Of a DNA stretch of 64,000 nt, positions 1 through 64,000 are shown one piece after another; positions within the stretch are counted from its first letter, which is position 1; every line of letters begins with the position of its first letter. The stretch spans positions 1 to 64,000 of the forward strand of contig CAMKKZ010000009.1 in NCBI GenBank assembly GCA_946413525.1. The letters are read 5' to 3'. Position numbers and translations under genes: made by a program. The notes beneath the pieces were generated by a model. It had not been told where the DNA came from and searched no databases. It saw only the letters and a program-made list of their open reading frames with translations. Source of the stretch: an uncultured Oribacterium sp. (GTDB lineage: Bacteria > Bacillota > Clostridia > Lachnospirales > Lachnospiraceae).

Positions 1-2
1 AG

Positions 3-506
3 GGAAGCTCCCTGATCACCGTCATGCCGGAGCAGATCCAGTCCGCTTCCATGACCGCCGAATGGGAACAGAAACTCCTACAGGTGGAACACAGCGAGAT
101 GGATGCCGGCGACTTCATGTCCGGGATCGAGGGCATGATTGCAAACCTCGTGACAACCTATGAGAAAGTGAAAGGAGCAGACGCACTGATGAGCAGAAAT
201 AAAGTGATCGGAACCAGTCCGCACTGTGGCGCGGAGGTGTTGGAACGGCAGAAAGGTTGGTTCTGCAGCAACCGGGAGTGCCGGTTTGTGCTGTGGAAGG
301 ACAACGCGTATTTCACGAAGATCGGGAAGCGGCTGACGACCCAGATCGTGGAGAAGCTCCTGCGGGGCGGTCGCGTAAAGCTGAAGGATTGCAAGAGCCA
401 GAAAACGGGTAAGACCTACAATGCTGATCTCCTGCTCTCTACGGAGGCTGACGGCAGGCCGCAGTTTTCCATGGAATTTGAGGACCGGAAAGGAGGCGGT
501 AAATGA
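3..506 (+). CDS. DNA topoisomerase III, C-terminal part (5' end outside window)
   Basis: The frame is open from base 3 and gives 167 residues resembling the C-terminal region of the topoisomerase III proteins carried by integrative and conjugative elements of Clostridia: a helical stretch rich in Glu, then a zinc-ribbon-like module (PHCGAEV...WFCSNRECRF) and a KIGKRLT segment. These enzymes are type IA topoisomerases that decatenate DNA during conjugative transfer. The first zinc ligand, normally Cys in CPxC, is Ser here (TSPHC), so the ribbon may not bind zinc. The catalytic Tyr domain would lie upstream of the window. The stop codon overlaps the next ATG. Family call inferred from memory; the Cys loss is seen directly. 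Confidence 0.7.
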   Translation, partial: GSSLITVMPEQIQSASMTAEWEQKLLQVEHSEMDAGDFMSGIEGMIANLVTTYEKVKGADALMSRNKVIGTSPHCGAEVLERQKGWFCSNRECRFVLWKDNAYFTKIGKRLTTQIVEKLLRGGRVKLKDCKSQKTGKTYNADLLLSTEADGRPQFSMEFEDRKGGGK

Positions 507-800
507 TGGATGAGAAGGATCACAGCATCCGGTTCATCAACATGAAAAGGATCACAGCATCCGGTTCATCAACAGCAATTACGACACGCTCTTCCGCATT
601 CCCGACGGCGGCATTGTGGAGGTCCGGTTTCCCGACCGGGACTTTTCTGCGAAATGCGAGTATCTGGATGACTACCATACCATGGTATCCTGATTGCTGT
701 GGAGGCCTGTATTATCATGGTCACGTTCGGAGCCGGGTTACTGGAAGGGATTCTGCAGATCGCACAGGAAAGCCTGGGTATCTTCATGAGATCATAATTT
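503..800 (+). pseudogene. ICE accessory gene frameshifted by a 32-bp duplication
   Basis: Translation starts at an ATG with a good AGGAGG six bases upstream and overlapping the topoisomerase stop. The peptide begins MMDEKDHSIRFIN, then a 32-bp direct duplication (copies from 517 and 549) moves the frame. Read in the restored frame after the duplication, the sequence continues NSNYDTLFRIPDGG and VEVRFPDRDFSAKCEYLDDYH before a TGA. This resembles small accessory proteins found next to topoisomerase genes in Clostridia integrative elements. Function unknown. The frameshift and later stops make it non-functional; the ~120 bases that follow show no gene. Confidence 0.6.
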
Positions 801-923
801 TCCGTTTTCCCTCGTAAATAACACAATTTATTAAAACTCCTGTGCTATGATAGGGGCGTGTCAGGGGATAAAGATCTCGGCAGACCGGAATTTGAAGTCA
901 TGGATGTACATGATTATTAATTC

Positions 924-1448
924 TCAATATTCATTTGCCAGATTCTTTTCCAAAAGAACTAAGTTGACGTCAGAGATACCATTGAATGTGGTCGGAATAA
1001 TCTCAATCTCCTTATAATTCATTTTTCGATACATAGCTCTTGCCGCAGTATTTCTGACATTTGTGTCGATTCTGAGCTCAGGCAGCCCATGCTCTTTTGC
1101 CCATCGTTCAAAAAACTTCACAAAAGTTCTGCCGTAACCTTTTCCGGCAGCCTTAGGAGAGATGACGAGTGTATGAAGAACACAGACATCATCCGTATCA
1201 TATTCCCATGATGCATCATAATAAACATCTACCTGTGTCTGGTTAATGATTCCCGCACCGAGAATTTCTCCTTCCTCCAATACAAACATATCTCCCCGGA
1301 ATATGGATTCTTCTGCTGTCATTCTAGTCGGATAAATATCTCGCACCCATCCTATAGTCTGGTTCCCTTTTTCCTCTTCCGTGTGAATGTCATTGTAGAT
1401 AATCTCTATGGCATTAAGATCTGCTATAGTTGCCTTTCTGATATTCAT
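924..1448 (-). CDS. GNAT-family N-acetyltransferase
   Basis: A 174-aa protein with the GNAT fold pattern: N-terminal IRKATIADLNAIEIIYND, a central strand with LHTLVISPKAAGKGYGRTF containing the acetyl-CoA pyrophosphate loop (K-x-x-G-K-G-Y-G), and the C-terminal NxxARAMYRKMNY motif. Such enzymes transfer acetyl from acetyl-CoA to an amine; the substrate cannot be predicted. I start at the ATG at 1448 because AAGGTGG lies just upstream; a GTG three codons earlier would overlap that site. It stands alone, reading toward the integrative-element remnant. Confidence 0.85.
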   Translation of the reverse strand: MNIRKATIADLNAIEIIYNDIHTEEEKGNQTIGWVRDIYPTRMTAEESIFRGDMFVLEEGEILGAGIINQTQVDVYYDASWEYDTDDVCVLHTLVISPKAAGKGYGRTFVKFFERWAKEHGLPELRIDTNVRNTAARAMYRKMNYKEIEIIPTTFNGISDVNLVLLEKNLANEY

Positions 1449-1532
1449 AAATACCACCTTAATCGTTTTATTTTAAATTCTAACACAAAAACGCATCATG
1501 GCATATCCCGATTTCTTCACTTGAGCGGCGTA

Positions 1533-1590
1533 CATAGGGACGGTCCTTTTGTGTTGGCTGATCAGCCAACACAAAAGGACCGTCCCTGTG
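1533..1590. repeat. REP-type palindrome, full copy 1
   Basis: A near-perfect inverted repeat: arm GGGACGGTCCTTTTGTG, TTGGCTGA / TCAGCCAA centre, mirrored arm CACAAAAGGACCGTCCC. Member of the family associated with the transposase at 6674-7408. Lies upstream of the acetyltransferase start. Confidence 0.9.
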
Positions 1591-1772
1591 CTTCCATGTG
1601 CATATAGTCTGCGGGCAGCAAATTTGCCATATCTTGCATAGACATACCCTATTTGATATAATCCGTAGGAGTGCTTCATGGCCCCATCGGTGTCTTTCGC
1701 AGAAAGACGGGATATAATTATGCGTTGAACATAGTTAATTCTCTTGTGCAATCGTGCAATCACAAAGAGGCT

Positions 1773-1797
1773 GTGAAAAAGGCTCCTTACAGGAGCC
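1773..1797 (-). terminator. hairpin with T-run on the minus strand
   Basis: GGCTCC-TTACA-GGAGCC stem followed, reading the minus strand, by TTTTT. Looks like a Rho-independent terminator, but I see no intact minus-strand gene ending here. Confidence 0.5.
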
Positions 1798-1823
1798 TCA
1801 AAATACGATAACGCGGTCAGAAA

Positions 1824-1960
1824 AGACAACCTGCTTTCCAGTCCGCATTCAGCGGAAAAACCCATTTCTGGAAGGCAACATGGAAATGTAGCTTAGAAAG
1901 ACAACCTGCTTTCCAGACCGCATTCATCAGAAAAACCGCTTCTGGAGGGCAAGATGGAAA
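1824..1960. repeat. tandem duplication of the MFS gene leader
   Basis: A segment of about 62 bp (AAGACAACCTGCTTTCCAG ... CTGGAnGGCAAnATGGAAA) occurs at about 1824-1886 and again at 1898-1960. Each copy carries a GGAAGG/GGAGGG site and an ATG. The first ATG opens only a two-codon frame (ATG GAA ATG TAG); the second starts the transporter. Confidence 0.8.
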
Positions 1961-3150
1961 CACAAACTGAAAAGGCGCCCGGCACGAAGTCCGCGGCCGC
2001 TTCCATATCGAAAAGGTTTTATAATACCGGACTCATCTGCTTCGGGCTGAGCGGGATTTGCGCGATTGCGTCCGGCGTGATCGTGAGCCTGATCCGGGAC
2101 AGGTATGGGTTCTCCTACAGCCTGACAGGAACCCTGATTTCCGTCATGAGCATAGGAAACATGGCGGCGCTTCTCTTGTCCGGAATCCTGCCTGGAAAAA
2201 TCGGTGAAAGACGCACGACGCTCCTGATGTGCAGCGGCTACCTGATCGGCTACCTGCTCATGGGGATCACGGGAAATCCCCTGCTTCTGGCCGCCGCCTT
2301 TCTGGCGGCCGGCATCGCGAAGGGCTGCTCCGCTAACAAGTGCACCGTCCTTGTTGGAAATCATACGGACGACCGGGCAAAAGGAATGACCGTCATGAAC
2401 GCGTACTTTGCGGCGGGCGCGCTGATCAGCCCGCTGCTGATTTCCGTCGCAGGGCATTTGGGAAACAGCCTGTCCCTTCCCATTCTGATGCAGCCTGTCG
2501 GCATTGCGCTGGCCGGACTTGTCATGTGGCTGATATTTGCAAGCGCGGGGCTGCCGGACGGCACCTTCACCGGCCAGGAGAAAAAGGCCGGCGGGAACAT
2601 GGATTTTTTCAAAAACCCGGTCTTCTGGATCATGACCTTTCTGCTTTTTTGTGAGAATGGCGCGGAATACAGTGTGAACGGCTGGATGGTGACCTATTAC
2701 AAGAACGAACACATCCTGAGCGCCTCGCTCAGCTCCTATGCCGTGACAATACAATGGGCCGCAATGCTTATCGGCCGTCTTGTGATCGCTTTTGGAATCA
2801 AGGTGAAGGACACCTTCAAGTTCCTAAGCGCCATGGGGATCCTGATCTGCTGCATTTACGGTGCGCTGGTATTCGTCCATTCCCCTGCGGCGGCCATCAT
2901 TGCGCTCGCGCTGTTTTCCCTTGCGATCTCGGGGCTTTATCCCCTGGCCGTGGCCGGGATCGGCGAAATGACGAGCTCCGAGAGCGTTGGCGTGATGCTG
3001 TCCATCGGCGGCTTCGGGGGAATCCTTTTCCCATGGATCATCGGCATCGTGGCAGACCGCTTCGGGCTTCGCACCGGGATGGCCGTAAACCTCCTCCCCT
3101 GCCTGGGCGCATTCATCATGAGCCTTATCATGTGGAGACGAAAAAAGTAG
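1954..3150 (+). CDS. MFS transporter
   Basis: A 398-aa major facilitator protein with about twelve hydrophobic helices in two halves separated by a polar loop near residues 205-215 (FTGQEKKAGG). The loop between helices 2 and 3 reads GKIGERRTT, a version of the MFS signature GxxxDRxGRR, and the C-terminal half has the matching IVADRFGLRTG. Likely a sugar, drug or metabolite permease; substrate unknown. Ribosome site GGAGGG, four bases from the ATG. The leader is tandemly duplicated and a REP palindrome begins three bases after the stop. Confidence 0.88.
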   Translation: METQTEKAPGTKSAAASISKRFYNTGLICFGLSGICAIASGVIVSLIRDRYGFSYSLTGTLISVMSIGNMAALLLSGILPGKIGERRTTLLMCSGYLIGYLLMGITGNPLLLAAAFLAAGIAKGCSANKCTVLVGNHTDDRAKGMTVMNAYFAAGALISPLLISVAGHLGNSLSLPILMQPVGIALAGLVMWLIFASAGLPDGTFTGQEKKAGGNMDFFKNPVFWIMTFLLFCENGAEYSVNGWMVTYYKNEHILSASLSSYAVTIQWAAMLIGRLVIAFGIKVKDTFKFLSAMGILICCIYGALVFVHSPAAAIIALALFSLAISGLYPLAVAGIGEMTSSESVGVMLSIGGFGGILFPWIIGIVADRFGLRTGMAVNLLPCLGAFIMSLIMWRRKK

Positions 3151-3153
3151 GGA

Positions 3154-3215
3154 CACACAGGGACGGTCCTTTTGTGCTGACTGATCAGTCAGCACAAAAG
3201 GACCGTCCCTGTGTG
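3154..3215. repeat. REP-type palindrome, full copy 2
   Basis: A perfect 62-bp palindrome centred on CTGATCAG with arms CACACAGGGACGGTCC... It follows the MFS stop directly and abuts the truncated Rpn gene on its other side, so it marks the 5' breakpoint of that gene. Confidence 0.95.
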
Positions 3216-3221
3216 CCGCCC

Positions 3222-3776
3222 AGATCCAGGTATTATCAGGCGATGATTGACCTTGACCAGATGGGGCGGGGCGCAAAATTCCAGGATCTGAAAAGGAGCT
3301 ATATCATTTTTATCTGCCTTGAAAACCTTTTCCCTCAAAAGGGAATGCACAAATACAGTTTCCAATCCATGTGCCAGGAGGACCCCGGACTGGAGCTTGG
3401 GGACGATGCCGTAAAGATTATCCTGTCCGCGAAAGGTGACAAAGACGATGTTTCGGAGGATTTGAAAGACTTTCTCACTTATGTCGCCGGGGGGAGGCCA
3501 GGATCGGGGCTGACATCGCGCCTTGATGAGCAGGTGCGGAAAGCCCGGTCACATATTGAATGGAGGAAGGAATATATGACGCTTCTGGAAAGAGACGAAC
3601 GCATGCGGGAAGAAGGACGCAAGGAGGGACTTGAGGAAGGGCTCAAAAACGGAATAGAAAAGGGTCGACAGGAAGAACGTGAAAATACCTTGCGCGAATC
3701 CGCCCGCGCAAACGCGGCTGAGAAGGAAGCAGCTCGGTTGCGGGCCGAACTGGAAGCCTTGAGACGGTCCGACTGA
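3222..3776 (+). pseudogene. Rpn-family nuclease/transposase, 5'-truncated
   Basis: About 184 residues matching the C-terminal half of Rpn-family (PD-(D/E)XK, recombination-promoting nuclease) proteins: YYQAMIDLDQM, SYIIFICLENLF, a DVSEDLKDFLTYV segment, and a Glu/Arg-rich coiled-coil tail. The catalytic N-terminal half is missing; the frame upstream is REP palindrome and transporter sequence. No proper start is visible. Rpn proteins are mobile, often decayed DNases; a full-length relative is at 29350-30324. The last 25 bases are repeated after the stop. Confidence 0.75.
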
Positions 3777-3825
3777 TTATAAGCGAACCGGAAGCCTTGA
3801 AACGGTCCAGCTGATTATAAGACAT
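3752..3825. repeat. 38-bp duplication across the stop of the Rpn fragment
   Basis: GGAAGCCTTGAnACGGTCC...CTGATTATAAG occurs at 3752 and again at 3790, so the stop codon region is copied downstream. The rest of 3826-4050 shows no gene. Confidence 0.8.
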
Positions 3826-4051
3826 AAATGTTCCTTCAGGATTATTCATGTTTAAGCCTGACGGATCTCGCAAGGAAAATGCCTTGACTAATTTGCAGGT
3901 CATGTGAACCGCCCGGCAATGAGGAAGGATTTTGACGCGCTTCTGCTTCTTCTCAGAGTGCGTCAAAACCATTATCTTCATTCGCTACTTATGATACATT
4001 CTTTTTTCGGCTTTTCTCTTTTCTGCTAACCTTTTAGTAGTTTTCATTTTG

Positions 4052-4078
4052 GACACAGGGGGACGGTCCTTTTGTGCT
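4052..4078. repeat. REP half-site, copy 3
   Basis: A single arm (ACACAGGGGGACGGTCC TTTTGTGC). It borders the 3' remnant of a RAYT gene exactly as the half-site at 6584-6610 borders the intact one. Confidence 0.85.
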
Positions 4079-4287
4079 CGCAATTTGAACAACCCCCTCT
4101 CTGTTCATGTTCAAAGGGAATGTTCAGTTCCGCACAATCGATATGCTCAATCCCGTCAATATCGGCTGATCTGCCGGATGGAAAGACCTGCTTTTCGAAG
4201 CAGTGTCACATATTGTTCCGGATGACTGCAAATGATTTTCAGGCATTGTGCCGTATCATCATTCTTCACGGATAATTTGCAGTGCGT
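4079..4287 (-). pseudogene. RAYT transposase, 3' remnant
   Basis: About 200 bp nearly identical to the 3' end of the intact transposase gene at 6674-7408 and the spacer beyond it (for example GCACAATCGATATGCTCAAT and the GACCTGCTTTTCGAAGCAGT segment). Only the last ~60 codons remain. It sits between a REP half-site and a full REP palindrome, which suggests a copy that moved or decayed together with its substrate repeats. Confidence 0.85.
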
Positions 4288-4288
4288 G

Positions 4289-4352
4289 GCACACAGGGAC
4301 GGTCCTTTTGTGTTGACTGATCAGTCAACACAAAAGGACCGTCCCCGTGTGC
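4289..4352. repeat. REP-type palindrome, full copy 4
   Basis: Palindrome of 64 bp with one mismatch, centre TTGACTGATCAGTCAA. Bounds the transposase remnant on the right. The sequence from 4353 to 4463 has no gene that I can support. Confidence 0.92.
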
Positions 4353-4463
4353 TTTGGACAATCCAGCAGGTTCCAAAAAACCAGAACCGCAATAATAAAC
4401 AAAATAAATGCGGCATACTTGTTCTTAATCATTACCAGTCTCTCCCCTTATATCCGCATATGC

Positions 4464-4874
4464 TCAGCCTGTATATGCGTCCTCGGCTGTATTTCTGAAA
4501 TTCTGTTTCGCCAGCCACTCCCGCTCCTCGTCATTCTCCGGGATATCGATACGTTCGATCTTGAAAATGACCGGCCGCGTCCCGTCATTACAGCAGGCGA
4601 TCATGACGCGGTCGTCGTTGGTCCAGCCCTTCATAATTGAGCCGCCTTGCAAGGCCGTGTAAACATATCGGCTGACGGCATCCCATGCCTCACCGCAGAA
4701 TTTACCATTCATCAGATGGTAAAAGTCATCCTGCTGCGGGGTGCGTTTCAGGACGAACTCATCCCCCACATTAAAAAAGGGACAGGGACCGGATTTGGGA
4801 TCGGCCAAATATTGTTCCTGATAATCTGTAAAACATTTTTTATCTATCACCGTGATCTTGCATTCATGCCGCAT
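4464..4874 (-). CDS. TIGR04076-family protein
   Basis: A 136-aa protein with the features of the small uncharacterised TIGR04076 family: N-terminal CKITVIDKKC, GPCPFFNVGDEF, an internal CGEAWDAVSRYVYTALQGG, and the signature IACCNDGTRPVIFKIERI. Cys residues at both ends of the core could bind metal. Family function is unknown. The start is set by AAGGAG nine bases upstream. No operon partner: the MATE gene lies upstream on the same strand beyond a 220-bp repeat tract. Confidence 0.8.
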   Translation of the reverse strand: MRHECKITVIDKKCFTDYQEQYLADPKSGPCPFFNVGDEFVLKRTPQQDDFYHLMNGKFCGEAWDAVSRYVYTALQGGSIMKGWTNDDRVMIACCNDGTRPVIFKIERIDIPENDEEREWLAKQNFRNTAEDAYTG

Positions 4875-4879
4875 CTTAA

Positions 4880-5055
4880 CTCACTCCTTTATTCTTCTCT
4901 ATTCTTCTCTATTCTTCTTTATTCTTCTTCATTCCCCTTATTCTGCTTATTCCGCTTTATTCCCCATTATTCTCCTTCATGCCCTTCATCCCCATTTATT
5001 CTTCATTATTCTCCCTTATTACTCATTATTACTCTTTATTCTCCCTTTTTTCTTT
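4880..5055. repeat. pyrimidine-rich ATTCTTC tandem tract
   Basis: About 175 bp of degenerate ~10-11-bp units (TATTCTTCTC and variants) fill the gap between the TIGR04076 gene and the MATE gene. On the minus strand it is a purine-rich leader just upstream of the AAGGAG site. No gene seen. Confidence 0.75.
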
Positions 5056-5098
5056 TCCCGGAATCCGGGCAGATGAATGGCTGCATGAGAAGGCTCCC

Positions 5099-6481
5099 TC
5101 AGATCACCTTCCTGTTTTTCCACTTCCCGCTCCTGAAACGCCAAATGTCAAGGGCGGCCTTTATGCACCAGTCCAACGCCATGGCAAGCGTAATCCCGAT
5201 CACCCCCAGGCCAAGTCCCTTTGCCAGCAAGAAGGAAAATATCGTTCTGCAAACAACAGTGCAGAAAATGGACGCCCACATTGTGAACCTGACATCCCCC
5301 GCGGCTCGAAGTCCGGAGGAAAGAGGCATCGCAAAGGGCTGTATGCTTGCCGAAAATAGATTGTGGATGGCCACAATAATAAGGATAAGGCGCTTTGTCT
5401 CGCTGCTAAGGTCATATAGCGGCAATAGCAGAGGCGTCAGCGCCATTACCATCGCATTCCAGAAAAAAGCCAGAATCAGAGAAAGCCGGGTAAGCTTCCG
5501 CATATACCACTCAGCGGCCTTTTCATCTCCCGCCCCGACGCATTGCCCTATAACCGTGATAAAGACCGTGCTCATCGCCGTCCCCATGCAGGCTGCCAGG
5601 GACCAAAAGGTCTGACCGGTGGAGTTTGCGGCAATCTGGGATGTTCCGAAGGTGGCAATCAACACGCCCAGAAAAACCTTGGCGGCCTGAAAAAGGGTGT
5701 TTTCCACGGAATTCGGTATGGCAACGCCCAGGATCCGTCTGGACATGTTCACGTCAAGGCGCAATGCCTGCTTCCACTCCGCCTGTATATCCTGGCCCTT
5801 CCGGAAGCAAAGCCGCGTCATCACGGCAGCGGCCACATACCAGGATAATGTAGTGGGCCAGGCGACGCCGGCGGCTCCCGCATGCAGGACAAAGATGCCT
5901 ATGGCATTGCCGGCCACATTAACCAGATTGGCCGCGAGGGACACCCTCATGGTCACGGACGTTTTCCCCATCGTCCGATAGATCGCCGCGCCGGCATTAT
6001 ATATGGCATTTGCCGGGAAAGACAGGGCGACGATCCAAAGATAAGTCCTGCAGGCTTCCATCGTGGCCGGCTCCGTGACGGGATACATGACCCGCAGCAA
6101 CCCATTGCCGAAAATCAGCATCAGCGCCATGCAGATCAATGACACGAGGCCTGCCAGATGAAAAATCTGAGATGCCGCGAGATTCCCGCTTTCACGGTTT
6201 CTGCTGCCGAGATACTGCGCCGCCACGACCGAACCGCCAGCCGCAATGGCAGTGAAAAGATAAATGAAGACCGAGTAGATCATGGTATCCAGCCCGACCC
6301 CGGCCACGACCGCTTCGCCCGCGTAGCTGACCATCATTGTATCCGCGAGCCCAACGACCATTTGCAGCAATTGCTCGATCACGAGAGGGACAATCATGGC
6401 CTTCAGCATGCTGTCAGAAAAAATCTTCTGCTCCTCGCCAATCTGTTGGCGGGGCTCAATCAAACTTGCGATAATATTCAC
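5099..6481 (-). CDS. MATE-family efflux transporter
   Basis: A 460-aa multidrug and toxin extrusion protein with twelve predicted helices: MVVGLADTMMVSYAGEAVVAGVG is the classic first-helix region, with GSVVAAQYLGSRN soon after, and a repeat of the pattern in the second half (FGTSQIAANSTGQTFWS, FITVIGQCVGAGD). Such proteins export cationic drugs or metabolites using Na+ or H+. I start at a GTG (6481) behind GAGGAG; the longer frame upstream to an ATG at 6664 only translates REP half-sites and should be ignored. A TTG at 6484 is an alternative start. Confidence 0.87.
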   Translation of the reverse strand: MNIIASLIEPRQQIGEEQKIFSDSMLKAMIVPLVIEQLLQMVVGLADTMMVSYAGEAVVAGVGLDTMIYSVFIYLFTAIAAGGSVVAAQYLGSRNRESGNLAASQIFHLAGLVSLICMALMLIFGNGLLRVMYPVTEPATMEACRTYLWIVALSFPANAIYNAGAAIYRTMGKTSVTMRVSLAANLVNVAGNAIGIFVLHAGAAGVAWPTTLSWYVAAAVMTRLCFRKGQDIQAEWKQALRLDVNMSRRILGVAIPNSVENTLFQAAKVFLGVLIATFGTSQIAANSTGQTFWSLAACMGTAMSTVFITVIGQCVGAGDEKAAEWYMRKLTRLSLILAFFWNAMVMALTPLLLPLYDLSSETKRLILIIVAIHNLFSASIQPFAMPLSSGLRAAGDVRFTMWASIFCTVVCRTIFSFLLAKGLGLGVIGITLAMALDWCIKAALDIWRFRSGKWKNRKVI

Positions 6482-6497
6482 CAAACACTCCTCAGGC

Positions 6498-6523
6498 AAC
6501 ACAAGGGGACGGTCCTTTTGTGC
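6498..6523. repeat. REP half-site, copy 5
   Basis: ACACAAGGGGACGGTCC TTTTGTGC arm in the leader of the MATE gene. Confidence 0.8.
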
Positions 6524-6583
6524 TGGCAAATTGCCGGGACCACAAGGACGCACGGCACACACACCACAGCAGATGCACGGGCA

Positions 6584-6610
6584 ACGCACGGGGACGGTCC
6601 TTTTGTGCTT
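6584..6610. repeat. REP half-site, copy 6
   Basis: CGCACGGGGACGGTCC TTTTGTGC arm about 65 bp beyond the RAYT stop codon. Confidence 0.82.
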
Positions 6611-6673
6611 ACAAATTACAAATTGCAAGTCCTTTTGAACAATTCCCTTTCTGTTCATGTTCAAAGGGAATGT

Positions 6674-7408
6674 TCATTTCCGCACAATCGATATGCTCAA
6701 TCCCGTCAAACGGCTGATCTGCCGGATGGAAAGACCTGCTTTTCGAAGCAGTGTCACATATTGTTCCGGATGACTGCAAATGATTTTCAGGCATTGTGCC
6801 GTATCATCATTCTTCACGGAGTCACGGATGATTTGCAGTGCGGCCTTGTCAGTGATTCTCCCGGGTTTGTCATCCATACATTGATCATCAGAAGGCGTTC
6901 GAAGATAATCCAGCAATATCTCCCGCCCTATGAGGCCCTCCGCATAGCCGGTGTCCGTGATTCCGCCTCCGTGAAAATAATCCAATGCGCTGCTGAGTGG
7001 ATAATCAACCGCTTTACTGCACAAACCTGCCTTGACTGGGTTATTCAATATATAGTGGAGAACTGTCAGAAAGTATCTTTGATCCTGAACCGGCTCGCTT
7101 CTGTAACGATCCTGAAACAGATGCCCTGTTCTTTCGTATTTTTGATTATACCACATCACAAATCGCGTACCAATTCTTTTCATCACCTGTTCCAATGGCT
7201 CACCATCTGCCTGAAGGAGCAGATGGACATGATTCCCCATCAGACAATACGCATACAGATTGAAACCCGACATCTCCCGGCATCGATTCACAATGGACAA
7301 AAACTTCCGATTATCTTCTTCATCTAGAAAAATCTGTTGCCTGTTGATTCCGCGTAACATCACATGATAAATATTGCTCTCACTTTTTTTCCGGGCTGTA
7401 CGAGCCAT
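6674..7408 (-). CDS. REP-associated tyrosine transposase (RAYT, Y1/IS200-like)
   Basis: A 244-aa Y1_Tnp-domain protein. The HUH metal-binding motif is clear as GNHVHLLL, preceded by FNLYAYCLM; the catalytic Tyr is probably in the helix around RYFLTVLHYILNNPVKAG. The C-terminus ends in a helix-turn-helix-like segment (LSIRQISRLTGLSISIVRK) typical of RAYTs and Y1 proteins in Clostridia. These single-strand nucleases act on hairpin repeats. The start at 7408 is chosen because AGGAG is six bases upstream; an ATG two codons earlier would abut it. Matching REP palindromes and half-sites flank the gene, and a 3' fragment of a second copy lies at 4079-4287. Confidence 0.93.
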   Translation of the reverse strand: MARTARKKSESNIYHVMLRGINRQQIFLDEEDNRKFLSIVNRCREMSGFNLYAYCLMGNHVHLLLQADGEPLEQVMKRIGTRFVMWYNQKYERTGHLFQDRYRSEPVQDQRYFLTVLHYILNNPVKAGLCSKAVDYPLSSALDYFHGGGITDTGYAEGLIGREILLDYLRTPSDDQCMDDKPGRITDKAALQIIRDSVKNDDTAQCLKIICSHPEQYVTLLRKAGLSIRQISRLTGLSISIVRK

Positions 7409-7507
7409 CCGCATCTCCTGTAAATATATCTCTCTGCCGATTCACGCATTCTGACCGGTTCACACATTCTGACCGCTCCACACGTTCTGACCGGATGAAA
7501 GTCATAC
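7385..7507 (-). CDS. possible 40-codon leader ORF overlapping the RAYT start
   Basis: An ATG behind GAGAGGAG at 7507 opens a 40-codon frame (MTFIRSERVERSECVNRSEC...) with a repeated RSECVN motif. It ends in TGA after overlapping the first codons of the transposase in another frame. It could couple translation of the transposase, or it may be an accident of the upstream 69-bp repeat, which ends at its ribosome site. No homology known. Confidence 0.3.
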
Positions 7508-7511
7508 TCCT

Positions 7512-7760
7512 CTCATCTATCAGAGTGGGTTTTCACTGCTCTGAATTCTGACATAGCGAACTGCTTGCGGGGCAAATCGGCTCATCTATCAGAGTGGGTT
7601 TTGGCCACTCTGAGTTCTGACATAGCGAACCGCCTGCGGGACAATTCGACTCATCTGTCAGAGTGATTTTTTAACCGCTCTGAGTTCTGACATGGCGATC
7701 CGCTGCGGGACAAATCGGCTCTTCTATCAAAATAGTTTTCTGACCGTTTTTAATGCTGAC
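7512..7760 (-). repeat. 69-bp hairpin repeat, three tandem copies plus a divergent fourth
   Basis: Exact 69-bp spacing (7512, 7581, 7650, 7719). In the sense of the downstream gene each unit reads CGATTTG(T/C)CCCGCAGGCGG, TTCGCTATGTCAGAA, then a CAGAGTGG / CCACTCTG hairpin and GATAGATGAG. Members recur at about ten other sites. The remaining sequence to 7990 has no supported gene. Confidence 0.92.
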
Positions 7761-7997
7761 AAATAATGTGGCATATTTCGACTTTAGCGTATTGAAGTGT
7801 CTATAAGAAAGTATAAAATACTGCATAGTAACAGGCTTTTTTGAGAGTGTGGTCATAATCCTGGTCCACGAAAGTCCGAAGGATTTGAAATATGCCAACA
7901 ATGTGATATCGCAATCTTTACGGCTCCCTTATTTAAGCGTTATGTCCACACTGATTTTCTGACATGCCGAAACGATATTGTATCCACAAAACCCCCG

Positions 7998-8136
7998 ATT
8001 ATTGTAACAACAAGGCCCCGGGATTATTGTAATAGCAAGACCCCGGCATTATTGTAATAACAAGACCCCGGGATTATTGTAATAACAAGACCCCGGGATT
8101 ATTGTAATAACAAGGTCCCGGCATTATTGTAATAAA
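7998..8136. repeat. 25-bp minisatellite, six units
   Basis: Unit ATTATTGTAATAACAAGACCCCGGG repeated with starts at 7998, 8023, 8048, 8073, 8098 and 8123 and few substitutions. The flanks (TGTCCACActGaTTTTCTGA on one side, a REP half-site on the other) match 9768-9875, where about one unit is present. No spacers, so not a CRISPR array. Confidence 0.93.
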
Positions 8137-8150
8137 CACATAATTGAGAG

Positions 8151-8177
8151 TCAACACAAAAGAACCGTCCCCTTGTG
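8151..8177. repeat. REP half-site, copy 7
   Basis: TCAACACAAAAGAACCGTCC arm followed by CCTTGTG TTCTTGTG repeats, 20 bp beyond the esterase stop. Confidence 0.8.
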
Positions 8178-8194
8178 TTCTTGTGTTCTTGTGT

Positions 8195-9598
8195 TTACTG
8201 CTCAAAGAGCCAGTCCCTGACAGCTTCAATCTTGTAGGCATAATCAAATGACGTCATATGCTCCCCGGCCATTGTGTTGGCTGATGTACCCTCTGGCAGC
8301 GTGCTTCCTTCCGTAAATGTCACGAAATTCGCATGATTCCCTTCCTCAAGCATGGCTTTTACTGCCGCGTCCTGCGCGTCGCTTCCGTCCTGCGCGCTCC
8401 ATTCGGCATGAGTATAAGGAGCCTGATCCTGTTCAAATACGGCAATGAGCCCCTCCTGCCCCTCTGATGCCCTGGGATCACCTGCGGAAACAATATAGAA
8501 GAAGTTCTTGTCCTCCAAAACATCCAGAGTGCTGTTGTCCCATTGGCTGCCGACAAAAAGGGATGCGGCAAAGAGATCAGGATAGGCTACGTTCAGATAA
8601 AAGGATGTCATACCACCCATGGACTGCCCGGTAGCATAAATGCGGTTCTTATCAATGGAATACTTCTCTGCCACTGACCAGAGAAGCCGGACGGACGCTT
8701 CAATCTGTTCTGAATGTTCAAACTTGTCATTTACGACGGTTTCTGTGAACACAGGAACCAGCACAAAGGAAGGATGCTTCTCCTGTTCCTTTGCCGATGC
8801 CCAGATCAGTCCGCCCCAGCCCTGGGTAAGTACCGTTGCCGCACTCTTTCCGATCACGCTGGAATCCGGTATAAACTGCACTAAGGGATAAGTTTTTGTT
8901 TCATCATAATCCTCTGGAACAAAAAGCTGGTATTCCAGAGAAATGCCTGTTTTCTCATCCTCATAGGTAAAAAGCGTAAATTTCGGAGCAACGTCATTAA
9001 TCATATCCTGAAGCTCCGTGTCACTTGATTTGTCGAATCCCCCACCGCGGCCACCATTCCCATTAGGGCCGTGACCGCCGGCCTGAAATCCATTCGGTGT
9101 TCCTGTTTCCTCCTCACCGACATTCCTTTCTCCAGACTCGCTTTCTACTGCCACACCGCCCATTTTCTCTGCCTCTCCGACCATTTCCTCTGTTTCGCTG
9201 CTCTTTTCCTCCGCCTCACTGCCTATTCCCTCTGTTTCGCTGCTCTTTTCCTCCGCCTCACTGCTTAATTCCTCTGCTTCGCCGCCCGTTTCCTCCTTCT
9301 TGCTACCATTTTCCTCTATCTCACTGCCCATTTCCTCAGCCTCTCCCACCGTTTCCTCTGCCTCTCCGACCATTTCCTCAGCCTGTTCATTTCCGAATGC
9401 TTCATCGGCATTCTCCAATTCCTTTGCCCCGTTATCCTCTGGCAAAGGAATTAGGTCCGTACCGCATGCTGATGCAAGCATCGCAGCAGCCAGAATCAAG
9501 GCGGCCATGCTTCCTATTTTTCTGGCTTTTGCCCATTTTTCCTTTTTGTTACTTTCCTTCTTATTATTTTCCCTTTCCATCATTTTCCAGTTAATCAT
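8195..9598 (-). CDS. secreted lipoprotein with alpha/beta-hydrolase (esterase) domain
   Basis: A 467-aa protein. Residues 1-45 are a basic start, a hydrophobic helix and a lipobox (LASAC), so it should be lipid-anchored outside the membrane. Residues about 70-150 are an acidic linker of repeated GEAEE / SSEAEEK units. The C-terminal half is a prolyl-oligopeptidase or feruloyl-esterase-like hydrolase: nucleophile elbow GQSMGG, YPLVQFIPDSS before it, an Asp in SAGDPR and a His in GEHMTSFD. Length and linker suggest a cell-surface carbohydrate or polyphenol esterase, but the substrate is not shown. The start follows AGGAGG at the proper distance. Confidence 0.85.
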   Translation of the reverse strand: MINWKMMERENNKKESNKKEKWAKARKIGSMAALILAAAMLASACGTDLIPLPEDNGAKELENADEAFGNEQAEEMVGEAEETVGEAEEMGSEIEENGSKKEETGGEAEELSSEAEEKSSETEGIGSEAEEKSSETEEMVGEAEKMGGVAVESESGERNVGEEETGTPNGFQAGGHGPNGNGGRGGGFDKSSDTELQDMINDVAPKFTLFTYEDEKTGISLEYQLFVPEDYDETKTYPLVQFIPDSSVIGKSAATVLTQGWGGLIWASAKEQEKHPSFVLVPVFTETVVNDKFEHSEQIEASVRLLWSVAEKYSIDKNRIYATGQSMGGMTSFYLNVAYPDLFAASLFVGSQWDNSTLDVLEDKNFFYIVSAGDPRASEGQEGLIAVFEQDQAPYTHAEWSAQDGSDAQDAAVKAMLEEGNHANFVTFTEGSTLPEGTSANTMAGEHMTSFDYAYKIEAVRDWLFEQ

Positions 9599-9767
9599 TG
9601 TTCCCTCCTGATCTACAAATCAAAACAATAACAAACCAACCATTCAGTTACTCTGGATACCTTCGGACAAACACTTCCTGCATCATGCCTGTTAGGGTAT
9701 AACCAACAGAAACCTGAATAATGCCTGTAGAAACATAGCTAAATAACTCCCCTTTTAAAACTTTTTG

Positions 9768-9875
9768 TCCACAGTGGTTTTCTGAGAAACCGAAACGGTA
9801 TTGCATCAACAATGTCCTGAATATTGCAACAAGCGCATAACTGATCGTCAACACAAAAGGACCGTCCCCGTGTGT
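9768..9875. repeat. single-unit counterpart of the 25-bp locus with REP half-site (copy 8)
   Basis: TGTCCACAGTGGTTTTCTGA ... TGAATATTGCAACAAG ... TCAACACAAAAGGACCGTCC aligns with 7938-8175 but has one minisatellite unit instead of six. The REP arm is at 9847-9875. The rest of 9599-9893 shows no gene I can support. Confidence 0.75.
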
Positions 9876-9893
9876 TCCCCCATGTGTTTGTTG

Positions 9894-12800
9894 CTAATGC
9901 CGCCGGGCAAAGTAACTTTCCAGAATCCGTTTGATATGGTTGTAGCGACGGGCATAGGAGTTCTCCACACGGACAAGCTCCAGCCTGTGCGCCCGGCAGA
10001 TCTCATTCTTGCGCCGGTCCCTTTCCCTGGCAGCCTCGCTGCTGAAGTGTTCTTTTCCATCCAGTTCCACGCAGAGCACGGGAATATCCTCCTTCCCCTG
10101 GCGTTCATATACGACAAAATCGAAGCGTCCCATGTAAAACAGGCCGTCACCGGTAATGTTCTCCCGGAAGACCTGGGAAATCGCTACTTCCTTCTTGATG
10201 CTGAAACGGTTCTGGGAAAGCCAAATGTTTTCCAGGGCGTGGGTCATGCCTCGCAGGAAATCCTCCTCTGTCCTGGTGCTGAAGGGCTTGATTCCCAGGG
10301 CCCTGCTTTCCGCCTGGAGCGGGGTCACCGCGCTCTGCCCGTTGCTCTTCACATATTGCACCAATTCGAAAAGATCGTCCCTGTTCCCATCCCTTTCCCC
10401 AGGACGTTCCGTTATGGAACTCGCCTCCGTGTCGCCATGAAGCCGACCGAGGCTCTTTGAGTCTGACAGCACCACCAGCCTTTCCTTTGCGCGGGAAGTG
10501 GCCACATTGATAAGCTCCCTGTTGTTCTTCAACCATCTGTACGTGGACGGCGAGGTATTTTTCGTTATTGCCGTGGAAAAAAGCACCACATCCCTCTCAT
10601 CCCCCTGGAAGGCATGCACCGTTCCGCAGGCCACGTTCGGGATCTGCGCCTCTTTCAGCTCCTCCTCAATGAGCTTTCTCTGGTTCACAAACGGCGTGAT
10701 CACGGCAATGGATTCCGCCTTGTGGCAAAGGGCGTATTCCACCACCTGCCTCGCCTCCGATGGAGAGGTATTCTTTTCCCAGCTCGTGGCATCCGGCAGA
10801 TCCACATACAGAAGAGGGGCGTCCTGCCCCGGGCTGCAAGCGTTCAGCATAAGCGCTCCTGACTCGCGCATGACCCCTACGCCCCCGTCTGCCGGAACAT
10901 CCCGCTCGGCAGCAACGGCATTATTCCGAACCGCATCCGACCCGGCAACGGCAGCATTGCTCTGTACAGCATCCGATCCGGCAACAGTGCCGGTGCCATT
11001 GTTCTGTACCGCACCCGACCCAGCGCCTCTGCAGACGACCAAACGTGAATTGTAATATTTCCTGTTGTTAAATTCGATGATCTCCTTCCTGCACCGGTAA
11101 TGTTTTCGGAGCAGCGTCTCATCGCTCACCGAGTCGCAGGCCAAGAACACCTTGTAAATGGAATTCTGCCTGTAATCATATTCCTCCGGGATAAGGTATT
11201 TTTTCTTCAGGATCTCATTGTCCCATTCATCCATCTGGATCACCGGATTCAACTGCTGGGGATCTCCCACCAGCATCAGATTCTCCCCCCTCAGGATGGG
11301 CATAAGGGAAACCGCCGTATTGCACTGGCTGGCCTCATCCAGGATGCATAGGTCAAAAAGCGGCTGCGGCTCTCCCAGCCGATGCGCGCTGATGCAAGAG
11401 GTCACGATAATGGGAAATGCCCTCTGCAGCTTCCGCACATTTTCGCTTTTTCGGAGATATTGCGAAAAAGCGTCCGTCTGATCCCGTCCCTTTAGCCGGA
11501 AAACAATCTTTCGGAGCTCATCAAACTGGGGCGACAATAGCCATCGGACATGCGAGAGAGACTTTTCATACAAGGCGGCAAGGAAAGCGTCCGGGCTGTC
11601 CTCCAAAAGATGCTGCGCCCCCTCCTCCGTCAGATTCCCACGCTTCCGGATTGCCTCCTGCACTGCCTGAAGCTGCCTGCCGGCAATGTCCGTGTCGAAG
11701 GGAAGCATGACCGGAGAAGCCGCCCTTTCCCCGCTGTAATCAATCAGGCGTTCCAGTGTCTCCTGATGCTCCCGTAGATCCAGAAGCTCCTCGTATTCCC
11801 GAAGGAAAGCCGCCAGGCGCCTTGCCCTGGCCTGCCGCCGGGTCTTTGCGTCATTTTCTCCTTCCGTGCCGCCCTTCTCCCGAACTTCCTGCTTTGAAAC
11901 CTCATTTTCCGAAAGAGCCCTCTCCGAAACCAAATCCGCCGGAATCACCTTTTTCGAAATCACCTTCTCCGAAACGCTCTCTTGCAAAATTTCTTCCATC
12001 GAAGCGGCAAATTCACACAGCTCCCGGATACGCGAAATGGCTTCCGCCACCTTCTCCTGATTGCCCACCCGGAGGATTGGAAAAGGAATTTTCTTTCCGC
12101 GATAAGGAATATTGCTAAGGCGCCGGACAACGCTGTCCACCGGCATATTATTATAGGACGCAAAGAGAACAGTGCGTTCATTCATCAGCGCAGTAGTGAG
12201 CGTATTAACAATGGTGCTCGTCTTGCCGGTCCCGGGCGGCCCCTGGATATAAGCCAGCGGGCCCCTCATCGCGTTGTGGATTGCCAGGAGCTGGTCAAGG
12301 TTCATATTTCCGTCAAGCAGCGCGAAGGGCCAGACCTTCCGCCGCCTGGGCCTGTCCAGAAGCATTCCAAAAAAAGCCTTCATCGGCCAGGTGGCCGCAT
12401 CCTCCCCCTTCTCCATCATTTTGGCAATCGCGCCGTACTCCTCATGGAGATCCACCAGGATTTCCGCCTCCATGCCGATAATGTAAGGAAAATCATCCAG
12501 CCGGCTCTTCCGATCCAGACGCTGCGTAATCAGATTCTTGATGTGCTCCTGATTCCGTTCAAAATCATGAAGAAGCTGAAAATCATCCGCGTCCAGATAT
12601 TTCCGGATGCTCTCCTTCCGGACACCGTCCACCGTCCATTCCGTGCAGATTGTGACCTTGTCATCCGGAAAAAGGCAGTGCTCCCTGACATCCAGCCGGA
12701 GGTAGCGGTAAGCCAGGACATAAAGCCCCTTTTTCGTATCAATGCTCAGGACATTCATGCCGAGACGCTTGACCCGGAGCCTCTCCCCCGCCTTTTTTTC

Positions 12801-13292
12801 CTTCCCCTCCTGCCTTTGAAAAGTGCGGACAATCATGTCAAACTGCTCATCAGACAGTGGGAAAACATCCCCTTTCAGGCGGTCATTGTCCAGATAGCGC
12901 ACCAGCGCATAGTCCTTCTTGTACGGAACATTGTCCAGCCTGTAGCACATTTCAAGGTAATTCAGTATCTTCAGGTTTGCCGATTCAGGAAACACCTTCC
13001 GATAATGCTCCGGGCGCCTCTCGATATCCTCCGTAAGCCTCTCATTCACCGGGTACCAGGTTCCTTCCAGCACATGGGACGAAAGGATGGAGCGGATGTA
13101 TATCCTGTCAAGGGTCTGTATCCGGTAAGTCCCAAGGTGCATGCCCTCCGCCTGCAGGGTCTCCCGCGCGGGATCCAGATTGCGGATGCCAATCCAGTAC
13201 CTCGTGACCTCGCCCTTCATGTTCTTGTATTCAATTTTCAGCCACCTGCCCTCATGAATTGCCCTGAAAATATCTCTGGCAACGCCGTCCAT
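9894..13292 (-). CDS. SF1 (Upf1-like) DNA/RNA helicase with C-terminal DUF2726-type nuclease
   Basis: A 1132-aa protein. Residues 1-100 look like a WYL-type ligand domain (LKIEYKNMKGEVTRYWIGI). The helicase core has Walker A GPPGTGKTS near residue 352, motif II LCILDEASQCN near 650, motif III GDPQQLNPV near 677 and motif V/VI GTVHAFQGDERDVV near 895. The last ~90 residues (FDFVVYERQ...VLCVELDGKEHF...DRRKNE) have the D-x(n)-ExD layout of DUF2726/restriction-like nucleases. Two low-complexity insertions (SEKVISKKV-type around 440-480; AVQNNG/SDAVQSN-type around 770-800) interrupt the core. Start at 13292 behind GGAGG; 27 extra upstream codons are a translated 69-bp repeat. Possible defence or repair role is inference. 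Confidence 0.83.
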   Translation of the reverse strand: MDGVARDIFRAIHEGRWLKIEYKNMKGEVTRYWIGIRNLDPARETLQAEGMHLGTYRIQTLDRIYIRSILSSHVLEGTWYPVNERLTEDIERRPEHYRKVFPESANLKILNYLEMCYRLDNVPYKKDYALVRYLDNDRLKGDVFPLSDEQFDMIVRTFQRQEGKEKKAGERLRVKRLGMNVLSIDTKKGLYVLAYRYLRLDVREHCLFPDDKVTICTEWTVDGVRKESIRKYLDADDFQLLHDFERNQEHIKNLITQRLDRKSRLDDFPYIIGMEAEILVDLHEEYGAIAKMMEKGEDAATWPMKAFFGMLLDRPRRRKVWPFALLDGNMNLDQLLAIHNAMRGPLAYIQGPPGTGKTSTIVNTLTTALMNERTVLFASYNNMPVDSVVRRLSNIPYRGKKIPFPILRVGNQEKVAEAISRIRELCEFAASMEEILQESVSEKVISKKVIPADLVSERALSENEVSKQEVREKGGTEGENDAKTRRQARARRLAAFLREYEELLDLREHQETLERLIDYSGERAASPVMLPFDTDIAGRQLQAVQEAIRKRGNLTEEGAQHLLEDSPDAFLAALYEKSLSHVRWLLSPQFDELRKIVFRLKGRDQTDAFSQYLRKSENVRKLQRAFPIIVTSCISAHRLGEPQPLFDLCILDEASQCNTAVSLMPILRGENLMLVGDPQQLNPVIQMDEWDNEILKKKYLIPEEYDYRQNSIYKVFLACDSVSDETLLRKHYRCRKEIIEFNNRKYYNSRLVVCRGAGSGAVQNNGTGTVAGSDAVQSNAAVAGSDAVRNNAVAAERDVPADGGVGVMRESGALMLNACSPGQDAPLLYVDLPDATSWEKNTSPSEARQVVEYALCHKAESIAVITPFVNQRKLIEEELKEAQIPNVACGTVHAFQGDERDVVLFSTAITKNTSPSTYRWLKNNRELINVATSRAKERLVVLSDSKSLGRLHGDTEASSITERPGERDGNRDDLFELVQYVKSNGQSAVTPLQAESRALGIKPFSTRTEEDFLRGMTHALENIWLSQNRFSIKKEVAISQVFRENITGDGLFYMGRFDFVVYERQGKEDIPVLCVELDGKEHFSSEAARERDRRKNEICRAHRLELVRVENSYARRYNHIKRILESYFARRH

Positions 13293-13304
13293 TTCCTCCT
13301 CCGT

Positions 13305-13372
13305 CCCATCTATCAGAGTGGAATTTGACCACTCTGAGTTCCGACATAGCGAACCACCTGCGAGATAAATCA
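13305..13372 (-). repeat. 69-bp hairpin repeat at the helicase start
   Basis: One unit whose CACTCTGATAGATGGG end runs into the GGAGGAGG ribosome site of the helicase gene. Confidence 0.88.
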
Positions 13373-13514
13373 ACTTAACTATAAGTATATTTATAAGTAT
13401 ATTTCAGAAGAAAGTCAATTATCCCGCAGTAAGCGAATTGTTTCTTATGTCATTGACATATCACTCAACCTTATTGACAGGCTCCTCTGTCATCACTATG
13501 TTTGGTTTATCGTA

Positions 13515-13595
13515 GGTATAAACCATGCATCAAACATAGTTTATACCGTATTCGGCGCATCCCACAGCATTCCTTGTGCTGAGGAAAAACCTGCA
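13515..13595. repeat. GGTATAAAC / GTTTATACC hairpin repeat
   Basis: GGTATAAACcATG-catcaaa-CATaGTTTATACC followed by CGTATTCGGC, CATCCCACAGC and a short CAGCAttccttGTGCTG hairpin. The same block occurs at 17832-18035, and part of it, inverted, at about 43802-43846. The remainder of 13373-13805 has no gene. Confidence 0.75.
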
Positions 13596-13805
13596 TCAAA
13601 GCTATTCTCTCCCCCGGCAATAACAATTTGTCGATGACATTTTGCCAGGGAACCAGGCTAATGAATCATCCGCTCTTAGCTCGCAAACCATGATATCCGT
13701 GAATACATAATATCCGTAAATGTAACAAAATCCATATTGGCAGGAAGTCTTTGCCGTCACGATACCACATCAGCATATTATGAATCAGATTGAAAAAAGT
13801 ACTCT

Positions 13806-13955
13806 GACAGAGAAGCCGATTTGCCCCGCAGGCGGTTCGCTATATCAGAATTTAGATCGGCAAAAAAAGACTCTAAATAAATGAACCGATTTGCTCCGCA
13901 AGCGGTTCGCGATGTCAGAATTCAGAGCGGCAAAACCCACTCTGATAGATAAGAG
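13806..13955 (+). repeat. 69-bp hairpin repeat, two copies before the zinc-ribbon gene
   Basis: Two successive units in the same direction as the following gene; the second ends CACTCTGATAGAT and is followed by GAAAGGAG, the ribosome site. Confidence 0.88.
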
Positions 13956-13968
13956 AAAGGAGAATGGA

Positions 13969-16900
13969 ATGGCAAAAATCTGTAAATACTGCGGTAATGA
14001 GTTAAAAGAGCAGGCTGTTTTTTGCAAAATCTGTGGCATGGCTGTTGATGGAAGCACAGCTTCTGAAACAGATGATTCATCGGAATTCCGGGGTGCCAAT
14101 GCGCCTCCAATGAACTCCTCATGGCAAAATAACATGCAAACAATGAAGCATTGTCCAAACTGCGGCAATCAGATACGGGCGGAAGCAAGCTTTTGCAAAT
14201 TCTGTGGCTTTCGTTTCACTGACCCCGCATCTCCCTCCTTTTCACAAAATTCGGACATCGTGGAAAGGGTGGAAAGCTTTCAGGGTCTCCCAGGTTTCCC
14301 ACAGGATCAGAATAATGGACTCCCCGGCTTTTCACAGGAGCCCGGAATGAACCAAGGCTTCCCGCAAGACCCGGGGATAAGCCAGAATATGGGCCGGGGC
14401 TTCTCCGGCTTCCCGCAGGATTCCGGAATGAACCAGGGCTTCCCACAAGGTCCGGGAATGAACCAGGGGTTCTCCCCTTTCCGGCAGGGTCTTGATACGG
14501 GCCAGGGCTTCCCTTCTTTCGGAGAAAGCCGAAGCATGCAGCAGGTCACGCCCGCATTCTCATCTTCTTCGACCGGAAACCTGACCCAGGCCTTCATTCA
14601 AAACCGTAACGCGCAAAGGATGCAGGCAAATGCATATACGCAGGCACCCCGCCGCAAGGGCTCCTTCTTCCGTTCCTTCCTTTCCTTCGCCCTGATCTGC
14701 GCAATTCTCTTTGTCACATTGGTAAAACCAGGATACGTTCGGAATTTCATAATGGAACGGCTTCCCGAAGGAATCTCCCGGGGCGGAACGGGAAACAGCG
14801 GCGGGATAGGGCGGAACGGCAGCCCATACTCCTTCCTTGTCCCCCCGGAGGAGCTTCATGATTATATAACAGAGGAAGGGCTCGCGCTGAACCAACTGAA
14901 CTCCCCCGGCCTTCCGGAGCTTGTCCAGGTCGATTACACAGACGAGGAACGTGCCGCCGCGGAAACGCTGCGAATGGATGTTGACTTTGATACCGACCTC
15001 ATTTTCCGGGAAAACACGGAACGGGGCGAGGTGACCGTGGAGTTATGCCCCTGGAACATTGAAAACGACGAGGAGACCCTGGAAGTCCGCCTTCTCCCGG
15101 AAAAAACCGATCCGGAGACCGGCGCTGTGCTGACAGGCTATGACATTTCCTATGCTTCCGGACAGAGCGAGCTGGAAACCTCCAACCCGATCTACCTCCC
15201 GGTCACGGCCGGCGAGGACGAAACGGGGGACATCCTCTGGAAAAATCCCGAAAGTGGGCTCTGGGAAGCCGCTTACTACGAGCTGACAGACGACAACCGT
15301 TACGAGGTGTTGCTTCCCCATCTCGGCCAGCTTGCCGAAAGGAAGCGGAAAAAGACCCAGACAGCCCCCAAAGCAGCCGGCCTCTTTGGCAGGCTGAAGG
15401 CCGACATTTCCGAATCACCCCTCACGGAAAAGATGCTTGCTGCACAGCCTTCCGGCATTTCCGAATCGGCCCTCACGGAAAAGACGCTTGCTGCGCAGCC
15501 TGCCGGCATTTCCAAATCACCCCTCATGGAAAAGACGCTTGCTGCACAGCCTTCCGGCATTTCCGAATCGGCCCTCACGGAAAAGGCGCTCGCCACCCAG
15601 ACCGTGGGGAAGGGGGATTTTGCCTTTATCGAGCCCGTCAGCTATTCCAGTGAATCCGACTGGAGGTTCACCACCGTCCAGATTTCCGATGACGGCTTCC
15701 TGGAATATCTGGAATATGACAAGGACATGAAGGAAATATTCCAGAACGGACCTCCTCCCGATGACGACAACATGGAGGTGGTCGGCTTCCTGGGCGTTGA
15801 CGGAGACGCGGGCAATGTCGTCAACGCGTTCCGGAACCTGGGCCTGCAGAAAAAAGGGGAAATGGACATCGTTCTGGGACGGCTCCTGAACGCCGCGAGC
15901 CCCTCCGAGAAATACGCCGCGGTCGGCGGCAAGCTGATCGGCCCTATCCTAACCTCCCTCCGGATACTTTACCAGTACAAGAAAGGGACCGGCGCCTGGG
16001 AGATCCTCAAGGACAACATGGCAGGCCTCACCACCAGCGCCGTTTCCCTGGCCCAGCTCTGCCCGGGCCTTATGAAATACAAGCTCCTGGCCGTTGCCGG
16101 CGGCGTCACCATGGGAAAGGCCCTCCTCATTATCGCGGCTGTTGCCTCCCTTTACAGCCTCTACGGCTATTGGTCCTCCCATTCCCAGCCCACCGCCTGG
16201 GTAAAGCAGGACGAGGTCTATAAGCATTATCTGAATTCCGGGAGATATGGCTTCAAAATGAGCGGCAGCCAGATTTTCAAGCAGACGCGCATAGCCTTCG
16301 AGGCGCAGGATTCCGAAAACCTCGGGGATCTGATGAACTCCATGACGAGCGCGCGGAAGAATTTCGTTGAATATTTCTGGAAAGGCATGTCGGAACAGGA
16401 ACGGTCGAATTATTACTACGATGTCTACTGTGCCCCCTATAGGGGCGACGCCTACGCCTACGCCAATATGACCGCCTATACCTGGAGGGATCCTTCCCCG
16501 GAAACCATTGATCAATATATCAAAAAATACGACGATTATCTCGCGAAGGAAATGGCGAAATATTATCAGCTCTATATTTATGATGTGCATGCGAAAAACC
16601 TTGAGCAGGTACGGAACAAGATAACGAAAAGCGTCGTCCCCCTCCTGAACAGCCGGGTGATCTTCTGGGGGGATGACAAATCACTGGAGGAGGGGAACCT
16701 GTTCGCCAACTCAAGATACAGCGGCCTTTTCAAAAAATATCCGGATCTGAGGAAGGATAAATCGGAAGCCCCAATCCGCTTTACCGACATTTCGCTCATG
16801 TTCCGGCCCTACAGGATCCCGATGTCCTCCGAAGAACCGAAAAAGCAGTTTGCCCCCCAGGCAAAGGAGGATGACGATGCCTTCTTTGAATGCAACTATT

Positions 16901-17610
16901 ACTGGTGGCTGCTGGCGGGATCGCCCGTCAACGTCCATTTCGACGGGGACGGCTCGGCCATGGCTCCCCCCTTCGACGCGGAAGGAACGTTTGAGTCAGA
17001 ATATAATGAATTCCTCCGGACGGATGTGGCAAAATCCGAAGACGGCGAGATCAATATCTATTTTGAAATAGGGGACGACATCTTCGGCACCTACAATATC
17101 GAAACGACGGTGACGGAATACAGCTCCCCCATGTTCGACGGCCTGGTGGGAATGATGGGCCAGGGCGGGGCCTTTCTTTCCGAGGACGATGCCATTGGCG
17201 GCGAAATCATGGAGGGCATCAAGGAATATCAGGACCTGTACAACAGCGCGAACCAGGGGGTCGTGGGCACTGTTTCCAGGGGCACCATGACCGTGGAGCC
17301 GAACCCGGATCCCGATGCCTTCGAGGCCGTGCTCGTCACGATACGATCCGAAGGCGGCGAGCCGCTGTATTACGCGGGAAATTATGACCCCAGCATCGGG
17401 CTCCTTACTTATACTCAGACCAATCTCAAGGCGGAGTCCGGCGGCCAGGAGTACGACCTTGCCGCCCTGGGCTTAAGCGGCAGCGGATCTCTGCATTTCG
17501 AAAAAGACAAGGAGGACCACTTCCACTGCACCGGGGATTACAGAATGGACTCCAGCATGGCCAAAGTGGCCGCGGACATCCGCGGAGACAAGGTTTACGG
17601 GGAGGAATGA
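13969..17610 (+). CDS. membrane-anchored zinc-ribbon protein with repeat linkers
   Basis: A 1213-aa protein. It opens with two zinc ribbons (CKYCGNELKEQAVFCKICG; CPNCGNQIRAEASFCKFCG), then a Gly/Pro/Gln linker of GMNQGFPQ-type repeats, one transmembrane helix near residues 236-256 and a large, presumably extracytoplasmic, region. Four copies of a 17-aa unit (ISESALTEKTLAAQPAG) lie near residues 475-545, and a second hydrophobic stretch near 695-730 could re-enter the membrane. No enzymatic motif is visible. The layout resembles zinc-ribbon cell-envelope proteins of Firmicutes of unknown role. Start at 13969 behind AAGGAG; earlier in-frame codons are repeat sequence. Confidence 0.75.
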   Translation: MAKICKYCGNELKEQAVFCKICGMAVDGSTASETDDSSEFRGANAPPMNSSWQNNMQTMKHCPNCGNQIRAEASFCKFCGFRFTDPASPSFSQNSDIVERVESFQGLPGFPQDQNNGLPGFSQEPGMNQGFPQDPGISQNMGRGFSGFPQDSGMNQGFPQGPGMNQGFSPFRQGLDTGQGFPSFGESRSMQQVTPAFSSSSTGNLTQAFIQNRNAQRMQANAYTQAPRRKGSFFRSFLSFALICAILFVTLVKPGYVRNFIMERLPEGISRGGTGNSGGIGRNGSPYSFLVPPEELHDYITEEGLALNQLNSPGLPELVQVDYTDEERAAAETLRMDVDFDTDLIFRENTERGEVTVELCPWNIENDEETLEVRLLPEKTDPETGAVLTGYDISYASGQSELETSNPIYLPVTAGEDETGDILWKNPESGLWEAAYYELTDDNRYEVLLPHLGQLAERKRKKTQTAPKAAGLFGRLKADISESPLTEKMLAAQPSGISESALTEKTLAAQPAGISKSPLMEKTLAAQPSGISESALTEKALATQTVGKGDFAFIEPVSYSSESDWRFTTVQISDDGFLEYLEYDKDMKEIFQNGPPPDDDNMEVVGFLGVDGDAGNVVNAFRNLGLQKKGEMDIVLGRLLNAASPSEKYAAVGGKLIGPILTSLRILYQYKKGTGAWEILKDNMAGLTTSAVSLAQLCPGLMKYKLLAVAGGVTMGKALLIIAAVASLYSLYGYWSSHSQPTAWVKQDEVYKHYLNSGRYGFKMSGSQIFKQTRIAFEAQDSENLGDLMNSMTSARKNFVEYFWKGMSEQERSNYYYDVYCAPYRGDAYAYANMTAYTWRDPSPETIDQYIKKYDDYLAKEMAKYYQLYIYDVHAKNLEQVRNKITKSVVPLLNSRVIFWGDDKSLEEGNLFANSRYSGLFKKYPDLRKDKSEAPIRFTDISLMFRPYRIPMSSEEPKKQFAPQAKEDDDAFFECNYYWWLLAGSPVNVHFDGDGSAMAPPFDAEGTFESEYNEFLRTDVAKSEDGEINIYFEIGDDIFGTYNIETTVTEYSSPMFDGLVGMMGQGGAFLSEDDAIGGEIMEGIKEYQDLYNSANQGVVGTVSRGTMTVEPNPDPDAFEAVLVTIRSEGGEPLYYAGNYDPSIGLLTYTQTNLKAESGGQEYDLAALGLSGSGSLHFEKDKEDHFHCTGDYRMDSSMAKVAADIRGDKVYGEE

Positions 17611-17784
17611 TGCAGAATATGGCCGGTCAGTTTAATGAAATTTTCCTGATGAATTTCCGGATGGATATGATGCTGTTTTCCTGGTGAATTTCCTGATGGA
17701 TATAATACTGATTTGCATGGATTTTTTAAGTTTTTTAGTTTTTTTAGTTTTTTTTGAGTTTAATGTATAATAGAAAAATCCGAT

Positions 17785-17831
17785 TACGAATGATATCGGT
17801 CTCGAAAGCCTGATTGCCAATATCATTCGTA
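17785..17831. repeat. inverted repeat TACGAATGATAT
   Basis: TACGAATGATAT at 17785-17796 and its exact complement at 17820-17831, downstream of a T-rich tract. Could act as a terminator or cruciform; no gene between 17611 and 18091. Confidence 0.6.
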
Positions 17832-17905
17832 GGTATATACTATGCATCAAGCATAACTGTGCATCAAGCATAGTTTATACCGTATTTGGCATATCCCACA
17901 GGGAT
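17832..17905. repeat. GCATAGTTTATACC hairpin repeat, second copy
   Basis: GGTATATACTATGC ... GCATAGTTTATACCGTATTTGGC, then ATCCCACAGGGAT. Same block as 13515-13595. It is followed at 17908-17936 by a perfect GATTCAATCTGGC / GCCAGATTGAATC hairpin. Confidence 0.75.
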
Positions 17906-17960
17906 ATGATTCAATCTGGCAAAGCCAGATTGAATCTGGCCACCCGGCAATGAGGGATGC

Positions 17961-18006
17961 GTCCGGACAAAACATGCCTTCAGGCCTGTTTTGTCCGGAT
18001 TTTTCC
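17961..18006 (+). terminator. strong Rho-independent terminator or attenuator before the amidohydrolase
   Basis: TCCGGACAAAACA-GCC stem, TTCA loop, mirrored arm, then TTTTT. It sits 86 bp upstream of the amidohydrolase start and about 350 bp beyond the zinc-ribbon gene, so it may attenuate the downstream gene rather than close the upstream one. Confidence 0.75.
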
Positions 18007-18091
18007 GCAGCATTCCTTGTGCTGTGGAAAACCCTGCAATTTCCAAAACAGGCAATTCCCCTGCCCAACTCAAGTTCAGAAAGGAAATACA

Positions 18092-19750
18092 ATGCAAGCA
18101 GATCAGATTATTAAAAACGCAAAAATCTTCACCGCGGACAAGGAGCATCCGAAGGCCTCTGCCCTTGCGGTGAAGAACGGCAAATTCGTCTATGTGGGTG
18201 ACGAATCCGGCCTGTCGGAATATGATGGGCCTGTCACTGACCTCGCTGGAAAATTCATTATGCCCGGCATCATCGACAGCCATGTCCACGTGACCATGGG
18301 AGCCGGATATGATTTAGTAGGCGAAGTCGGAGAAATGCTTCTTTGCAAGAGCAAAGAGGAAGCCCTGGATATTATATCGGACTATATCAGGAAAAATCCC
18401 GGCAAGGATCGTTATCGCTTCATGCTGGATAAAAAGCATTTGAAGGGGAATAATATCACGAAGGAAGATTTGGATCTGATCTGCCCGGATGGGGAGCTGC
18501 AGATTCAGGAAGCGCAGGGACACAGTATCTGGGTGAATTCCAATATCTTAAAGAAGCATGGCATCACAGACGAGATCAAGGATCCGGTGCCGGGCTTAAG
18601 CTTTTATGTGCGTAAGGACGGGCACGTAACCGGAGAAATGAGCGAGGGCGCGACGGAGCTGCCTATCATCCTCGACAGCGCAATGGATAAGTCGGATTCG
18701 CAGATCGATGCCGCGCTTCAGCGCTGGATCGATTATTCTGTCAGTGTCGGCGTGACAGGGGTCTTTGACGCTGGTATCCCTGGTTTTCCTGAATTTCATG
18801 AGCGCGTTTACTCCCGCCTGCGTGAGCTGGATCGGCAAGGAAAACTTCCCATCTATGTCGATGGCTGCTATGTGATCTCAGCGGCCTGGGAGGCGGAAGA
18901 AGGCATCAGGGAACTGAAGCGTCTTCAAAAAGAATATAATACAGAGCACATGAGGATCCATACCCTGAAGCTTTTCATGGACGGCACCTTGAAGCTCCAT
19001 TCCGGGGCCATGGTCACGCCTTATGCGGACAACGGGGAATTAGGATGCAATGCCATGAACCTTGAGGAGGTCGTGGCACTTCTGAAGGAGCTGAATAAAG
19101 AGGGTCTGGATTTTCACGTGCATACTGTCGGTGAAGCCTCATCCCGCCTGGTGCTGGATGGCGTGGAACAGGTCAGAAAAGAGCTTGGAAATGATTTCCG
19201 CATCAGGGTCGTTTGCGCCCACCTGCAGATCCAGGATACTGCGGATCTCACTCGTTTTGCTCCTTTGGGAGTGATTGCGAATTTTACGCCCTGGTGGCAC
19301 AGCGATGATGTCAATTTGTATAAGTATCTCTTTGGTGAGGAACGCGGCCAGAATATGTATCGCTGCAAATCAGTCTGGGACAGCGGGGCCCTGGTTACAT
19401 GGTCCAGCGATACTATCGCTTATATGGATTTTGCGAGCTGGAACCCTTATCTTGGCATGGAGGTCGGAATGACCCGCTTTGTTACCGAAAAAACAAAAAT
19501 CAGCACTAGCGAGAAACGTGCAGATATATTCCCTCCGGCAGATCAGAGGATGAGCATTGAAGAAATGCTTCTGGGATATACAATCAACGGGGCGAAGCAG
19601 CTCGGTATCGAAAAGGCCAGGGGTTCCATCGAGGTCGGCAAGGACGCGGACTTCCTGGTATTTGATAAAGACCTCCTCACCGCAGAGCACCAGGGCTTCA
19701 GTCACAACATGCCGAAGGACGTATATTTCAGTGGAAAGAAGGTAAATTAA
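18092..19750 (+). CDS. amidohydrolase family 3 (YtcJ-like)
   Basis: A 552-aa metal-dependent hydrolase: N-terminal beta sandwich (IIKNAKIFTADKEHPKASAL, VYVGDESG), the metal-binding DSHVHV near residue 61, a helical lid region, KLFMDGTLKLHSGAMV, a later LDFHVHTVGEAS and the C-terminal SIEVGKDADFLVFDKD. These are typical of YtcJ-type amidohydrolases, which hydrolyse N-acyl or cyclic amide substrates that are rarely known. Start at 18092 has AAAGGA seven bases upstream. It appears monocistronic, between a terminator-like hairpin and a structured repeat. Confidence 0.9.
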   Translation: MQADQIIKNAKIFTADKEHPKASALAVKNGKFVYVGDESGLSEYDGPVTDLAGKFIMPGIIDSHVHVTMGAGYDLVGEVGEMLLCKSKEEALDIISDYIRKNPGKDRYRFMLDKKHLKGNNITKEDLDLICPDGELQIQEAQGHSIWVNSNILKKHGITDEIKDPVPGLSFYVRKDGHVTGEMSEGATELPIILDSAMDKSDSQIDAALQRWIDYSVSVGVTGVFDAGIPGFPEFHERVYSRLRELDRQGKLPIYVDGCYVISAAWEAEEGIRELKRLQKEYNTEHMRIHTLKLFMDGTLKLHSGAMVTPYADNGELGCNAMNLEEVVALLKELNKEGLDFHVHTVGEASSRLVLDGVEQVRKELGNDFRIRVVCAHLQIQDTADLTRFAPLGVIANFTPWWHSDDVNLYKYLFGEERGQNMYRCKSVWDSGALVTWSSDTIAYMDFASWNPYLGMEVGMTRFVTEKTKISTSEKRADIFPPADQRMSIEEMLLGYTINGAKQLGIEKARGSIEVGKDADFLVFDKDLLTAEHQGFSHNMPKDVYFSGKKVN

Positions 19751-19753
19751 ATC

Positions 19754-19875
19754 TTCATACCTTGACTTGATACCGCAGGCCTTTCATACTTTGACTTGAT
19801 GCCGCAGGCGTTGAGTCCCATTTGTGCCTGGCCAGCGGCACAAATGAAGTATGAAAAGCTTGCTTTTCATACTTA
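19754..19875. repeat. three-arm structured repeat, copy A
   Basis: Outer stem TTCATACTT/AAGTATGAA encloses two hairpins: GACTTGATGCC-gca-GGCGTTGAGTC and ATTTGTG...CACAAAT. The right arm can alternatively pair in AAGTATGAAAAGC-tt-GCTTTTCATACTT. A partial unit precedes it. Confidence 0.85.
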
Positions 19876-19994
19876 TTTCTTGCGAAACATCTTTCTTGCG
19901 GAACAGCCGGAAATGTGTTATGCTATTCAATGTATATGGGCTTACCATGTGCAATATTTACCGGATAGGACGAATCCGGAGAAAGGAGTAAGGT

Positions 19995-21014
19995 ATGAGT
20001 TTGTCAATAGATTCAAATTTGTATTCCATGCTGTCTTATGGCGGCACCGCCAGGTCAGCCGCCACCATGATGTACAAGCTGCAGAACCTGACAGACCTCG
20101 GCTCGGATTCCTATGCCGCGAATATGACTGGGACCGGTTCTGCCGGGAAGACCTCCGGGGCAGACGCTTCCGCCACCAGCTTCCTGACGAGCTACAAATA
20201 CCAGTCACTGCTGCTGGAAGACTCCGCGAAATCGCTTCTTGCTGACAATGCCGAAGGCGTCTTCAGACAGTACACCCTTGGTTCCGAGGATGAATCGGTT
20301 GCCACAGCCAGCCTGAAAAACCTGACCGAAGGCCGGGAATTTGAGGTTAATGTCCTGAATCTGGCATCGGATACTGAGGATGCCCGTTTTGAGATCACCG
20401 AAAACGGCAAGACCACGGCTTATACATCCAAAAGCAATACTGCCACGCTGGAAGACGGCAACCTGACCATCAACCTGAACAAGGCCGGCAGCACGAAGGT
20501 CTATACGGGCGTTGACGAGGACAAAATCGTTTCCGCCATGAAGAACCTGGTCACCGACTTCAACCGGGTGTACGGCACTCTTTCCAGGAATGCCGGCATG
20601 GGTTCCTCGATGGCGAATCAGTATCAGAATTTTTCGACCGTGCTGACGGACAAATCCCTCAGCAAGCTGGGGCTGTCCTACAACTCAGGCGGGCTCAGGC
20701 TGGACGAGGAAGCTTTCAAAAAGCAACTGGAAACAGATTACGAGGGAACGATGAATCTGGTCGGCGGACAGAATGGCCTTGCGACCCAGATTGCATCTAA
20801 GGCGAGTTCCGCCCTCTCAGACTCGGTGTCCGACATCATGAGCAATGCCGTGAATCAGAATAATGCTTCCGGCAGCCTGAACAGCGCGAACATCTCGGAG
20901 AACCTGACGACGGCCTATGGCCAGTCTGTCTACCAGTATATGTTCGGGCTCTCCAAGCTCAGCTCTGTCAACAGCTACTATACGATTGGTTCACTCCTGA
21001 ACACCCTTGCCTGA
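19995..21014 (+). CDS. FliD-like (flagellar cap-like) protein
   Basis: A 339-aa protein rich in Ser, Asn and Ala with no signal peptide. The stretch FEVNVLNLASDTEDARFEI and the C-terminal FNRVYGTLSRNAG...LSKLGLSYNSGGLRLDEEAF...YEGTMNLVGG resemble the FliD_N and FliD_C regions of filament cap proteins, including the pattern 'Lgi..dsgGLrlDe..F...l'. It is shorter than usual FliD and lacks flagellar neighbours in the window, so it may be a degenerate or repurposed relative. AAAGGAG lies six bases before the ATG. Confidence 0.65.
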   Translation: MSLSIDSNLYSMLSYGGTARSAATMMYKLQNLTDLGSDSYAANMTGTGSAGKTSGADASATSFLTSYKYQSLLLEDSAKSLLADNAEGVFRQYTLGSEDESVATASLKNLTEGREFEVNVLNLASDTEDARFEITENGKTTAYTSKSNTATLEDGNLTINLNKAGSTKVYTGVDEDKIVSAMKNLVTDFNRVYGTLSRNAGMGSSMANQYQNFSTVLTDKSLSKLGLSYNSGGLRLDEEAFKKQLETDYEGTMNLVGGQNGLATQIASKASSALSDSVSDIMSNAVNQNNASGSLNSANISENLTTAYGQSVYQYMFGLSKLSSVNSYYTIGSLLNTLA

Positions 21015-21121
21015 TCCCGAAGGAGCGGGGCATGGCCACAAAATGCTTTTGACTTTATTACCAACTTAATTTACTTTATTTTTGAATCGTGCGGGGGAGG
21101 ATCAAAGCTCCCTCGCATGTT

Positions 21122-21236
21122 TTTACTTGATGCCGCAAACCTTCCATACTTTGACTTAATGCCGCAAGCGTTGAGTCCCATTTGTGTCGCTTCAGTGGCA
21201 CAAATGAAGTATGAAAGGCTTGCCCTTTCATACTTC
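21122..21236. repeat. three-arm structured repeat, copy B
   Basis: Partial unit followed by a full unit from CTTCCATACTTTGACTTAAT to GAAGTATGAAAGGC and the alternative hairpin. It cuts into the start of the gene fragment at 21277-21351. Confidence 0.8.
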
Positions 21237-21276
21237 CAGTCATGGGGCCTCGCCCCACAAAGGAGTATGAAAGATT

Positions 21277-21351
21277 CCTTTCATTCAGGATGCGGATGCA
21301 TTCCTCTTCACTGATCTGCTGCCTGATTCTTCTCATTGGTCGGAACATCAT
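21277..21351 (-). pseudogene. 5' fragment resembling a pyridoxamine-phosphate-oxidase-family gene
   Basis: GGAGGTGG lies upstream of ATGATGTTCCGACC. The ~25 codons that follow (MFRPMRRIRQQISEEECIRI) resemble the N-terminus of PNPOx-family flavin proteins of Clostridia. After that, only repeat sequence follows, so the gene is truncated at its 3' side. Confidence 0.5.
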
Positions 21352-21467
21352 ATCTCTACCACCTCCTCATATTATCTCGCTTCCCGGGAGTATCTCCAGT
21401 CTGTCAGGCTCTGCACGGCAGGGCAAAAACAGAGTACGCGCGCCCGGAAAGCAGCCCGGATGGGCAA

Positions 21468-22148
21468 TCATTTTCTCATTCCGTATCTTCTAAGCTCATC
21501 ATGAAAAGCGCGCCTGCGGGAATAGTCCGCTCTATACTGCTGCATAAGACGATCCTTGTATCCCGGCCTTTCGGATTCCTGTACTTCACCCAGCGCAGCG
21601 ATAAATGCCGCGCATTCTCCATAGTAATTTCGGTGATTTGCATTCATGATTGCGGAAACACGGAGGGCTATCCACTGTTCTATTTTCGCTGCCCATAGTT
21701 CGTGAGCATTTTCCGGGAGCGTAATCTGTGATTTCCATTTGTCAAAGCATTCCTGAAAAAGCGCCGAATCAGATGAATTTGAAACAACGTCCGTTCCCGC
21801 ACAGTATCCTTCACAGTCAAAGGAACAGGCATGGACAGCGATTTCTCTCATTGCGATCATCCCGGGACAATTTCCTGAACCGTTATCCAATAACATCAGC
21901 ATGAGAGCAATCCCTTCTTTCATGAAGGTCGATGACCATCCGATACCTTTTCCCGGCTTCATAAACCGCTCTATCATCTCCTGAAACCGGGCATCAAAGA
22001 ACATGAGAGCAGCCAAAGGCTTCTGATCCCATTGGTTTCCGGACGCATAAAATGACGCATATATTGACGCATATATGTCACGCGCCATATCGGTATTCTT
22101 CATGAAGCCAGAAAGTTCGGCAAATAATTTTTTAAATAACACTTGCAT
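21468..22148 (-). CDS. hypothetical protein, 226 aa
   Basis: I do not recognise this family. The reading frame is open upstream across the antisense of the tRNA, so I place the start at MQVLFKKLFAELSGF (22148); no strong ribosome site supports it. The protein has a Cys-rich patch (CSFDCEGYCAG), a NAHELWAAKIEQWIALRVS segment and a basic C-terminus. No signal peptide or membrane helix. It may be genuine because it fills the gap and has normal codon composition, but its 5' end is uncertain. Confidence 0.55.
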   Translation of the reverse strand: MQVLFKKLFAELSGFMKNTDMARDIYASIYASFYASGNQWDQKPLAALMFFDARFQEMIERFMKPGKGIGWSSTFMKEGIALMLMLLDNGSGNCPGMIAMREIAVHACSFDCEGYCAGTDVVSNSSDSALFQECFDKWKSQITLPENAHELWAAKIEQWIALRVSAIMNANHRNYYGECAAFIAALGEVQESERPGYKDRLMQQYRADYSRRRAFHDELRRYGMRK

Positions 22149-22183
22149 TTTGTCATAATGAATGTTAGTATAACTTCTGTTGT

Positions 22184-22267
22184 GCGGGAGTGCTGGAATT
22201 GGCAGACAGGCAAGACTAAGGATCTTGTGCTCGGTAGGGCGTGTGGGTTCAAGTCCCATCTCCCGCA
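22184..22267 (+). tRNA. tRNA-Leu (anticodon AAG)
   Basis: 84-nt class II tRNA: acceptor GCGGGAG/CTCCCGC, D-loop AATTGGCAGA, anticodon stem CAAGA/TCTTG with loop CTAAGGA (anticodon AAG, reading CUU), long variable arm and TTCAAGT T-loop. The 3' CCA is not encoded. An A at position 34 would need deamination to inosine by TadA. Confidence 0.92.
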
Positions 22268-22299
22268 TTTGCAAAAGAAGATAAATATTCCGGTATTTT

Positions 22300-22336
22300 T
22301 AAAAGCGGTTCAGCATAGCTGAATCGCTTTTTTAAT
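22300..22336 (+). terminator. terminator after tRNA-Leu
   Basis: AAAAGCGGTTCAGC / GCTGAATCGCTTTTTT hairpin with T-run 35 bp after the tRNA. A second hairpin, AAATGCTGATT/AATCAGCATTT, follows at 22360-22394. The rest to 22496 contains one 69-bp repeat fragment (22432-22465). Confidence 0.85.
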
Positions 22337-22431
22337 ACCATGACTTCTTTTTTCTAAAGAAATGCTGATTTAATCAGCCAATCAGCATTTCCTTATGATA
22401 AACGCAAAAACGCAGCGGCATCGCATCAGCA

Positions 22432-22465
22432 AGGCTCATCTATCAGAATGGGTTTTTGTCGCACT
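22432..22465 (-). repeat. 69-bp hairpin repeat, fragment
   Basis: CTCATCTATCAGAATGGG end of a unit, following GCGGCATCGCATCAGCAAG, a flank also seen at about 40235 and 46110. Confidence 0.7.
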
Positions 22466-22496
22466 GATTATATCATATACATTAACTCGCGCGTAT

Positions 22497-23678
22497 TTAT
22501 CTCCTTGTAAGGTATACCATTGTGATGTCGTCGGACTGTTCGGCCTCGCCCGCAAATTCATCGATGACCGCATAGAGTTTATCAAGCAGTAACTCGGGAT
22601 CCCCCGCGAGTTCTATATTATCATTAAGCGCTTTTTTCAGTCTTTCCCTTCCGAACAATTCCAGGTCGACAGTATTCGCTTCATTTACGCCGTCGGTGTA
22701 TAAATAAATACCGTCACCGGGTTCAAGCATCATGCTCTGCTCAATATATTCCTCTTCCTCGAATATACCGAAGGCCATGTTTGTCCTGACCTCCGGCGCC
22801 ATAAAGCTTTCTCCCGCCTTGCTGATAAAAGGACTTCCATGCGCAGCATTTATAAATCTCAGTTCATTGGTCTTCAGATCCAGTACGCATAAAAATACCG
22901 TCACAAACATTCCTTCTTCATTCTTATAACAAAGCTGTTCATTTGCCCTGAATGCCACTTCGGACAGCGGCAGCCCCAGGGAGGCATAATTCCTGATATG
23001 AATCTTTGCCATGCTCATAAACATGGCAGCTGGTATGCCTTTCCCCGCAACATCGGCTATAAGAAAGCAAAGATGGGCATCATCAATCATGAACAGATCA
23101 TAAAAATCTCCCCCCATCTCCTTCGCGGGGCGTGTGGAGGCAAAAAGCCTGACTTTTTCAAGATTGTTAAACTCGGTAAAATCATGCTCAAGTATCCCAT
23201 CCTGTATACGGGCGGCAACCGACAGCTCGGCACGCACCCTCTCCTGTTCCTTTACAAGTTTTGCGGTCCGGTTATAAAGCATATTCATAAAAGAGCCGCA
23301 GATCTTTCTGTTCGAGCTGCATATATCTTCAAAAAGCCGCTTTGAAATATTCGCGCAGGTCATATCTGTTAACGCGCGGACTGTGGCTCCTCTGGGCTGT
23401 TCGTTAATAAGGCCGAGTTCCCCGACAAAATCACCCTCTTTCAGAGATGTATTTATCCTCTGTCCGTCTTCCGACAATACTTCACAGCTTCCTGATAGGA
23501 TGATATACATTCCGTCCTCGCAGTCCGCGCCATAAGTCACTATATCCTTTCCCCTGGGGATCGTCACTTCTTCTATAGCCGAAAGAAACTGGCTGACCTC
23601 CTCGGGGATCTCTTTTCCGTCCTCGATCATAAAAAACTTACAGACCGACTGCATTTTTCTTAAGCGTTCAACATCCAT
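22497..23678 (-). CDS. SpoIIE-type PP2C phosphatase with cyclic-nucleotide-binding domain
   Basis: A 393-aa cytosolic signalling protein. Residues about 25-135 form a cNMP-binding (Crp-like) domain: YGADCEDGMYIILSGSCEVL, LKEGDFVGELGLINEQPRGATVRA. A short coiled linker (KEQERVRAELSVAARIQ) leads to a SpoIIE/PP2C domain from residue 165: MGGDFYDLF, CFLIADVAGKGIPAAMFM, NAAHGSPF, LYLYTDG-like IYLYTDGVNEA and SDDITMV, which supply the metal-binding Asp residues. It probably dephosphorylates a Ser/Thr-phosphorylated anti-sigma antagonist in response to ligand. No neighbouring partner is seen. Confidence 0.92.
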   Translation of the reverse strand: MDVERLRKMQSVCKFFMIEDGKEIPEEVSQFLSAIEEVTIPRGKDIVTYGADCEDGMYIILSGSCEVLSEDGQRINTSLKEGDFVGELGLINEQPRGATVRALTDMTCANISKRLFEDICSSNRKICGSFMNMLYNRTAKLVKEQERVRAELSVAARIQDGILEHDFTEFNNLEKVRLFASTRPAKEMGGDFYDLFMIDDAHLCFLIADVAGKGIPAAMFMSMAKIHIRNYASLGLPLSEVAFRANEQLCYKNEEGMFVTVFLCVLDLKTNELRFINAAHGSPFISKAGESFMAPEVRTNMAFGIFEEEEYIEQSMMLEPGDGIYLYTDGVNEANTVDLELFGRERLKKALNDNIELAGDPELLLDKLYAVIDEFAGEAEQSDDITMVYLTRR

Positions 23679-23790
23679 GACAGGCTATACTCCTTGTTAT
23701 GCTCTCCTCAGATAATTACATATCCATTCTACCAAACAGGAGAAGCATATGAAAGCTCATGTAGAAAAAAATTTCATACTCCTGATCAGC

Positions 23791-23970
23791 TTCCATACCT
23801 GACTTAATGCCGCAGGCATTTAGTCCCCATTGAATCCCATTTGTGTCACGTCAGAGGCACAAATGAAGTATGAAAAGCTTGCTTTTCATGCTTTGACTTA
23901 ATGCCGCAGGCATTGAGCCCCCATTGAGTCCTATTTGTGTCGCGTCAGCGGCACAAATGAAGTATGAAAA
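23791..23970. repeat. three-arm structured repeat, two overlapping copies (C1, C2)
   Basis: Two successive units share an arm; both keep the TTCAT(A/G)C / AAGTATGAA outer stem, GACTTAATGCC hairpin and ATTTGTG arm, and lie between the phosphatase start and the end of the kinase-like gene. The 330-bp gap holds no gene. Confidence 0.82.
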
Positions 23971-24008
23971 AGTCGTCACAAATGGAACGTAAATAAACAC
24001 CTGCAGCA

Positions 24009-26171
24009 TCAAGGCAAAGCCTGACGCATTACGCCAGGTGACGCGCCTGCATGGGCTTGAGCTCTTTGCGCGGCCCTTTTTTGCCGGAATGCTTCCACAT
24101 CGGCGGCTCTCACGGACTTTCTCCCGCCTGTTTCCGATCCCTGAAGCTCCTGCAAGCTTATTTTCTTCTTTCCTTCCTGTGCCGCTGTTTTATTCGGGCC
24201 ATCCATAAAGGCACTTCGCATCACTAAAGGCGTATATTTAATCGGTGCCTCCTGGTCCAGGGCAGCCATATTGCGTTCAAAGTTTGCCTGTTCGGCGATG
24301 GCCCGCATTTCTTCATACTTTTCCCACTTTTCCAGGCCTCCCTTTTTGCCTAATGTGGCACGTGTCTCCTCAGCTGCTTCTTCAATGGCCCTGGTCCGGG
24401 AACTATCATACATTTGCTGAGTCCTATCCTTTACGATACGCGGAAGCTTTGTGATCCTTGAAAAATAGTTGTTTTCGGAGGCAAAGGCTTCCAGGGGTAT
24501 TCTCTGCAGCGAGCTTTCATCCGGAACGATCAGAAGCTTGTTTTTCGCATAGGGCAGTTGAAATTCCGGCGTAACTGAAGGGTCATAGGCAAACAGGTTC
24601 GCGGGGTCTGAGAGGTAAGATTTCATTGCCTGCAGCCTCATTATGGCGGAACCGATCTCCGTTTTTTCATAGCCCAAATCTGCCAATTGATGGGACAGGG
24701 CCTGGGGCGTGATCTGCAGTATCGTATCCATTGTAGCGCGCGTCATTACCTTAAAAGAGGCCGGCTTTACAAGCTCGGAATGATTGGCAGGAAGATCACC
24801 GAAGCTCAGATCATTATCAATGCCGATCACGCCGGTGACATTAAGTCTTCCCTGAGGATCCATAGCCGTCTGGTAGATCATATTTCCAAGATGGCGATCC
24901 ACATTCCCGCAGATATAATCCAAAACCTGAAGATCCGCAAGATTTCTTTTCAGGGATCCGGATTCCAGCACTTCCGTAGTAATATCATTGTTATGAAACA
25001 TCGTTGCCAGAGGATCGGAGGGACTCAGCCTGGAAATGTCACTTCCGGTGGCCGTATGCATGAAAACTCCATACCTGGTCTCCGATCCGATATGTATGGC
25101 CATTTTTTCCGCCGGAGCCACCAGCCCTTTCATGCCCATGAGATCCGCGACCCGTGCCACAGCAATGTTCCGGGAAGGAATATCACTATCCTCGGAGATC
25201 CCCCATCCCAGGGAAATCTTAGCGGCTTCCTTTCTGCGCCTGGCTTCCGAAGCCGCCTCACGAAATGCCTCCTGCACCTTCGGATTCTTCAGCCACTGAT
25301 TCAGCCTTTTGGATGAGAATTCCTCGGGCTTCGGGGCCGGAAGGCTTTCAAGGAACTCGCCAATAGATTTCATTGTGGCAGGAGTGTCCTTCCCGGCGGA
25401 TTTCCCGCTGTTACGATGAAACAGCCTTGCAAACCGGCTCTGTTCCTTCTGTTCATTTTTAGGTTGAAAATCCGTATCTTCAAAACGCAAAAGCCTGTCT
25501 ATGAGTTCCCCTCCCCTGCTACTTTCCAGGACAGAGGCCAGGGGCTGCAGATCCGACTCGTTTTTAAGGCGTTTCGAGATTTTGAGGGCAATGCGTTCGC
25601 TGTCTTCAATGGGGGTGCTCTCTGTGAAGAAGCCCTTTTGTTCGGAATCGCTTTTTCGGACAGAGAGGGGCAGACGCTCGCTCATCTTGGCGCCGACTGC
25701 GCCGATGCTGTCCGGCCGCTCTACGACAGCCGTAATGCCGCGGGCTTTCTGCAGCAGGTCTGTCATATTGAGTCCATAGGAGAAAGCAGGGTGATCCTCC
25801 TGAAGGATGCCAAGATCCCGGGAAGCGATGTCATGGATCGCCCGTATGCTGTGCAGCCTCTGCGTGCCGTAGCTGGAGCTGCGCTCACTCCCTTTCCCTT
25901 TCATATAAGCATCACAGGCTTCAACCAAAGCCCCGTACGCTTCCCGGATCCGCCCAAGATCCGTTTTGCTCCCAAGGGCTTTGTCATAGAAAGGGCTGCT
26001 GACGCGATGTAGCATATCAATGGCAGCTATCACCCTTTCATATTTTTTGCTGTCACGATGTCTTCCGGCGTCAATACTCTCCAGCTCCTGGATCGCCTGA
26101 TTCAAATGCCTGTCCCTGGATACAAGGGACGGGCCATCCTGCCTTGTTCGGAGGTCGCTTGCCGTTTTCAT
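24009..26171 (-). CDS. large PI3/4-kinase-like protein (DRHxxN ... DND)
   Basis: A 720-aa protein without signal peptide. Residues about 415-460 read LDYICGNVDRHLGNM and, 25 residues later, GVIGIDNDLSFG. This is the catalytic-loop (D425-R-H-x-x-N430) and metal-binding (IDND) layout of the PI3/4-kinase, actin-fragmin-kinase and HipA-like branch of the kinase fold. The region before it (AVARVADLMGM, KMAIHIGSE) could be the N-lobe. The first 300 residues are helical and polar; the C-terminus is Gln/Ala/Arg-rich. It could be a secreted effector or an internal kinase. Start at 26171 behind AGGAGG. Substrate unknown. Confidence 0.65.
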   Translation of the reverse strand: MKTASDLRTRQDGPSLVSRDRHLNQAIQELESIDAGRHRDSKKYERVIAAIDMLHRVSSPFYDKALGSKTDLGRIREAYGALVEACDAYMKGKGSERSSSYGTQRLHSIRAIHDIASRDLGILQEDHPAFSYGLNMTDLLQKARGITAVVERPDSIGAVGAKMSERLPLSVRKSDSEQKGFFTESTPIEDSERIALKISKRLKNESDLQPLASVLESSRGGELIDRLLRFEDTDFQPKNEQKEQSRFARLFHRNSGKSAGKDTPATMKSIGEFLESLPAPKPEEFSSKRLNQWLKNPKVQEAFREAASEARRRKEAAKISLGWGISEDSDIPSRNIAVARVADLMGMKGLVAPAEKMAIHIGSETRYGVFMHTATGSDISRLSPSDPLATMFHNNDITTEVLESGSLKRNLADLQVLDYICGNVDRHLGNMIYQTAMDPQGRLNVTGVIGIDNDLSFGDLPANHSELVKPASFKVMTRATMDTILQITPQALSHQLADLGYEKTEIGSAIMRLQAMKSYLSDPANLFAYDPSVTPEFQLPYAKNKLLIVPDESSLQRIPLEAFASENNYFSRITKLPRIVKDRTQQMYDSSRTRAIEEAAEETRATLGKKGGLEKWEKYEEMRAIAEQANFERNMAALDQEAPIKYTPLVMRSAFMDGPNKTAAQEGKKKISLQELQGSETGGRKSVRAADVEAFRQKRAAQRAQAHAGASPGVMRQALP

Positions 26172-26236
26172 TTCCTTTTCCTCCTGACTATAATACACAG
26201 CCCGCTATGCACGGCCTGCTATACACTGTCTGTTAT

Positions 26237-26340
26237 TCATATCCCCTTGACGACATACCCGAATGTTTCATCATAGGCGGTGATATCCGGCTTCTCCGGG
26301 CTCTCCGATACAACAAGACCGCCATTGTCAGATTGTGGTA
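26237..26340 (-). pseudogene. possible frameshifted C-terminal tail of the next gene
   Basis: In the frame shifted relative to the 109-aa gene above it, an open stretch reads SQIPQSDNGGLVVSESPEK...ITAYDETFGYVVKGI before TGA. It looks protein-like and could be an original C-terminus lost by an indel, but the paralogue at 28263-28589 lacks such a tail. Confidence 0.3.
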
Positions 26341-26657
26341 TTTGGCTTGTGGCTTGCGGTTCCTGCCTTTTTGTACCGAAGACACAACAGCGTGATCACC
26401 ACGCCCAGCACAAAAGCGATCACCGCCGCCAGAACGTAGCCGCCAGCCTCCTGACTGAGCAGGAACGAGCCATACACCGAACTGCTGTACTCGATGGCCA
26501 CCTTTCCCGGAAGCAGGGCAATCACCAGCACCAGCACAGCAAACAGCGCACCCGCAGCACCGGAGAGTTTCCGGCAGGCGCGGCGATCTCGCCGGATCGA
26601 GACCCGCCTGCTTCGACGCATGATCTCCGAGATCGCTTCTTCCGTCGTGTATTTCAA
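26328..26657 (-). CDS. small two-helix membrane protein, paralogue of the anti-sigma-like protein at 28263
   Basis: A 109-aa protein with a cytosolic N-terminal segment (EEAISEIMRRSRRVSIRRDRR) and two membrane helices (LFAVLVLVIALL; YVLAAVIAFVLGVVITLLCL). It matches the 108-aa protein at 28263-28589 in length, in the E(I/M)MRR start, in the loop with (V/M)xxYGS(F/L)LL and in the last helix GV.(I/V)TLLC. I take TTG at 26657 as the start because GGAGGT lies nine bases upstream and no ATG fits. Role inferred from the paralogue: membrane-bound sigma-factor inhibitor or partner. Confidence 0.6.
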   Translation of the reverse strand: MKYTTEEAISEIMRRSRRVSIRRDRRACRKLSGAAGALFAVLVLVIALLPGKVAIEYSSSVYGSFLLSQEAGGYVLAAVIAFVLGVVITLLCLRYKKAGTASHKPNTTI

Positions 26658-26811
26658 TGTGCCATCACCTCCAAAATAAATCCTTGTTTTGCCCTTCATT
26701 TTGCCCTTCACTATTTAGTTGCAGTTTCCCGCATTTTTACCCACCCTTTTTTAAAAAATTTTGAAATCAGCAATTTGCACAGTATCGCATTAGCATTATA
26801 TCTAAATTTTT

Positions 26812-26846
26812 GTGCAAAAATACCGCTGCCCGTTTGGACAGCGGTA
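26812..26846 (-). terminator. terminator of the sigma/PrsW cluster
   Basis: On the minus strand ACCGCTG-tccaaacggg-CAGCGGT followed by ATTTTTG, 20 bp after the restored PrsW stop. Confidence 0.8.
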
Positions 26847-26864
26847 AATATGTACGGAATAGCC

Positions 26865-27493
26865 CTATTCCAACAGATGATGCAGATTTCGGAACAAACA
26901 ATACAGCCCCATTGCGGCGAGCGGCGGCAAGAGATAAGCGATGATTCTGGACGCGCCAGGCTCGGAGACAAGCAGATTATACAGGGCATGAAAGATCATG
27001 GCCAAAGACAGACCGCCGACTACTGCGGGAAAGGAGAAAACTTCAAGACGCTTTGCGGCGATGAACCAGACAGTGCCAGAACACTGACGATGTGCATCAC
27101 GCCCACTGCCAGACCTCGGATCAGAACATATGTCAGGCTGCCAGCCCCGGAGGTCAGAATATAGCAGCAGTTCTCAAAGGTGGCAAAACCCGCGCCGATG
27201 GCAACAGCCAGCATGGTCAGAGTCCGATCTTCCGGATCAAACATTACCAGGAAGAACAACAGCGGCATCAGCTTCATCAGTTCCTCTACAACGGGAGAGA
27301 GGAAGATCGACATGTCGTTTTCCCCCATGCCGGTGACCAGATTCAGGAAACCGCTAATGTAGGCCGCGATCAGGCACACGCCCATACCAAGCAGGAATAC
27401 GGCCACATAGCGCAGCACCTCGCCCCGGACAAAGAGAAGGGAGATAAGCAGCGGAATGGCGATGCACAGGAGGATGTTTTCCGCGTAGATCAT
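26865..27493 (-). pseudogene. PrsW-family intramembrane protease, frameshifted
   Basis: From MIYAENILL the product shows PrsW features: several hydrophobic helices, the EExxK-type motif SPVVEELMKLMPLLFF, and GAGFATFENCCYI. After AVGVMHIV the frame runs into VLALSGSSPQS and a stop at 27020. Shifting one base there restores CSGTVWFIAAKRLEV, SLAMIFHALYNLL (the conserved H) and a C-terminal helix to a TAG at 26865. So a single indel near 27085 splits an otherwise complete gene. The start overlaps the preceding stop (ATGA). PrsW cleaves anti-sigma factors in Bacillus; that role here is inference. Confidence 0.8.
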
Positions 27494-28266
27494 ACCGCAG
27501 GCACCCCCTTTTTCAGTGCCAGCAGCATCATCGGAAAACAGAGGGTTGACAGAGACAAGGCTGCAACGTAAAATCCGCCGGAGCTCATGTACAGGGTGAT
27601 CATTGTCCACGCATAGGCAGCAAAGGCTTCAGGAACTGCCTGTGAGGATTGCCCGCTGTTCCGAAGCGACTGAAATGCCCGGATCAGCAGGAGCGCGGCC
27701 ACAGAGAATAAAAGAAAGTAGCAGAACAGATCAAGCAGATGCTTAATCGGCTCCGGGACGAAAAAGATCGCTGTCTGCGCGGCAATAAGCACAGGGCAAG
27801 AGCAGCCAAGGAGCCGCCATTCCCATGCCGGGAATACCTCCGCCTGTCTGATCAGCGCAAGCAGAGAAGAAAGAAAGTATCCAAAAGCCGCGCCGGTAAG
27901 GATATCATCCACCCACTCGCCGGACCAGGCGATCCACAGGGCGACATTGGCCGCAGTAAACAAAGCGGCACAGATTATTTCAGGTTTTACGGATGAATGA
28001 TCCAACTGTGTATGAAGTGCCGCTCCCAAAAGCAGGAACATCGCCCACTCACCGATCTCGTTGGCGGCAAAAGGCATCCGTGTTCCCGGACGAAGGATAT
28101 CATAAGCCAGCCAGTACAGACTGCTGAGAAGTACGCAGGCTATGGCAAAGGCAAACAGCACTATGCGTACCTCGCGAATTCCCGCCCCAAGAAGCCGGAG
28201 TGTCCCGTGAAAAACAAAAAGCAGCATGACAGTCTGGATCAGATTAAAAAAGGCTTCCATGGTCAT
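27490..28266 (-). CDS. polytopic membrane protein of the sigma/PrsW cluster
   Basis: A 258-aa protein with about eight hydrophobic helices and short loops (LIQTVMLLFVFHGTLRLLGAG, IVLFAFAIACVLLSSLYWLAY, SSGGFYVAALSLSTLCFPMMLLAL). No catalytic motif is evident. Its ATG overlaps the stop of the preceding anti-sigma-like gene as ATGA and its own stop overlaps the PrsW start the same way, so the proteins are translationally coupled. It may sense or scaffold the membrane complex. Family not recognised. Confidence 0.7.
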   Translation of the reverse strand: MTMEAFFNLIQTVMLLFVFHGTLRLLGAGIREVRIVLFAFAIACVLLSSLYWLAYDILRPGTRMPFAANEIGEWAMFLLLGAALHTQLDHSSVKPEIICAALFTAANVALWIAWSGEWVDDILTGAAFGYFLSSLLALIRQAEVFPAWEWRLLGCSCPVLIAAQTAIFFVPEPIKHLLDLFCYFLLFSVAALLLIRAFQSLRNSGQSSQAVPEAFAAYAWTMITLYMSSGGFYVAALSLSTLCFPMMLLALKKGVPAV

Positions 28267-28589
28267 TTTCGTTCCTGCTCCTTTTGTTTCAGCGCCTTCC
28301 AGTGAATGCACAGCAGTGTAACGCAGACCCCCAGCGAAAAGGCGAGCACGCCTACGACGACATACCCAGTATAAGGCGCGGCAAGAAGCAGGCTGCCGTA
28401 ATGCCGCATATCGGCGTTATATGGCAAGACCGTGAGCCGCGGAAGGCAGAAGCAAACCGCGGCCAGCAAGACGGCACAGGCAAAGGAGGCTATCGCGCTG
28501 GCCTGAAAGCGTTTCCGCGCGCTCCTCTTTTCTTTTACGATTTCCGCGCGCCGCATGATTTCCCGCATCTGCTCATCAGTACTGCGCAT
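28263..28589 (-). CDS. anti-sigma-factor-like membrane protein
   Basis: A 108-aa protein: a charged N-terminus (MRSTDEQMREIMRRAEIVKEKRSARKRF) followed by two membrane helices (SFACAVLLAAVCFCLP; YVVVGVLAFSLGVCVTLLCI). Its start lies 14 bases inside the sigma-factor gene, and its stop overlaps the next start. This position, directly behind an ECF-type sigma factor, is the usual place of the membrane-bound anti-sigma factor; here the N-terminal helix would bind the sigma factor. No zinc-binding HxxxCxxC motif is seen. Assignment rests on context. Confidence 0.6.
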   Translation of the reverse strand: MRSTDEQMREIMRRAEIVKEKRSARKRFQASAIASFACAVLLAAVCFCLPRLTVLPYNADMRHYGSLLLAAPYTGYVVVGVLAFSLGVCVTLLCIHWKALKQKEQERK

Positions 28590-29265
28590 AATCAAATCCC
28601 ATCCTTTCCAGCTTCTCCTTAAGTGCCGCCCGGCCACGCTCGGCCAGATGGTAGGTCTGTCGTTTTGTTTTGCCCATGACCTTCCCGGCTTCCTCGTGGG
28701 ACATTTCCTCAAAGTAAAGCAAAATCAGAATCTGCCGGTAATCCTCCTTGAGCCCGCTTAGGGCTTCGTAAAGCTGCCGGTTCCTTTCCTCCCGGAGTAT
28801 GTTCAGTTCCGGTGGACCAACAGCCTCTCCTGTTCGCCCAAAGGACTCTTCATCTATCAGAGTGGGTTTAGGCCGCCCTGAGTCCTGACACAGCGAACCG
28901 CCCGCTGGGGAAAGCGGCTCATCTGTCAGAGCTGCATTTGACCGCTCTGAGTCCTGACACAGCGAACCGCCCACGGGGTAAATCGCCCTGGCAGCGAAGC
29001 GCTGTTTTCTCAGGCGCATCAACGCCATTTTCTTCCCGATGGAAAAGAGCCATGTCTTAAAGGTGCTCTTCCCGGAATAATTCGCGCCTGCCGCCGCTTC
29101 CGCATAGTCGTCCAGCATCAACTCCTCCGCGTCCTCCATATTGTGGACAAAGCTGTAGAGAAAAAGCATAAGGCTCTCCTTGTGCCGCTCCAGCAGGACG
29201 CGGAAGTCAGCCTCGTTACGCTCCGCAAGGTAGCGGCTGTATATCAAATCATCACTTTCAATCAT
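28576..29265 (-). CDS. ECF-type RNA polymerase sigma factor with in-frame repeat insertion
   Basis: A 229-aa sigma-70 family protein. Region 2 is residues about 10-85 (DFRVLLERHKESLMLFLYSFV, STFKTWLFSIGKKMALMRLRK) and region 4 is at the C-terminus (LYEALSGLKEDYRQILILLYF, MSHEEAGKVMGKTKRQTYHLA). Between them lie two copies of the 69-bp hairpin repeat read in frame, giving (V/A)GGSLCQDS twice; they lengthen the flexible linker by about 45 residues. Start at MIESDD (29265) behind GAGGTGG. Likely self-regulated with the downstream membrane proteins. Confidence 0.88.
   Translation of the reverse strand: MIESDDLIYSRYLAERNEADFRVLLERHKESLMLFLYSFVHNMEDAEELMLDDYAEAAAGANYSGKSTFKTWLFSIGKKMALMRLRKQRFAARAIYPVGGSLCQDSERSNAALTDEPLSPAGGSLCQDSGRPKPTLIDEESFGRTGEAVGPPELNILREERNRQLYEALSGLKEDYRQILILLYFEEMSHEEAGKVMGKTKRQTYHLAERGRAALKEKLERMGFDYAQY
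28849..28988 (-). repeat. 69-bp hairpin repeat, two copies inside the sigma-factor gene
   Basis: Two units in gene orientation, in frame, encoding GGSLCQDSERSNAALTDE and GGSLCQDSGRPKPTLIDE. Both keep the CAGAGTG / CACTCTG-type stem partly. Confidence 0.92.
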
Positions 29266-29349
29266 GGCCACCACCTCGCTTATTTCGTGAGTCAACGGGC
29301 TTCCCCTCATTCTCCGGTATGGCTCAGGAAATCCGGAACCTCTGTTTGC

Positions 29350-30324
29350 CTATGTTGTCTTCGTTGTCAATAATGCAAGAACATATTCTCTTGTTATGTC
29401 AAATCTTTTCGTTATTTTTGCAATAATATCTTCATCGCTCTCTCCATATTCCCTGTATGTTTCTATCGCTCCCGTAATTTTTTCTTTCATATATCTTTTT
29501 TCAAATGATTCACACATATCAACCCCATCCTCCTCCCTTTCAAATTCCAAATCCAGATTAGCGGCTTTCTTTAAAAAGAATGCGGCATCAGGATCGATCT
29601 TCCTGTGGTTGCTTTCATCGATAATCTTATCGGCCTTATCATTCTGATGCTTAATGATTTTCAACACAATTCCAAGATCTGTGTGAAACTTATCAAAGTC
29701 TTGTTCCAACATATCTGCCGCAGATATAAGATTCAGTTTGTAGTCGTTCAGGAACGGAAGGATTCTCGTATCCTGTAAATCCATCATTTCCACAAGGCTT
29801 CTCGGACCGTCCCAGGACTCCGAGCCAACATAAATGACAACAGAAACTATCGGCAGCAGCTTGTCTGTTATTCTAAATCCTGAAAGAAACTCTTCGCTGG
29901 TAAGCTTTATTTTCAGTACGCCATCTTCAGAATAAAGCGCAGCCTCATCTCCGCCTGGTTCATTTTTTCTTTTCTTGAACGACCGCCTTGCCTCTTCCAC
30001 TTGATTGGAATACCCGATCATATCATACAGTGCATTCTTCACAGGCATTGCATAATGGACTTTACCCTGAATCTCTGCTCCTAAAATGATATATATCATC
30101 CTGCCATCTGTCATTGCCTCCCATATCTTCAGCAAATCCCTGTACTTCTGAATTGGCACCCTGGCATTGCTCCCATACGGCAGGGCTATTTGCGATGTGT
30201 CCATTTCCCAAAGCTTTTCTGGCTCAATCACCTTTTCTCCGCCGTAGAGAAGATAGTTGAAGGCATCAGCGAACACATCTCTCTTGCCCAGATACCGCTT
30301 TGCTTCTACATCAAGCATACCCAT
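29350..30324 (-). CDS. Rpn-family recombination-promoting nuclease/putative transposase
   Basis: A 324-aa protein with the start typical of Clostridia Rpn proteins: DVFADAFNYLLYGGEKVI, a core PD-(D/E)XK pattern around MIYIILGAEIQGKVHYAMPVKNALYDM, VVIYVGSESWDGPRSL and a helical C-terminal domain (FDKFHTDLGIVLKIIKHQ). Rpn proteins cut DNA and promote recA-independent recombination. I start at the ATG 30324, which puts 15 residues before the conserved VFADAFNY as in relatives. It is intact, in contrast to the fragment at 3222-3776. Confidence 0.85.
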   Translation of the reverse strand: MGMLDVEAKRYLGKRDVFADAFNYLLYGGEKVIEPEKLWEMDTSQIALPYGSNARVPIQKYRDLLKIWEAMTDGRMIYIILGAEIQGKVHYAMPVKNALYDMIGYSNQVEEARRSFKKRKNEPGGDEAALYSEDGVLKIKLTSEEFLSGFRITDKLLPIVSVVIYVGSESWDGPRSLVEMMDLQDTRILPFLNDYKLNLISAADMLEQDFDKFHTDLGIVLKIIKHQNDKADKIIDESNHRKIDPDAAFFLKKAANLDLEFEREEDGVDMCESFEKRYMKEKITGAIETYREYGESDEDIIAKITKRFDITREYVLALLTTKTT

Positions 30325-31042
30325 ATGTTCTACCACCACCTCATAGAAACAAAATCATTTTAAACCAGATCTCCATGCTATTATACTATTTTTTTGCAAA
30401 CCCGCCACAGAAATATTATACTCTGACACGATAAGCTATACCATGTACACAATAACACGATAACACTGTAGCCCTCTTTTTTAAAAAACAAATCCTCATA
30501 TTAAAAGCAGTTTTGCACTCCCATAAGCAGGGCCATCGAATAGATAAAATTCAGTTTTCCAGGACAGAGCAAATATCTTTATTACCGGAATAGTGTTATC
30601 GATGAGGAGATTTTTTAACATATGAATCATTGACAACACAGTAATTGGCTTATATAAAGGAAAGTGGTCGTCCTTTTGGCGCACCGGGAATGCCATTTAG
30701 GCCAAAAGCAGTAAATTGATGAATGAACAGAAACTTCTCAAAAAACACTTTATATATACTTTAGAAGAGATTTCTTTCCTTGCAAAATTCGGGTTCATCA
30801 TGTATATGTATATGTAAATATAAATGTAAATGTGTATTTATGTATGTGTGAATGTGTGAATGTATATATGTATGTATGTGTAATAGTAAATTTATCTTCT
30901 TAACATATGATTTATTTATATGATTCGCCAGTCAAACGTATCAAAAGAAATAATGTAAGGAATTTATTTTGTGACTGTGAAAACATGCTATTCCTATATT
31001 TTGACTGGTAAATCATATATACAAAACAGAAAGGAATCCCAT
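30325..31042. other. AT-rich intergenic region before the precursor genes
   Basis: About 720 bp with no supportable gene. 30798-30890 is a TATATG/TGTATG simple-sequence tract. Both this strand-diverging position and the AT content suit a promoter region for the small-protein operon, but I find no convincing -35/-10 pair. Confidence 0.5.
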
Positions 31043-31414
31043 ATGCGCAAAAGAAAACTGATTCGTTTTTTTAAGTATGCTGGCATTGCCCTGTTTGCGA
31101 TTGGTGCCGTTGTCACCGGCTGCTCAAACAGGAAGGGAGGCTCTAAGGATACGGGATCAGAATCGGCATCAAACGGGGTTCGTCCTGAAGGCACTTTATC
31201 ATCAGCTGTTCAGTCTGAAAATGCTGATGACGCTGCCCCAACGCTGGTTGAAATTGACTCGGAAAGAGAGGTCGGAAATCCCGGAGAACAGGAACCCAGG
31301 CCGGTTAACAGGGATGTGCCGAGGATTCCCAACGCAGTTTATTACGGCGCGCCTATGTCATCCAGGGTATCAAGGCTGAACCTGAAGAAGCATTATTTCA
31401 AAAGGTCGGTCTGA
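31043..31414 (+). CDS. precursor-like small lipoprotein 1 (conserved YYGAP tail)
   Basis: A 123-aa protein. Residues 1-27 form a lipoprotein-type signal: MRKRKLIRFF, a hydrophobic core and VVTGC. The middle is a polar, Ser/Asn/Glu-rich spacer without structure. The last ~24 residues (YYGAPMSSRVSRLNL...KRSV) closely match the tail of the next protein, while the middles do not. This is the pattern of a leader-spacer-core precursor. A GTG at 30971 in the same frame also has a possible site (AAGGA), but the ATG at 31043 has AAAGGA eight bases away and begins the signal peptide. Probably first gene of an operon with the radical SAM protein. Confidence 0.7.
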   Translation: MRKRKLIRFFKYAGIALFAIGAVVTGCSNRKGGSKDTGSESASNGVRPEGTLSSAVQSENADDAAPTLVEIDSEREVGNPGEQEPRPVNRDVPRIPNAVYYGAPMSSRVSRLNLKKHYFKRSV

Positions 31415-31512
31415 GAAAGCCGGCAGCCCCGTCCAGTCAAGGTCTTAAGCCTCGTTCTGACTATGGACGGTATTTAGTGTAATGTTTTGTTTTTAAAAAA
31501 GGACGGTGCTTT

Positions 31513-31962
31513 ATGAAAATCAGAAAAAACAAGCTCCTCGCCTGCTTTCTTCTGGCGGCGGCAGCATCCTCCGTCATCACGGGATGCATTCAAAAGGCCG
31601 TGAAATCCGGCAACGGCACAGTACAGAGCAAGGCGGAAGATATTCGTACGGATCAGCGTCCTTCCGAGGAAAGCGGTCCTTCACCCACAGCCTCGGGAAC
31701 CGGAACCGCTGATTCCGCTGCCGCGTCTCCTGAAACAGCTCCGACATCAGGAAACAGAACAGCTCAAGCTTCCGTTAACGAAGCAACACAGGCATCGGCT
31801 GGCAATACAGCACAGGAGGAAGAACAGGATATTATAGACATTGACGATCCTTATGAAAGACGGTACGAGGCCTCTGATAATGAACTGGTTGATTACTACG
31901 GCGCCCCGAATTCCACCCGTGTCAGAATGCTGAATCTTTCCAAAAAACGTTTCAGGAGATAA
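31513..31962 (+). CDS. precursor-like small lipoprotein 2 (conserved YYGAP tail)
   Basis: A 149-aa protein with a signal of the lipoprotein type (MKIRKNKLLACFLLAAAASS, lipobox VITGC at Cys26), a Thr/Ala/Ser-rich spacer with TAQASVNEATQASAGNTAQ-type repeats, and a C-terminal YYGAPNSTRVRMLNL...RFRR that matches protein 1 at YYGAP, RV, LNL, K and a basic end. The segment before it (DIIDIDDPYERRYEASDNEL) is acidic. AAGGAC precedes the ATG by nine bases. Located 98 bp after protein 1 and 284 bp before the radical SAM gene. Could instead be a pair of ordinary surface lipoproteins. Confidence 0.72.
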   Translation: MKIRKNKLLACFLLAAAASSVITGCIQKAVKSGNGTVQSKAEDIRTDQRPSEESGPSPTASGTGTADSAAASPETAPTSGNRTAQASVNEATQASAGNTAQEEEQDIIDIDDPYERRYEASDNELVDYYGAPNSTRVRMLNLSKKRFRR

Positions 31963-31984
31963 TCCGAAAAAGTTTTGCTCTGCC

Positions 31985-32228
31985 ACAAGGGAAGGTGGAC
32001 AAAGCCATGCAGCGGAAAAGCTGCATCCACGCCATGGACAGAAGCCATGGACCAGCCGTGTTCACACCATGGGCAAAGCTGCATTCACGCCATGGAAATG
32101 GCTGCATTATGCCATGAACAGGCTGCATTCACGCCATAGAAATGGCTGCATTATGCCATGGACAGACTGTGTTCACGCCATGGAAATGGCTGCATTATGC
32201 TATGGACAGACTGTAATCACGCTGTGAT
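31985..32228. repeat. 22/23-bp tandem repeats before the radical SAM gene
   Basis: Alternating units CTGCATTCACGCCATGGAAATGG and CTGCATTATGCCATGGACAGA fill the spacer up to the GGAGGG ribosome site of the maturase. They contain many ATG-bearing CCATGG blocks but no long frame. Confidence 0.88.
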
Positions 32229-32246
32229 TCGGAGGGTGATGGTAGT

Positions 32247-34259
32247 ATGTATGACGCAGATCTCAGAATTCTGCTTTTTGAAGTGACCCAGCAATGCAAT
32301 GCGGGCTGTGACCATTGCGGCAGCAGGTGTTCAGCCGGGAACAGCAAGCCGGAGGGCAGCCCTGATTTTTGGAAAAACCGTGATTCGAACGAAAGCCATG
32401 ATTTTAGAGGAAACCGCAATCTGAATACGGGCCGTGATTTGGGTGCAAACCACATTCTGAACGGAAGCCATGATTTGAGAAGAAAACGCGAATCAGGCAA
32501 CGGCAATATTACGGAGGACACACTCATCCGGGCTGATGAAATTCTCGATGTGCTCAGGGATGTAAAGGAAAATTTCGGGACGGATGTCATGATCAATATC
32601 ACCGGCGGCGAGCCCCTGATGCGGAAGGATCTCTTTGACATAATGTCCGAAGCTGATTCCATGGGATTCGACTGGGGCCTCGTGACAAACGGGACGCTGA
32701 TCACGGATGACATAATCAGGAAAATGCGGGAAACGCATATGAAGACGATTACCGTCAGCATTGACGGCCTCCGGGAGACCCACGAGAGCCTGCGGAAACT
32801 CCCCGGATCCTTCGACCGCATTTTCGAGGCCATCCGGAAGCTGAAGGAAGCGGATTTCCTGGACCATCTCCAGGTCACCTTTACCGCCAACAAGAGGAAC
32901 GTGTACGAATTTCCCGAACTCTACCATAAGCTGTGCGGATTGGGCATCGATTCGGTCAGGATCTCCTGCATGGACGACATCGGGCGGGCCATGGAACACA
33001 GGGACCTCCTTCTGGGAAAGGATGAGCTCCTCTTCCTCACCTCGTTCATAAACGAGGCGAATGAAGCATGCCGCGCCCATAACATACGCAGAGCGCGGAA
33101 TGCGCAGATTGACCGGGATGCACAGATTTCACAGATTGAGCGGGATGCACAGATTGCGCAGATTGACCGGGATGCACAGATTTCGCGGATTGACCGGGAT
33201 GCACAGATTGCGCAGATTAACTCGAATGCACAGATTTCGCAGATTGATTCGAATGCACAGATTACACAGATTGAGCGGGATTCTTCGGTTCCGGCTGTCC
33301 CCATCCCGATTGTCTGGGGCTGCCCCCATTACCTTGCCGACAAGCTGAAGGGCCGGGAATTCCTCTGCTTCGCGGGTATTTATGCGGCGAGCATCCTGTA
33401 TAATGGGGACATTTTCGTTTGCCCGAACGTTCCCAGATATCCGGAGCTCATCCAGGGAAATATACGAAGGGACGTATTTTCCTCGGTCTGGAAGCGCGGT
33501 TTCCGGATATTCCGGGAAAAGAAGGAGCATGAATACTGCCTGGACTGCAAATACCGCTGTGAATGTCATGAGGACAGCCTTCATACCTGGGACTTCGAGG
33601 AGGACAGGCCAAAATTCTGTTACAAGAGGATTTTTGATGAAGAGAACAATGAATATGCCGCCTACCTGAAAGCAAAGTACGGTTCTTTCGAGCTGATTTC
33701 CGTCCCTGCCGGGGACGGGGTGGCTCCCGACATTTATATAGAGCCCGAGGCTTATGATGAAATCAGCGCGTATTTCCACATTGGGAAAAGGCATCCATCC
33801 TCCATGTACGAGCAGCAGATGGGGCTTATCGGATTCCGGATCGACCAGGATTACGTGATCAAATACGTCTTCCCCTCCTGGACGGAAAGGCTGGCTCCGG
33901 ACCTCCAGTCCTTTACGGAAGAGACAATGGAACAGGCTCGGAAAGAGCTTAACATCGTCCGCAGGAATTTCAGGAAATCCTCGGACCGGGGAGATTATAT
34001 CGGACGCGGCCTCCGCTTCTTTGGCTTCATCCATTCCCATCCCGCTCAGGAAGAACTTGTATACAGCATCGGGGACGAGCTGATCCATCAGAATCTCCGG
34101 GAAAGGCTCGGGGAATACATCGGCATACTGCTGAACCCCTCCTTGGACCTGATCGGCGCGTATTACGGGAACAAGGACAGCGGGACAGAAATCCGCCAGG
34201 GGAACCTGAAGATTATCCGGCTGCTGCCGGAACCCGCCCGTATAGACGCGCCTGATTAA
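32247..34259 (+). CDS. radical SAM / SPASM protein fused to a JAMM (MPN+) peptidase domain
   Basis: A 670-aa cytosolic protein. Cys17-x3-Cys21-x2-Cys24 (CNAGCDHC) binds the SAM [4Fe-4S] cluster, and ITGGEP lies near residue 120. The SPASM region starts at Cys374 (C-x12-G-x4-C) and ends with CLDCKYRCEC and a later Cys, giving two auxiliary clusters as in peptide maturases. The C-terminal domain has Glu522 (YEQQMGLIGF) and H596-S-H598-P with S607 and D610, the JAMM zinc-peptidase set with one extra residue before the Ser. Two repeat insertions occur: three 12-aa units near residues 45-80 and seven 9-aa units (AQISQIDRD type) near 285-345. GGAGGG lies ten bases before the ATG. Confidence 0.85.
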   Translation: MYDADLRILLFEVTQQCNAGCDHCGSRCSAGNSKPEGSPDFWKNRDSNESHDFRGNRNLNTGRDLGANHILNGSHDLRRKRESGNGNITEDTLIRADEILDVLRDVKENFGTDVMINITGGEPLMRKDLFDIMSEADSMGFDWGLVTNGTLITDDIIRKMRETHMKTITVSIDGLRETHESLRKLPGSFDRIFEAIRKLKEADFLDHLQVTFTANKRNVYEFPELYHKLCGLGIDSVRISCMDDIGRAMEHRDLLLGKDELLFLTSFINEANEACRAHNIRRARNAQIDRDAQISQIERDAQIAQIDRDAQISRIDRDAQIAQINSNAQISQIDSNAQITQIERDSSVPAVPIPIVWGCPHYLADKLKGREFLCFAGIYAASILYNGDIFVCPNVPRYPELIQGNIRRDVFSSVWKRGFRIFREKKEHEYCLDCKYRCECHEDSLHTWDFEEDRPKFCYKRIFDEENNEYAAYLKAKYGSFELISVPAGDGVAPDIYIEPEAYDEISAYFHIGKRHPSSMYEQQMGLIGFRIDQDYVIKYVFPSWTERLAPDLQSFTEETMEQARKELNIVRRNFRKSSDRGDYIGRGLRFFGFIHSHPAQEELVYSIGDELIHQNLRERLGEYIGILLNPSLDLIGAYYGNKDSGTEIRQGNLKIIRLLPEPARIDAPD

Positions 34260-34268
34260 TGTGCCCAC

Positions 34269-34447
34269 TTGACGAGCCTCATCAATTCGCCTTGCTGACG
34301 AGCCTCATCAATGCGCCTTGCTGACGCGCTTCATTAATACGCTTTGTTGACGCGATTCATTAATGCGCTTTGTTGACGAGCCTCATCAATGCGCTTTCCT
34401 GACAGGCCTTATTAACATACCCTGTTGACGCTCTTTATTGCGCCTTG
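34269..34447. repeat. 26-bp tandem repeat after the radical SAM gene
   Basis: GACGAGCCTCATCAATGCGCCTTG-type units at 34271, 34297, 34323, 34349, 34375, 34401 and 34427: exact 26-bp spacing with diverged sequence. No spacers between units. Confidence 0.92.
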
Positions 34448-34485
34448 TCAGGACATTCTGAAAATTTAAGACATTCTATAAAATA

Positions 34486-34535
34486 AAAACATAGGACATG
34501 AATGTTACCAGCGGAACATCCATGTCCTATGTTTT
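34486..34535. terminator. bidirectional terminator hairpin
   Basis: AAAACATAGGACATGaATGTT and its complement AACATcCATGTCCTATGTTTT, flanked by A- and T-runs. It separates the radical SAM gene (+) from the antitoxin remnant and flavin reductase (-). Confidence 0.85.
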
Positions 34536-34540
34536 CAAAA

Positions 34541-34720
34541 TCACTTCCAGGCTATTTCGAGCTTTCTTTTTGACTTCACACAATCTGCCAGGTACAGGTT
34601 GATCAGTGTCTGATAGGGAATACCCGTTTCCTGCGATTCGCCTTTAAAATAATCAATCACCGAAGGAGCAAAATTGAATGAAGAGGAAGAGAATGAACCA
34701 AATGGAGCGACCTTTATTTC
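34541..34720 (-). pseudogene. BrnA/CopG-like antitoxin, 5'-truncated
   Basis: About 57 codons reading FNFAPSVIDYFKGESQETGI and PYQTLINLYLADCVKSK, the C-terminal half of ribbon-helix-helix antitoxins of the BrnA/DUF4415 kind (the 'YQTLIN' turn is characteristic). No start codon remains: the frame begins inside the 3' end of the flavin reductase gene. The toxin partner is not present. Confidence 0.6.
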
Positions 34721-35277
34721 AGTTTCATACCGTCCTTAAACGCGTCGCCGACTCTTCCGCCCACCTTGTAGTATCCGTGAGTATAAGGATCGAAGGCAAT
34801 AGCCTCCAGAGAATCAATGTCCACCTTGCCATCCTTCATGTTGACTTCTTCAACAGACGTTCTCAAAACCTTTCCGATCACCCCAAGTCCGGTCTCATCA
34901 CTCTGGTACTCAATGAATTCGCATTCCAGAGCAATGGGGAATTCATTGATGATCGGCGCATCCACCAGGTCGGACTTTGTATAGCTCATGCCGCTCTTCG
35001 CGAACTTATCCTTCTCAGCTTTCCCGCTCACCACGCCGAAGTAGTCCGCTTCCACAACATGCTTTGCGTCGGCAATGTGCACCACGAAGCCCTTCCGCGC
35101 CTTAATGTTCTCAACGGTCCTGTGCGTCTCCGTAAGGTTAAGCGCCACCTTGTCCCTGTCAAGCATCGTGCCCCATGCCGCGTTCATAACATCGACGCTG
35201 CCATCTTCATTAAATGTCGATATCATGAGTACCGGCATCGGGAAAATCGCTTCTGTGGTCTTGATCTCCTTCTTCAT
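34714..35277 (-). CDS. flavin reductase-family protein
   Basis: A 187-aa FMN-binding split-barrel protein: FPMPVLMISTFNEDGSVDVMNAAW at the N-terminus, LTETHRTVENIKARKGFVV, EADYFGVVSGK, and a C-terminal HGYYKVGGRVGDAFKDG. Such proteins bind FMN and either reduce it with NAD(P)H or reduce small substrates in anaerobes. AAGGAGAG precedes the ATG by eight bases. Likely monocistronic. Confidence 0.9.
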   Translation of the reverse strand: MKKEIKTTEAIFPMPVLMISTFNEDGSVDVMNAAWGTMLDRDKVALNLTETHRTVENIKARKGFVVHIADAKHVVEADYFGVVSGKAEKDKFAKSGMSYTKSDLVDAPIINEFPIALECEFIEYQSDETGLGVIGKVLRTSVEEVNMKDGKVDIDSLEAIAFDPYTHGYYKVGGRVGDAFKDGMKLK

Positions 35278-35398
35278 GAATCATCTCTCCTTAATCTGTT
35301 TAAAAAATCCCAATATCCATCGTCCCTCTTACCAACCGGCATTTCACCATGCCCCGTTCGAGCTTTTCAAAACACTTTCCAGCCCGTTCAACCTTCGT

Positions 35399-35501
35399 TA
35401 TACTCGTTAACGCTAGCTTTTGCCTATGCCAATTTTACAGTTCTGCGAAACTCAGAAGGCTCTACGCAGTAGTTTGGAATAGAATTAAGTTAACGAGTAT
35501 A
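35399..35501. mobile_element. 99-bp MITE, copy 1, with TA target duplication
   Basis: Terminal inverted repeats TACTCGTTAAC / GTTAACGAGTA are perfect and flanked by TA on each side (35399-35400 and 35500-35501). The internal sequence matches the inverted copy at 49109-49207. No coding capacity. TA duplication and short perfect termini fit the Tc1/mariner-IS630 type. Confidence 0.88.
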
Positions 35502-35528
35502 AATACCGTTCAGGCTCTTTAAGCCCTT

Positions 35529-35819
35529 TCAAGCTCGTTCGCGCACAATTCTATCATGCCACGCAAATTTTCTCAATATGTTACTATTCAGCACCTTCCT
35601 TTTAAAAAATGTGCCTACTTTATCCTTACCGCCAGCAGCGCAGATTAAAAGCCAGTCATCACCTCTTTCATACCAGTTTACAGACTCTTCAAAAAAATCT
35701 GTTTTTATAGCAATCTCTGCCGGCCCTCTTTTGCAATATTTCCAGCCTGCCACTTTGCCCAGGTAATAGCTCAAAAGAATGGCATCGGTTTCACCCTCGC
35801 ACAATATGATTTTATTCAT
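35529..35819 (-). CDS. TOPRIM-like protein (DUF3226-like), probably truncated
   Basis: A 96-aa protein starting MNKIILCEGETDAILLSYYL, which matches the first strand and acidic residue (CEGETD) of TOPRIM domains in DUF3226/OLD-like proteins. Only the first third of the usual length is present; the C-terminus (FAWHDRIVRERA) stops early. TTGAGGT precedes the ATG. It follows a remnant gene and XRE regulator on the same strand, so this was probably an operon of defence or toxin type that has decayed. Confidence 0.5.
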   Translation of the reverse strand: MNKIILCEGETDAILLSYYLGKVAGWKYCKRGPAEIAIKTDFFEESVNWYERGDDWLLICAAGGKDKVGTFFKRKVLNSNILRKFAWHDRIVRERA

Positions 35820-35828
35820 AGGCGTACC

Positions 35829-35966
35829 TCAAATCGGTATTCCGGTGACACTCGAATACTGATTTACACTAAGTTTGCTCACCTTTTCTTCATCGCCATA
35901 GATGAGCCTAATATCTCCTTCAAACACATCCGCCTCAATCTCACCGGAGGGCAAATCTGACACAAA
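35829..35966 (-). pseudogene. C-terminal remnant upstream of the TOPRIM-like gene
   Basis: An open stretch FFVSDLPSGEIEADVFEGD followed by IRLIYGDEEKVSKLSVNQYS and a TGA just before the next ribosome site. It has no start and its family is not recognised. Confidence 0.4.
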
Positions 35967-35969
35967 GAA

Positions 35970-36053
35970 TTATCTTGCAGATAACTCCTTAGTGATTTGC
36001 AGATTCTTTATCCCTCTATATAGATCAATCTGTAATTTCCTCAAATAAGCCAT
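35970..36053 (-). CDS. 27-codon ORF coupled to the XRE gene
   Basis: MAYLRKLQIDLYRGIKN... begins at an ATG overlapping the XRE stop by one base (TGATG) and ends at TAA. It may be the start of a truncated partner gene. Confidence 0.35.
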   Translation of the reverse strand: MAYLRKLQIDLYRGIKNLQITKELSAR

Positions 36054-36334
36054 CAATCGACCTCCCGTCCGACAAATTCCACAAGCAGACGCATGCCAAA
36101 CGCGTCCGCAATCCTTTTCAACGATTCGATCATCGGTTTGGATGTACCATTCTCAAGATTACTGATATTTGCCTGTATCATTCCACATTTTTCAGCGAGT
36201 TCTTTCTGCGTCATACTACTGTCATGTCTGATCGCAATAATCATTTCTCTGATTTCCTTGAAGATATCATAATCTTCAGAAGCTTCCGTATAAAAAATAA
36301 TCCCGGGGCTATCCGCGGCAGTGCCATAATGCAT
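36053..36334 (-). CDS. XRE-family transcriptional regulator (HigA-like)
   Basis: A 93-aa protein with one helix-turn-helix: MTQKELAEKCGMIQANISNL, then ENGTSKPMIESLKRIADAFG and RLLVEFVG, as in antitoxin-type XRE proteins. The DYDIFKEIREMI segment before the HTH is typical of HigA relatives. The first 15 residues lack a ribosome site, so an internal ATG at 36244 (AAGGA nearby) is possible. No toxin gene remains next to it. Confidence 0.7.
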   Translation of the reverse strand: MHYGTAADSPGIIFYTEASEDYDIFKEIREMIIAIRHDSSMTQKELAEKCGMIQANISNLENGTSKPMIESLKRIADAFGMRLLVEFVGREVD

Positions 36335-36399
36335 GGAATGCCGCGGATCAACTCCCCAGAATTATTTTTTTAACCAGTTATCGAAGATGCTTTCCTATG

Positions 36400-36612
36400 A
36401 CGTTTTTATACAGACATGAATGACCTTGCCCACCTTTTTGAAGCTGCAGACGGAAATCTTCTTACCCGCCATATTCTTCGCGCTGCTGACGGATGGCGTG
36501 CTCATGAAATACGTGGTCTTCTTCGCGGAGGCCGCGCCGTTTCCTGTGGAAGCATAGGCAACGACATAATACTGATAGGCTTTCCCGTTGGTCTTTGCCT
36601 TCTTGTCATCTT
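36400..36612 (-). pseudogene. fibronectin-like fragment of the neighbouring surface protein
   Basis: Reads DKKAKTNGKAYQYYVVAYAS, TGNGAASAKKTTYFMSTPSV, SSAKNMAGKKISV, near-identical in pattern to the C-terminal repeats of the protein ending at 36644. It has no start and appears to be a duplicated or detached repeat unit. Confidence 0.65.
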
Positions 36613-36643
36613 TATGTCATCTTTTATGTCATGACACAAATCC

Positions 36644-39600
36644 CTACTTCTTCACCTTCACGCTCTTCACCACTGACCAGGCAGAATAATACTTCGTCTT
36701 TCCGACCGTCTTGTAGGATCGGATGGAAAGCTTGTACGTCTTCCCCTTTTTCAGCCCTGTCAGGCTCAGCTTCGTCGTCCCGTTCTTCGTTACCGTCTTT
36801 GTTTTCTTCGTATTCCCCAATACATAACGAAGCTCATAGCCGCTTGCCTTCGCGTTCTTCTTCCATTGCGCTCTGATCTTTTTTCCTGTCGTGTTTTTCG
36901 CGGAGGAGAGCGTCGGCCTTGTCAGGTAATAAATCGTCTTCCGGGCGGACGCAGCACCCTTCCCTGTAGCCGCGTACGCATATACCTGGTACTGGTACTT
37001 CGCGCCGTTGGTCTTTGCCTTCTTGTCCGTGTAGCTGAGCGTGCCGGCCTTTTTGATGGTCGCGGCCTTTTTACCATTCCGATAAACATAATAGCCTGTC
37101 GCTCCCGCAACCTTTTTCCAGGAAATCTTCACGCCGCTGGCCGTATTCGCAAGGCTTACGGAAGAGGTCTTTTGCGGGGTCACCTTCAATGTCAGCGTTT
37201 TGGACGCCTTTTTGTAATTCTCCGTGGCGCCCGCCGTCACCGTGAGCTTCACCTCGCCGACCTTCTTTGCCGTAATGACCCCCTTCGATGTCACAACAGC
37301 AATATCCTTATCCGCGCTCTTGTAACCCAGCTTCCCCATGCTGCCGCTTACGATAATGTTTATTTTTCCCGAAACAGGAACAGCGGCTTTCTCCAGAGAT
37401 GCCTCAAGGGTCTGCTCCGCCTTGCTGATTTCAAAACTTTTCTTTACCGTGCCGGAATAATCCCCCTTGCCGCGGACTGTTACGTAAGCCGTGCCGGCAT
37501 TAACATTATCCCCATACGTCAAAGTATAATCCGTTCCGGAAACCAGCGTCTCACCCTCATACACCACCTTAACGGAGGGCTTCCTGGCCTTACCGTTATA
37601 GACGAAGCTTTTTGCGGAAAGGGTAATGACCGCGTCCTTGAGGCTCAGTCCGTCAGAATCATCACTGCCCGAATCCTCACCATCCTCATTGTCTCCCCCG
37701 CTGTCTTCGCTGTCCTCGCCGTCATCCTGCTCTTTCCCCTTCTCCTTTGCTGTCGAAGGGTCATAATTGGCCGATGAGATGCTCAACTCCTTCTTCGTGA
37801 ACAGCTCCTTCGTGTCGCCGTCATAATAATATGAAATGTTCGCGCCGGAATAGATGGTATTGCCCACCTGATAGCTGTCCCAGCTTATAACATAACCGCT
37901 GTCCACAGATCCGGAGGAATAACCAACAAGGAAAAGCCGGTCGTCCGCCCCTACGCCATCCTCATCACAATTCGTCACGTCAACGAAATAATTCTCCCCA
38001 TCATCCATATGGACAATGTTCCACATATGGTCTCCGGCGCCGGTACCGCCGCTCATAACGCCGCTGACCAAAAAGCATTCCAGATCGTCGTCATCGAACT
38101 CACTCAGGTCGCAGAGGTATTTGAAGGCTTTTGAATAGCCCTCGCAGACCACGTTGGTATCCTCGTCGCCATCAAAGACATAGATGAGCTGCCAGGGATT
38201 CGAGTAATTCGCGGCGTCATGCGTCGCATCATAGTCATAAGAAACCAGACCGCAAATCTCCTTTCGGTAATGGACAAGCTTCTCATAATCGGAATATCCC
38301 GCTGCGTCCTCGACAATGCTCATGGCATTGCCTACTGCCGCGGAGGCCGCGCCGGTCTTCGCGGTACTCACATTCAGAAGGTCTGAACTGGTCTTCCGAT
38401 AAGCCCTGGCGACAGAAAACTGGAAGCTGAACTCGGCATCATCCCGAAAACCAATGGACGTACTGCTCCCCAGGATACTCGGACTGGATGAGCCCATGCC
38501 CTCCGTTTTGTCGAACCAGTACAGTTCATAGGGGGAATCCAAAATCAGGGCACTCATGATCCTCCCGGAATCATAATCAAGCTTCTCATAGACAGCCTCC
38601 AGAGCTTCTTCTGTGAAGCTGCCGTTTTTCACAATAGCGGACACACCGAGCTCCTCGGCAGTAAAGGAGGTTTGCTCCTGAAGCTCCGACACGGGAATGC
38701 TGAACTCCGTTGACTCCCTTTGTCCATCCGCGATTTCGCTAATGCCTTCCTTCAGTATATCATAAATCTCCTTCTCCAGGTCGCTCAGGCCTTCCCTCCT
38801 GTCCTCCTGGAGCACGGCCTCATCCTCCCCCTTCATGGGATACATGAGCCTGTCCAGATATTGCCCCAGCAGCATATCCCCGTCCGGAAGCTCAATATCG
38901 CGGACAGAAACAGGCTCGCCCTCTTGGATAATGACATCTTCCTGGACAATAGCATTCTCCTGGGTAATGGCATCCTCTTGGACAATGTCTTTCTCCTGCG
39001 TAATGGCATCCTCTTGGACAATGTCTTTCTCCTGCGTAATGGCATCCTCCTGAGTAATGTCTTCCTCCTGGATAATGGCTTCTTCTTGTGTAATGTCTTC
39101 CTCCTGAATAATGGCTTCTTCTTGTGTAATGTCTTCCTCCCGGATAATGGCCTCTTCTTGTGTAATGTCTTCCTCCCGGATAATGGCCTCTTCCCGGACG
39201 GATTCCTCCTCCTGATTAGAGGAATCCTCCGAATTTACAAAATCTTCCTGATTTGTAAGATCTTCCTGATTCGCAAATACTTCCTGATTCGCAAGCTCTT
39301 CCTGACTGGAACCATCCTCAGACTCCTCAGTTTCATGTCCGATGAATTCTTCATCCAGCTCATCAGTGCCCTCGTCCGGATTTAGCGCACCCTCGTCCGA
39401 ATCAATAAGCTCTTCACTCTGGACATCCGCGCTTTCGCCCAAAGCATTTGCGCCATTGTCTGCATCATCGGCGCTTTCAGCCAAAACATCCGTGCCCTCG
39501 TCTGCCTCATCAGCTCCTTCTTCCGCGCTTATTTTGGGGATTTTCTCCGAAACAGATTCAGAATCAGGTACATCCTCCTCAACAGCCTTGACACCTTCAC

Positions 39601-40081
39601 CGCCCTCACTGCCATCTTCCAAATCCGGAATATCATTGCCGACGGACAGGTGTTCCATGTTGGTCAGCTCATCATTAAAAGCCGAAGCATCTTCCTCATT
39701 ATGATCATACTCACTACCAAAATCCTCACTCACCTCCGCAGACCCGTCATCCGCATTGCCATCATCTTCCTCTGATAAAAACGCATCTGATTCGAAGCTT
39801 TCTGTCGAAAGATCATCTGATTCGAGGTTTTCTGCCGAAAGATCATCTGATCTGAGGTTTTCTGATGCAACATCATCTGATTCGTGGCTTTCTGTCGAAA
39901 GATCATCTGATTTGATACTTTCTGATGCAAGATCATCTGATTCGTGGCTTTCTGATACGAAATCCTCTGATACAGGCTGTTCAGGCGACTCCGCCCCAAT
40001 AACTACCTGGCTTGACAACATGGCAAATGCAAGTGAAATCGCCAGGAACTCCTTGAAAAACTTCTTGAATGACTTTTTCAT
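36644..40081 (-). CDS. secreted protein with acidic repeats, transglutaminase-like and Ig/FnIII-like domains
   Basis: A 1145-aa protein with a signal peptide (MKKSFKKFFKEFLAISLAFA...VVIGA). Residues about 30-110 repeat ES.ESDDL(S/A)(T/S), followed by a long acidic region including 9-aa units DITQEEAII/DIVQEDAIT. A transglutaminase-like domain follows with Cys in NVVCEGYSKAF, His in GDHMWNIVHMDD and Asp in YFVDVTNCDED. Then come a bacterial Ig-like module (VYNGKARKPSVKVVYEGETL) and FnIII-like repeats to the C-terminus. The triad fits a surface crosslinking or protease enzyme as seen in Lachnospiraceae. No sortase motif is seen. Confidence 0.82.
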   Translation of the reverse strand: MKKSFKKFFKEFLAISLAFAMLSSQVVIGAESPEQPVSEDFVSESHESDDLASESIKSDDLSTESHESDDVASENLRSDDLSAENLESDDLSTESFESDAFLSEEDDGNADDGSAEVSEDFGSEYDHNEEDASAFNDELTNMEHLSVGNDIPDLEDGSEGGEGVKAVEEDVPDSESVSEKIPKISAEEGADEADEGTDVLAESADDADNGANALGESADVQSEELIDSDEGALNPDEGTDELDEEFIGHETEESEDGSSQEELANQEVFANQEDLTNQEDFVNSEDSSNQEEESVREEAIIREEDITQEEAIIREEDITQEEAIIQEEDITQEEAIIQEEDITQEDAITQEKDIVQEDAITQEKDIVQEDAITQENAIVQEDVIIQEGEPVSVRDIELPDGDMLLGQYLDRLMYPMKGEDEAVLQEDRREGLSDLEKEIYDILKEGISEIADGQRESTEFSIPVSELQEQTSFTAEELGVSAIVKNGSFTEEALEAVYEKLDYDSGRIMSALILDSPYELYWFDKTEGMGSSSPSILGSSTSIGFRDDAEFSFQFSVARAYRKTSSDLLNVSTAKTGAASAAVGNAMSIVEDAAGYSDYEKLVHYRKEICGLVSYDYDATHDAANYSNPWQLIYVFDGDEDTNVVCEGYSKAFKYLCDLSEFDDDDLECFLVSGVMSGGTGAGDHMWNIVHMDDGENYFVDVTNCDEDGVGADDRLFLVGYSSGSVDSGYVISWDSYQVGNTIYSGANISYYYDGDTKELFTKKELSISSANYDPSTAKEKGKEQDDGEDSEDSGGDNEDGEDSGSDDSDGLSLKDAVITLSAKSFVYNGKARKPSVKVVYEGETLVSGTDYTLTYGDNVNAGTAYVTVRGKGDYSGTVKKSFEISKAEQTLEASLEKAAVPVSGKINIIVSGSMGKLGYKSADKDIAVVTSKGVITAKKVGEVKLTVTAGATENYKKASKTLTLKVTPQKTSSVSLANTASGVKISWKKVAGATGYYVYRNGKKAATIKKAGTLSYTDKKAKTNGAKYQYQVYAYAATGKGAASARKTIYYLTRPTLSSAKNTTGKKIRAQWKKNAKASGYELRYVLGNTKKTKTVTKNGTTKLSLTGLKKGKTYKLSIRSYKTVGKTKYYSAWSVVKSVKVKK

Positions 40082-40189
40082 GCCTCATCCCCCTTCACTG
40101 TCATTATGATCTTCCGGCTGCTTTGATTACTGATAGACAAATGTAATAATCCAATCCAAACGGCTCCTCAATCTATACTGCTCCTTATT

Positions 40190-40375
40190 CTCCCCTATCA
40201 GAGTGGGTTTTGGCCACCCTGAGTTCATGACAAACCGATGCGGCATCGCATCAGCAAGACTCCCCTATCAGAGTAGGTTTTGGCCAATCTGAATTCTGAC
40301 ATAGCAAACCGCCTGCGGGACAAATCGGCTCATCGTATCAGAGTGAGTTTTTCCACTCTGATATTCTGATATGAT
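40190..40375 (-). repeat. 69-bp hairpin repeat, three units
   Basis: Units at about 40190, 40260 and 40330 in the leader of the surface-protein gene (about 100 bp before its ATG) and downstream of MazG. The rest of 40082-40437 has no gene. Confidence 0.85.
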
Positions 40376-40437
40376 GACAAAACGATGCGGTATTACGTCA
40401 ACTAGACTTTTTATGTATTCATCAACATCTGAATGCT

Positions 40438-40908
40438 TCAGCATCCCTTTCGTTTCCTTGCGGCAAGAATCATTTCCCCGGCTTCCTCAAATGCCTCTGG
40501 AAGATAACTGCTCACATCTACCTTTCCCTCAGCTTCCTTCTTCTTTATCTCCTCCCAGTTAAGAATCACCTCCTCCGCACCCTCCACTTTTGTGTTTCCA
40601 AAGACATGAGGATGCCGCCGTATCATCTTCTCCTTAATTCCTTCGACCACATCGTTCAACGTGAAAATGCCCTCTTCCTCCGCAAGCTGCGCATGCATGA
40701 CAACCTGAAGGAGCAGATCCCCAAGCTCTTCCTTCAAATTTGCCGCATTCCCTGTCTTTTCATAAACATTGATTCCGCACAAGACCTCCGCTGCTTCCTC
40801 TATACAGGCAGGCTTCAGACTCTGGTGGGTCTGTTTCCTGTCCCAGGGACAACCATCCTCGGCGCGGAGGCGCCGCACCACTTCCTTTAATTCATCAAAT
40901 GACTGCAT
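40438..40908 (-). CDS. mazG: MazG-family nucleotide pyrophosphohydrolase
   Basis: A 156-aa single-domain MazG: LRAEDGCPWDRKQTHQSLKP, the metal-binding CIEEAAEVLCGI, LKEELGDLLLQVVMHAQ and RRHPHVFG with the closing NWEEIKKKE. It hydrolyses NTPs or dNTPs to NMPs, clearing abnormal nucleotides. Full E. coli MazG is tandem; this is the short form common in Clostridia. Its ribosome site (GGGGAGC) is formed at the edge of the 69-bp repeat that precedes it. Confidence 0.92.
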   Translation of the reverse strand: MQSFDELKEVVRRLRAEDGCPWDRKQTHQSLKPACIEEAAEVLCGINVYEKTGNAANLKEELGDLLLQVVMHAQLAEEEGIFTLNDVVEGIKEKMIRRHPHVFGNTKVEGAEEVILNWEEIKKKEAEGKVDVSSYLPEAFEEAGEMILAARKRKGC

Positions 40909-40917
40909 TAATAATGC

Positions 40918-41095
40918 TCCCCTATCAAAGTGGGTTTTTGCTACTCTGATTCAATGACATACCAACGCGGTATCGCGTCAGCAAACCCCCTCTATTAAAA
41001 TGGTTTTAGGCTATTTTAATTCTTGACAAACAGCTGAGCTATCGCTAGCTATTGGCTCCTCAATCAAAATGGTTTTAGACCCATTTTTAATTGCC
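40918..41095 (-). repeat. 69-bp hairpin repeat, three diverged units
   Basis: Starts at the MazG ribosome site (CACTTTGATAGGGGAGC on the gene strand) and continues for about 180 bp with TCAAAATGG-type variants. Confidence 0.8.
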
Positions 41096-41236
41096 AACAA
41101 GCAATATATATCTACCACAAAAAACACACTAAGTCTACTGGTATAGGTCTGCTTATCGGTGGCCTTTCCTGCCTTTCATACTCAGGCAGCAACAAGTTTT
41201 GTCGGCCTTTTATGCTTACCGGAAAGACAAAAGTCC

Positions 41237-41276
41237 TTGGAAACAGGCGCTTCTGCCTGTTCCAGGGGCTTTTTCT
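41237..41276 (+). terminator. terminator-like hairpin
   Basis: GGAAACAGGC-gcttct-GCCTGTTCC followed by AGGGGCTTTTTCTTT. No plus-strand gene upstream was found, so the transcript it would end is unknown. Confidence 0.5.
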
Positions 41277-41280
41277 TTAA

Positions 41281-41324
41281 TGACACAGCCCGTGCCTGGC
41301 TTAAGCCGGGCACGGGCCGTGTCA
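41281..41324. repeat. 44-bp GC-rich palindrome
   Basis: TGACAC-a-GCCCGTGCC...GGCACGGGC-c-GTGTCA: 20 of 22 pairs are Watson-Crick, with one G-T and one mismatch. It is in the 476-bp gap between MazG and the 721-aa protein. Confidence 0.85.
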
Positions 41325-41384
41325 GGTGAACAGGGCGAAAATTCATCTTTCTTACCCAACCACCCTGCCATTCAAAACCATCTT

Positions 41385-43550
41385 TCAACCGAATGTTGAA
41401 GTTCGTTCGGTTTTATTCGTTTTCGATCTTACTGTTTCGTGGGGAGCAGTCGGATGTACTGCCTTATGCGTAGGATTGAGATTTTCCTCTTCAAGCAGTT
41501 CTTCAAATTCGATCGGTTTTTTATCAGGCTTCGGATTCCCTGCATGGTTTATTTCATTCGGGGCACCGCCTTCATTTACGGCAATATCCTTCTGAGGGGC
41601 TAACAGTTCAAGGCGCAATTTATCAGAAAAAGCGATCAGGTCCCGGGAAACATCTGCCCTTAATTTACCCGCGTCACGGGAAAAGCTTGTCTTAGTCCCG
41701 TCTTTTGTAGCATGCTTATAATAATCCTCAGCATATTTTTTCAGATCATCTATCTGCTTTTCCAGCTTTTCGCTGAGTTCCTGCTTTTTTTGAGGATCAG
41801 TGGTAAATACGATGAATCCCATGGTACTGCTTAAGGTGCTGGCGGCTTTTTTCAGATTATTATGGAACTTGCTATTAAAGAGAATGTTCTTGCCATAGGA
41901 AAACTGCTGAGTAAGTTCATTGAGTTCTGTCACCATGCCTGACATGAAATTATCCTTATATTCCTCATCGTCCGGAGTAGGCTCCCCCGTTCTTCCCTTA
42001 TATTGTTCCCTGTTTTTCTTTATGAAATCGTTTACAGGGGCATCGGCCATTGAAAGAGAAGCCTTCTTGCTTATTGGTGTAGATTTAGAAAATTTTGCAA
42101 GGCGGTTGGTGCGGTTTTCAAGGTCCTTTTTTTCCAGGTCCTGCTGCTCCTGACTCCTGCTGAGATCTCCCGGCGCGGTAAATTCATCAAGTCCTGAGAG
42201 ATCTGCCCTGACCTCGGCAGACATTGTACTAAGCCGGAGCTTGCCGGTATCACCCTTTTTTACCCTGCAGGTAATGATATCAATATGATGTTTCCCGCTT
42301 GTAATGGCTGCCATCGTTTCCGCCTTCATCTGGTCTTCAGAAATGGCGGCATCCCCATAGCCCAGGTCTTCCCGCAAATATGTCAGGAGGGGCTTGCCGT
42401 CAATTCCGATCCTGTCCAGAGGATTTCCGAGGTTCAGCATTTCCATGTATGGTTTTTTCACATCCTCATTCTCCATAAGGCGGGGGTTGAAAAACTTATC
42501 AAACGCGGAAACGGCAACATTCTTCAATTGTTCTGTTTCAGGCTGGCCGGATCCGAACTGGCCTGCACTTCCGGAAAGCTTATACAAATCCCTGCGAAAA
42601 TCATGATACTCTTCCTCGGACATTTCTTCCGGTTTGTCATTCGTCCCTGTCAGGCCCATGGGAAGTGTTCCCAAATCTTCTGTCGAGTAACCCGTGTCAA
42701 CATACTTTATACCGGGATTGGCTTTTTTTATATCCGCCCATCTCGCTTCATATTCAGGGAAACCTGCGAGGCGGGGATCATCTTCTATATTTTCTTCATT
42801 CAGGGATTTTTTTGTCTCTTCATCTGCTTTAGAATAAACACTCGAAGACCTGAATTTGTTGCTGACCACTTCCCTGTAAGAATTTTGAAACATATGATAG
42901 AGATTGTAACGGGCTTCCCTCGCATTATCAAGACTGCTCTGATAAGGAAGGTTCTGCCTTCTCTGCGCCTCACTGGATGAAAGATGCTGAAAATCAGGCT
43001 TTAGATCGACCTGTTGTGTGACGATTTTTCCATTTTCATCCTGCACGGGGTAAGCAAGGGACACCTTTCCCTTCGCGCTGGTCAGGAAGCTGACGATGGC
43101 AGCCTTACAATTCATATCCGTCGCAATCTTGTTCTTGTGTGTCCCGACCGCGTCTTTTGTAATACCCAGCTCCGTGAAGATTGCTCTTGGAGTGGTACCG
43201 TCAATATAAAACAATTCTATCGGCCCCGGAATATCCGCCGCCACAGCCGCATTGCTTTTATATGGGAAATTTTTTAATTCCGGTATTGAATCAACAAGGT
43301 CGTCAAAATACTTCGCGGCTTTCCTCACCATAAGGGGATCATTCAACACCTTTTGCAGATCCGACATCGCCATGATGTCCTCTTCGGTATATTCCCCCTG
43401 ACCAATCTTGCCGCCAAGAGAAATATCCGTATTTATAATATCTCCACTCAGGTTCTTGCGGGTTTGCTTCGGAAGCTGTTCCGCGTAATATTGATAAATT
43501 TCTTCCTCAGTAACTAATTCTTTTCCATCTTTTCCAAATAATTTTGGCAT
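41385..43550 (-). CDS. hypothetical protein, 721 aa
   Basis: I do not recognise this family. It begins MPKLFGKDGKELVTEEEIYQ, has no signal peptide or membrane helix, and is rich in charged and polar residues throughout. A middle section (MEMLNLGNPLDRIGIDGKPL, YLREDLGYGD) looks globular; the section near residues 560-640 (NELTQQFSYGKNILFNSKF, LEKQIDDLKKYAEDYYK) is helical; the last 60 residues are disordered (EFEELLEEENLNPTHKAVHP). Composition and size resemble the large orphan cytosolic or type-VII-like exported proteins of Lachnospiraceae. AGGAGG is ten bases upstream of ATG. Confidence 0.6.
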   Translation of the reverse strand: MPKLFGKDGKELVTEEEIYQYYAEQLPKQTRKNLSGDIINTDISLGGKIGQGEYTEEDIMAMSDLQKVLNDPLMVRKAAKYFDDLVDSIPELKNFPYKSNAAVAADIPGPIELFYIDGTTPRAIFTELGITKDAVGTHKNKIATDMNCKAAIVSFLTSAKGKVSLAYPVQDENGKIVTQQVDLKPDFQHLSSSEAQRRQNLPYQSSLDNAREARYNLYHMFQNSYREVVSNKFRSSSVYSKADEETKKSLNEENIEDDPRLAGFPEYEARWADIKKANPGIKYVDTGYSTEDLGTLPMGLTGTNDKPEEMSEEEYHDFRRDLYKLSGSAGQFGSGQPETEQLKNVAVSAFDKFFNPRLMENEDVKKPYMEMLNLGNPLDRIGIDGKPLLTYLREDLGYGDAAISEDQMKAETMAAITSGKHHIDIITCRVKKGDTGKLRLSTMSAEVRADLSGLDEFTAPGDLSRSQEQQDLEKKDLENRTNRLAKFSKSTPISKKASLSMADAPVNDFIKKNREQYKGRTGEPTPDDEEYKDNFMSGMVTELNELTQQFSYGKNILFNSKFHNNLKKAASTLSSTMGFIVFTTDPQKKQELSEKLEKQIDDLKKYAEDYYKHATKDGTKTSFSRDAGKLRADVSRDLIAFSDKLRLELLAPQKDIAVNEGGAPNEINHAGNPKPDKKPIEFEELLEEENLNPTHKAVHPTAPHETVRSKTNKTERTSTFG

Positions 43551-43687
43551 ATGGCTTTCCCCTCCTGTATGACGAATGACATTTGGTATTAACTTTTCTT
43601 TATACTGCTTTAAAAAAGAAAAATCAAGCTAAATCCGTATAATTCATACTGATACATCAGGTGTGATCTCATCTGTTTTCAGATCGA

Positions 43688-43733
43688 TTCATACTTTGAC
43701 TTAATGCCTCAGGCATTAAGTCAAAGTATGAAA
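43688..43733. repeat. three-arm repeat family, simple hairpin variant (copy D)
   Basis: TTCATACTTTGACTTAATGCC-tca-GGCATTAAGTCAAAGTATGAA: a perfect 21-bp stem lacking the ATTTGTG arm. The gap 43734-44192 also holds a GGTATAAAC fragment (about 43802-43846) and no gene. Confidence 0.85.
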
Positions 43734-44192
43734 GGCTTAGCTTGCATGCCAGCAGCATGAGGAACTTTTCCCAATTGTGGTTTGACATGCCTATAGACAT
43801 ATTTTGTTCGGACGCATCCCTGTGGGATGCGCCAAATACGGTATAAACGTTAAATTCCCAAATTTCGGGACTAATAACATGCCAAAAGCCTACATCAGCC
43901 AGTCGTTTTAGGCTTTGGCCCAGGCTTCTTCCTGAGACTGCCATCCTTGTTGTATAATCCTCGTTTAGTCCCTGATTTTATCCCCGGTTTTTTGCGCTGG
44001 CTTCCATATTGATTTCACGCGGATTTTTGATTATGGATTAGTCCCAAAAAGGTTCTTTGGCGCTGCTAATTAGTCCTGTTTTTTGGGAAGTTAACGTTTA
44101 TAGTAAAAGAATTTAATTTCTGCACAATAATCACTAAAAGCAACACCACACAAAGCCTGCTGAACATATCAAAGTGCAATTTCTAAATTCGT

Positions 44193-44225
44193 TTGTAACT
44201 GTTCAGTCAAGCTGAACAGTTACAA
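44193..44225. repeat. TGTAACTGTTCAG palindrome
   Basis: 14-bp perfect stem with loop TCAAG, 15 bp beyond the restored stop of the AAA/nuclease gene. The same core and loop occur at 52558-52604. Confidence 0.85.
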
Positions 44226-44239
44226 CGGTTTACACATGA

Positions 44240-45913
44240 CTATAGTTGCAAAAGCTTTACCATGGCCTGTTTCTGGAAAAAAGCTACCCCATAGCAAAGT
44301 ATCTGCTCATAACCATAAAGCCCCTCAGCATATTTTTCATTAATGATCTGCTTTATTGCCCTGTCACAATCCTTCGCCATATCCATTTCCTTCTATGATT
44401 TTTTCGCCTCTATGATGATGGCCCTTCTGTTTCTTCTATCCTTCAGAAAAATGTCGGGCCTTCCCAGGCCTTTCTCTTTATTGGATTCAACCTCGTACCC
44501 TCTTCCAACAAATACACCCGCAAGAAACGCGTGGTAATAGTCCTCATGATAGTCATTATAGCTGATCGTATCCCATAATAGAGCAGACAGTATCTCGCCG
44601 GATCTCAGATCCTCCTTTTGCCACAGGGATTCGATCAGTTCCCCGATCATATCCACATTAACGGTATCCGTAAAATATCTTGCGACGGAATCCTGAAAAA
44701 TAGTGGCGATCTCTTTATTGGGTATCCTCAGTGAAACAGTATCTCCCTCATCATCCGGGTTAGCTTTTGTAATATAGCCGCTCATCAGCAGCACGCTCCA
44801 TAGATTGTCTTCCGTTGTATGCAGGGTATCATAAGTCAGCTCATCGTTAATTGTCTGTCTAATGATCCCACCATTTAAAAGCTTTTCAAATTTGCCGGCA
44901 ACATCAAAATCCGTGCGCTTCACGAAAGTCAGCAGTATACCATTGTGATTGGTATTTTTCCAATAATTCTTTGGTTTCGCGGTTTTCCTGTAGCTTAACG
45001 CGGAAACATAATTTATGACATCCCAGGGACAATATACATATGAATTGCCAAACACATATCCGTTGTACCATTCTTTGATCTCCGGAGCTGCCTCCTTCCT
45101 GTCCGCAAGCTCCAGCATTGCCTCAACCTCATCCTCTGAAAATCCAAAATAAGCGCTGAATCTTTCATCCAGGACGGAATACGAAACAAAGTTATTGGCG
45201 CCTGTAAAAATGCTTTCCTTCGCGATCCGAAGACATCCCGTAATTACAGCGAACTGAAGAAACTCATTATCTTTAAGCGCTGTACTCATAATGCCTCTTA
45301 TCACATCAAGCATCCTGCTATAATACCGGTTTTGGGCGGTATCCTTTTCACTCGCCTTTGCCAGCGGGACATCGTACTCGTCGATCAGAAGGATAACCTT
45401 CTTCCCATAAACAGCGTTCATCATGCGCATAATCGTCTTAAGGAAATTTTTTATTTCCTGATCCTCCGCTTTTTGATACATAAGACGATTGAAAATATCT
45501 CTGTCCGCCTGGTTCACAGACGCGGCCTCCGTGATATCCGCCAGGTTTTTACAGAGATCCGCAATCGATGCGGCCAGCATCTTATACGCCCCCTCAAAGT
45601 CCTCAGCCTCCGCATCCTTAAATGAAATAAACAGTACCGGATATTGGTTCATCCACTCCTTGCAAAACTCCGCATTATCTATTATCGCAAGCCCATTAAA
45701 AATATCCCTGCTTTCCTTCCGTATGCTGAAAAAGTTCTCCATCATGCTCATCATGAGCGTCTTCCCGAACCTTCGGGGTCTGGTAAAAAGAGTCACCTTA
45801 TTCTTTGCGTCATGGACTAACTCATATAGTATTTCAGTTTTATCCACATAGTATGCATTCTCTTTACGAAGTACCGCGAAATCTGCCTCGCCTACCCCGA
45901 CTGAAACCCCCAT
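44240..45913 (-). pseudogene. AAA-ATPase-like / PD-(D/E)XK nuclease protein with in-frame amber stop
   Basis: The first 506 codons give the AAA-ATPase-like plus DUF1703-type layout: NAYYVDKTEILYELV, a variant P-loop RPRRFGKTLMMSMM, Walker B KVILLIDEYDVPL, a helical middle (WYNGYVFGNSYVYCPWDVINY) and the nuclease motif GRPDIFLKDRRNRRAIIIEAKK. A TAG at 44393-44395 then interrupts, but the same frame continues 51 codons as MDMAKDCDRAIKQIINEKYA...ILCYGVAFFQKQAMVKLL, the normal C-terminus of the family. GAGGAG precedes the ATG. The catalytic domain survives the stop, so partial function is possible. Confidence 0.82.
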
Positions 45914-45920
45914 CTTAAAA

Positions 45921-46137
45921 TCTCCTCTATCAAAGTGGTTTTTTGCCGCTTTAATTCCTGACTAACAGCTGCGGTATCGCAGGCTACATGGCTCCTCTAT
46001 TAAAGTGGTTTTTTGGGCCATTTTAATTGCCGACAAACAGCCGCAGTATCGCAAGCTATACGGCTCCCCTATCAGAGCAGGGTTTGGCCACTCTGAATTC
46101 ATGACAAACCGATGCGGCATCGCATCAGCAAGGCCCC
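45921..46137 (-). repeat. 69-bp hairpin repeat, three units
   Basis: The first unit ends CACTTTGATAGAGGAG on the gene strand, supplying the ribosome site of the AAA/nuclease gene. The second unit (ccatttTAattgccgac near 46019-46035) is the unoccupied version of the MITE target at 49107. Confidence 0.88.
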
Positions 46138-46401
46138 CTGTTAGCAGCCGCCTTTGGCGACTTCACAAGCGTGTTCTGAGGCGCCCTGCACCTTGTCCGC
46201 CCTCCCCGGATAATTGCAGATACAGATAAAGATACTAAAAAACGATGGCCTTTTCAAGCCTCCGTCAATCCCTGGCGTAACACGAACCTACCTTAACATT
46301 ACTTTTCCCACATCCTTGAACGAAGCTATTCCTGCCTATTATTAATGGACAGAAAAGCTTCGAAATCGTATAATAGTCATAAATCAGGTGTGAAAGGCAA
46401 A

Positions 46402-46503
46402 CCTTTCATACTTTGACTTAATGCCGCAGGCGTTGAGTCCCATTTGTGACGCAGGCGCGACACAAATGAACCACAATGCCTGCGGCATCAAATCAAAGTA
46501 TAG
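46402..46503. repeat. three-arm structured repeat, copy E
   Basis: CTTTCATACTTTGACTTAATGCC start, GGCGTTGAGTC, CATTTGTG...CACAAATG, then a longer return arm ATGCCTGCGGCATCAAATCAAAGTAT. The gap 46138-46676 also has a duplicated AGCCTTCCGGATCGGGCAG (near 46560 and 46612) and no gene. Confidence 0.8.
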
Positions 46504-46676
46504 CCCTACGTACCCTGCCGCATTAGGTCACTGTAACTGTTGCATAACAAAAAAGATGAGCCTTCCGGATCGGGCAGCCGTAACCGTTTCGAAACATTCA
46601 GACAAAAAGCTTAGCCTTCCGGATCGGGCAGACCATGCGTTTGGGAAAAGTAAAGAAGGGAAAAGGAGATAGAATC

Positions 46677-48854
46677 ATGAAAAAGACACTCCAATGCCGG
46701 ATCACAGCGCTGCTGACGATGCTTACACTACTGGCGATGCTGGCGATGCTGACAATGCTCCTGCAGCCGCTTCCGGCCCAGGCCGGGGGATTTGACTTTC
46801 TGTCCGCGCCGGAGATCCAGTCCATGGATCCGGATACGATGACGATTATCTGGGACGAGCCGGATAAGCCCGGAAACGAGAGCTCCCCCAACCGGAACGG
46901 TTATGACAACACTGTTCCGATGGACAACTGGTCCTGTCTCGGCAGATACGCGCTGCGGATCTATTATGCGGATCATGCCCTGACGGCGGAAGAATGGCCC
47001 GCGTCCCCGCTGAAAGTGCCACAAACACTGGAGCTTGTCAGTGAGCAAAGTCTCGGCGCAAAGGATAACCCCACAGGGAGCATCAATCCAAACTGGCTGA
47101 CAAAAGGAAACGGGTTCTACTATTTTGGCATCGTGGCTTATACCACGGGCGGCACATATCTTTATAATACCGGGAATGAGACCCAGGTGGAATGCGCCTA
47201 CAGCGCCATTGAACAGGAAGTGCGGGTTTACCGAACGCCCTATGAACTGAAGGGCATAAGCCAACTGCCCGCCCCTGGGAACATAATTTTTCGAAATGGG
47301 CAGCTTCGCTGGAGCTTTGACTGGGAACTTGTTTCCAAAGTAAAATTCCGCATGGATCTGTACACTCAGGAAGAAGGGCATCAAAAAGGGCACGGATTGT
47401 TCCTGAACGCCCAACGTGACTCCACCAACAGGGAACTCTATGTTGATCTCACCGGAGATAACGCCGGGAGCCTTGAGCCCGGTGTCACGTACAGCCTGGC
47501 TCTTTGGGGCGAGAGCAGGGATTATCAGGCTTATACCGACAGCGAGGAGGTTGATATCGAGAATTTCCTGGCCGTATCGGGGGAACGTCTGGCCGCGCCC
47601 GGGAATATCATCATAGATGAGAATACCCTGGAGGTGAGCTGGGGTCCGGTGGATGACCCAAATCTTCTGGATTATCAGCTCAACGTTTACTACAGCAACG
47701 GGCAGACAAATCCCAGGAGCGTCAACTTCAAAAACACACGGGAAACTCATGCATCCATCAACAGCGATGTGCTGGATCATGGAAACGGGACCTACTATGT
47801 GACTGTCCGTGCCCGCGCCATTGATGTCACGAAAAAAGCAAACGGAATTGCCAATCCCGATGCCCCCGGCAGTCAGGCGGGAGAAGACGCGTGGAATGCC
47901 CTGCCTCACGCGGCCATTACCGTTTCCGACACGCCCCTGCCCACGATTTCCGTGGCCGGATCCTCCTGGGGCACAGACGGCTTTCTTCGCTGGGACCCCG
48001 TAGAGGGAGCATCATCCTACGAAGTCCAGACGTACCGCCGGACATCAGCTCAAGAAGAATTTAAAGAAGGCTCTAAAAAGATAATAACACCGCCGGTTTT
48101 CATAGAGACTACGCCAACCACGCCTAGGCAGGAGGAAATCGCCGTCAGGGTGCGGGCCATCAGCTCCAATGCCGCGGAGCATGCCAACGGCGAATGGTCG
48201 GATCTCAGCCCGGTCTATACATACAGCGACGCACCGGTACTGCCCTCACTCAAGAAAAAATTCAACAGGGAGGACCTGACGATCTCCTGGGAACTCATCA
48301 CGGGAGAGGATGCCGCATATGTTGGCGGATATGTGGTGGAGATCCGGTTCAGCGAAACAGACAGCGTGGGGAACTCAACCAGCGTACAGCCCGGCTGAAC
48401 GGTGATCACGGAGGGGAATACCGTTTCCTCCGTCCCTCTCAGTGCCTTCGCGAAATACCTTGGCAGCTATGAAAGTGCCGGGAGCGCCGCCTTTAATGTC
48501 TGGGCTTACAGCAGCGACCTGGCCGCCCGAAACAATGGAAAGAATAACTCATCTACCAGGCTGCCGGAGGGCGTGCTGAATGCCCTGGAAAGCACGCCCC
48601 GGCTCACTCTGTCCGATATTACGAGGAAAGACGGAAGATGCTCCTTCCTGGTCTCCATTTCCGGCAATTGCGATGGCGCCCGCCTGTTCACCGTCGTATA
48701 CAAAAGCTCCGGTATGATGAGGCGCGTGCAGGTCCTGGACGCGGAGCAGACTGTTCCCGTCACCCTGACCGGTCTCGGGCAGAACGACCGGATCTCTGTG
48801 ATCCTGGTCGATGAAAACGCCAGACCCCTTACTTCCGTAACACCGGTAGAGTGA
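46677..48854 (+). pseudogene. secreted FnIII-like protein with in-frame opal stop
   Basis: A signal peptide (MKKTLQCRITALLTMLTLLA...QPLPAQA) leads to repeated fibronectin/Ig-like modules: LSAPEIQSMDPDTMTIIWDE, LPAPGNIIFRNGQLRWSFDW, LAAPGNIIIDENTLEVSWGP, VAGSSWGTDGFLRWDPVEGA. At 48396-48398 a TGA interrupts SVQPG; the same frame continues with TVITEGNTVSSVPLSAFAKY for 150 more codons to a stop at 48854. The domain pattern continues across the stop, so a point mutation is likely. AAGGAG lies eight bases before the ATG. Function: surface adhesion or carbohydrate contact, inferred only. Confidence 0.75.
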
Positions 48855-48935
48855 TGCTTTCTTCACGCTATCACCGGACGGGCAGACGGTAAACCTGTTT
48901 TCCCCGTAACACCAGTAGGGTGATGCTTTCTACTC
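48836..48935. repeat. 68-bp duplication across the stop of the FnIII-like gene
   Basis: GTAACACCGGTAGAGTGATG at 48838 and GTAACACCAGTAGGGTGATG at 48906: the last codons and stop are copied downstream. Confidence 0.75.
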
Positions 48936-48962
48936 TGTCAGGAATCTTCGTTTTTTTCTGAA

Positions 48963-49012
48963 TACAATAAGCCCAATTGCCAAATTCACTCCGCAATTGG
49001 GCTTATGTATTG
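48963..49012. terminator. strong hairpin after the FnIII-like gene
   Basis: ATAAGCCCAATTGC-12 nt-GCAATTGGGCTTAT, perfect 14-bp stem, preceded by TTTTTTT. Position fits transcription termination, though the T-run is on the upstream side. Confidence 0.6.
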
Positions 49013-49077
49013 TGATCCGTCAAAGTTCCTTCCCGAGAATTTATCAAGATAAATATTCTTCTCCGGAACTCCCGTCT

Positions 49078-49245
49078 CCTGTATTAAAGTGGTTTTTGGG
49101 CCATTTTATATTCGTTATCGTAATTCTATTCCAAACTACTGCGTGAAGCCTTCTGAGTTTCGCAGAACTGTAAAATTAGCATAGGCAAAAGCCAGCATTA
49201 ACGAGTATAATTGCCGACAAACAGCCGCGGCATTGCAAGCTCTAT
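49078..49245. repeat. 69-bp hairpin repeat interrupted by the MITE
   Basis: ATTAAAGTGGTTTTTGGGCCATTTTA to the left of the element continues as ATTGCCGACAAACAGCCGC on the right, matching the uninterrupted unit near 46000-46040. Confidence 0.88.
49107..49209. mobile_element. 99-bp MITE, copy 2 (inverted), with TA target duplication
   Basis: Element 49109-49207, flanked by TA. The right terminus TTAACGAGTA is intact; the left (TATTCGTTAT) has diverged. Internal sequence (ATTCTATTCCAAACTACTGC, GCAGAACTGTAAAATTAGCA) is the reverse complement of copy 1. Non-coding. Confidence 0.9.
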
Positions 49246-49333
49246 GGCACCTTTAATACAACTATCTGTGCGTACCCGTTTTGCTTGCGGGTTCATGCAT
49301 TTCCAACTTATTTAAAACCGTACCGCAGCCCTT

Positions 49334-50074
49334 TCACACCCCGTAGGACTGGGCAAAGACCTCCGCTATCCTCTCCTGCCGGCAGGTATTGCACAGACCA
49401 TCCTGCTCCTGTCCGGCCCGCTCCGCGGCCATGGCAAGCTCCTCCTCTGTCCCGATGACGGCTCCGCAGCGGCTGCAGCGCACGAGACGGAAGGTCTTGC
49501 CCCAGATCCTGCGGCTGTCCCTCGTCTCACTCATCTCAATGGCGCCTGTGGGACAGACATGGGCGCAGCTTCCGCAGCCTATGCAGACGGAGCTCGGCTC
49601 ATGGTAAGGCGTGGCGATTTCCTTTGTTACGCCCCGGTTCACAGTGGAAATTGCCCCCACGGAAAGCTCCGCGCAGGCTTTCACGCACAGCCCGCACATC
49701 ACGCACTTTTCGCCATCCACCCTGACAAAGCGTTCAAAGCGCGGCGCCCCGTATTTATCGCACAGAGCCCGAATTTCGGTGCTTTCCGGAGCCCGCGCCT
49801 CCAGGAGCCTCAGGATCATGCCGCGCTGCCGCCTCACCCTTTCATTTTCGGTAAATATCTCGCACTCCCTGTCCACGGGATAGACGCAGGAAACCACGAT
49901 CCGGCTGCGGCCTCCGGCCACCAGCTCCACAATACAAAGACGGCAGGAACCCTGACCGGCAAAGGCGTCGTGATGGCAGAGCGTGGGAATGTCAATGCCG
50001 TTCCGCCTGGCGATCTGGAGAATGAACTCTCCCTTCTCGCATTCACAGGGAATTCCGTTGATTTTGATGATCAT
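49334..50074 (-). CDS. NuoG-like iron-sulfur subunit of the AOR complex
   Basis: A 246-aa protein: an N-terminal [2Fe-2S] domain (PTLCHHDAFAGQGSCRLCIVE), the His-Cys-rich region seen in NuoG/hydrogenase, two [4Fe-4S] motifs (CVMCGLCVKAC; CIGCGSCAHVCPTGAI), then an extra four-Cys patch (VRCSRCGAVIG ... CNTCRQ). It lacks the large molybdopterin domain of NuoG, so it acts as an electron wire. Start overlaps the NuoF-like stop by four bases. It is the last gene of the operon that begins at 55289. Confidence 0.87.
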   Translation of the reverse strand: MIIKINGIPCECEKGEFILQIARRNGIDIPTLCHHDAFAGQGSCRLCIVELVAGGRSRIVVSCVYPVDRECEIFTENERVRRQRGMILRLLEARAPESTEIRALCDKYGAPRFERFVRVDGEKCVMCGLCVKACAELSVGAISTVNRGVTKEIATPYHEPSSVCIGCGSCAHVCPTGAIEMSETRDSRRIWGKTFRLVRCSRCGAVIGTEEELAMAAERAGQEQDGLCNTCRQERIAEVFAQSYGV

Positions 50075-52065
50075 TTCCCGTCCCTCCCTTCTGCCATGGC
50101 CGCATCGAAACCGGCTTTTCCGATTCCGTTTCCGGACTCCGTGCTATTTTCATTTCCGGCTGCCGTCCCGCGTTCATTGCTTACGGCCGCCGTTCCGCGT
50201 TCAAAGCCCCCGTCTCCCGGGGCAGCATCCCGGGCGCCATTCCCGGAGCTGTTTTCCCCGGCGCCCGCCTTCATCTTCCGAACGGCCTTCCCTTTCGTCA
50301 GCACCGCGTCAAATCTGCAGGCCTCGCGGCAGCTTCCGCAGCTAATGCACTTGTCAGGGTCGATCTTATGCGGGCTCCTGGGCTCGCCGGAAGCGGCTCC
50401 CACGGGGCATGCGCGCACGCAGGCCGAACAGCCCCTGCACTTGTCCGGATCCACATAAAAACTTGTCAGCTCCTTGCACACGCCGGCAGGACATCGGTGT
50501 TCCAGGATGTGGGCCTCATATTCATTGCGGAAATACTTGAGCGTGGTCAGCACCGGGTTCGGGGCGGACTGCCCGAGGGCGCAGAGGGAGCTGTCCTTCA
50601 TCGTTTCACCCAGGGACTCCAGAAGGTCAAGATCCTCCATAGTGCCCCTGCCGTGACAGATATCCTCCAGGATGGCAAGCATCTGCTTCAGGCCCTCCCG
50701 GCAGGGGGTGCACTTCCCGCAGCTTTCGCCGCAAAGGAAATCCACATAATACCTCGCGACCTCCACCATGCAGCTCCGGTCATCCATGACGATCATGCCG
50801 CCGGATCCCATCATGGCCCCATACTCCTTCAGGGTGTCGAAGTCCACGGGGAGATCCATCATGCTCTCCGGGATGCATCCCCCGGACGGTCCTCCGGTCT
50901 GGACGGCCTTGAAAGGACGCCCGTTCTGCACGCCCCCGCCAATGTCATAAATCAACTGGCGCAGCGTGACGCCCATGGGCACCTCCACAAGCCCTGTGCG
51001 CCGGACCTTTCCCACGAGCGTGAAGACCTTGGTCCCCTTGCTGCCCTCCGTACCGATGGCCGCGTAGCCTGCCGCGCCATGCATAATGATGTAGGGCACA
51101 TTGGCAAAGGTCTCCACATTATTGAGCACGGTCGGGTGGTCCCACAGGCCGCGCTGCACCGAACGGATATACTTCGCCCTCGGTTCCCCCACCTTGCCCT
51201 CAATGGACTGCATCAGGGCAGTGGACTCCCCGCAGACAAAGGCGCCGCCGCCCCGCACCACGGAAAGATGCAGCTTCTTCCCGGATCCCATGACGGAATC
51301 CCCGATGAAGCCCCTCTCCTCCGCGACCCTGATGGCCGCGCGGAAATTCTCGACCGCCAGGGAATACTCGTCACGGATATAAAGGAAGCCCTCCTCCGCG
51401 CCGATGGCCAACGCGCAGATAGCCATCCCCTCGATCACGCTGTGAGGGTCTCCCTCCAGTATGGAGCGGTCCATAAACGCGCCCGGATCCCCCTCGTCGC
51501 CGTTGCAGACCACATATTTGGGGAATACATCGTAGCCTGCTGCCGTACGCCACTTGCGCCCCGTTGGGAAGCCCGCGCCGCCCCTGCCCCGGAGGCCGGA
51601 AACATCCATCTCGTCAAGGATTTCCCCGGGCGTCATGCCAAGGGCTTTTTTCAATGCCTGATAACCGCCCTCTTCAAGATAATCGTCCACGTTCTCAGGA
51701 TCTATCCTGCCGACATTACGAAGGGCGATCTTGAGCTGAGGGGCATAAAAAGGATTATCCTGCTGCCTCAGCACCCTCTCGCCCTTGTCATTCCTGTACA
51801 GCAGGCGCTCTACGGCCTCACCCTTCCCAATCGTCTTTTCCAGGATTTCCGGAACATCCGAGGGCTTCACCTGATAATAGGAGATGTCATCGGGGAGGAT
51901 CGTCACCAACGGCCCCTTTTCACAGAAACCGTTGCAGCCGGTGCGCTTGACATGGCACTCCACCCGCACGCCGCTCCCCGCCGACAGGCGTTCAAATTCC
52001 TCGGCCACCTTCATGCTCCCGCTGGCCAGGCAGCCGGTGTCACAGCAGACACGTATGGTCTTCAT
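50071..52065 (-). CDS. NuoF-like NADH/flavin subunit
   Basis: A 664-aa protein with a thioredoxin-like [2Fe-2S] domain (RVCCDTGCLASGS, RTGCNGFCEKGP), the FMN/NADH domain (DVSGLRGRGGAGFPTGRKW, CNGDEGDPGAFMDR, RGGGAFVCGESTALMQSIEG), the SLBB-like part, the [4Fe-4S] motif CGESCGKCTPCREG and two C-terminal clusters (CRGCSACVRACPVGA; CISCGSCREACRFDA). This is the form found in electron-bifurcating hydrogenases and related complexes. The last 60 residues are Gly/Asn/Glu-rich GTAAVSNERGTAAGNENS-type repeats. Coupled to both neighbours by 4-bp overlaps. Confidence 0.92.
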   Translation of the reverse strand: MKTIRVCCDTGCLASGSMKVAEEFERLSAGSGVRVECHVKRTGCNGFCEKGPLVTILPDDISYYQVKPSDVPEILEKTIGKGEAVERLLYRNDKGERVLRQQDNPFYAPQLKIALRNVGRIDPENVDDYLEEGGYQALKKALGMTPGEILDEMDVSGLRGRGGAGFPTGRKWRTAAGYDVFPKYVVCNGDEGDPGAFMDRSILEGDPHSVIEGMAICALAIGAEEGFLYIRDEYSLAVENFRAAIRVAEERGFIGDSVMGSGKKLHLSVVRGGGAFVCGESTALMQSIEGKVGEPRAKYIRSVQRGLWDHPTVLNNVETFANVPYIIMHGAAGYAAIGTEGSKGTKVFTLVGKVRRTGLVEVPMGVTLRQLIYDIGGGVQNGRPFKAVQTGGPSGGCIPESMMDLPVDFDTLKEYGAMMGSGGMIVMDDRSCMVEVARYYVDFLCGESCGKCTPCREGLKQMLAILEDICHGRGTMEDLDLLESLGETMKDSSLCALGQSAPNPVLTTLKYFRNEYEAHILEHRCPAGVCKELTSFYVDPDKCRGCSACVRACPVGAASGEPRSPHKIDPDKCISCGSCREACRFDAVLTKGKAVRKMKAGAGENSSGNGARDAAPGDGGFERGTAAVSNERGTAAGNENSTESGNGIGKAGFDAAMAEGRDGK

Positions 52066-52538
52066 GATCCGCTCGCCTCCTTCCTATACTGCTCCAGGAT
52101 GCCCGGAAGCTTTTCCAGCGTCATATTCCCATAATAAGCCTCATCGACCACCATGGCCGGCGCCAGCGCGCAGGAACCCAGGCAATTGACCAGCTCCAGC
52201 GAGAACAAGCCATCCTCCGTGGTCTCCCCTTCCCCGATCTCCAGCAGGCGGCGAAGACCGTCCAGCAGAGGAACCGCCCCCCGGATATGGCAGGCGGTTC
52301 CGTCACAAAGCTTGATAATGTGCCTGCCCTTCGGTTTCAGGCTCAGCGCCTTGTAAAAAGTCGCCATAGAATACAAATTGGAGAGGGGACAGCCCAGATA
52401 CTCAGACAGAGCCTCCATCCCCTCTCTCGGAATATAATTATACCTGCGCTGCAGATCCTGCATGATGGCCAGGCTGTAGCGCTGCTCTCTGGGATAATGC
52501 TTCAGGATCCCATCGATATCTTCTTTGCTAACAGGCAT
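52062..52538 (-). CDS. NuoE-like [2Fe-2S] subunit
   Basis: A 158-aa thioredoxin-like ferredoxin: RYNYIPREGMEALSEYLGCP, LYSMATFYKALS, then the cluster ligands C-D-G-T-A-C and CLGSCALAPAMVVDE. Passes electrons between the NuoF-like flavin and partners. TAGCAAAGAAG precedes an ATG; 78 bp separate it from the MoaD gene and contain a large palindrome. Its stop overlaps the NuoF-like start by four bases. Confidence 0.93.
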   Translation of the reverse strand: MPVSKEDIDGILKHYPREQRYSLAIMQDLQRRYNYIPREGMEALSEYLGCPLSNLYSMATFYKALSLKPKGRHIIKLCDGTACHIRGAVPLLDGLRRLLEIGEGETTEDGLFSLELVNCLGSCALAPAMVVDEAYYGNMTLEKLPGILEQYRKEASGS

Positions 52539-52557
52539 AACTGTCGCCGCCTTTCTG

Positions 52558-52604
52558 ATACAGTCCGTAATTGTTCAATCAAGTTGAACAGTTACGGACT
52601 GTAT
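52558..52604. repeat. GTCCGTAA...TTGTTCAA palindrome between moaD and nuoE-like genes
   Basis: ATACAGTCCGTAA-t-TGTTCAA / TTGAACA-g-TTACGGACTGTAT, 20 of 21 paired, loop TCAAG. Shares core and loop with 44193-44225. Inside an operon it could form an RNA processing or attenuation hairpin. Confidence 0.9.
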
Positions 52605-52615
52605 TCAACATTTCG

Positions 52616-52897
52616 CTAACCTCCCGCCACGATGGGGAAGATGGACACCTGATCGGTTTCGGAAAGGGGCGTGTCCAGCCCCTGCAGGAATTCCGCCCGC
52701 CTCCCATTTACCAGGACGATGACCTGCGCCCCCAGGGACTTATTGTCCGGGGAGAAGAATTCATGGCGGAATTTTTCTCCGTACCTTCCCCCCAGTGCCT
52801 CCCCCAGACACCTTAAATCCTTCACAGCCGAGAATTCATCCGTCCTTCGTCCGGCATATTCCTCATCCCGATAATACGCAAAAAATGAAACCTTCAT
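52616..52897 (-). CDS. moaD: MoaD/ThiS-family sulfur carrier
   Basis: A 93-aa ubiquitin-like protein beginning MKVSFFAYYRDEEYAG and ending in the required Gly-Gly (FPIVAGG), which is thiocarboxylated for molybdopterin synthesis. The internal VIVLVNGRRAEFLQGLDTPL and SETDQVSIFP segments are standard. I start at MKVSFF (52897) rather than the upstream ATG; GGGAGG is about eleven bases away. Its position next to the AOR gene suggests cofactor supply to that enzyme. Confidence 0.88.
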   Translation of the reverse strand: MKVSFFAYYRDEEYAGRRTDEFSAVKDLRCLGEALGGRYGEKFRHEFFSPDNKSLGAQVIVLVNGRRAEFLQGLDTPLSETDQVSIFPIVAGG

Positions 52898-52927
52898 AAG
52901 CGGTATTTCCTCCCGGCTCATGACCCC

Positions 52928-53025
52928 AATGAAATGCCCGGTTTTAAATGCCCGGTAAATTCCCGGTTTTAAATGCCCGGCTCTAAATACCCGGTTCTAA
53001 ATGCCCGGCTCTAAATGCCCAGTTC
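52928..53025. repeat. 14/15-bp AAATGCCCGGTTCT tandem repeats
   Basis: About six units between the AOR stop and the MoaD gene; the last ones overlap the 3' end of the AOR coding sequence (AAATGCCCAGTTCC). Confidence 0.8.
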
Positions 53026-54810
53026 CTTAAGCTTGCTTTCGGTGGGAATGCCTTCACTGTCCCAACCGCGGGCTGCATAATACTCTTTGAGCATGGTATA
53101 GAGGTCGTTGACCTTGCCCTGGGCCGGCCCCTCCGGCAGGGCCTCGCGGAGAAGCCTGGGCGGCAGGGTATCCTTTTCCACCCCGGCGGCAATATTAAAG
53201 CGCTTTTCCAGGTTCCAGATCCTCTCGCCCTTCAAAAGGATGTCTTCATCGCTCTCATCACTGCCAACCGCTTCACGGTACATGCCGGCAATCTCGGCCA
53301 GCCCGATTCCGAAGGTGGTGAAAAGGCAGATGCCGGAAGCATCGCAGAGCGCGGTCAGATCCTGGAATACCTTCAGCATGGCCGGCTTGTCCTTGGTGGT
53401 CAGGGGATCCATGGCCTTCGGGATGCCCAGCACCTCAGGGGAAATCATGTATCCCCGGACATGGCAGCCGCCCCGGTTGGAGGTAGCATATTCAAGTCCG
53501 ATGCCCTGGATGGCGCGTCCATCGTAAGCAGGCATTTCCTGCTTCTTGACAGACATGGAAAGCTCCGGATGACCGTATTTCTCCGCCATGCGGTAGGATC
53601 CGAGGCCCATGATCTTGCCAAAGCCCTCGCCCTTGCAGGTCATCTCCGTCGCCCTGACCATGGCGGCCGCATCACCGAAACGGAGCGGGAAGCCGACGTC
53701 CGCCTCCGTAATGGCGCCGATCTTGAAAAGCTCCATGGCGCAGGCAATGGTGGTGCCCATGGTGATGGGGTCAATGCCGTACTGATTGCAAAGGAAGTTC
53801 GCGTTGCAGACCGCGCCCAGGTCGTCGATGCCGCAGTCGGCGCCGAAGGACCAGCCGGCCTCATATTCGGGACCCTCGCCCTTGGACTTGAAGGCCCCGG
53901 CCTTAATCTCGGTAAGCCGCCCGCAGCCGATGGGGCAGCCAAAGCAGCCCTTGTTGCGAATCAGGTGGCGGGCCGTCAGGGACTCTCCGGAAATCTCATC
54001 CGCCCTTGGGAAAAGGGAACCCTCGCTCCCATTGTTCACGGGGAGGCCGCCCACATTATTCACAATATTCACCAGAATCATGGTCCCGTAGGCGGAAAGG
54101 CCCGCGCCGGTGACCGGATGAGCGCGGAGGGTGTCCCTGGCCGCCATGGCTTCCTTGAAGAAGCCCTCCGGACGCGCCACAAAGACGGAACCCGTGCCCT
54201 TGACGGCCACAGCCTTCAATTTCTTGCTTCCCATGACGGCGCCCATGCCGCCGCGCCCCGCCGCGCGGTGCTTGTCATTCATAATGCCGGCGAAAAGCAC
54301 GCCGTTCTCGCCCGCCGCGGAAATGCAGGCCACCCGGAAATTGCTTCCGCATTCCTCATAAAGGGCCTCTGTGGTCTCAAACACGTCCTTGCCCCAGAGA
54401 TGGGAGGCGTCCCGGAGCTCGATCACGTCGTCATTAATGTAAAGATAAACCGGCTTGTCGGAGATATCCTCGAAAATAATGCCGTCATAGCCGGCATATT
54501 TCAGCTCCGGCCCGAAGTGCCCGCCGGAATTGGCCGCGCCGATGGTTCCCGTCAGAGGGGACTTGGCAACCGCGTTGTAACGGCCGGAGGATGGCGCGAA
54601 TGTCCCGGTCAGCGGCCCGGTCATGAAGATCAGGTTGTTGCCCGGTCCAAGGGGATCGCATTTCGGATCGCATTCATCGCAGAAATATTTGGTGCCGAGG
54701 CCGCGGGCTCCGACATACTGCGAGGCGCTGAGCTCATTAAGCGGCTCCGTGCGGATCGTTTTCTCTTTCAGGTTGACCCGGATAATCCTGCCTGTATAAC
54801 CGTTTTTCAT
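53011..54810 (-). CDS. aldehyde:ferredoxin oxidoreductase family tungsto/molybdoenzyme
   Basis: A 599-aa AOR: the N-terminal pyranopterin-binding domain (YVGARGLGTKYFCDE, FMTGPLTGTFAPSSGRYNAV), NDKHRAAGRGGMGAVMGSKK, and the C-terminal domain with the [4Fe-4S] motif GCFGCPIGCGRLTEI and further Cys. It oxidises aldehydes to acids on a W or Mo bis-pyranopterin. Its ATG overlaps the ferredoxin stop by four bases, and it is followed by MoaD and NuoE/F/G-like genes, so it belongs to a multi-subunit NAD- and/or ferredoxin-linked complex as reported for tungsten oxidoreductases of gut anaerobes. Confidence 0.93.
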   Translation of the reverse strand: MKNGYTGRIIRVNLKEKTIRTEPLNELSASQYVGARGLGTKYFCDECDPKCDPLGPGNNLIFMTGPLTGTFAPSSGRYNAVAKSPLTGTIGAANSGGHFGPELKYAGYDGIIFEDISDKPVYLYINDDVIELRDASHLWGKDVFETTEALYEECGSNFRVACISAAGENGVLFAGIMNDKHRAAGRGGMGAVMGSKKLKAVAVKGTGSVFVARPEGFFKEAMAARDTLRAHPVTGAGLSAYGTMILVNIVNNVGGLPVNNGSEGSLFPRADEISGESLTARHLIRNKGCFGCPIGCGRLTEIKAGAFKSKGEGPEYEAGWSFGADCGIDDLGAVCNANFLCNQYGIDPITMGTTIACAMELFKIGAITEADVGFPLRFGDAAAMVRATEMTCKGEGFGKIMGLGSYRMAEKYGHPELSMSVKKQEMPAYDGRAIQGIGLEYATSNRGGCHVRGYMISPEVLGIPKAMDPLTTKDKPAMLKVFQDLTALCDASGICLFTTFGIGLAEIAGMYREAVGSDESDEDILLKGERIWNLEKRFNIAAGVEKDTLPPRLLREALPEGPAQGKVNDLYTMLKEYYAARGWDSEGIPTESKLKELGI

Positions 54811-55289
54811 TTCGTCCCCCCTTCTCCGATCAGATCCCTGAGCCGGTCTCCCGCAAGCTTGCGGCGTTCATCGGTGGTATCGGACTCCACATAAGTGATC
54901 GCCCCGCTCGGGCAACTGCGCGCGCATTTCGGATCGCCTCCGCAGAAGTCGCATTTGAACACGCGACCTGCCAGCGGATGGAAGGAAATGTTGCCCAGAG
55001 GACATGCGTTCAGGCACATCTTGCAGCCAATACATTTCCTGTAATTGATCGTGACTGCGCCGTTCTCATCGCGGCTGATGGCCTTGACAGGACATACCTT
55101 GAGGCAGGAAGGCTCCTCGCACTGCAGGCACATCACCGGAACGGCGGCGGCCTCCTGCTCATACTCAAATACCTTGACATTGGCAAGCTTCGGGTTGAAC
55201 TGCTCATAATGACCAAAAGAGCAGGCCAGCTCGCAGCTGCGGCAGCCAATACATTTCTCCGGTTTGATTAATAACTGTTTCATAAGCAT
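54807..55289 (-). CDS. ferredoxin-like small subunit of the AOR complex (four [4Fe-4S])
   Basis: About 160 residues with four Cys clusters: CIGCRSCELAC, CLQCEEPSCLKVCPVKA, CIGCKMCLNACPLGN and CDFCGGDPKCARSCPSGA. This is the small electron-transfer subunit that pairs with AOR. The start is uncertain: AAGGAGG at 55313-55319 is 22 bases from the first useful ATG (55289), but a GGGC-gtttt-GCCC hairpin between them would bring them to about nine. A GTG at 55313 overlaps that site and is less likely. First gene of the operon. Confidence 0.87.
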   Translation of the reverse strand: MLMKQLLIKPEKCIGCRSCELACSFGHYEQFNPKLANVKVFEYEQEAAAVPVMCLQCEEPSCLKVCPVKAISRDENGAVTINYRKCIGCKMCLNACPLGNISFHPLAGRVFKCDFCGGDPKCARSCPSGAITYVESDTTDERRKLAGDRLRDLIGEGGTK

Positions 55290-55313
55290 TTCGGGCAAAA
55301 CGCCCTTGCTCAC

Positions 55314-55761
55314 CTCCTTTGAAATTTCGCCTTTTTTTTGCTATGATTTTACTTTTCTTTTGCTTTGATTGTGATAGATTCTATTCACCTATCATTTTAC
55401 TAATTTTGCCCCAAACGGCAGTCTCAACGCACCAAAGGGACGACCACTCTGTCTCATTTCACTCTTCTTCGCCGTCTTTGGACATCTGCCACACATCAAA
55501 AATTGATTTGAAGCACCTGTGGGAATACTCAAAAAAATCCTCGCTTAATCGCAAGTGTGGGGGTGTAAAAAGTGGCTTTTGCTTTGATTTCGAGGGTGGG
55601 AAGCCAGTCCCTTGTATGGATATATATAGCTATATATGCTATTATAATTAAAGCAAACTGCGCGCGCAAGAAAGGCGACCAAATCCCTTATCTCCTTTTC
55701 GAATAAGGAAAGGGAGAAAGGAGCATGGAGAATGGGAAATGACAGGGAGGGAGCAGGCGAC
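55314..55761. promoter_or_regulatory. divergent control region between the AOR operon and LysR
   Basis: About 450 bp without a supported gene. It holds T-rich sequence near 55325-55400, a perfect ATATATAGCTATATAT palindrome at 55620-55635 and TATAAT at 55643-55648 directed toward lysR. The position is where a LysR regulator normally binds; specific sites are not proven. Confidence 0.45.
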
Positions 55762-56676
55762 ATGAGAATCGAACAATTGAAGTGCTTCGCGGCTGTCGCG
55801 CAGCTCGAAAATGTCTCGCAGGCGGCGGAATACCTCCACCTGTCCCAGTCTTCACTGTCAAAAAACCTTGCGACGCTGGAGGAAGAACTGGGAGCCAGCC
55901 TGTTTGAAAGGAAAGGCCGGAAGCTCCTTCTTAATCCGGCTGGAGCCCGTATGCTGGAATTCAGCAGCATGGTCCTGAGAGAACTTGGTTACGCCATGGA
56001 CGACATCCGCCTGCTTTCCACCGGAACAAAGGCCCGGCTCAGGATCGGGACGGCAGGCTGCTGTGAAGGCCTTGCGGAATGCCTCATGGCCTTTCGCAAG
56101 GCCTGCCCGGAAGCGGAGTTTGAAATCACCGGTGCTATTGAAAAAAACAGGCGACTGGATATCAATGAGTACGATATGCTCATCTATCCGGATGAACGGG
56201 AATACGAAAAGTATTCCGGATACCCCCTTTACAAGGAGAGCTACGCGGCCGCCATACCGGCCGGTCACCCTTTGGCAAAATCTCCCTTTCTGAGCCCGAA
56301 AGCTCTGGAAAAGCAGGACATCGTGTTCCTGCGGGATCGCGAATACGCGGAATTCCCTTTCCGGATCTGCGCCGCGCTCTCCCTTACATTCGGCACGCAA
56401 TGCTTTGCCGATACCCGGGAGATTCACCGCCAGATGATCGCCGCCGGCCTCTGCGTCGGATTTGTGCCGGTGAGCTGCGCCCCCCTGTACCGGGGCGATG
56501 GAAAGATCAGGCTCATCCCCATCCATGACCAGCGCTTCTCAAGGCAGATGATGGTCTGCTTCCGACGCGAAAAATACCTCTCCCCCATGGCTAAGGACTT
56601 CCGGGATTTCGTCCTGGAATACTTTTCCGTCCGACCGGAGACGGATTCCATGTCCCATGATTCTTTTTCTCCATAA
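55762..56676 (+). CDS. LysR-family transcriptional regulator
   Basis: A 304-aa LysR protein: HTH at residues about 15-45 (ENVSQAAEYLHLSQSSLSKN, LATLEEELGASLFERKGRK) and a periplasmic-binding-like effector domain (LRIGTAGCCEGLAECLMAF, AAIPAGHPLAKSP, GLCVGFVPVSCAPLY). It is divergent from the AOR operon and upstream of the MoeA genes, so it probably senses an aldehyde-related, molybdate or tungstate signal. Start at MRIEQL (55762) behind GGGAGG; an ATG ten codons upstream is possible. Confidence 0.9.
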   Translation: MRIEQLKCFAAVAQLENVSQAAEYLHLSQSSLSKNLATLEEELGASLFERKGRKLLLNPAGARMLEFSSMVLRELGYAMDDIRLLSTGTKARLRIGTAGCCEGLAECLMAFRKACPEAEFEITGAIEKNRRLDINEYDMLIYPDEREYEKYSGYPLYKESYAAAIPAGHPLAKSPFLSPKALEKQDIVFLRDREYAEFPFRICAALSLTFGTQCFADTREIHRQMIAAGLCVGFVPVSCAPLYRGDGKIRLIPIHDQRFSRQMMVCFRREKYLSPMAKDFRDFVLEYFSVRPETDSMSHDSFSP

Positions 56677-56959
56677 GAATCCGCCTTTATTACATTATAA
56701 TGTATTATATTTGCTATATTTATGATTTGCCTGTCAAAAGTCCTTCGCCATGCAATATCCTGTTCATGTGATCGTAACATAAACACTTTATACTGCATGT
56801 CTCGAGACCTTTGACCGGCAGATCATTAATGGAAGAACAGCCGCAATGCCAATACGATGCCGCATCATTTTGCCGGCATTCTCACAGTTCACAGTTCAAT
56901 ATCTTTGTTCATGAACAATAGGGTCTCGTTGATGCGACACCGCGTCACCTTATCACAAA

Positions 56960-57062
56960 ATCAGAGTGACAAAAACCGCTCTATTAAAATATGGAGTATC
57001 CGCCTTGCCGCACAGGAACTTCGGCATGTCATGAAATCAGGGCGGCAAAAAAACTCTGAAAA
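56960..57062 (+). repeat. 69-bp hairpin repeat, diverged copy before moeA
   Basis: CAGAGTGACAAAAACCGCTCT and GGCGGCAAAAAAACTCTGAAAAG; it ends at the GGAAGGAGC ribosome site of moeA. The rest of 56677-56960 has no gene. Confidence 0.65.
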
Positions 57063-57078
57063 GGAAGGAGCATAGCAA

Positions 57079-58299
57079 ATGCTGACGGTAAAAACACCTG
57101 AAGAAGTCGCGTCTTTGCTTGAAGAAAGCTTTACATTGACCATGAGCGGAGAGCTCGTCCCCCTTTCCGAGGCATTGGGCAGGGTGCTCCGCGAACCGGT
57201 CATTGCTGCGGAATATGTGCCGGACTTCAACCGTTCCACCGTAGACGGTTATGCTGTGCGCTCCTCGGATACCTTTGGCTGCTCGGAGGCCATACCAGCG
57301 CTTCTTGTGCTTACGGGAGAGGTTCTGATGGGGGAGACGCCCGTCATGGAAATCGGCTCGGGCCAATGCGCCTCCATCCCTACCGGGGGCGAGCTGCCGA
57401 AAGGCGCCGATGCTGTAGTTATGATTGAATACACAGAGAATTACGGAGACGGTACCATCGGCATTCTGAAAAGTGCCGCTCCGGGATCCTGTCTGATTTT
57501 CCGGGGCGACGATGTCCGGCCAGGAAAGGAAGTGCTCTCCCGGGGACGAAGGCTGGGGGTCCAGGACATCGGCACCCTGGCAGCCCTTGGCCATTCAAAG
57601 GTATCTGTTTGCCGGAAGCCTGTGGCCGGAATTATCTCGACCGGCGATGAACTGGTATCTTTTTCCGAAACTCCCAAAGGCGGACAGATACGGGACGTGA
57701 ATTCCGTAATGCTTTCTGCCCTGCTTCAGGATGCCGGAGCGGAATGCATCTTTTATGGTATCCTGAAAGACGATGAGGCATTGCTGGACGCTGCCGTGGG
57801 ACGGGCGCTCGAAGAATGCGACCTGGTCCTTGTATCCGGCGGAAGTTCTGTTGGAATGAAGGACAGTACCTGCCGGGTGATTGAAAAACACGGCAGCCTG
57901 CTCTTTCACGGGATCGCCATGAAGCCTGGCAAACCCACGATCCTTGGCATTGCGGGAGGAAAGGCAGTATTCGGGCTGCCCGGACATCCGATGGCCGCTT
58001 TTTTTGTATCAGAGCTATTTGTCCGGCCCCTGGTATCCAGGCTAATGGGACGGAAAGCACATATACGGGAAATCCAGGCAGTACTCGATGAAACCATCAG
58101 CGCCAATGACGGCCGGGAGCATTATCTCGGCGTATGCCTTGAAGAAAGAGACGGCCTTTGCCACGCAGTCCCCATCCACAGCAAATCAGGCCTCATTACA
58201 AGCCTCGCGGCATCAGACGGCTACTTCCGCATTCCACGTGACTGCGAGGGCATAGCCGCCGGAAGCAAAATATCCGTCCGACTGTATGCCATTGACTGA
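57079..58299 (+). CDS. moeA: molybdopterin molybdotransferase MoeA
   Basis: A 406-aa MoeA: LVPLSEALGRVLREPVIAA, the substrate loop FNRSTVDGYAV, IPTGGELPKGADAVVMIEY, FRGDDVRPGKEVLSRGRRLG, then the MoCF domain with GIISTGDELV, DVNSVMLSALLQDAG, VLVSGGSSVGMKD and GLPGHPMAAF. It inserts molybdate (or tungstate) into adenylated molybdopterin. Good GGAAGGAG site. Pairs with the fused MoeA downstream and with MoaD in the AOR operon. Confidence 0.95.
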   Translation: MLTVKTPEEVASLLEESFTLTMSGELVPLSEALGRVLREPVIAAEYVPDFNRSTVDGYAVRSSDTFGCSEAIPALLVLTGEVLMGETPVMEIGSGQCASIPTGGELPKGADAVVMIEYTENYGDGTIGILKSAAPGSCLIFRGDDVRPGKEVLSRGRRLGVQDIGTLAALGHSKVSVCRKPVAGIISTGDELVSFSETPKGGQIRDVNSVMLSALLQDAGAECIFYGILKDDEALLDAAVGRALEECDLVLVSGGSSVGMKDSTCRVIEKHGSLLFHGIAMKPGKPTILGIAGGKAVFGLPGHPMAAFFVSELFVRPLVSRLMGRKAHIREIQAVLDETISANDGREHYLGVCLEERDGLCHAVPIHSKSGLITSLAASDGYFRIPRDCEGIAAGSKISVRLYAID

Positions 58300-58359
58300 T
58301 AAGCTGAACGCTGACCATGCGGAACTCCGCATTACTGCTCAGACCTTCACCCCCTGAAC

Positions 58360-58404
58360 CCCGGGCAGGGAAAATAAGTATTTTCAGCTTTTTCCCTGCC
58401 CGGA
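58360..58404 (+). terminator. hairpin after moeA
   Basis: CCGGGCAGGGAAAA...TTTTTCCCTGCCCGG stem with an internal TAAGTATTTTCAGC loop, 60 bp beyond the stop. Confidence 0.65.
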
Positions 58405-58553
58405 AACCACTTTAACAGGGAAGGATTTATCTGAGACCCATCTTCGAGATGGAAACTCAAATCTCCTGCCCATGCTCTAACCATTGAATGAATCCCATGC
58501 TCTGATCATTGAATGAATAAAGGTAACGATTCGGCACTCTGCTCAGCAGCTTA

Positions 58554-58692
58554 TATAATTCCCTGAGTTCCCTGAATTCCTTAAATTTTCTCTGAATTCC
58601 CTGAACTCTTTAAACCTCTGAAGTCCCTGAATTCTCTGAATTCCCTGAACTCTTTTAAAACTCCAAAGCCCCCGAATTCTCTGAATTCCAGA
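58554..58692. repeat. CTGAATTCC/CTGAACTCT tandem tract
   Basis: About 140 bp of short degenerate units (CCCTGAATTCCTTAAA, TCTCTGAATTCCCTGAACTC) in the leader of the fused moeA gene; no coding potential. Confidence 0.8.
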
Positions 58693-58730
58693 GTGCGCTG
58701 AATAATTATAAACGAAGAAGGACAAATACT

Positions 58731-60641
58731 ATGGCTTTTGAATATCTTACCACAATGCCCATTGAAAAAGCGAAGGAAAGCTTCCTTGAAACCATGCGTC
58801 GGGAGGGCTTTTCCGCCGGATCGGAAACGGTGCCCGTAGCGGAAGCCTGCGGTCGAAAGACCGCGCGGGCCGTATATGCCCATATCAGCGCCCCACATTA
58901 CCTTGCCAGTGCCATGGACGGCATTGCTCTGAAATCTTCCTTAAGCTTTGGGGCCACCGAGACCACACCCGTACTGCTTGACCCGAAAGATTATACCATC
59001 GTGGATACCGGCGACCCAGTCCCGGACGGCTGTGACGCCGTTATCATGGTAGAGGACGTGATCTTTCAGCCAGACCGGTCCGTAAAGCTCTACGCTCCGG
59101 CTGTCCCCTGGCAGCATGTCCGGCAAATCGGAGAAGATATCTGCGCAGGGGAAATGATCCTTCCCTCCTTCATGGATATCACCCCGGCTGCCGTAGGTGC
59201 CATGCTGGCTGCCGGCGTCCTGTCAGTCGATGTTCTAACGCGTCCGGTGGTGGGCATCATTCCGACGGGAGACGAGATCGTGGCTCCCGCCGACTCCCTG
59301 AAAGACGGCGACATCCCGGAATTCAACTCATCCATCTTTTCCGCCATGCTGCGCGAATGGGGCGCGGAACCCAGGACCTATCCCATCGTTCCCGACAAAC
59401 CGGAAGATATCCGCTCTGCCCTTGAAAAAGCCCTGTCGGAATGCGACATTGTCCTTTTGAACGCCGGCTCCTCCGCGGGAAGGGAGGATTATTCCGCAAA
59501 AGCCATAGAAGAGGCCGGCATTATTCTCTGTCATGGGATTGCCATCCGCCCCGGCAAACCGGCAATTCTGGCTCACAGAAAAGATAAGGCGATCCTGGGC
59601 GTGCCGGGCTATCCTGTCTCAGGCATTCTGGTGCTTTCCAAACTCTTAAAGCCCCTCCTGGAAATCTGGAATCATACGGCCGGTGAAATTCCGGAAAGAT
59701 GCCGGGCTGTCCTGACCAGGTCGGTCGTTTCCGGACTTAAATATCAGGAATATGTACGGGTCCGCCTCGGGAAGGTCGGCGGGAAAACGGTCGCGTCCCC
59801 TCTGGGCAGGGGTGCCGGCGTGGTTTCTTCCTTCATGAAAGCCGACGGCATCCTTACAATCCCTCAGGGAAAAGAAGGATATGAGGCCGGCGAGGAAATC
59901 GAGGTCGAGCTGTTAAGGGAAGCCCGGGCGCTGGAACACACCCTTGTCGTCATCGGAAGCCATGACCCATTGCTGGATGAATGCGCGGATCTTTTGCACA
60001 AAGCCTCTCCCTCCCTGTTCATGAGCTCTACCCATGTGGGCTCCATGGGCGGCATTATGGCCGTCCGTCGCGGGGAAGCGCATGCTGCCGGCATCCATCT
60101 TCTGAACGAGGCTGACGGAAGCTACAATACATCCTTCATCCGGAAGTATTTCCCGAAAGGCGGCGTTTCCCTGGTAGAATGCGTGGGCCGGACCCAGGGC
60201 CTGATGCTCCCCTCCGGAAACCCTTTGCACATCCACTCTCTGGAAGACCTTTCAAGGGAGGGGCTTCGTTACGTCAACCGCCAGAAAGGCTCAGGTACGA
60301 GGATTCTGATCGATTACCTTTGCAGGGAAAAGGGCCTGGATCCGGCCCGGATTTACGGCTATGACCGCGAGGAATTCACCCACACCGCGGTAGCTGCCCA
60401 GATTGCCGCAGGAACGGCTGACGCAGGTATGGGAATCTATTCCGCCGCTCGGCTTTATGGTCTGGACTTCCTCCCCGTCTGCATGGAGCAGTATGACCTC
60501 CTGATCCCGGACAGTGCCTTTGACAGTCCAATGGTACGGCTGCTTCTTGAAATACTGAAAAGTGAAAGCTTCCGGAAACGTATGGAAACGCTTGGCGGTT
60601 ATCACCTGGAACACCCCGGCACCGTGCGGGAAAGATTCTGA
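58731..60641 (+). CDS. MoeA-like protein fused to a periplasmic-binding-like domain
   Basis: A 636-aa protein. Residues 1-405 are MoeA-like (VPVAEACGRKTARAVYAHIS, YLASAMDGIALKS, VVGIIPTGDEIV, DIPEFNSSIFSAMLREWGAE, LNAGSSAGREDYS, GVPGYPVSGILV). From about residue 410 comes a PBP_like_2 (ModE/LysR-effector-like) domain: VVIGSHDPLLDECADLL, SSTHVGSMGGIMAVRRGEAH, RQKGSGTRILIDYL and the C-terminal FRKRMETLGGYHLE. Such fusions occur in anaerobes and archaea and may bind oxyanion or act in cofactor insertion for specific enzymes. GAAGG precedes the ATG. Confidence 0.92.
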   Translation: MAFEYLTTMPIEKAKESFLETMRREGFSAGSETVPVAEACGRKTARAVYAHISAPHYLASAMDGIALKSSLSFGATETTPVLLDPKDYTIVDTGDPVPDGCDAVIMVEDVIFQPDRSVKLYAPAVPWQHVRQIGEDICAGEMILPSFMDITPAAVGAMLAAGVLSVDVLTRPVVGIIPTGDEIVAPADSLKDGDIPEFNSSIFSAMLREWGAEPRTYPIVPDKPEDIRSALEKALSECDIVLLNAGSSAGREDYSAKAIEEAGIILCHGIAIRPGKPAILAHRKDKAILGVPGYPVSGILVLSKLLKPLLEIWNHTAGEIPERCRAVLTRSVVSGLKYQEYVRVRLGKVGGKTVASPLGRGAGVVSSFMKADGILTIPQGKEGYEAGEEIEVELLREARALEHTLVVIGSHDPLLDECADLLHKASPSLFMSSTHVGSMGGIMAVRRGEAHAAGIHLLNEADGSYNTSFIRKYFPKGGVSLVECVGRTQGLMLPSGNPLHIHSLEDLSREGLRYVNRQKGSGTRILIDYLCREKGLDPARIYGYDREEFTHTAVAAQIAAGTADAGMGIYSAARLYGLDFLPVCMEQYDLLIPDSAFDSPMVRLLLEILKSESFRKRMETLGGYHLEHPGTVRERF

Positions 60642-60649
60642 AACAGCTT

Positions 60650-60700
60650 TCGAGCCGGTTTGACCCACAAGCGGTTCGCTATGCCAGGGAGGCAGAAAAC
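60650..60700 (+). repeat. 69-bp hairpin repeat, partial
   Basis: TTTGACCCACAAGCGGTTCGCTATGCCAGG matches the first half of the repeat and lies just before the FAD oxidoreductase start. Confidence 0.65.
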
Positions 60701-60707
60701 AGAACAA

Positions 60708-62132
60708 ATGGAACATGCGGATGCAATCGTAATCGGAGCCGGGGTTCTGGGCTGCTTTGCCGCCCGGGCCCTTGCCGCTATGGATATCAGTGTAAAGGTA
60801 TTAGAGGCACGTGAGGATGCCTGCACCGGCATTACACGCGCAAATTCCGGAATTGTTTATACCGGCTGTGACAACAAGCCTGGCACGTTAAAGGCGAAAA
60901 TGTGCGTGCGGGCAAACAAAAATTTCGATGGGCTTTGCAGGGAACTGGGCGTGCGCTTCCGCCACTGCGGCTCGCTGATGGCGGCTTTCGGGCCGCGGGG
61001 AGAAGCGGTTCTTAAAAAAAAGCTCCGGAACGGCATGGAAAGCGGCGTCCCCGGCCTTAAGCTCCTCTCCCGGGAGGAAACCCTGACCCTCGAGCCCAGG
61101 CTTTCCGAAAGGCTAACCGCAGCCCTTTATGCTCCGGATACAGGCACCGTAGATCCGTGGGAACTGGGTCTCGCCGCCTATGAAAATGCATGCGACAATA
61201 ATGTCCGCTTTCTCTTCGGTCGGACGCTCCTTCACATGGAACGGACCGAAAAAGGTTTCCTTTTGGAAAGCAGCCGGGAAAGCTTCCTTGCCCGGACGGT
61301 GGTGAACTGCGCCGGGCTGTCTTCCGATGCGGTGAGGGAAATGCTGGAAATCCCGGCAGTGCGGATTTATCCTTCGGCGGCTGACTACATCGTGTTCGAT
61401 GCTTCCCTTGAAGGCTTTGTTGATCATATCATTTTTCACGAACCGGAAGAAAGAAATGGCAGTTGTTCAGGGAAGGGGCTTACCCTTGTACCCACTGTAG
61501 ACGGCAGCCTTCTGGCCGGTGCGACGGAAAGGGAGCGCGCATCGGCACCCGACGGTGCCACAAGCCGCCAGGGCCTTCAGGAGATCGCAAGGCTTTGTGA
61601 GGAGATCGTTCCCTCTCTCCCGCTTTCCGAACAGATCCGGAGCTTTTCCGCCCTGCGTCCAAATCCCTATCATGTAGAGCAAAAAGACGGGATCTGGGTG
61701 CCGACAGACCGCCCGATACATTCCTTCACCCTCCTTCAGGAAGACGGCCTGATCAGCCTTATGGGAATTAAGACACCCGGACTTACCTGCGCGGCAGAGC
61801 TTGGGCAGGCTGCGGCGGAAATGGCAGGCGCCTTCCTTGGCCACCCGGGCAGGAACTCCTCCTTCAACCCGGTACGCAGGGCTCCTGTCCGTCTTTCCGG
61901 CATGGACGAGGCGGAACGCGCTGCCCTGGTCAGGCTTGACCCGGACTATGGGGAAATAGTCTGCCGCTGCGGGGATGTCAGCCGTGGGGAAATACGGGAC
62001 GCGATTCGCCGCGGGGCCAAAACTCTCGATGGCATAAAACGCCGCGCCGGTACAGGCATGGGCTGCTGCCAGGGAGCCCGCTGCATGAAGGAAACGCTGG
62101 AAACGCTTTTCCGGGCACAGTCCCTTTCATAA
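60708..62132 (+). CDS. FAD-dependent oxidoreductase with BFD-like [2Fe-2S] domain (GlpA-like)
   Basis: A 474-aa protein. The N-terminus has the FAD dinucleotide fold (HADAIVIGAGVLGCFAARAL...VKVLEA), followed by a glycerol-3-phosphate-dehydrogenase/DAO-like domain (GITRANSGIVYTGCDNKPGT, VVNCAGLSSDAVREML). The C-terminus has a BFD-like [2Fe-2S] domain CRCGDVSRGEI...GMGCCQGARC. It may oxidise a hydroxy- or amino-acid substrate and feed electrons to iron-sulfur carriers. I start at MEHADA (60708); longer starts are repeat sequence. It follows the fused MoeA by 66 bp, probably co-transcribed. Confidence 0.85.
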   Translation: MEHADAIVIGAGVLGCFAARALAAMDISVKVLEAREDACTGITRANSGIVYTGCDNKPGTLKAKMCVRANKNFDGLCRELGVRFRHCGSLMAAFGPRGEAVLKKKLRNGMESGVPGLKLLSREETLTLEPRLSERLTAALYAPDTGTVDPWELGLAAYENACDNNVRFLFGRTLLHMERTEKGFLLESSRESFLARTVVNCAGLSSDAVREMLEIPAVRIYPSAADYIVFDASLEGFVDHIIFHEPEERNGSCSGKGLTLVPTVDGSLLAGATERERASAPDGATSRQGLQEIARLCEEIVPSLPLSEQIRSFSALRPNPYHVEQKDGIWVPTDRPIHSFTLLQEDGLISLMGIKTPGLTCAAELGQAAAEMAGAFLGHPGRNSSFNPVRRAPVRLSGMDEAERAALVRLDPDYGEIVCRCGDVSRGEIRDAIRRGAKTLDGIKRRAGTGMGCCQGARCMKETLETLFRAQSLS

Positions 62133-62206
62133 ACGCCGGAAACGCTTTCCGAGCACAGTCCCTTTCATAAACGCCGGAAACGCTTTCCGGGCACAGTCCC
62201 TTTCAA
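62099..62206. repeat. 38/39-bp duplication across the stop of the FAD oxidoreductase gene
   Basis: GGAAACGCTTTTCCGGGCAC...CCCTTTCATAAACGCC begins inside the gene at 62099, then recurs at 62138 and 62176, each copy carrying the stop. Confidence 0.9.
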
Positions 62207-62296
62207 ATTATTTATAGTTCCTCTTGAATTTTAGACTTGTTTCCAGGAGCATCCGCATTCGAAGCCTGCTCTTTAACTCAGGATGAAGTTTCCGGC

Positions 62297-62389
62297 TTCA
62301 TACTTTGACTTAATGCCGCAGGCGTTGAGTCCCATTTGTGTCGCGCCAGCGGCACAAATGAAGTATGAAAAGCTTGCTTTTCATACTTC
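62297..62389. repeat. three-arm structured repeat, copy F
   Basis: Cleanest unit: CTTCATACTTTGACTTAATGCC, GGCGTTGAGTC, CATTTGTG-TCGCGCCAGCGG-CACAAATG, AAGTATGAAAAGC and the alternative hairpin with GCTTTTCATACTT. Sits between convergent genes. Confidence 0.9.
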
Positions 62390-62515
62390 CGCGGCACTGA
62401 TGAGCGCGGGAATTTCCTTTGCCAGGGTGATGACGTTTTCAAAATTAAAGGCATCCGGCTTCTTAGCTTCTTAAGAATTGCCTCCCGGTCCCCGCTGTAA
62501 GTAAATTTGACTGCC
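62384..62515 (-). pseudogene. short frameshifted coding remnant
   Basis: The minus strand reads GDREAILKKL, then in a shifted frame DAFNFENVITLAKEIPALIS and AAEV stop. It looks like the C-terminus of a protein with one indel, overlapping the end of the TPR gene's leader-free 3' side. Family unknown. Confidence 0.35.
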
Positions 62516-64000
62516 CTACCATATTCTATGAACTGCGCCATTCTCCACAAAGATGCCGATGGGTCCAATATCAGGCCGGGCGTCTCCCGAGTGCCTTAGA
62601 TTAAAAGCATACACAAAGGGAGAGGATTCCAGGAGCTGCTCCCTGTCAAAGGCCCACTCATCCACCTCGGAAGATACATAAAAAACACTGACCCAGATCT
62701 CCGAAATACTATCCGAAATCTGTACCAGATAGGCTGTTGCCCTGTGCCTCCGCTCCATTTTCCTGATCTCATTTAAAATGGCCTGGTCCCTGTCATCCTC
62801 AGGAACAGGCGGAAATGTTCCGTATTCATCATCGCTTGTAAAGGAAACTGTGCTGTCCTGTAAAAATCTCTTCAGTGCATCCTCGTCAAGACCCATCATC
62901 GTCAGTATCTTAAGACGAAGGGCCGCTTCCTTCCGACGCGTCCTTTTGTCTGCTCTCGCGTTCTTGACATATTTGGGAAATTCTTTTATCTCCCTCAGAA
63001 AAGCCGCATAGCTTTGCGTCTCACTGCTCTCTATATTCACAGGAGCTTCCCCTTTCCCGCTCTCCGGATTCACAGTGGTTCCCGCCTCACTGCTCTCTAT
63101 ATTCACAGTGATTTCCGGCCCCTGTAATTGCCGGCTGACCGATGCCGTGTCATATGCAGTGTCATATCCATATGGCTCCTCCTTTACAGTATTTTCCGGC
63201 TGCTTTAATTCGGGACCGGCAGATGCGTCGTCGCGTCCATACGGTTCCACAAAGCCCAACTGTAATGCCGTTTCTATACAAAGGAGTCCTTCGGAAGCAT
63301 CCTGCCTGCAGCCGTTTCCCTTCAATCGGCACAGTCCCCAATAATAGAAAGCCTCCCCCGCCTTCGGGTTTTGATGACCTCTTTCTTCGATCATTTTCAA
63401 AAAGGAGCGTATATCTTCCTTTTCTTCAAAACAATTATCCATGAGTCCCTCGGCCGCTTCCTTAAAGCACCAAAGAGCATTTACATCACATGAAACCGAA
63501 GGATGCTCAAACAGGAGTTTCCCCAGATGTATTCTGATCTCATCAGGCTCAGGGAGTTCCCCATCTTCATGGATCAATAATACTCCCTCCCTGTCATTCC
63601 CTATCGGATAAGACCATTCAGCTTCATTTTTTTCATCAAAAACTTCACTGCCAAGCGCAGCGAGAAATGCTTCCGCCGCATCCTTCATGTTGCCCTCTTT
63701 TTCATTGTATTCCGCAAGCCGGACCCATCCATAATACAAATTCGCCCTGTCAGCAAGCTTCTCATAAAGATAGTGGAACTCATACGGATCCGTCGCCTCG
63801 CCATTACCCTTCTCCAGGAAAGAGACCAGCTTTCTAAAGGCCGGCAGATAATTAGCATGAACAGCTTTCCGATAAAGACGAACAGCCTCTTCGGGCTGAT
63901 GGAAACAAAGCTCATAAAGACGCCCCGCGCGGTAATACCCCTCCGGATCGAAAAGCCGGGCAGCCTTCATGTAAAAATCAAGGGCTTTATAAGGATCCGT
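62516..64000 (-). CDS. Sel1/TPR-repeat protein (5' end outside window)
   Basis: The frame is open to the window edge, so at least 494 residues. Sel1-type helical repeats run through the first half: AARLFDPEGYYRAGRLYELC, EEAVRLYRKAVHANYLPAF, AFYYWGLCRLKGNGCRQDAS. A linker near residues 265-330 contains repeated VNIESSE / VNPESGK units encoded by a short minisatellite. The C-terminal domain (DQAILNEIRKMERRHRATAY, SDSISEIWVSVFYVSSEVDE) is not recognised. No enzymatic motif; likely a protein-interaction scaffold. Confidence 0.7.
   Translation of the reverse strand, partial: TDPYKALDFYMKAARLFDPEGYYRAGRLYELCFHQPEEAVRLYRKAVHANYLPAFRKLVSFLEKGNGEATDPYEFHYLYEKLADRANLYYGWVRLAEYNEKEGNMKDAAEAFLAALGSEVFDEKNEAEWSYPIGNDREGVLLIHEDGELPEPDEIRIHLGKLLFEHPSVSCDVNALWCFKEAAEGLMDNCFEEKEDIRSFLKMIEERGHQNPKAGEAFYYWGLCRLKGNGCRQDASEGLLCIETALQLGFVEPYGRDDASAGPELKQPENTVKEEPYGYDTAYDTASVSRQLQGPEITVNIESSEAGTTVNPESGKGEAPVNIESSETQSYAAFLREIKEFPKYVKNARADKRTRRKEAALRLKILTMMGLDEDALKRFLQDSTVSFTSDDEYGTFPPVPEDDRDQAILNEIRKMERRHRATAYLVQISDSISEIWVSVFYVSSEVDEWAFDREQLLESSPFVYAFNLRHSGDARPDIGPIGIFVENGAVHRIW

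What the first reader, a model, noticed from the sequence alone, without database searches (positions are those of the whole stretch)
31043..34259. Candidate new peptide-modification system: two tail-sharing small proteins plus a radical SAM-SPASM-JAMM fusion
Seen: two adjacent small proteins (123 and 149 aa) have unrelated middles but nearly the same C-terminal ~22 residues: YYGAP(M/N)S(S/T)RV, then LNL, Lys and a basic end. They directly precede a protein with CxxxCxxC, SPASM cysteines and a zinc-peptidase motif. Known: RiPP pathways pair a small precursor with a radical SAM/SPASM maturase and a protease. Inference: the YYGAP tail is the modified core, with the maturase forming crosslinks and the JAMM domain cutting or trimming. 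I do not recall a described family with this tail or this fusion.
Basis: partly seen in the sequence, partly recalled or inferred. Interest (0 to 1): 0.88.

Follow-up and report, generated by a model that had tools for sequence, protein, structure and literature searches.

The report
JAMM-fused radical SAM lipoprotein-tail modifier
A rare bacterial gene set pairs tiny membrane-anchored proteins that share one tail with an enzyme that probably rewrites that tail chemically and may then trim it, an arrangement I found no description of.

Summary
Two small lipoproteins (31043-31414, 31513-31962) share a tail, YYGAP[MN]S[ST]RVxxLNL, far beyond chance, directly upstream of a radical SAM/SPASM protein (32247-34259) with a JAMM-like C-terminal domain. 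The pairing is conserved: all six rSAM-JAMM genes I found have adjacent tail-bearing precursors, ten in all. In 397 family genomes, strong tail matches occur only in the two that also carry the rSAM-JAMM gene.

The rSAM part is not an orphan. Its nearest named model is NCBIfam TIGR04133 'rSAM_w_lipo'. In a core-only tree it groups (96/92) with 13 same-family relatives, 9 of which have a same-strand neighbour with YGPP motifs. The same Y-G-x-P signature is in the published PlpXY splice tag (LYGLP) and in a Nostoc Nif11 precursor (LYGLPPELF). My best guess is therefore tyramine excision at Y-Y-G (a splicease, -135 Da) rather than a -2 Da crosslink, with the JAMM domain cutting or gripping the basic tail. 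New variant of a known kind.

The parts
31043..31414 (+). precursor A, 123 aa lipoprotein, lipobox-like VTGC, tail YYGAPMSSRVSRLNLKKHYFKRSV
   Evidence: tail match E 2.8e-13 (the window's own tails are part of that profile)
31340..31411 (+). shared tail of precursor A; predicted modified site Y-Y-G at its start
   Evidence: alignment of 9 precursors: Y, Y, G, P, S, L, L, K of the tail invariant
31513..31962 (+). precursor B, 149 aa lipoprotein, lipobox-like ITGC, tail YYGAPNSTRVRMLNLSKKRFRR
   Evidence: tail match E 4.3e-14 (same caveat)
31894..31959 (+). shared tail of precursor B
32247..34259 (+). radical SAM / SPASM / JAMM-like fusion protein, 670 aa
   Evidence: Pfam Radical_SAM and SPASM over cut-off; best NCBIfam TIGR04133 at 181.8 bits, cut-off 425; five relatives 55-60% identical
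32295..32318 (+). C17-x3-C21-x2-C24 radical SAM cluster motif
   Evidence: sequence; invariant in the 4 full-length proteins
33366..33620 (+). SPASM region: C374...C392...C431-x2-C434-x5-C440-x2-D443...C458
   Evidence: Pfam SPASM residues 374-435; these residues invariant in 6 of 6
33633..34256 (+). C-terminal JAMM-like domain, with Glu522, His596, His598, Ser607, Asp610
32331..32504 (+). in-frame low-complexity insert (about 58 residues) absent from the 3 relatives
   Evidence: alignment; repeats at 32383-32480
33075..33302 (+). second in-frame insert (about 76 residues), mostly a 27-base unit x 6.6
   Evidence: alignment; repeats at 33103-33281

Best explanation
A two-component surface-protein modification system. 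Small exported, membrane-anchored precursors carry a C-terminal substrate tail, YYG[CA]P[NM]S..(V/I)..L(N/I)L.K. A cytoplasmic enzyme made of a radical SAM/SPASM maturase fused to a JAMM-like domain binds the tail before export. [quoted passage not shown] The JAMM part recognises, or hydrolyses within, the conserved basic segment downstream (V..LNL.K), like a follower peptide. The product is a lipid-anchored protein presenting a modified, electrophilic terminus outside the cell. Shown: gene pairing, tail conservation, invariant catalytic-type residues, kinship of the rSAM part with enzymes that have YGxP partners. Inferred: the substrate role of the tail, the chemistry, the JAMM activity, the order of steps, the product's use.
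For: Pairing: 6 of 6 rSAM-JAMM genes (window, L005, L006, L007, L010, L016) have adjacent tail proteins, 10 in all; by eye 10 of 10 start with a hydrophobic segment and 9 of 10 have a lipobox-like Cys. Co-occurrence: in 397 family genomes the JAMM profile A2 hits 2 (G356 was not in that profile), and the tail profile hits the same 2 at E <= 1.1e-12, all other hits being E >= 0.0088 (the four strong tails are in that profile, so what informs is their absence elsewhere). Selection, L006 against L007: lipoprotein 16 of 61 third positions differ against 4 of 122 others; enzyme 166 of 529 against 60 of 1058. Chemistry lead: the rSAM core groups with 13 same-family enzymes (96/92), 9 of which have a same-strand YGPP neighbour, 8 of these lipoprotein-like by eye. 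Over the 29 TIGR04133-like matches, a same-strand small neighbour with YG.P occurs in 14, against 2 for the reversed motif and a mean of 2.7 for shuffled neighbours; of the 14, L029 is the JAMM locus of G356 and L024 looks like chance. Parabacteroides, Phocaeicola and Treponema partners carry EYGSP, EYGTP, CYGMP. A Nostoc Nif11 precursor beside a TIGR04103 enzyme ends SIALYGLPPELF, and the published PlpXY splice tag holds LYGLP (PMC10533398, passages). JAMM: hhalign E 8.2e-05, pairing Glu522 with the Prok-JAB Glu and HSHP with HSHP.
Against: The PlpX-family model TIGR04103 is only the fifth NCBIfam hit (87.9 bits, cut-off 725), and in the tree the Nostoc TIGR04103 enzyme lies in the other half, so the chemistry could differ. 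I saw no separate PlpY-like partner gene at the rSAM-JAMM loci (by eye; no RRE model was run). Of the 29 TIGR04133-like loci, five (L017, L035, L038, L041, L044) show no YG.P, YGP or YAGP small neighbour on the same strand (L033 and L037 show one only on the other strand or overlapping), and four (L039, L040, L042, L045) show Y-A-G-P, which is not X-Y-G. JAMM spacing is HxH-x8-SxxD, not the published HxH-x7-SxxD (PMC300881). There is no Pfam hit over cut-off; the window domain's own best is Toxin-JAB1 at E 0.21. The domain might be a binding module without activity. No structure could be predicted.
Confidence: 0.42

Rival explanations
1. The enzyme forms a crosslink in the tail (for example a three-residue cyclophane from Tyr over Gly to the third residue, or a Tyr-based C-C or ether bond), and the JAMM domain trims it, as the first reader proposed (-2 Da).
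For: SPASM rSAM enzymes commonly crosslink peptides (established knowledge; reviews in the listing). Y-G-x has an aromatic residue and a third residue with a beta carbon. PapB, mycofactocin and WgkB models are also among the 25 hits shown.
Against: The third residue is C, A, P, Y, V, S, T, M or L across the partners seen, so no fixed partner. The Cys of YYGCP is Ala in the window. What is shared is Y-G-x-P, which matches a published splice tag.
Confidence: 0.25
2. The JAMM-like domain is not a protease here but a substrate-binding module that replaces the N-terminal extension or separate RRE of related enzymes; the tail stays whole and is only modified.
For: The motif spacing is one residue longer than the published one (sequence; PMC300881) and there is no Pfam hit over cut-off. 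The JAMM-type enzymes start close to the rSAM motif, without the roughly 20-30 residue extension of the TIGR04133 members read (sequences).
Against: Glu522, His596, His598, Ser607 and Asp610 are invariant in 6 of 6, which a mere binding fold would not need.
Confidence: 0.3
3. The tail is a sorting or anchoring signal and the rSAM-JAMM enzyme is a neighbour with another substrate.
For: The tails end in basic residues, and the proteins look membrane-anchored (by eye).
Against: Tail and rSAM-JAMM gene occur together and not apart in 397 genomes, and they are adjacent in 6 of 6 loci.
Confidence: 0.05

Closest known systems
NCBIfam TIGR04133 (rSAM_w_lipo) with 'radical SAM-associated putative lipoprotein' (TIGR04134, accession recalled)
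   Same: Radical SAM/SPASM enzyme beside a lipoprotein with a YGxP motif (Parabacteroides EYGSP, Treponema CYGMP); best NCBIfam hit of the window enzyme.
   Different: Window enzyme scores 181.8 and L010 243.2 bits against a cut-off of 425; it has a C-terminal JAMM-like domain, and the motif lies in a C-terminal tail rather than soon after the lipobox.
Same-family TIGR04133-like enzymes with YGPP-repeat lipoproteins (e.g. G023, L011/L022)
   Same: Nearest clade to the window enzyme (96/92 for the joint set); lipoprotein-like partners with Y-G-P-P.
   Different: No JAMM domain; repeated motifs such as VYGPPEWF through the protein instead of one terminal tail.
Spliceases / spliceotides (PlpXY; Morinaka 2018 and Scott 2022, known to me through passages of PMC10533398 and PMC11002830)
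   Same: SPASM radical SAM enzyme acting at X-Y-G; splice tag LYGLP shares YGxP with these tails.
   Different: Different NCBIfam model (TIGR04103; that it equals IPR026482 is recalled), a separate PlpY partner, Nif11 or nitrile-hydratase-like leaders instead of lipoprotein signals; no JAMM domain mentioned in the passages.
JAMM/MPN+ metalloproteases (AfJAMM, AMSH/sst2, Prok-JAB)
   Same: E...HxHP...SxxD residues; hhalign E 8.2e-05 to Prok-JAB; AMSH-like sst2 best in the PDB at E 0.017. Bacterial DRJAMM cuts a linear fusion leaving a C-terminal Gly (PMC8832034, passages).
   Different: One residue longer between the second His and Ser; fused to a radical SAM enzyme; no ubiquitin-like substrate seen.

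Membership tests
radical SAM/SPASM proteins | radical SAM and SPASM domains over Pfam cut-off | tested here: met
   67.1 bits (cut-off 29.5) and 31.4 bits (cut-off 21.5)
TIGR04133 rSAM_w_lipo | score over curated cut-off 425 bits | tested here: not met
   window 181.8, L010 243.2
TIGR04133 rSAM_w_lipo | adjacent lipoprotein gene | tested here: met
   adjacent small anchored proteins in 6 of 6 rSAM-JAMM loci; lipobox judged by eye
TIGR04134-type lipoprotein | match to the NCBIfam lipoprotein model | tested here: not met
   no such hit for either small protein at E <= 1
spliceases | X-Y-G in the substrate | tested here: met
   Y-Y-G in 10 of 10 precursors (9, the tenth); that they are the substrates is inferred
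spliceases | PlpX-type enzyme (TIGR04103) | tested here: not met
   87.9 bits against cut-off 725
spliceases | PlpY-like RRE partner | tested here: inconclusive
   no such small gene seen by eye next to the rSAM-JAMM genes; no RRE model was run
spliceases | tyramine excision, -135.07 Da | not testable with these tools
   needs co-expression and mass spectrometry
JAMM/MPN+ | EXnHS/THX7SXXD motif | tested here: inconclusive
   Glu, HSH, SxxD invariant in 6 of 6, but X8 in place of X7
JAMM/MPN+ | Pfam JAB/Prok-JAB over cut-off | tested here: not met
   best E 0.0034 (Prok-JAB) and 0.024 (JAB), each in 1 of 6 members; window member none of these
JAMM/MPN+ | JAMM fold | not tested
   structure prediction switched off

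The most novel reading that the evidence does not exclude
A splicease fused to its own JAMM metalloprotease. It converts the Y-Y-G of a lipid-anchored precursor into an alpha-ketoamide residue and then cuts off the conserved basic follower, so that these bacteria display a ribosomally encoded electrophilic warhead (for instance a protease trap) on their surface. JAMM enzymes would then act in peptide maturation as well as in ubiquitin-like or sulfur-carrier systems.
Probability: 0.2. Interest if true: 0.85.

Novelty: new variant of a known kind. Interest (0 to 1): 0.68.

Why it matters
It would be a radical SAM maturase carrying a JAMM-type protease in one chain, with a short C-terminal tail as the only clearly conserved part of its substrates beyond the signal, hence a natural transferable tag. 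It also joins three things that my searches did not show linked in print: TIGR04133 lipoprotein systems, YGPP-repeat lipoproteins of the window's family, and X-Y-G spliceases, through one Y-G-x-P motif. That makes the function of a named but, as far as I found, uncharacterised NCBIfam pairing directly testable by one mass measurement.

Tried and rejected
Chance resemblance of the two tails: rejected. Recent tandem duplication of DNA: rejected, since the middles do not align above shuffles and only 4 of 13 identical residues share a codon. Cys-based thioether as the common chemistry: rejected for the window, where the position is Ala. Phage or plasmid carriage: the L006 enzyme has no match in phages at 1e-20, and its 6 plasmid records, none covering 80% of the query, are matched in the N-terminal part; the JAMM profile A4 finds no relative in viral contigs. 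Wider spread: the JAMM profile hits only the window's own genome in 391 class genomes and 199 phylum genomes; the window's JAMM domain as a single query hits only its own genome in 195 relatives, with 0 of 16 same-genus genomes; the sets overlap. The full enzyme at 1e-30 hit the window's genome and G023 (no JAMM domain) in 61 relatives.

A check made on revision: the first tree kept 492 columns, which may include C-terminal extensions, so I rebuilt it on the rSAM/SPASM core alone (371 columns). The JAMM group stays one set (100/99) and joins the 13 YGPP-labelled rows (96/92).

Literature: one search found 0 papers with TIGR04133, TIGR04134 or the lipoprotein name. One search listed 20 of 116, none with TIGR04133. 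One search listed 15 of 168, none of them with JAMM. One search listed 12 of 330, none of them with radical SAM. One search listed 15 of 25, none with VYGPP, YYGCP or YYGAP. Searches (20 of 24 listed; 15 of 21 listed) gave splicease papers. So a radical SAM-JAMM fusion is absent only from the rows shown. Passages of PMC8939145 (JAB 0 times) and PMC10352776 (lipoprotein, TIGR04133, JAMM 0 times) show no such system. Scott 2022 (Chem) is not held and may describe part of this; I know it only as cited in PMC10533398 and PMC11002830.
Full report
WHAT IS THERE. Three + strand genes lie in a row: precursor A (31043-31414), precursor B (31513-31962) and a 670-residue enzyme (32247-34259), each with a purine-rich stretch ahead of its ATG. 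A and B have lipobox-like ends of their hydrophobic starts (VTGC, ITGC; by eye), unrelated middles and one shared tail. From YYG on, 13 of 20 residues agree. The best ungapped score of the two mature proteins is 70 against a shuffled mean of 30.5 and maximum of 57 (1000 shuffles), while the middles alone are at chance (28; 793 of 1000 shuffles as high). Only 4 of the 13 agreeing residues use the same codon. The enzyme has Radical_SAM and SPASM domains over Pfam cut-off and a further 208 residues with HSHP-x7-SxxD.

IS IT CONSERVED. A scan of genome contigs (one genome for each of 84,980 species) with the C-terminal domain gave three relatives, L005-L007, all titled Lachnospiraceae MAGs; with a single sequence as query this scan reaches close relatives only. 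With the window that makes six, the five others 55-60% identical to the window enzyme. The window's family is not named by the tools; Lachnospiraceae is my inference from the named relatives. All six have tail-bearing small proteins directly beside the enzyme: two in the window, one in L005, two in L006, two in L007, two in L010 (one before and one after the enzyme) and one in L016, whose contig ends inside the enzyme gene. Nine of these ten aligned give an invariant Y-Y-G-x-P-x-S...L-x-L-x-K; the fourth tail residue is Ala in the window and Cys in the eight others. By eye, all ten begin with a hydrophobic segment and nine have a lipobox-like Cys; the L005 one lacks it. A tail profile run over 397 family genomes finds E <= 1.1e-12 only in the window's genome and G356, two tails each, exactly the two genomes in which the JAMM profile hits. 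These four tails are in the tail profile, so the informative part is the absence elsewhere: nine other genomes gave one match each at E 0.0088-0.048, at the level of chance. L006 and L007 differ mainly at third codon positions in both genes. The system is sporadic: 0 of 16 same-genus genomes, 2 of 4 genomes in the genus of G356, and only the window's own genome in 391 class and 199 phylum genomes; the sets overlap.

WHAT THE ENZYME IS KIN TO. The best NCBIfam model is TIGR04133 'rSAM_w_lipo' (181.8 bits for the window, 243.2 for L010, cut-off 425). Members over the cut-off beside annotated 'radical SAM-associated putative lipoprotein' genes were read in Parabacteroides and Treponema. Their lipoproteins hold CEYGSP and CYGMP, and one beside an unannotated Phocaeicola relative holds CEYGTP. 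A TIGR04133 search of 299 family genomes gave 29 matches in 26 genomes at 1e-40, none over the cut-off. Many neighbours are striking: proteins with up to seven YGPP units (L026), up to six KYGYP units (L036), or repeated VYAGP. Counting a same-strand small neighbour with YG.P: 14 of 29 loci, against 2 of 29 for the reversed motif and a mean of 2.7 of 29 for shuffled neighbours. Of the 14, L029 is the JAMM locus of G356, and the L024 hit lies in an unrelated hydrolase-like protein (another L024 ORF has YGPMP). Seven loci show none of YG.P, YGP, YAGP in that count (L017, L033, L035, L037, L038, L041, L044); L033 and L037 have one if the other strand or overlap is allowed. In a tree of 38 enzymes on the rSAM/SPASM core alone, the six JAMM enzymes form one set (100/99) and join 13 same-family enzymes labelled YGPP (96/92). 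Nine of these 13 have a same-strand YGPP neighbour, eight of them lipoprotein-like and one (L018) a membrane protein (by eye). In the wider first tree, the three TIGR04133-type enzymes come next, and TIGR04103-like, GDL and YAGP enzymes form the other half. One origin of the fusion is not ruled out by either tree.

WHY SPLICEASE CHEMISTRY. [quoted passage not shown] one of its splice tags is GPIRPLYGLPI; the authors speak of 27 other characterised and 939 predicted systems (PMC10533398, passages). PlpX is assigned to IPR026482 with the RRE partner PlpY (PMC11002830, passages); that this entry equals TIGR04103 is my recollection. A Nostoc plasmid shows a like layout: a Nif11 precursor ending SIALYGLPPELF, a TIGR04103-named enzyme and a small ORF. 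So Y-G-x-P runs from splicease substrates through YGPP and EYGSP lipoproteins to the window's YYGAP. This is an argument from motif and kinship, not a demonstration: TIGR04103 is only the fifth hit of the window enzyme (87.9 bits, cut-off 725), and a crosslink of Tyr to the third residue remains possible.

THE JAMM-LIKE PART. Glu522, His596, His598, Ser607 and Asp610 are invariant in six of six. Single sequences reach only E 0.0034 (Prok-JAB) and 0.024 (JAB), each in one of six members; the window's own best is Toxin-JAB1 at 0.21; none is over cut-off. The profile's top solved structures are AMSH-like JAMM proteases at E 0.017. hhalign to seven Prok-JAB-type proteins gives E 8.2e-05, probability 60.8, with Glu522 on the catalytic-type Glu and HSHP on HSHP; the control with rSAM sequences gives 0.36. 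Against the published motif EXnHS/THX7SXXD (PMC300881, abstract and passages) the window domain has one residue more between the second His and Ser, so activity is not assured. A bacterial JAMM that cuts a linear fusion and leaves a terminal Gly is known (DRJAMM, PMC8832034, passages), which fits a cut near Y-Y-G or in the follower.

MECHANISM PROPOSED. The enzyme starts at the rSAM motif without a signal peptide (by eye), the precursors have one, so modification should precede export. Beyond the signal, the tail is the only common part of the substrates and should hold recognition and target. Y-Y-G-x-P is the likely target; V..L.L.K the likely follower. The JAMM domain, which sits where some other members of the wider group carry other C-terminal extensions, either cuts or holds the follower. 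The exported product would be a lipid-anchored protein with a modified end. Use as a surface protease trap is a guess from the reported use of this moiety in protease inhibition (PMC11002830, passage).

VERDICT. Observation confirmed. Pairing strongly supported. Chemistry re-assigned with moderate confidence. New variant of the radical SAM/lipoprotein kind, with a domain fusion that I did not find in the search rows named under Tried and rejected.

Noticed in passing
window 33103-33281, 32383-32480, 32061-32222, 34245-34431, 38920-39199: Tandem repeats with units of about 13-78 bases inside genes and between them; two lie in frame in the enzyme gene and are absent from the three relatives aligned.
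   Followed up: partly
L034, L036, L043 (neighbours of TIGR04133/TIGR04103-like enzymes): Proteins with four to six Y-G-Y-P units beside radical SAM enzymes that carry a C-terminal extension of roughly 140 residues.
   Followed up: partly
L039, L040, L042, L045: Neighbour proteins with repeated Y-A-G-P (often VYAGPE), a shift of the Y-G-x-P theme, beside a separate clade of radical SAM enzymes.
   Followed up: partly
L047 3693-3863, L048 3281-3493: Some DUF1843 (GDL system) precursors also carry an early Y-G (QPYGAGIREA, RPYGPAMVEA), which hints that this system too might act at Tyr-Gly; the other DUF1843 proteins read do not have it.
   Followed up: no
window 24009-26198, - strand: 729-residue protein with a Pfam PI3/PI4-kinase-like match (8.7e-07) in a bacterium.
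   Followed up: no
window 34487-34534: Long inverted repeat (20 pairs counted) after the enzyme gene.
   Followed up: no
window 28576-29310, - strand: Sigma-70-type factor gene upstream on the other strand; link to the system unknown.
   Followed up: no
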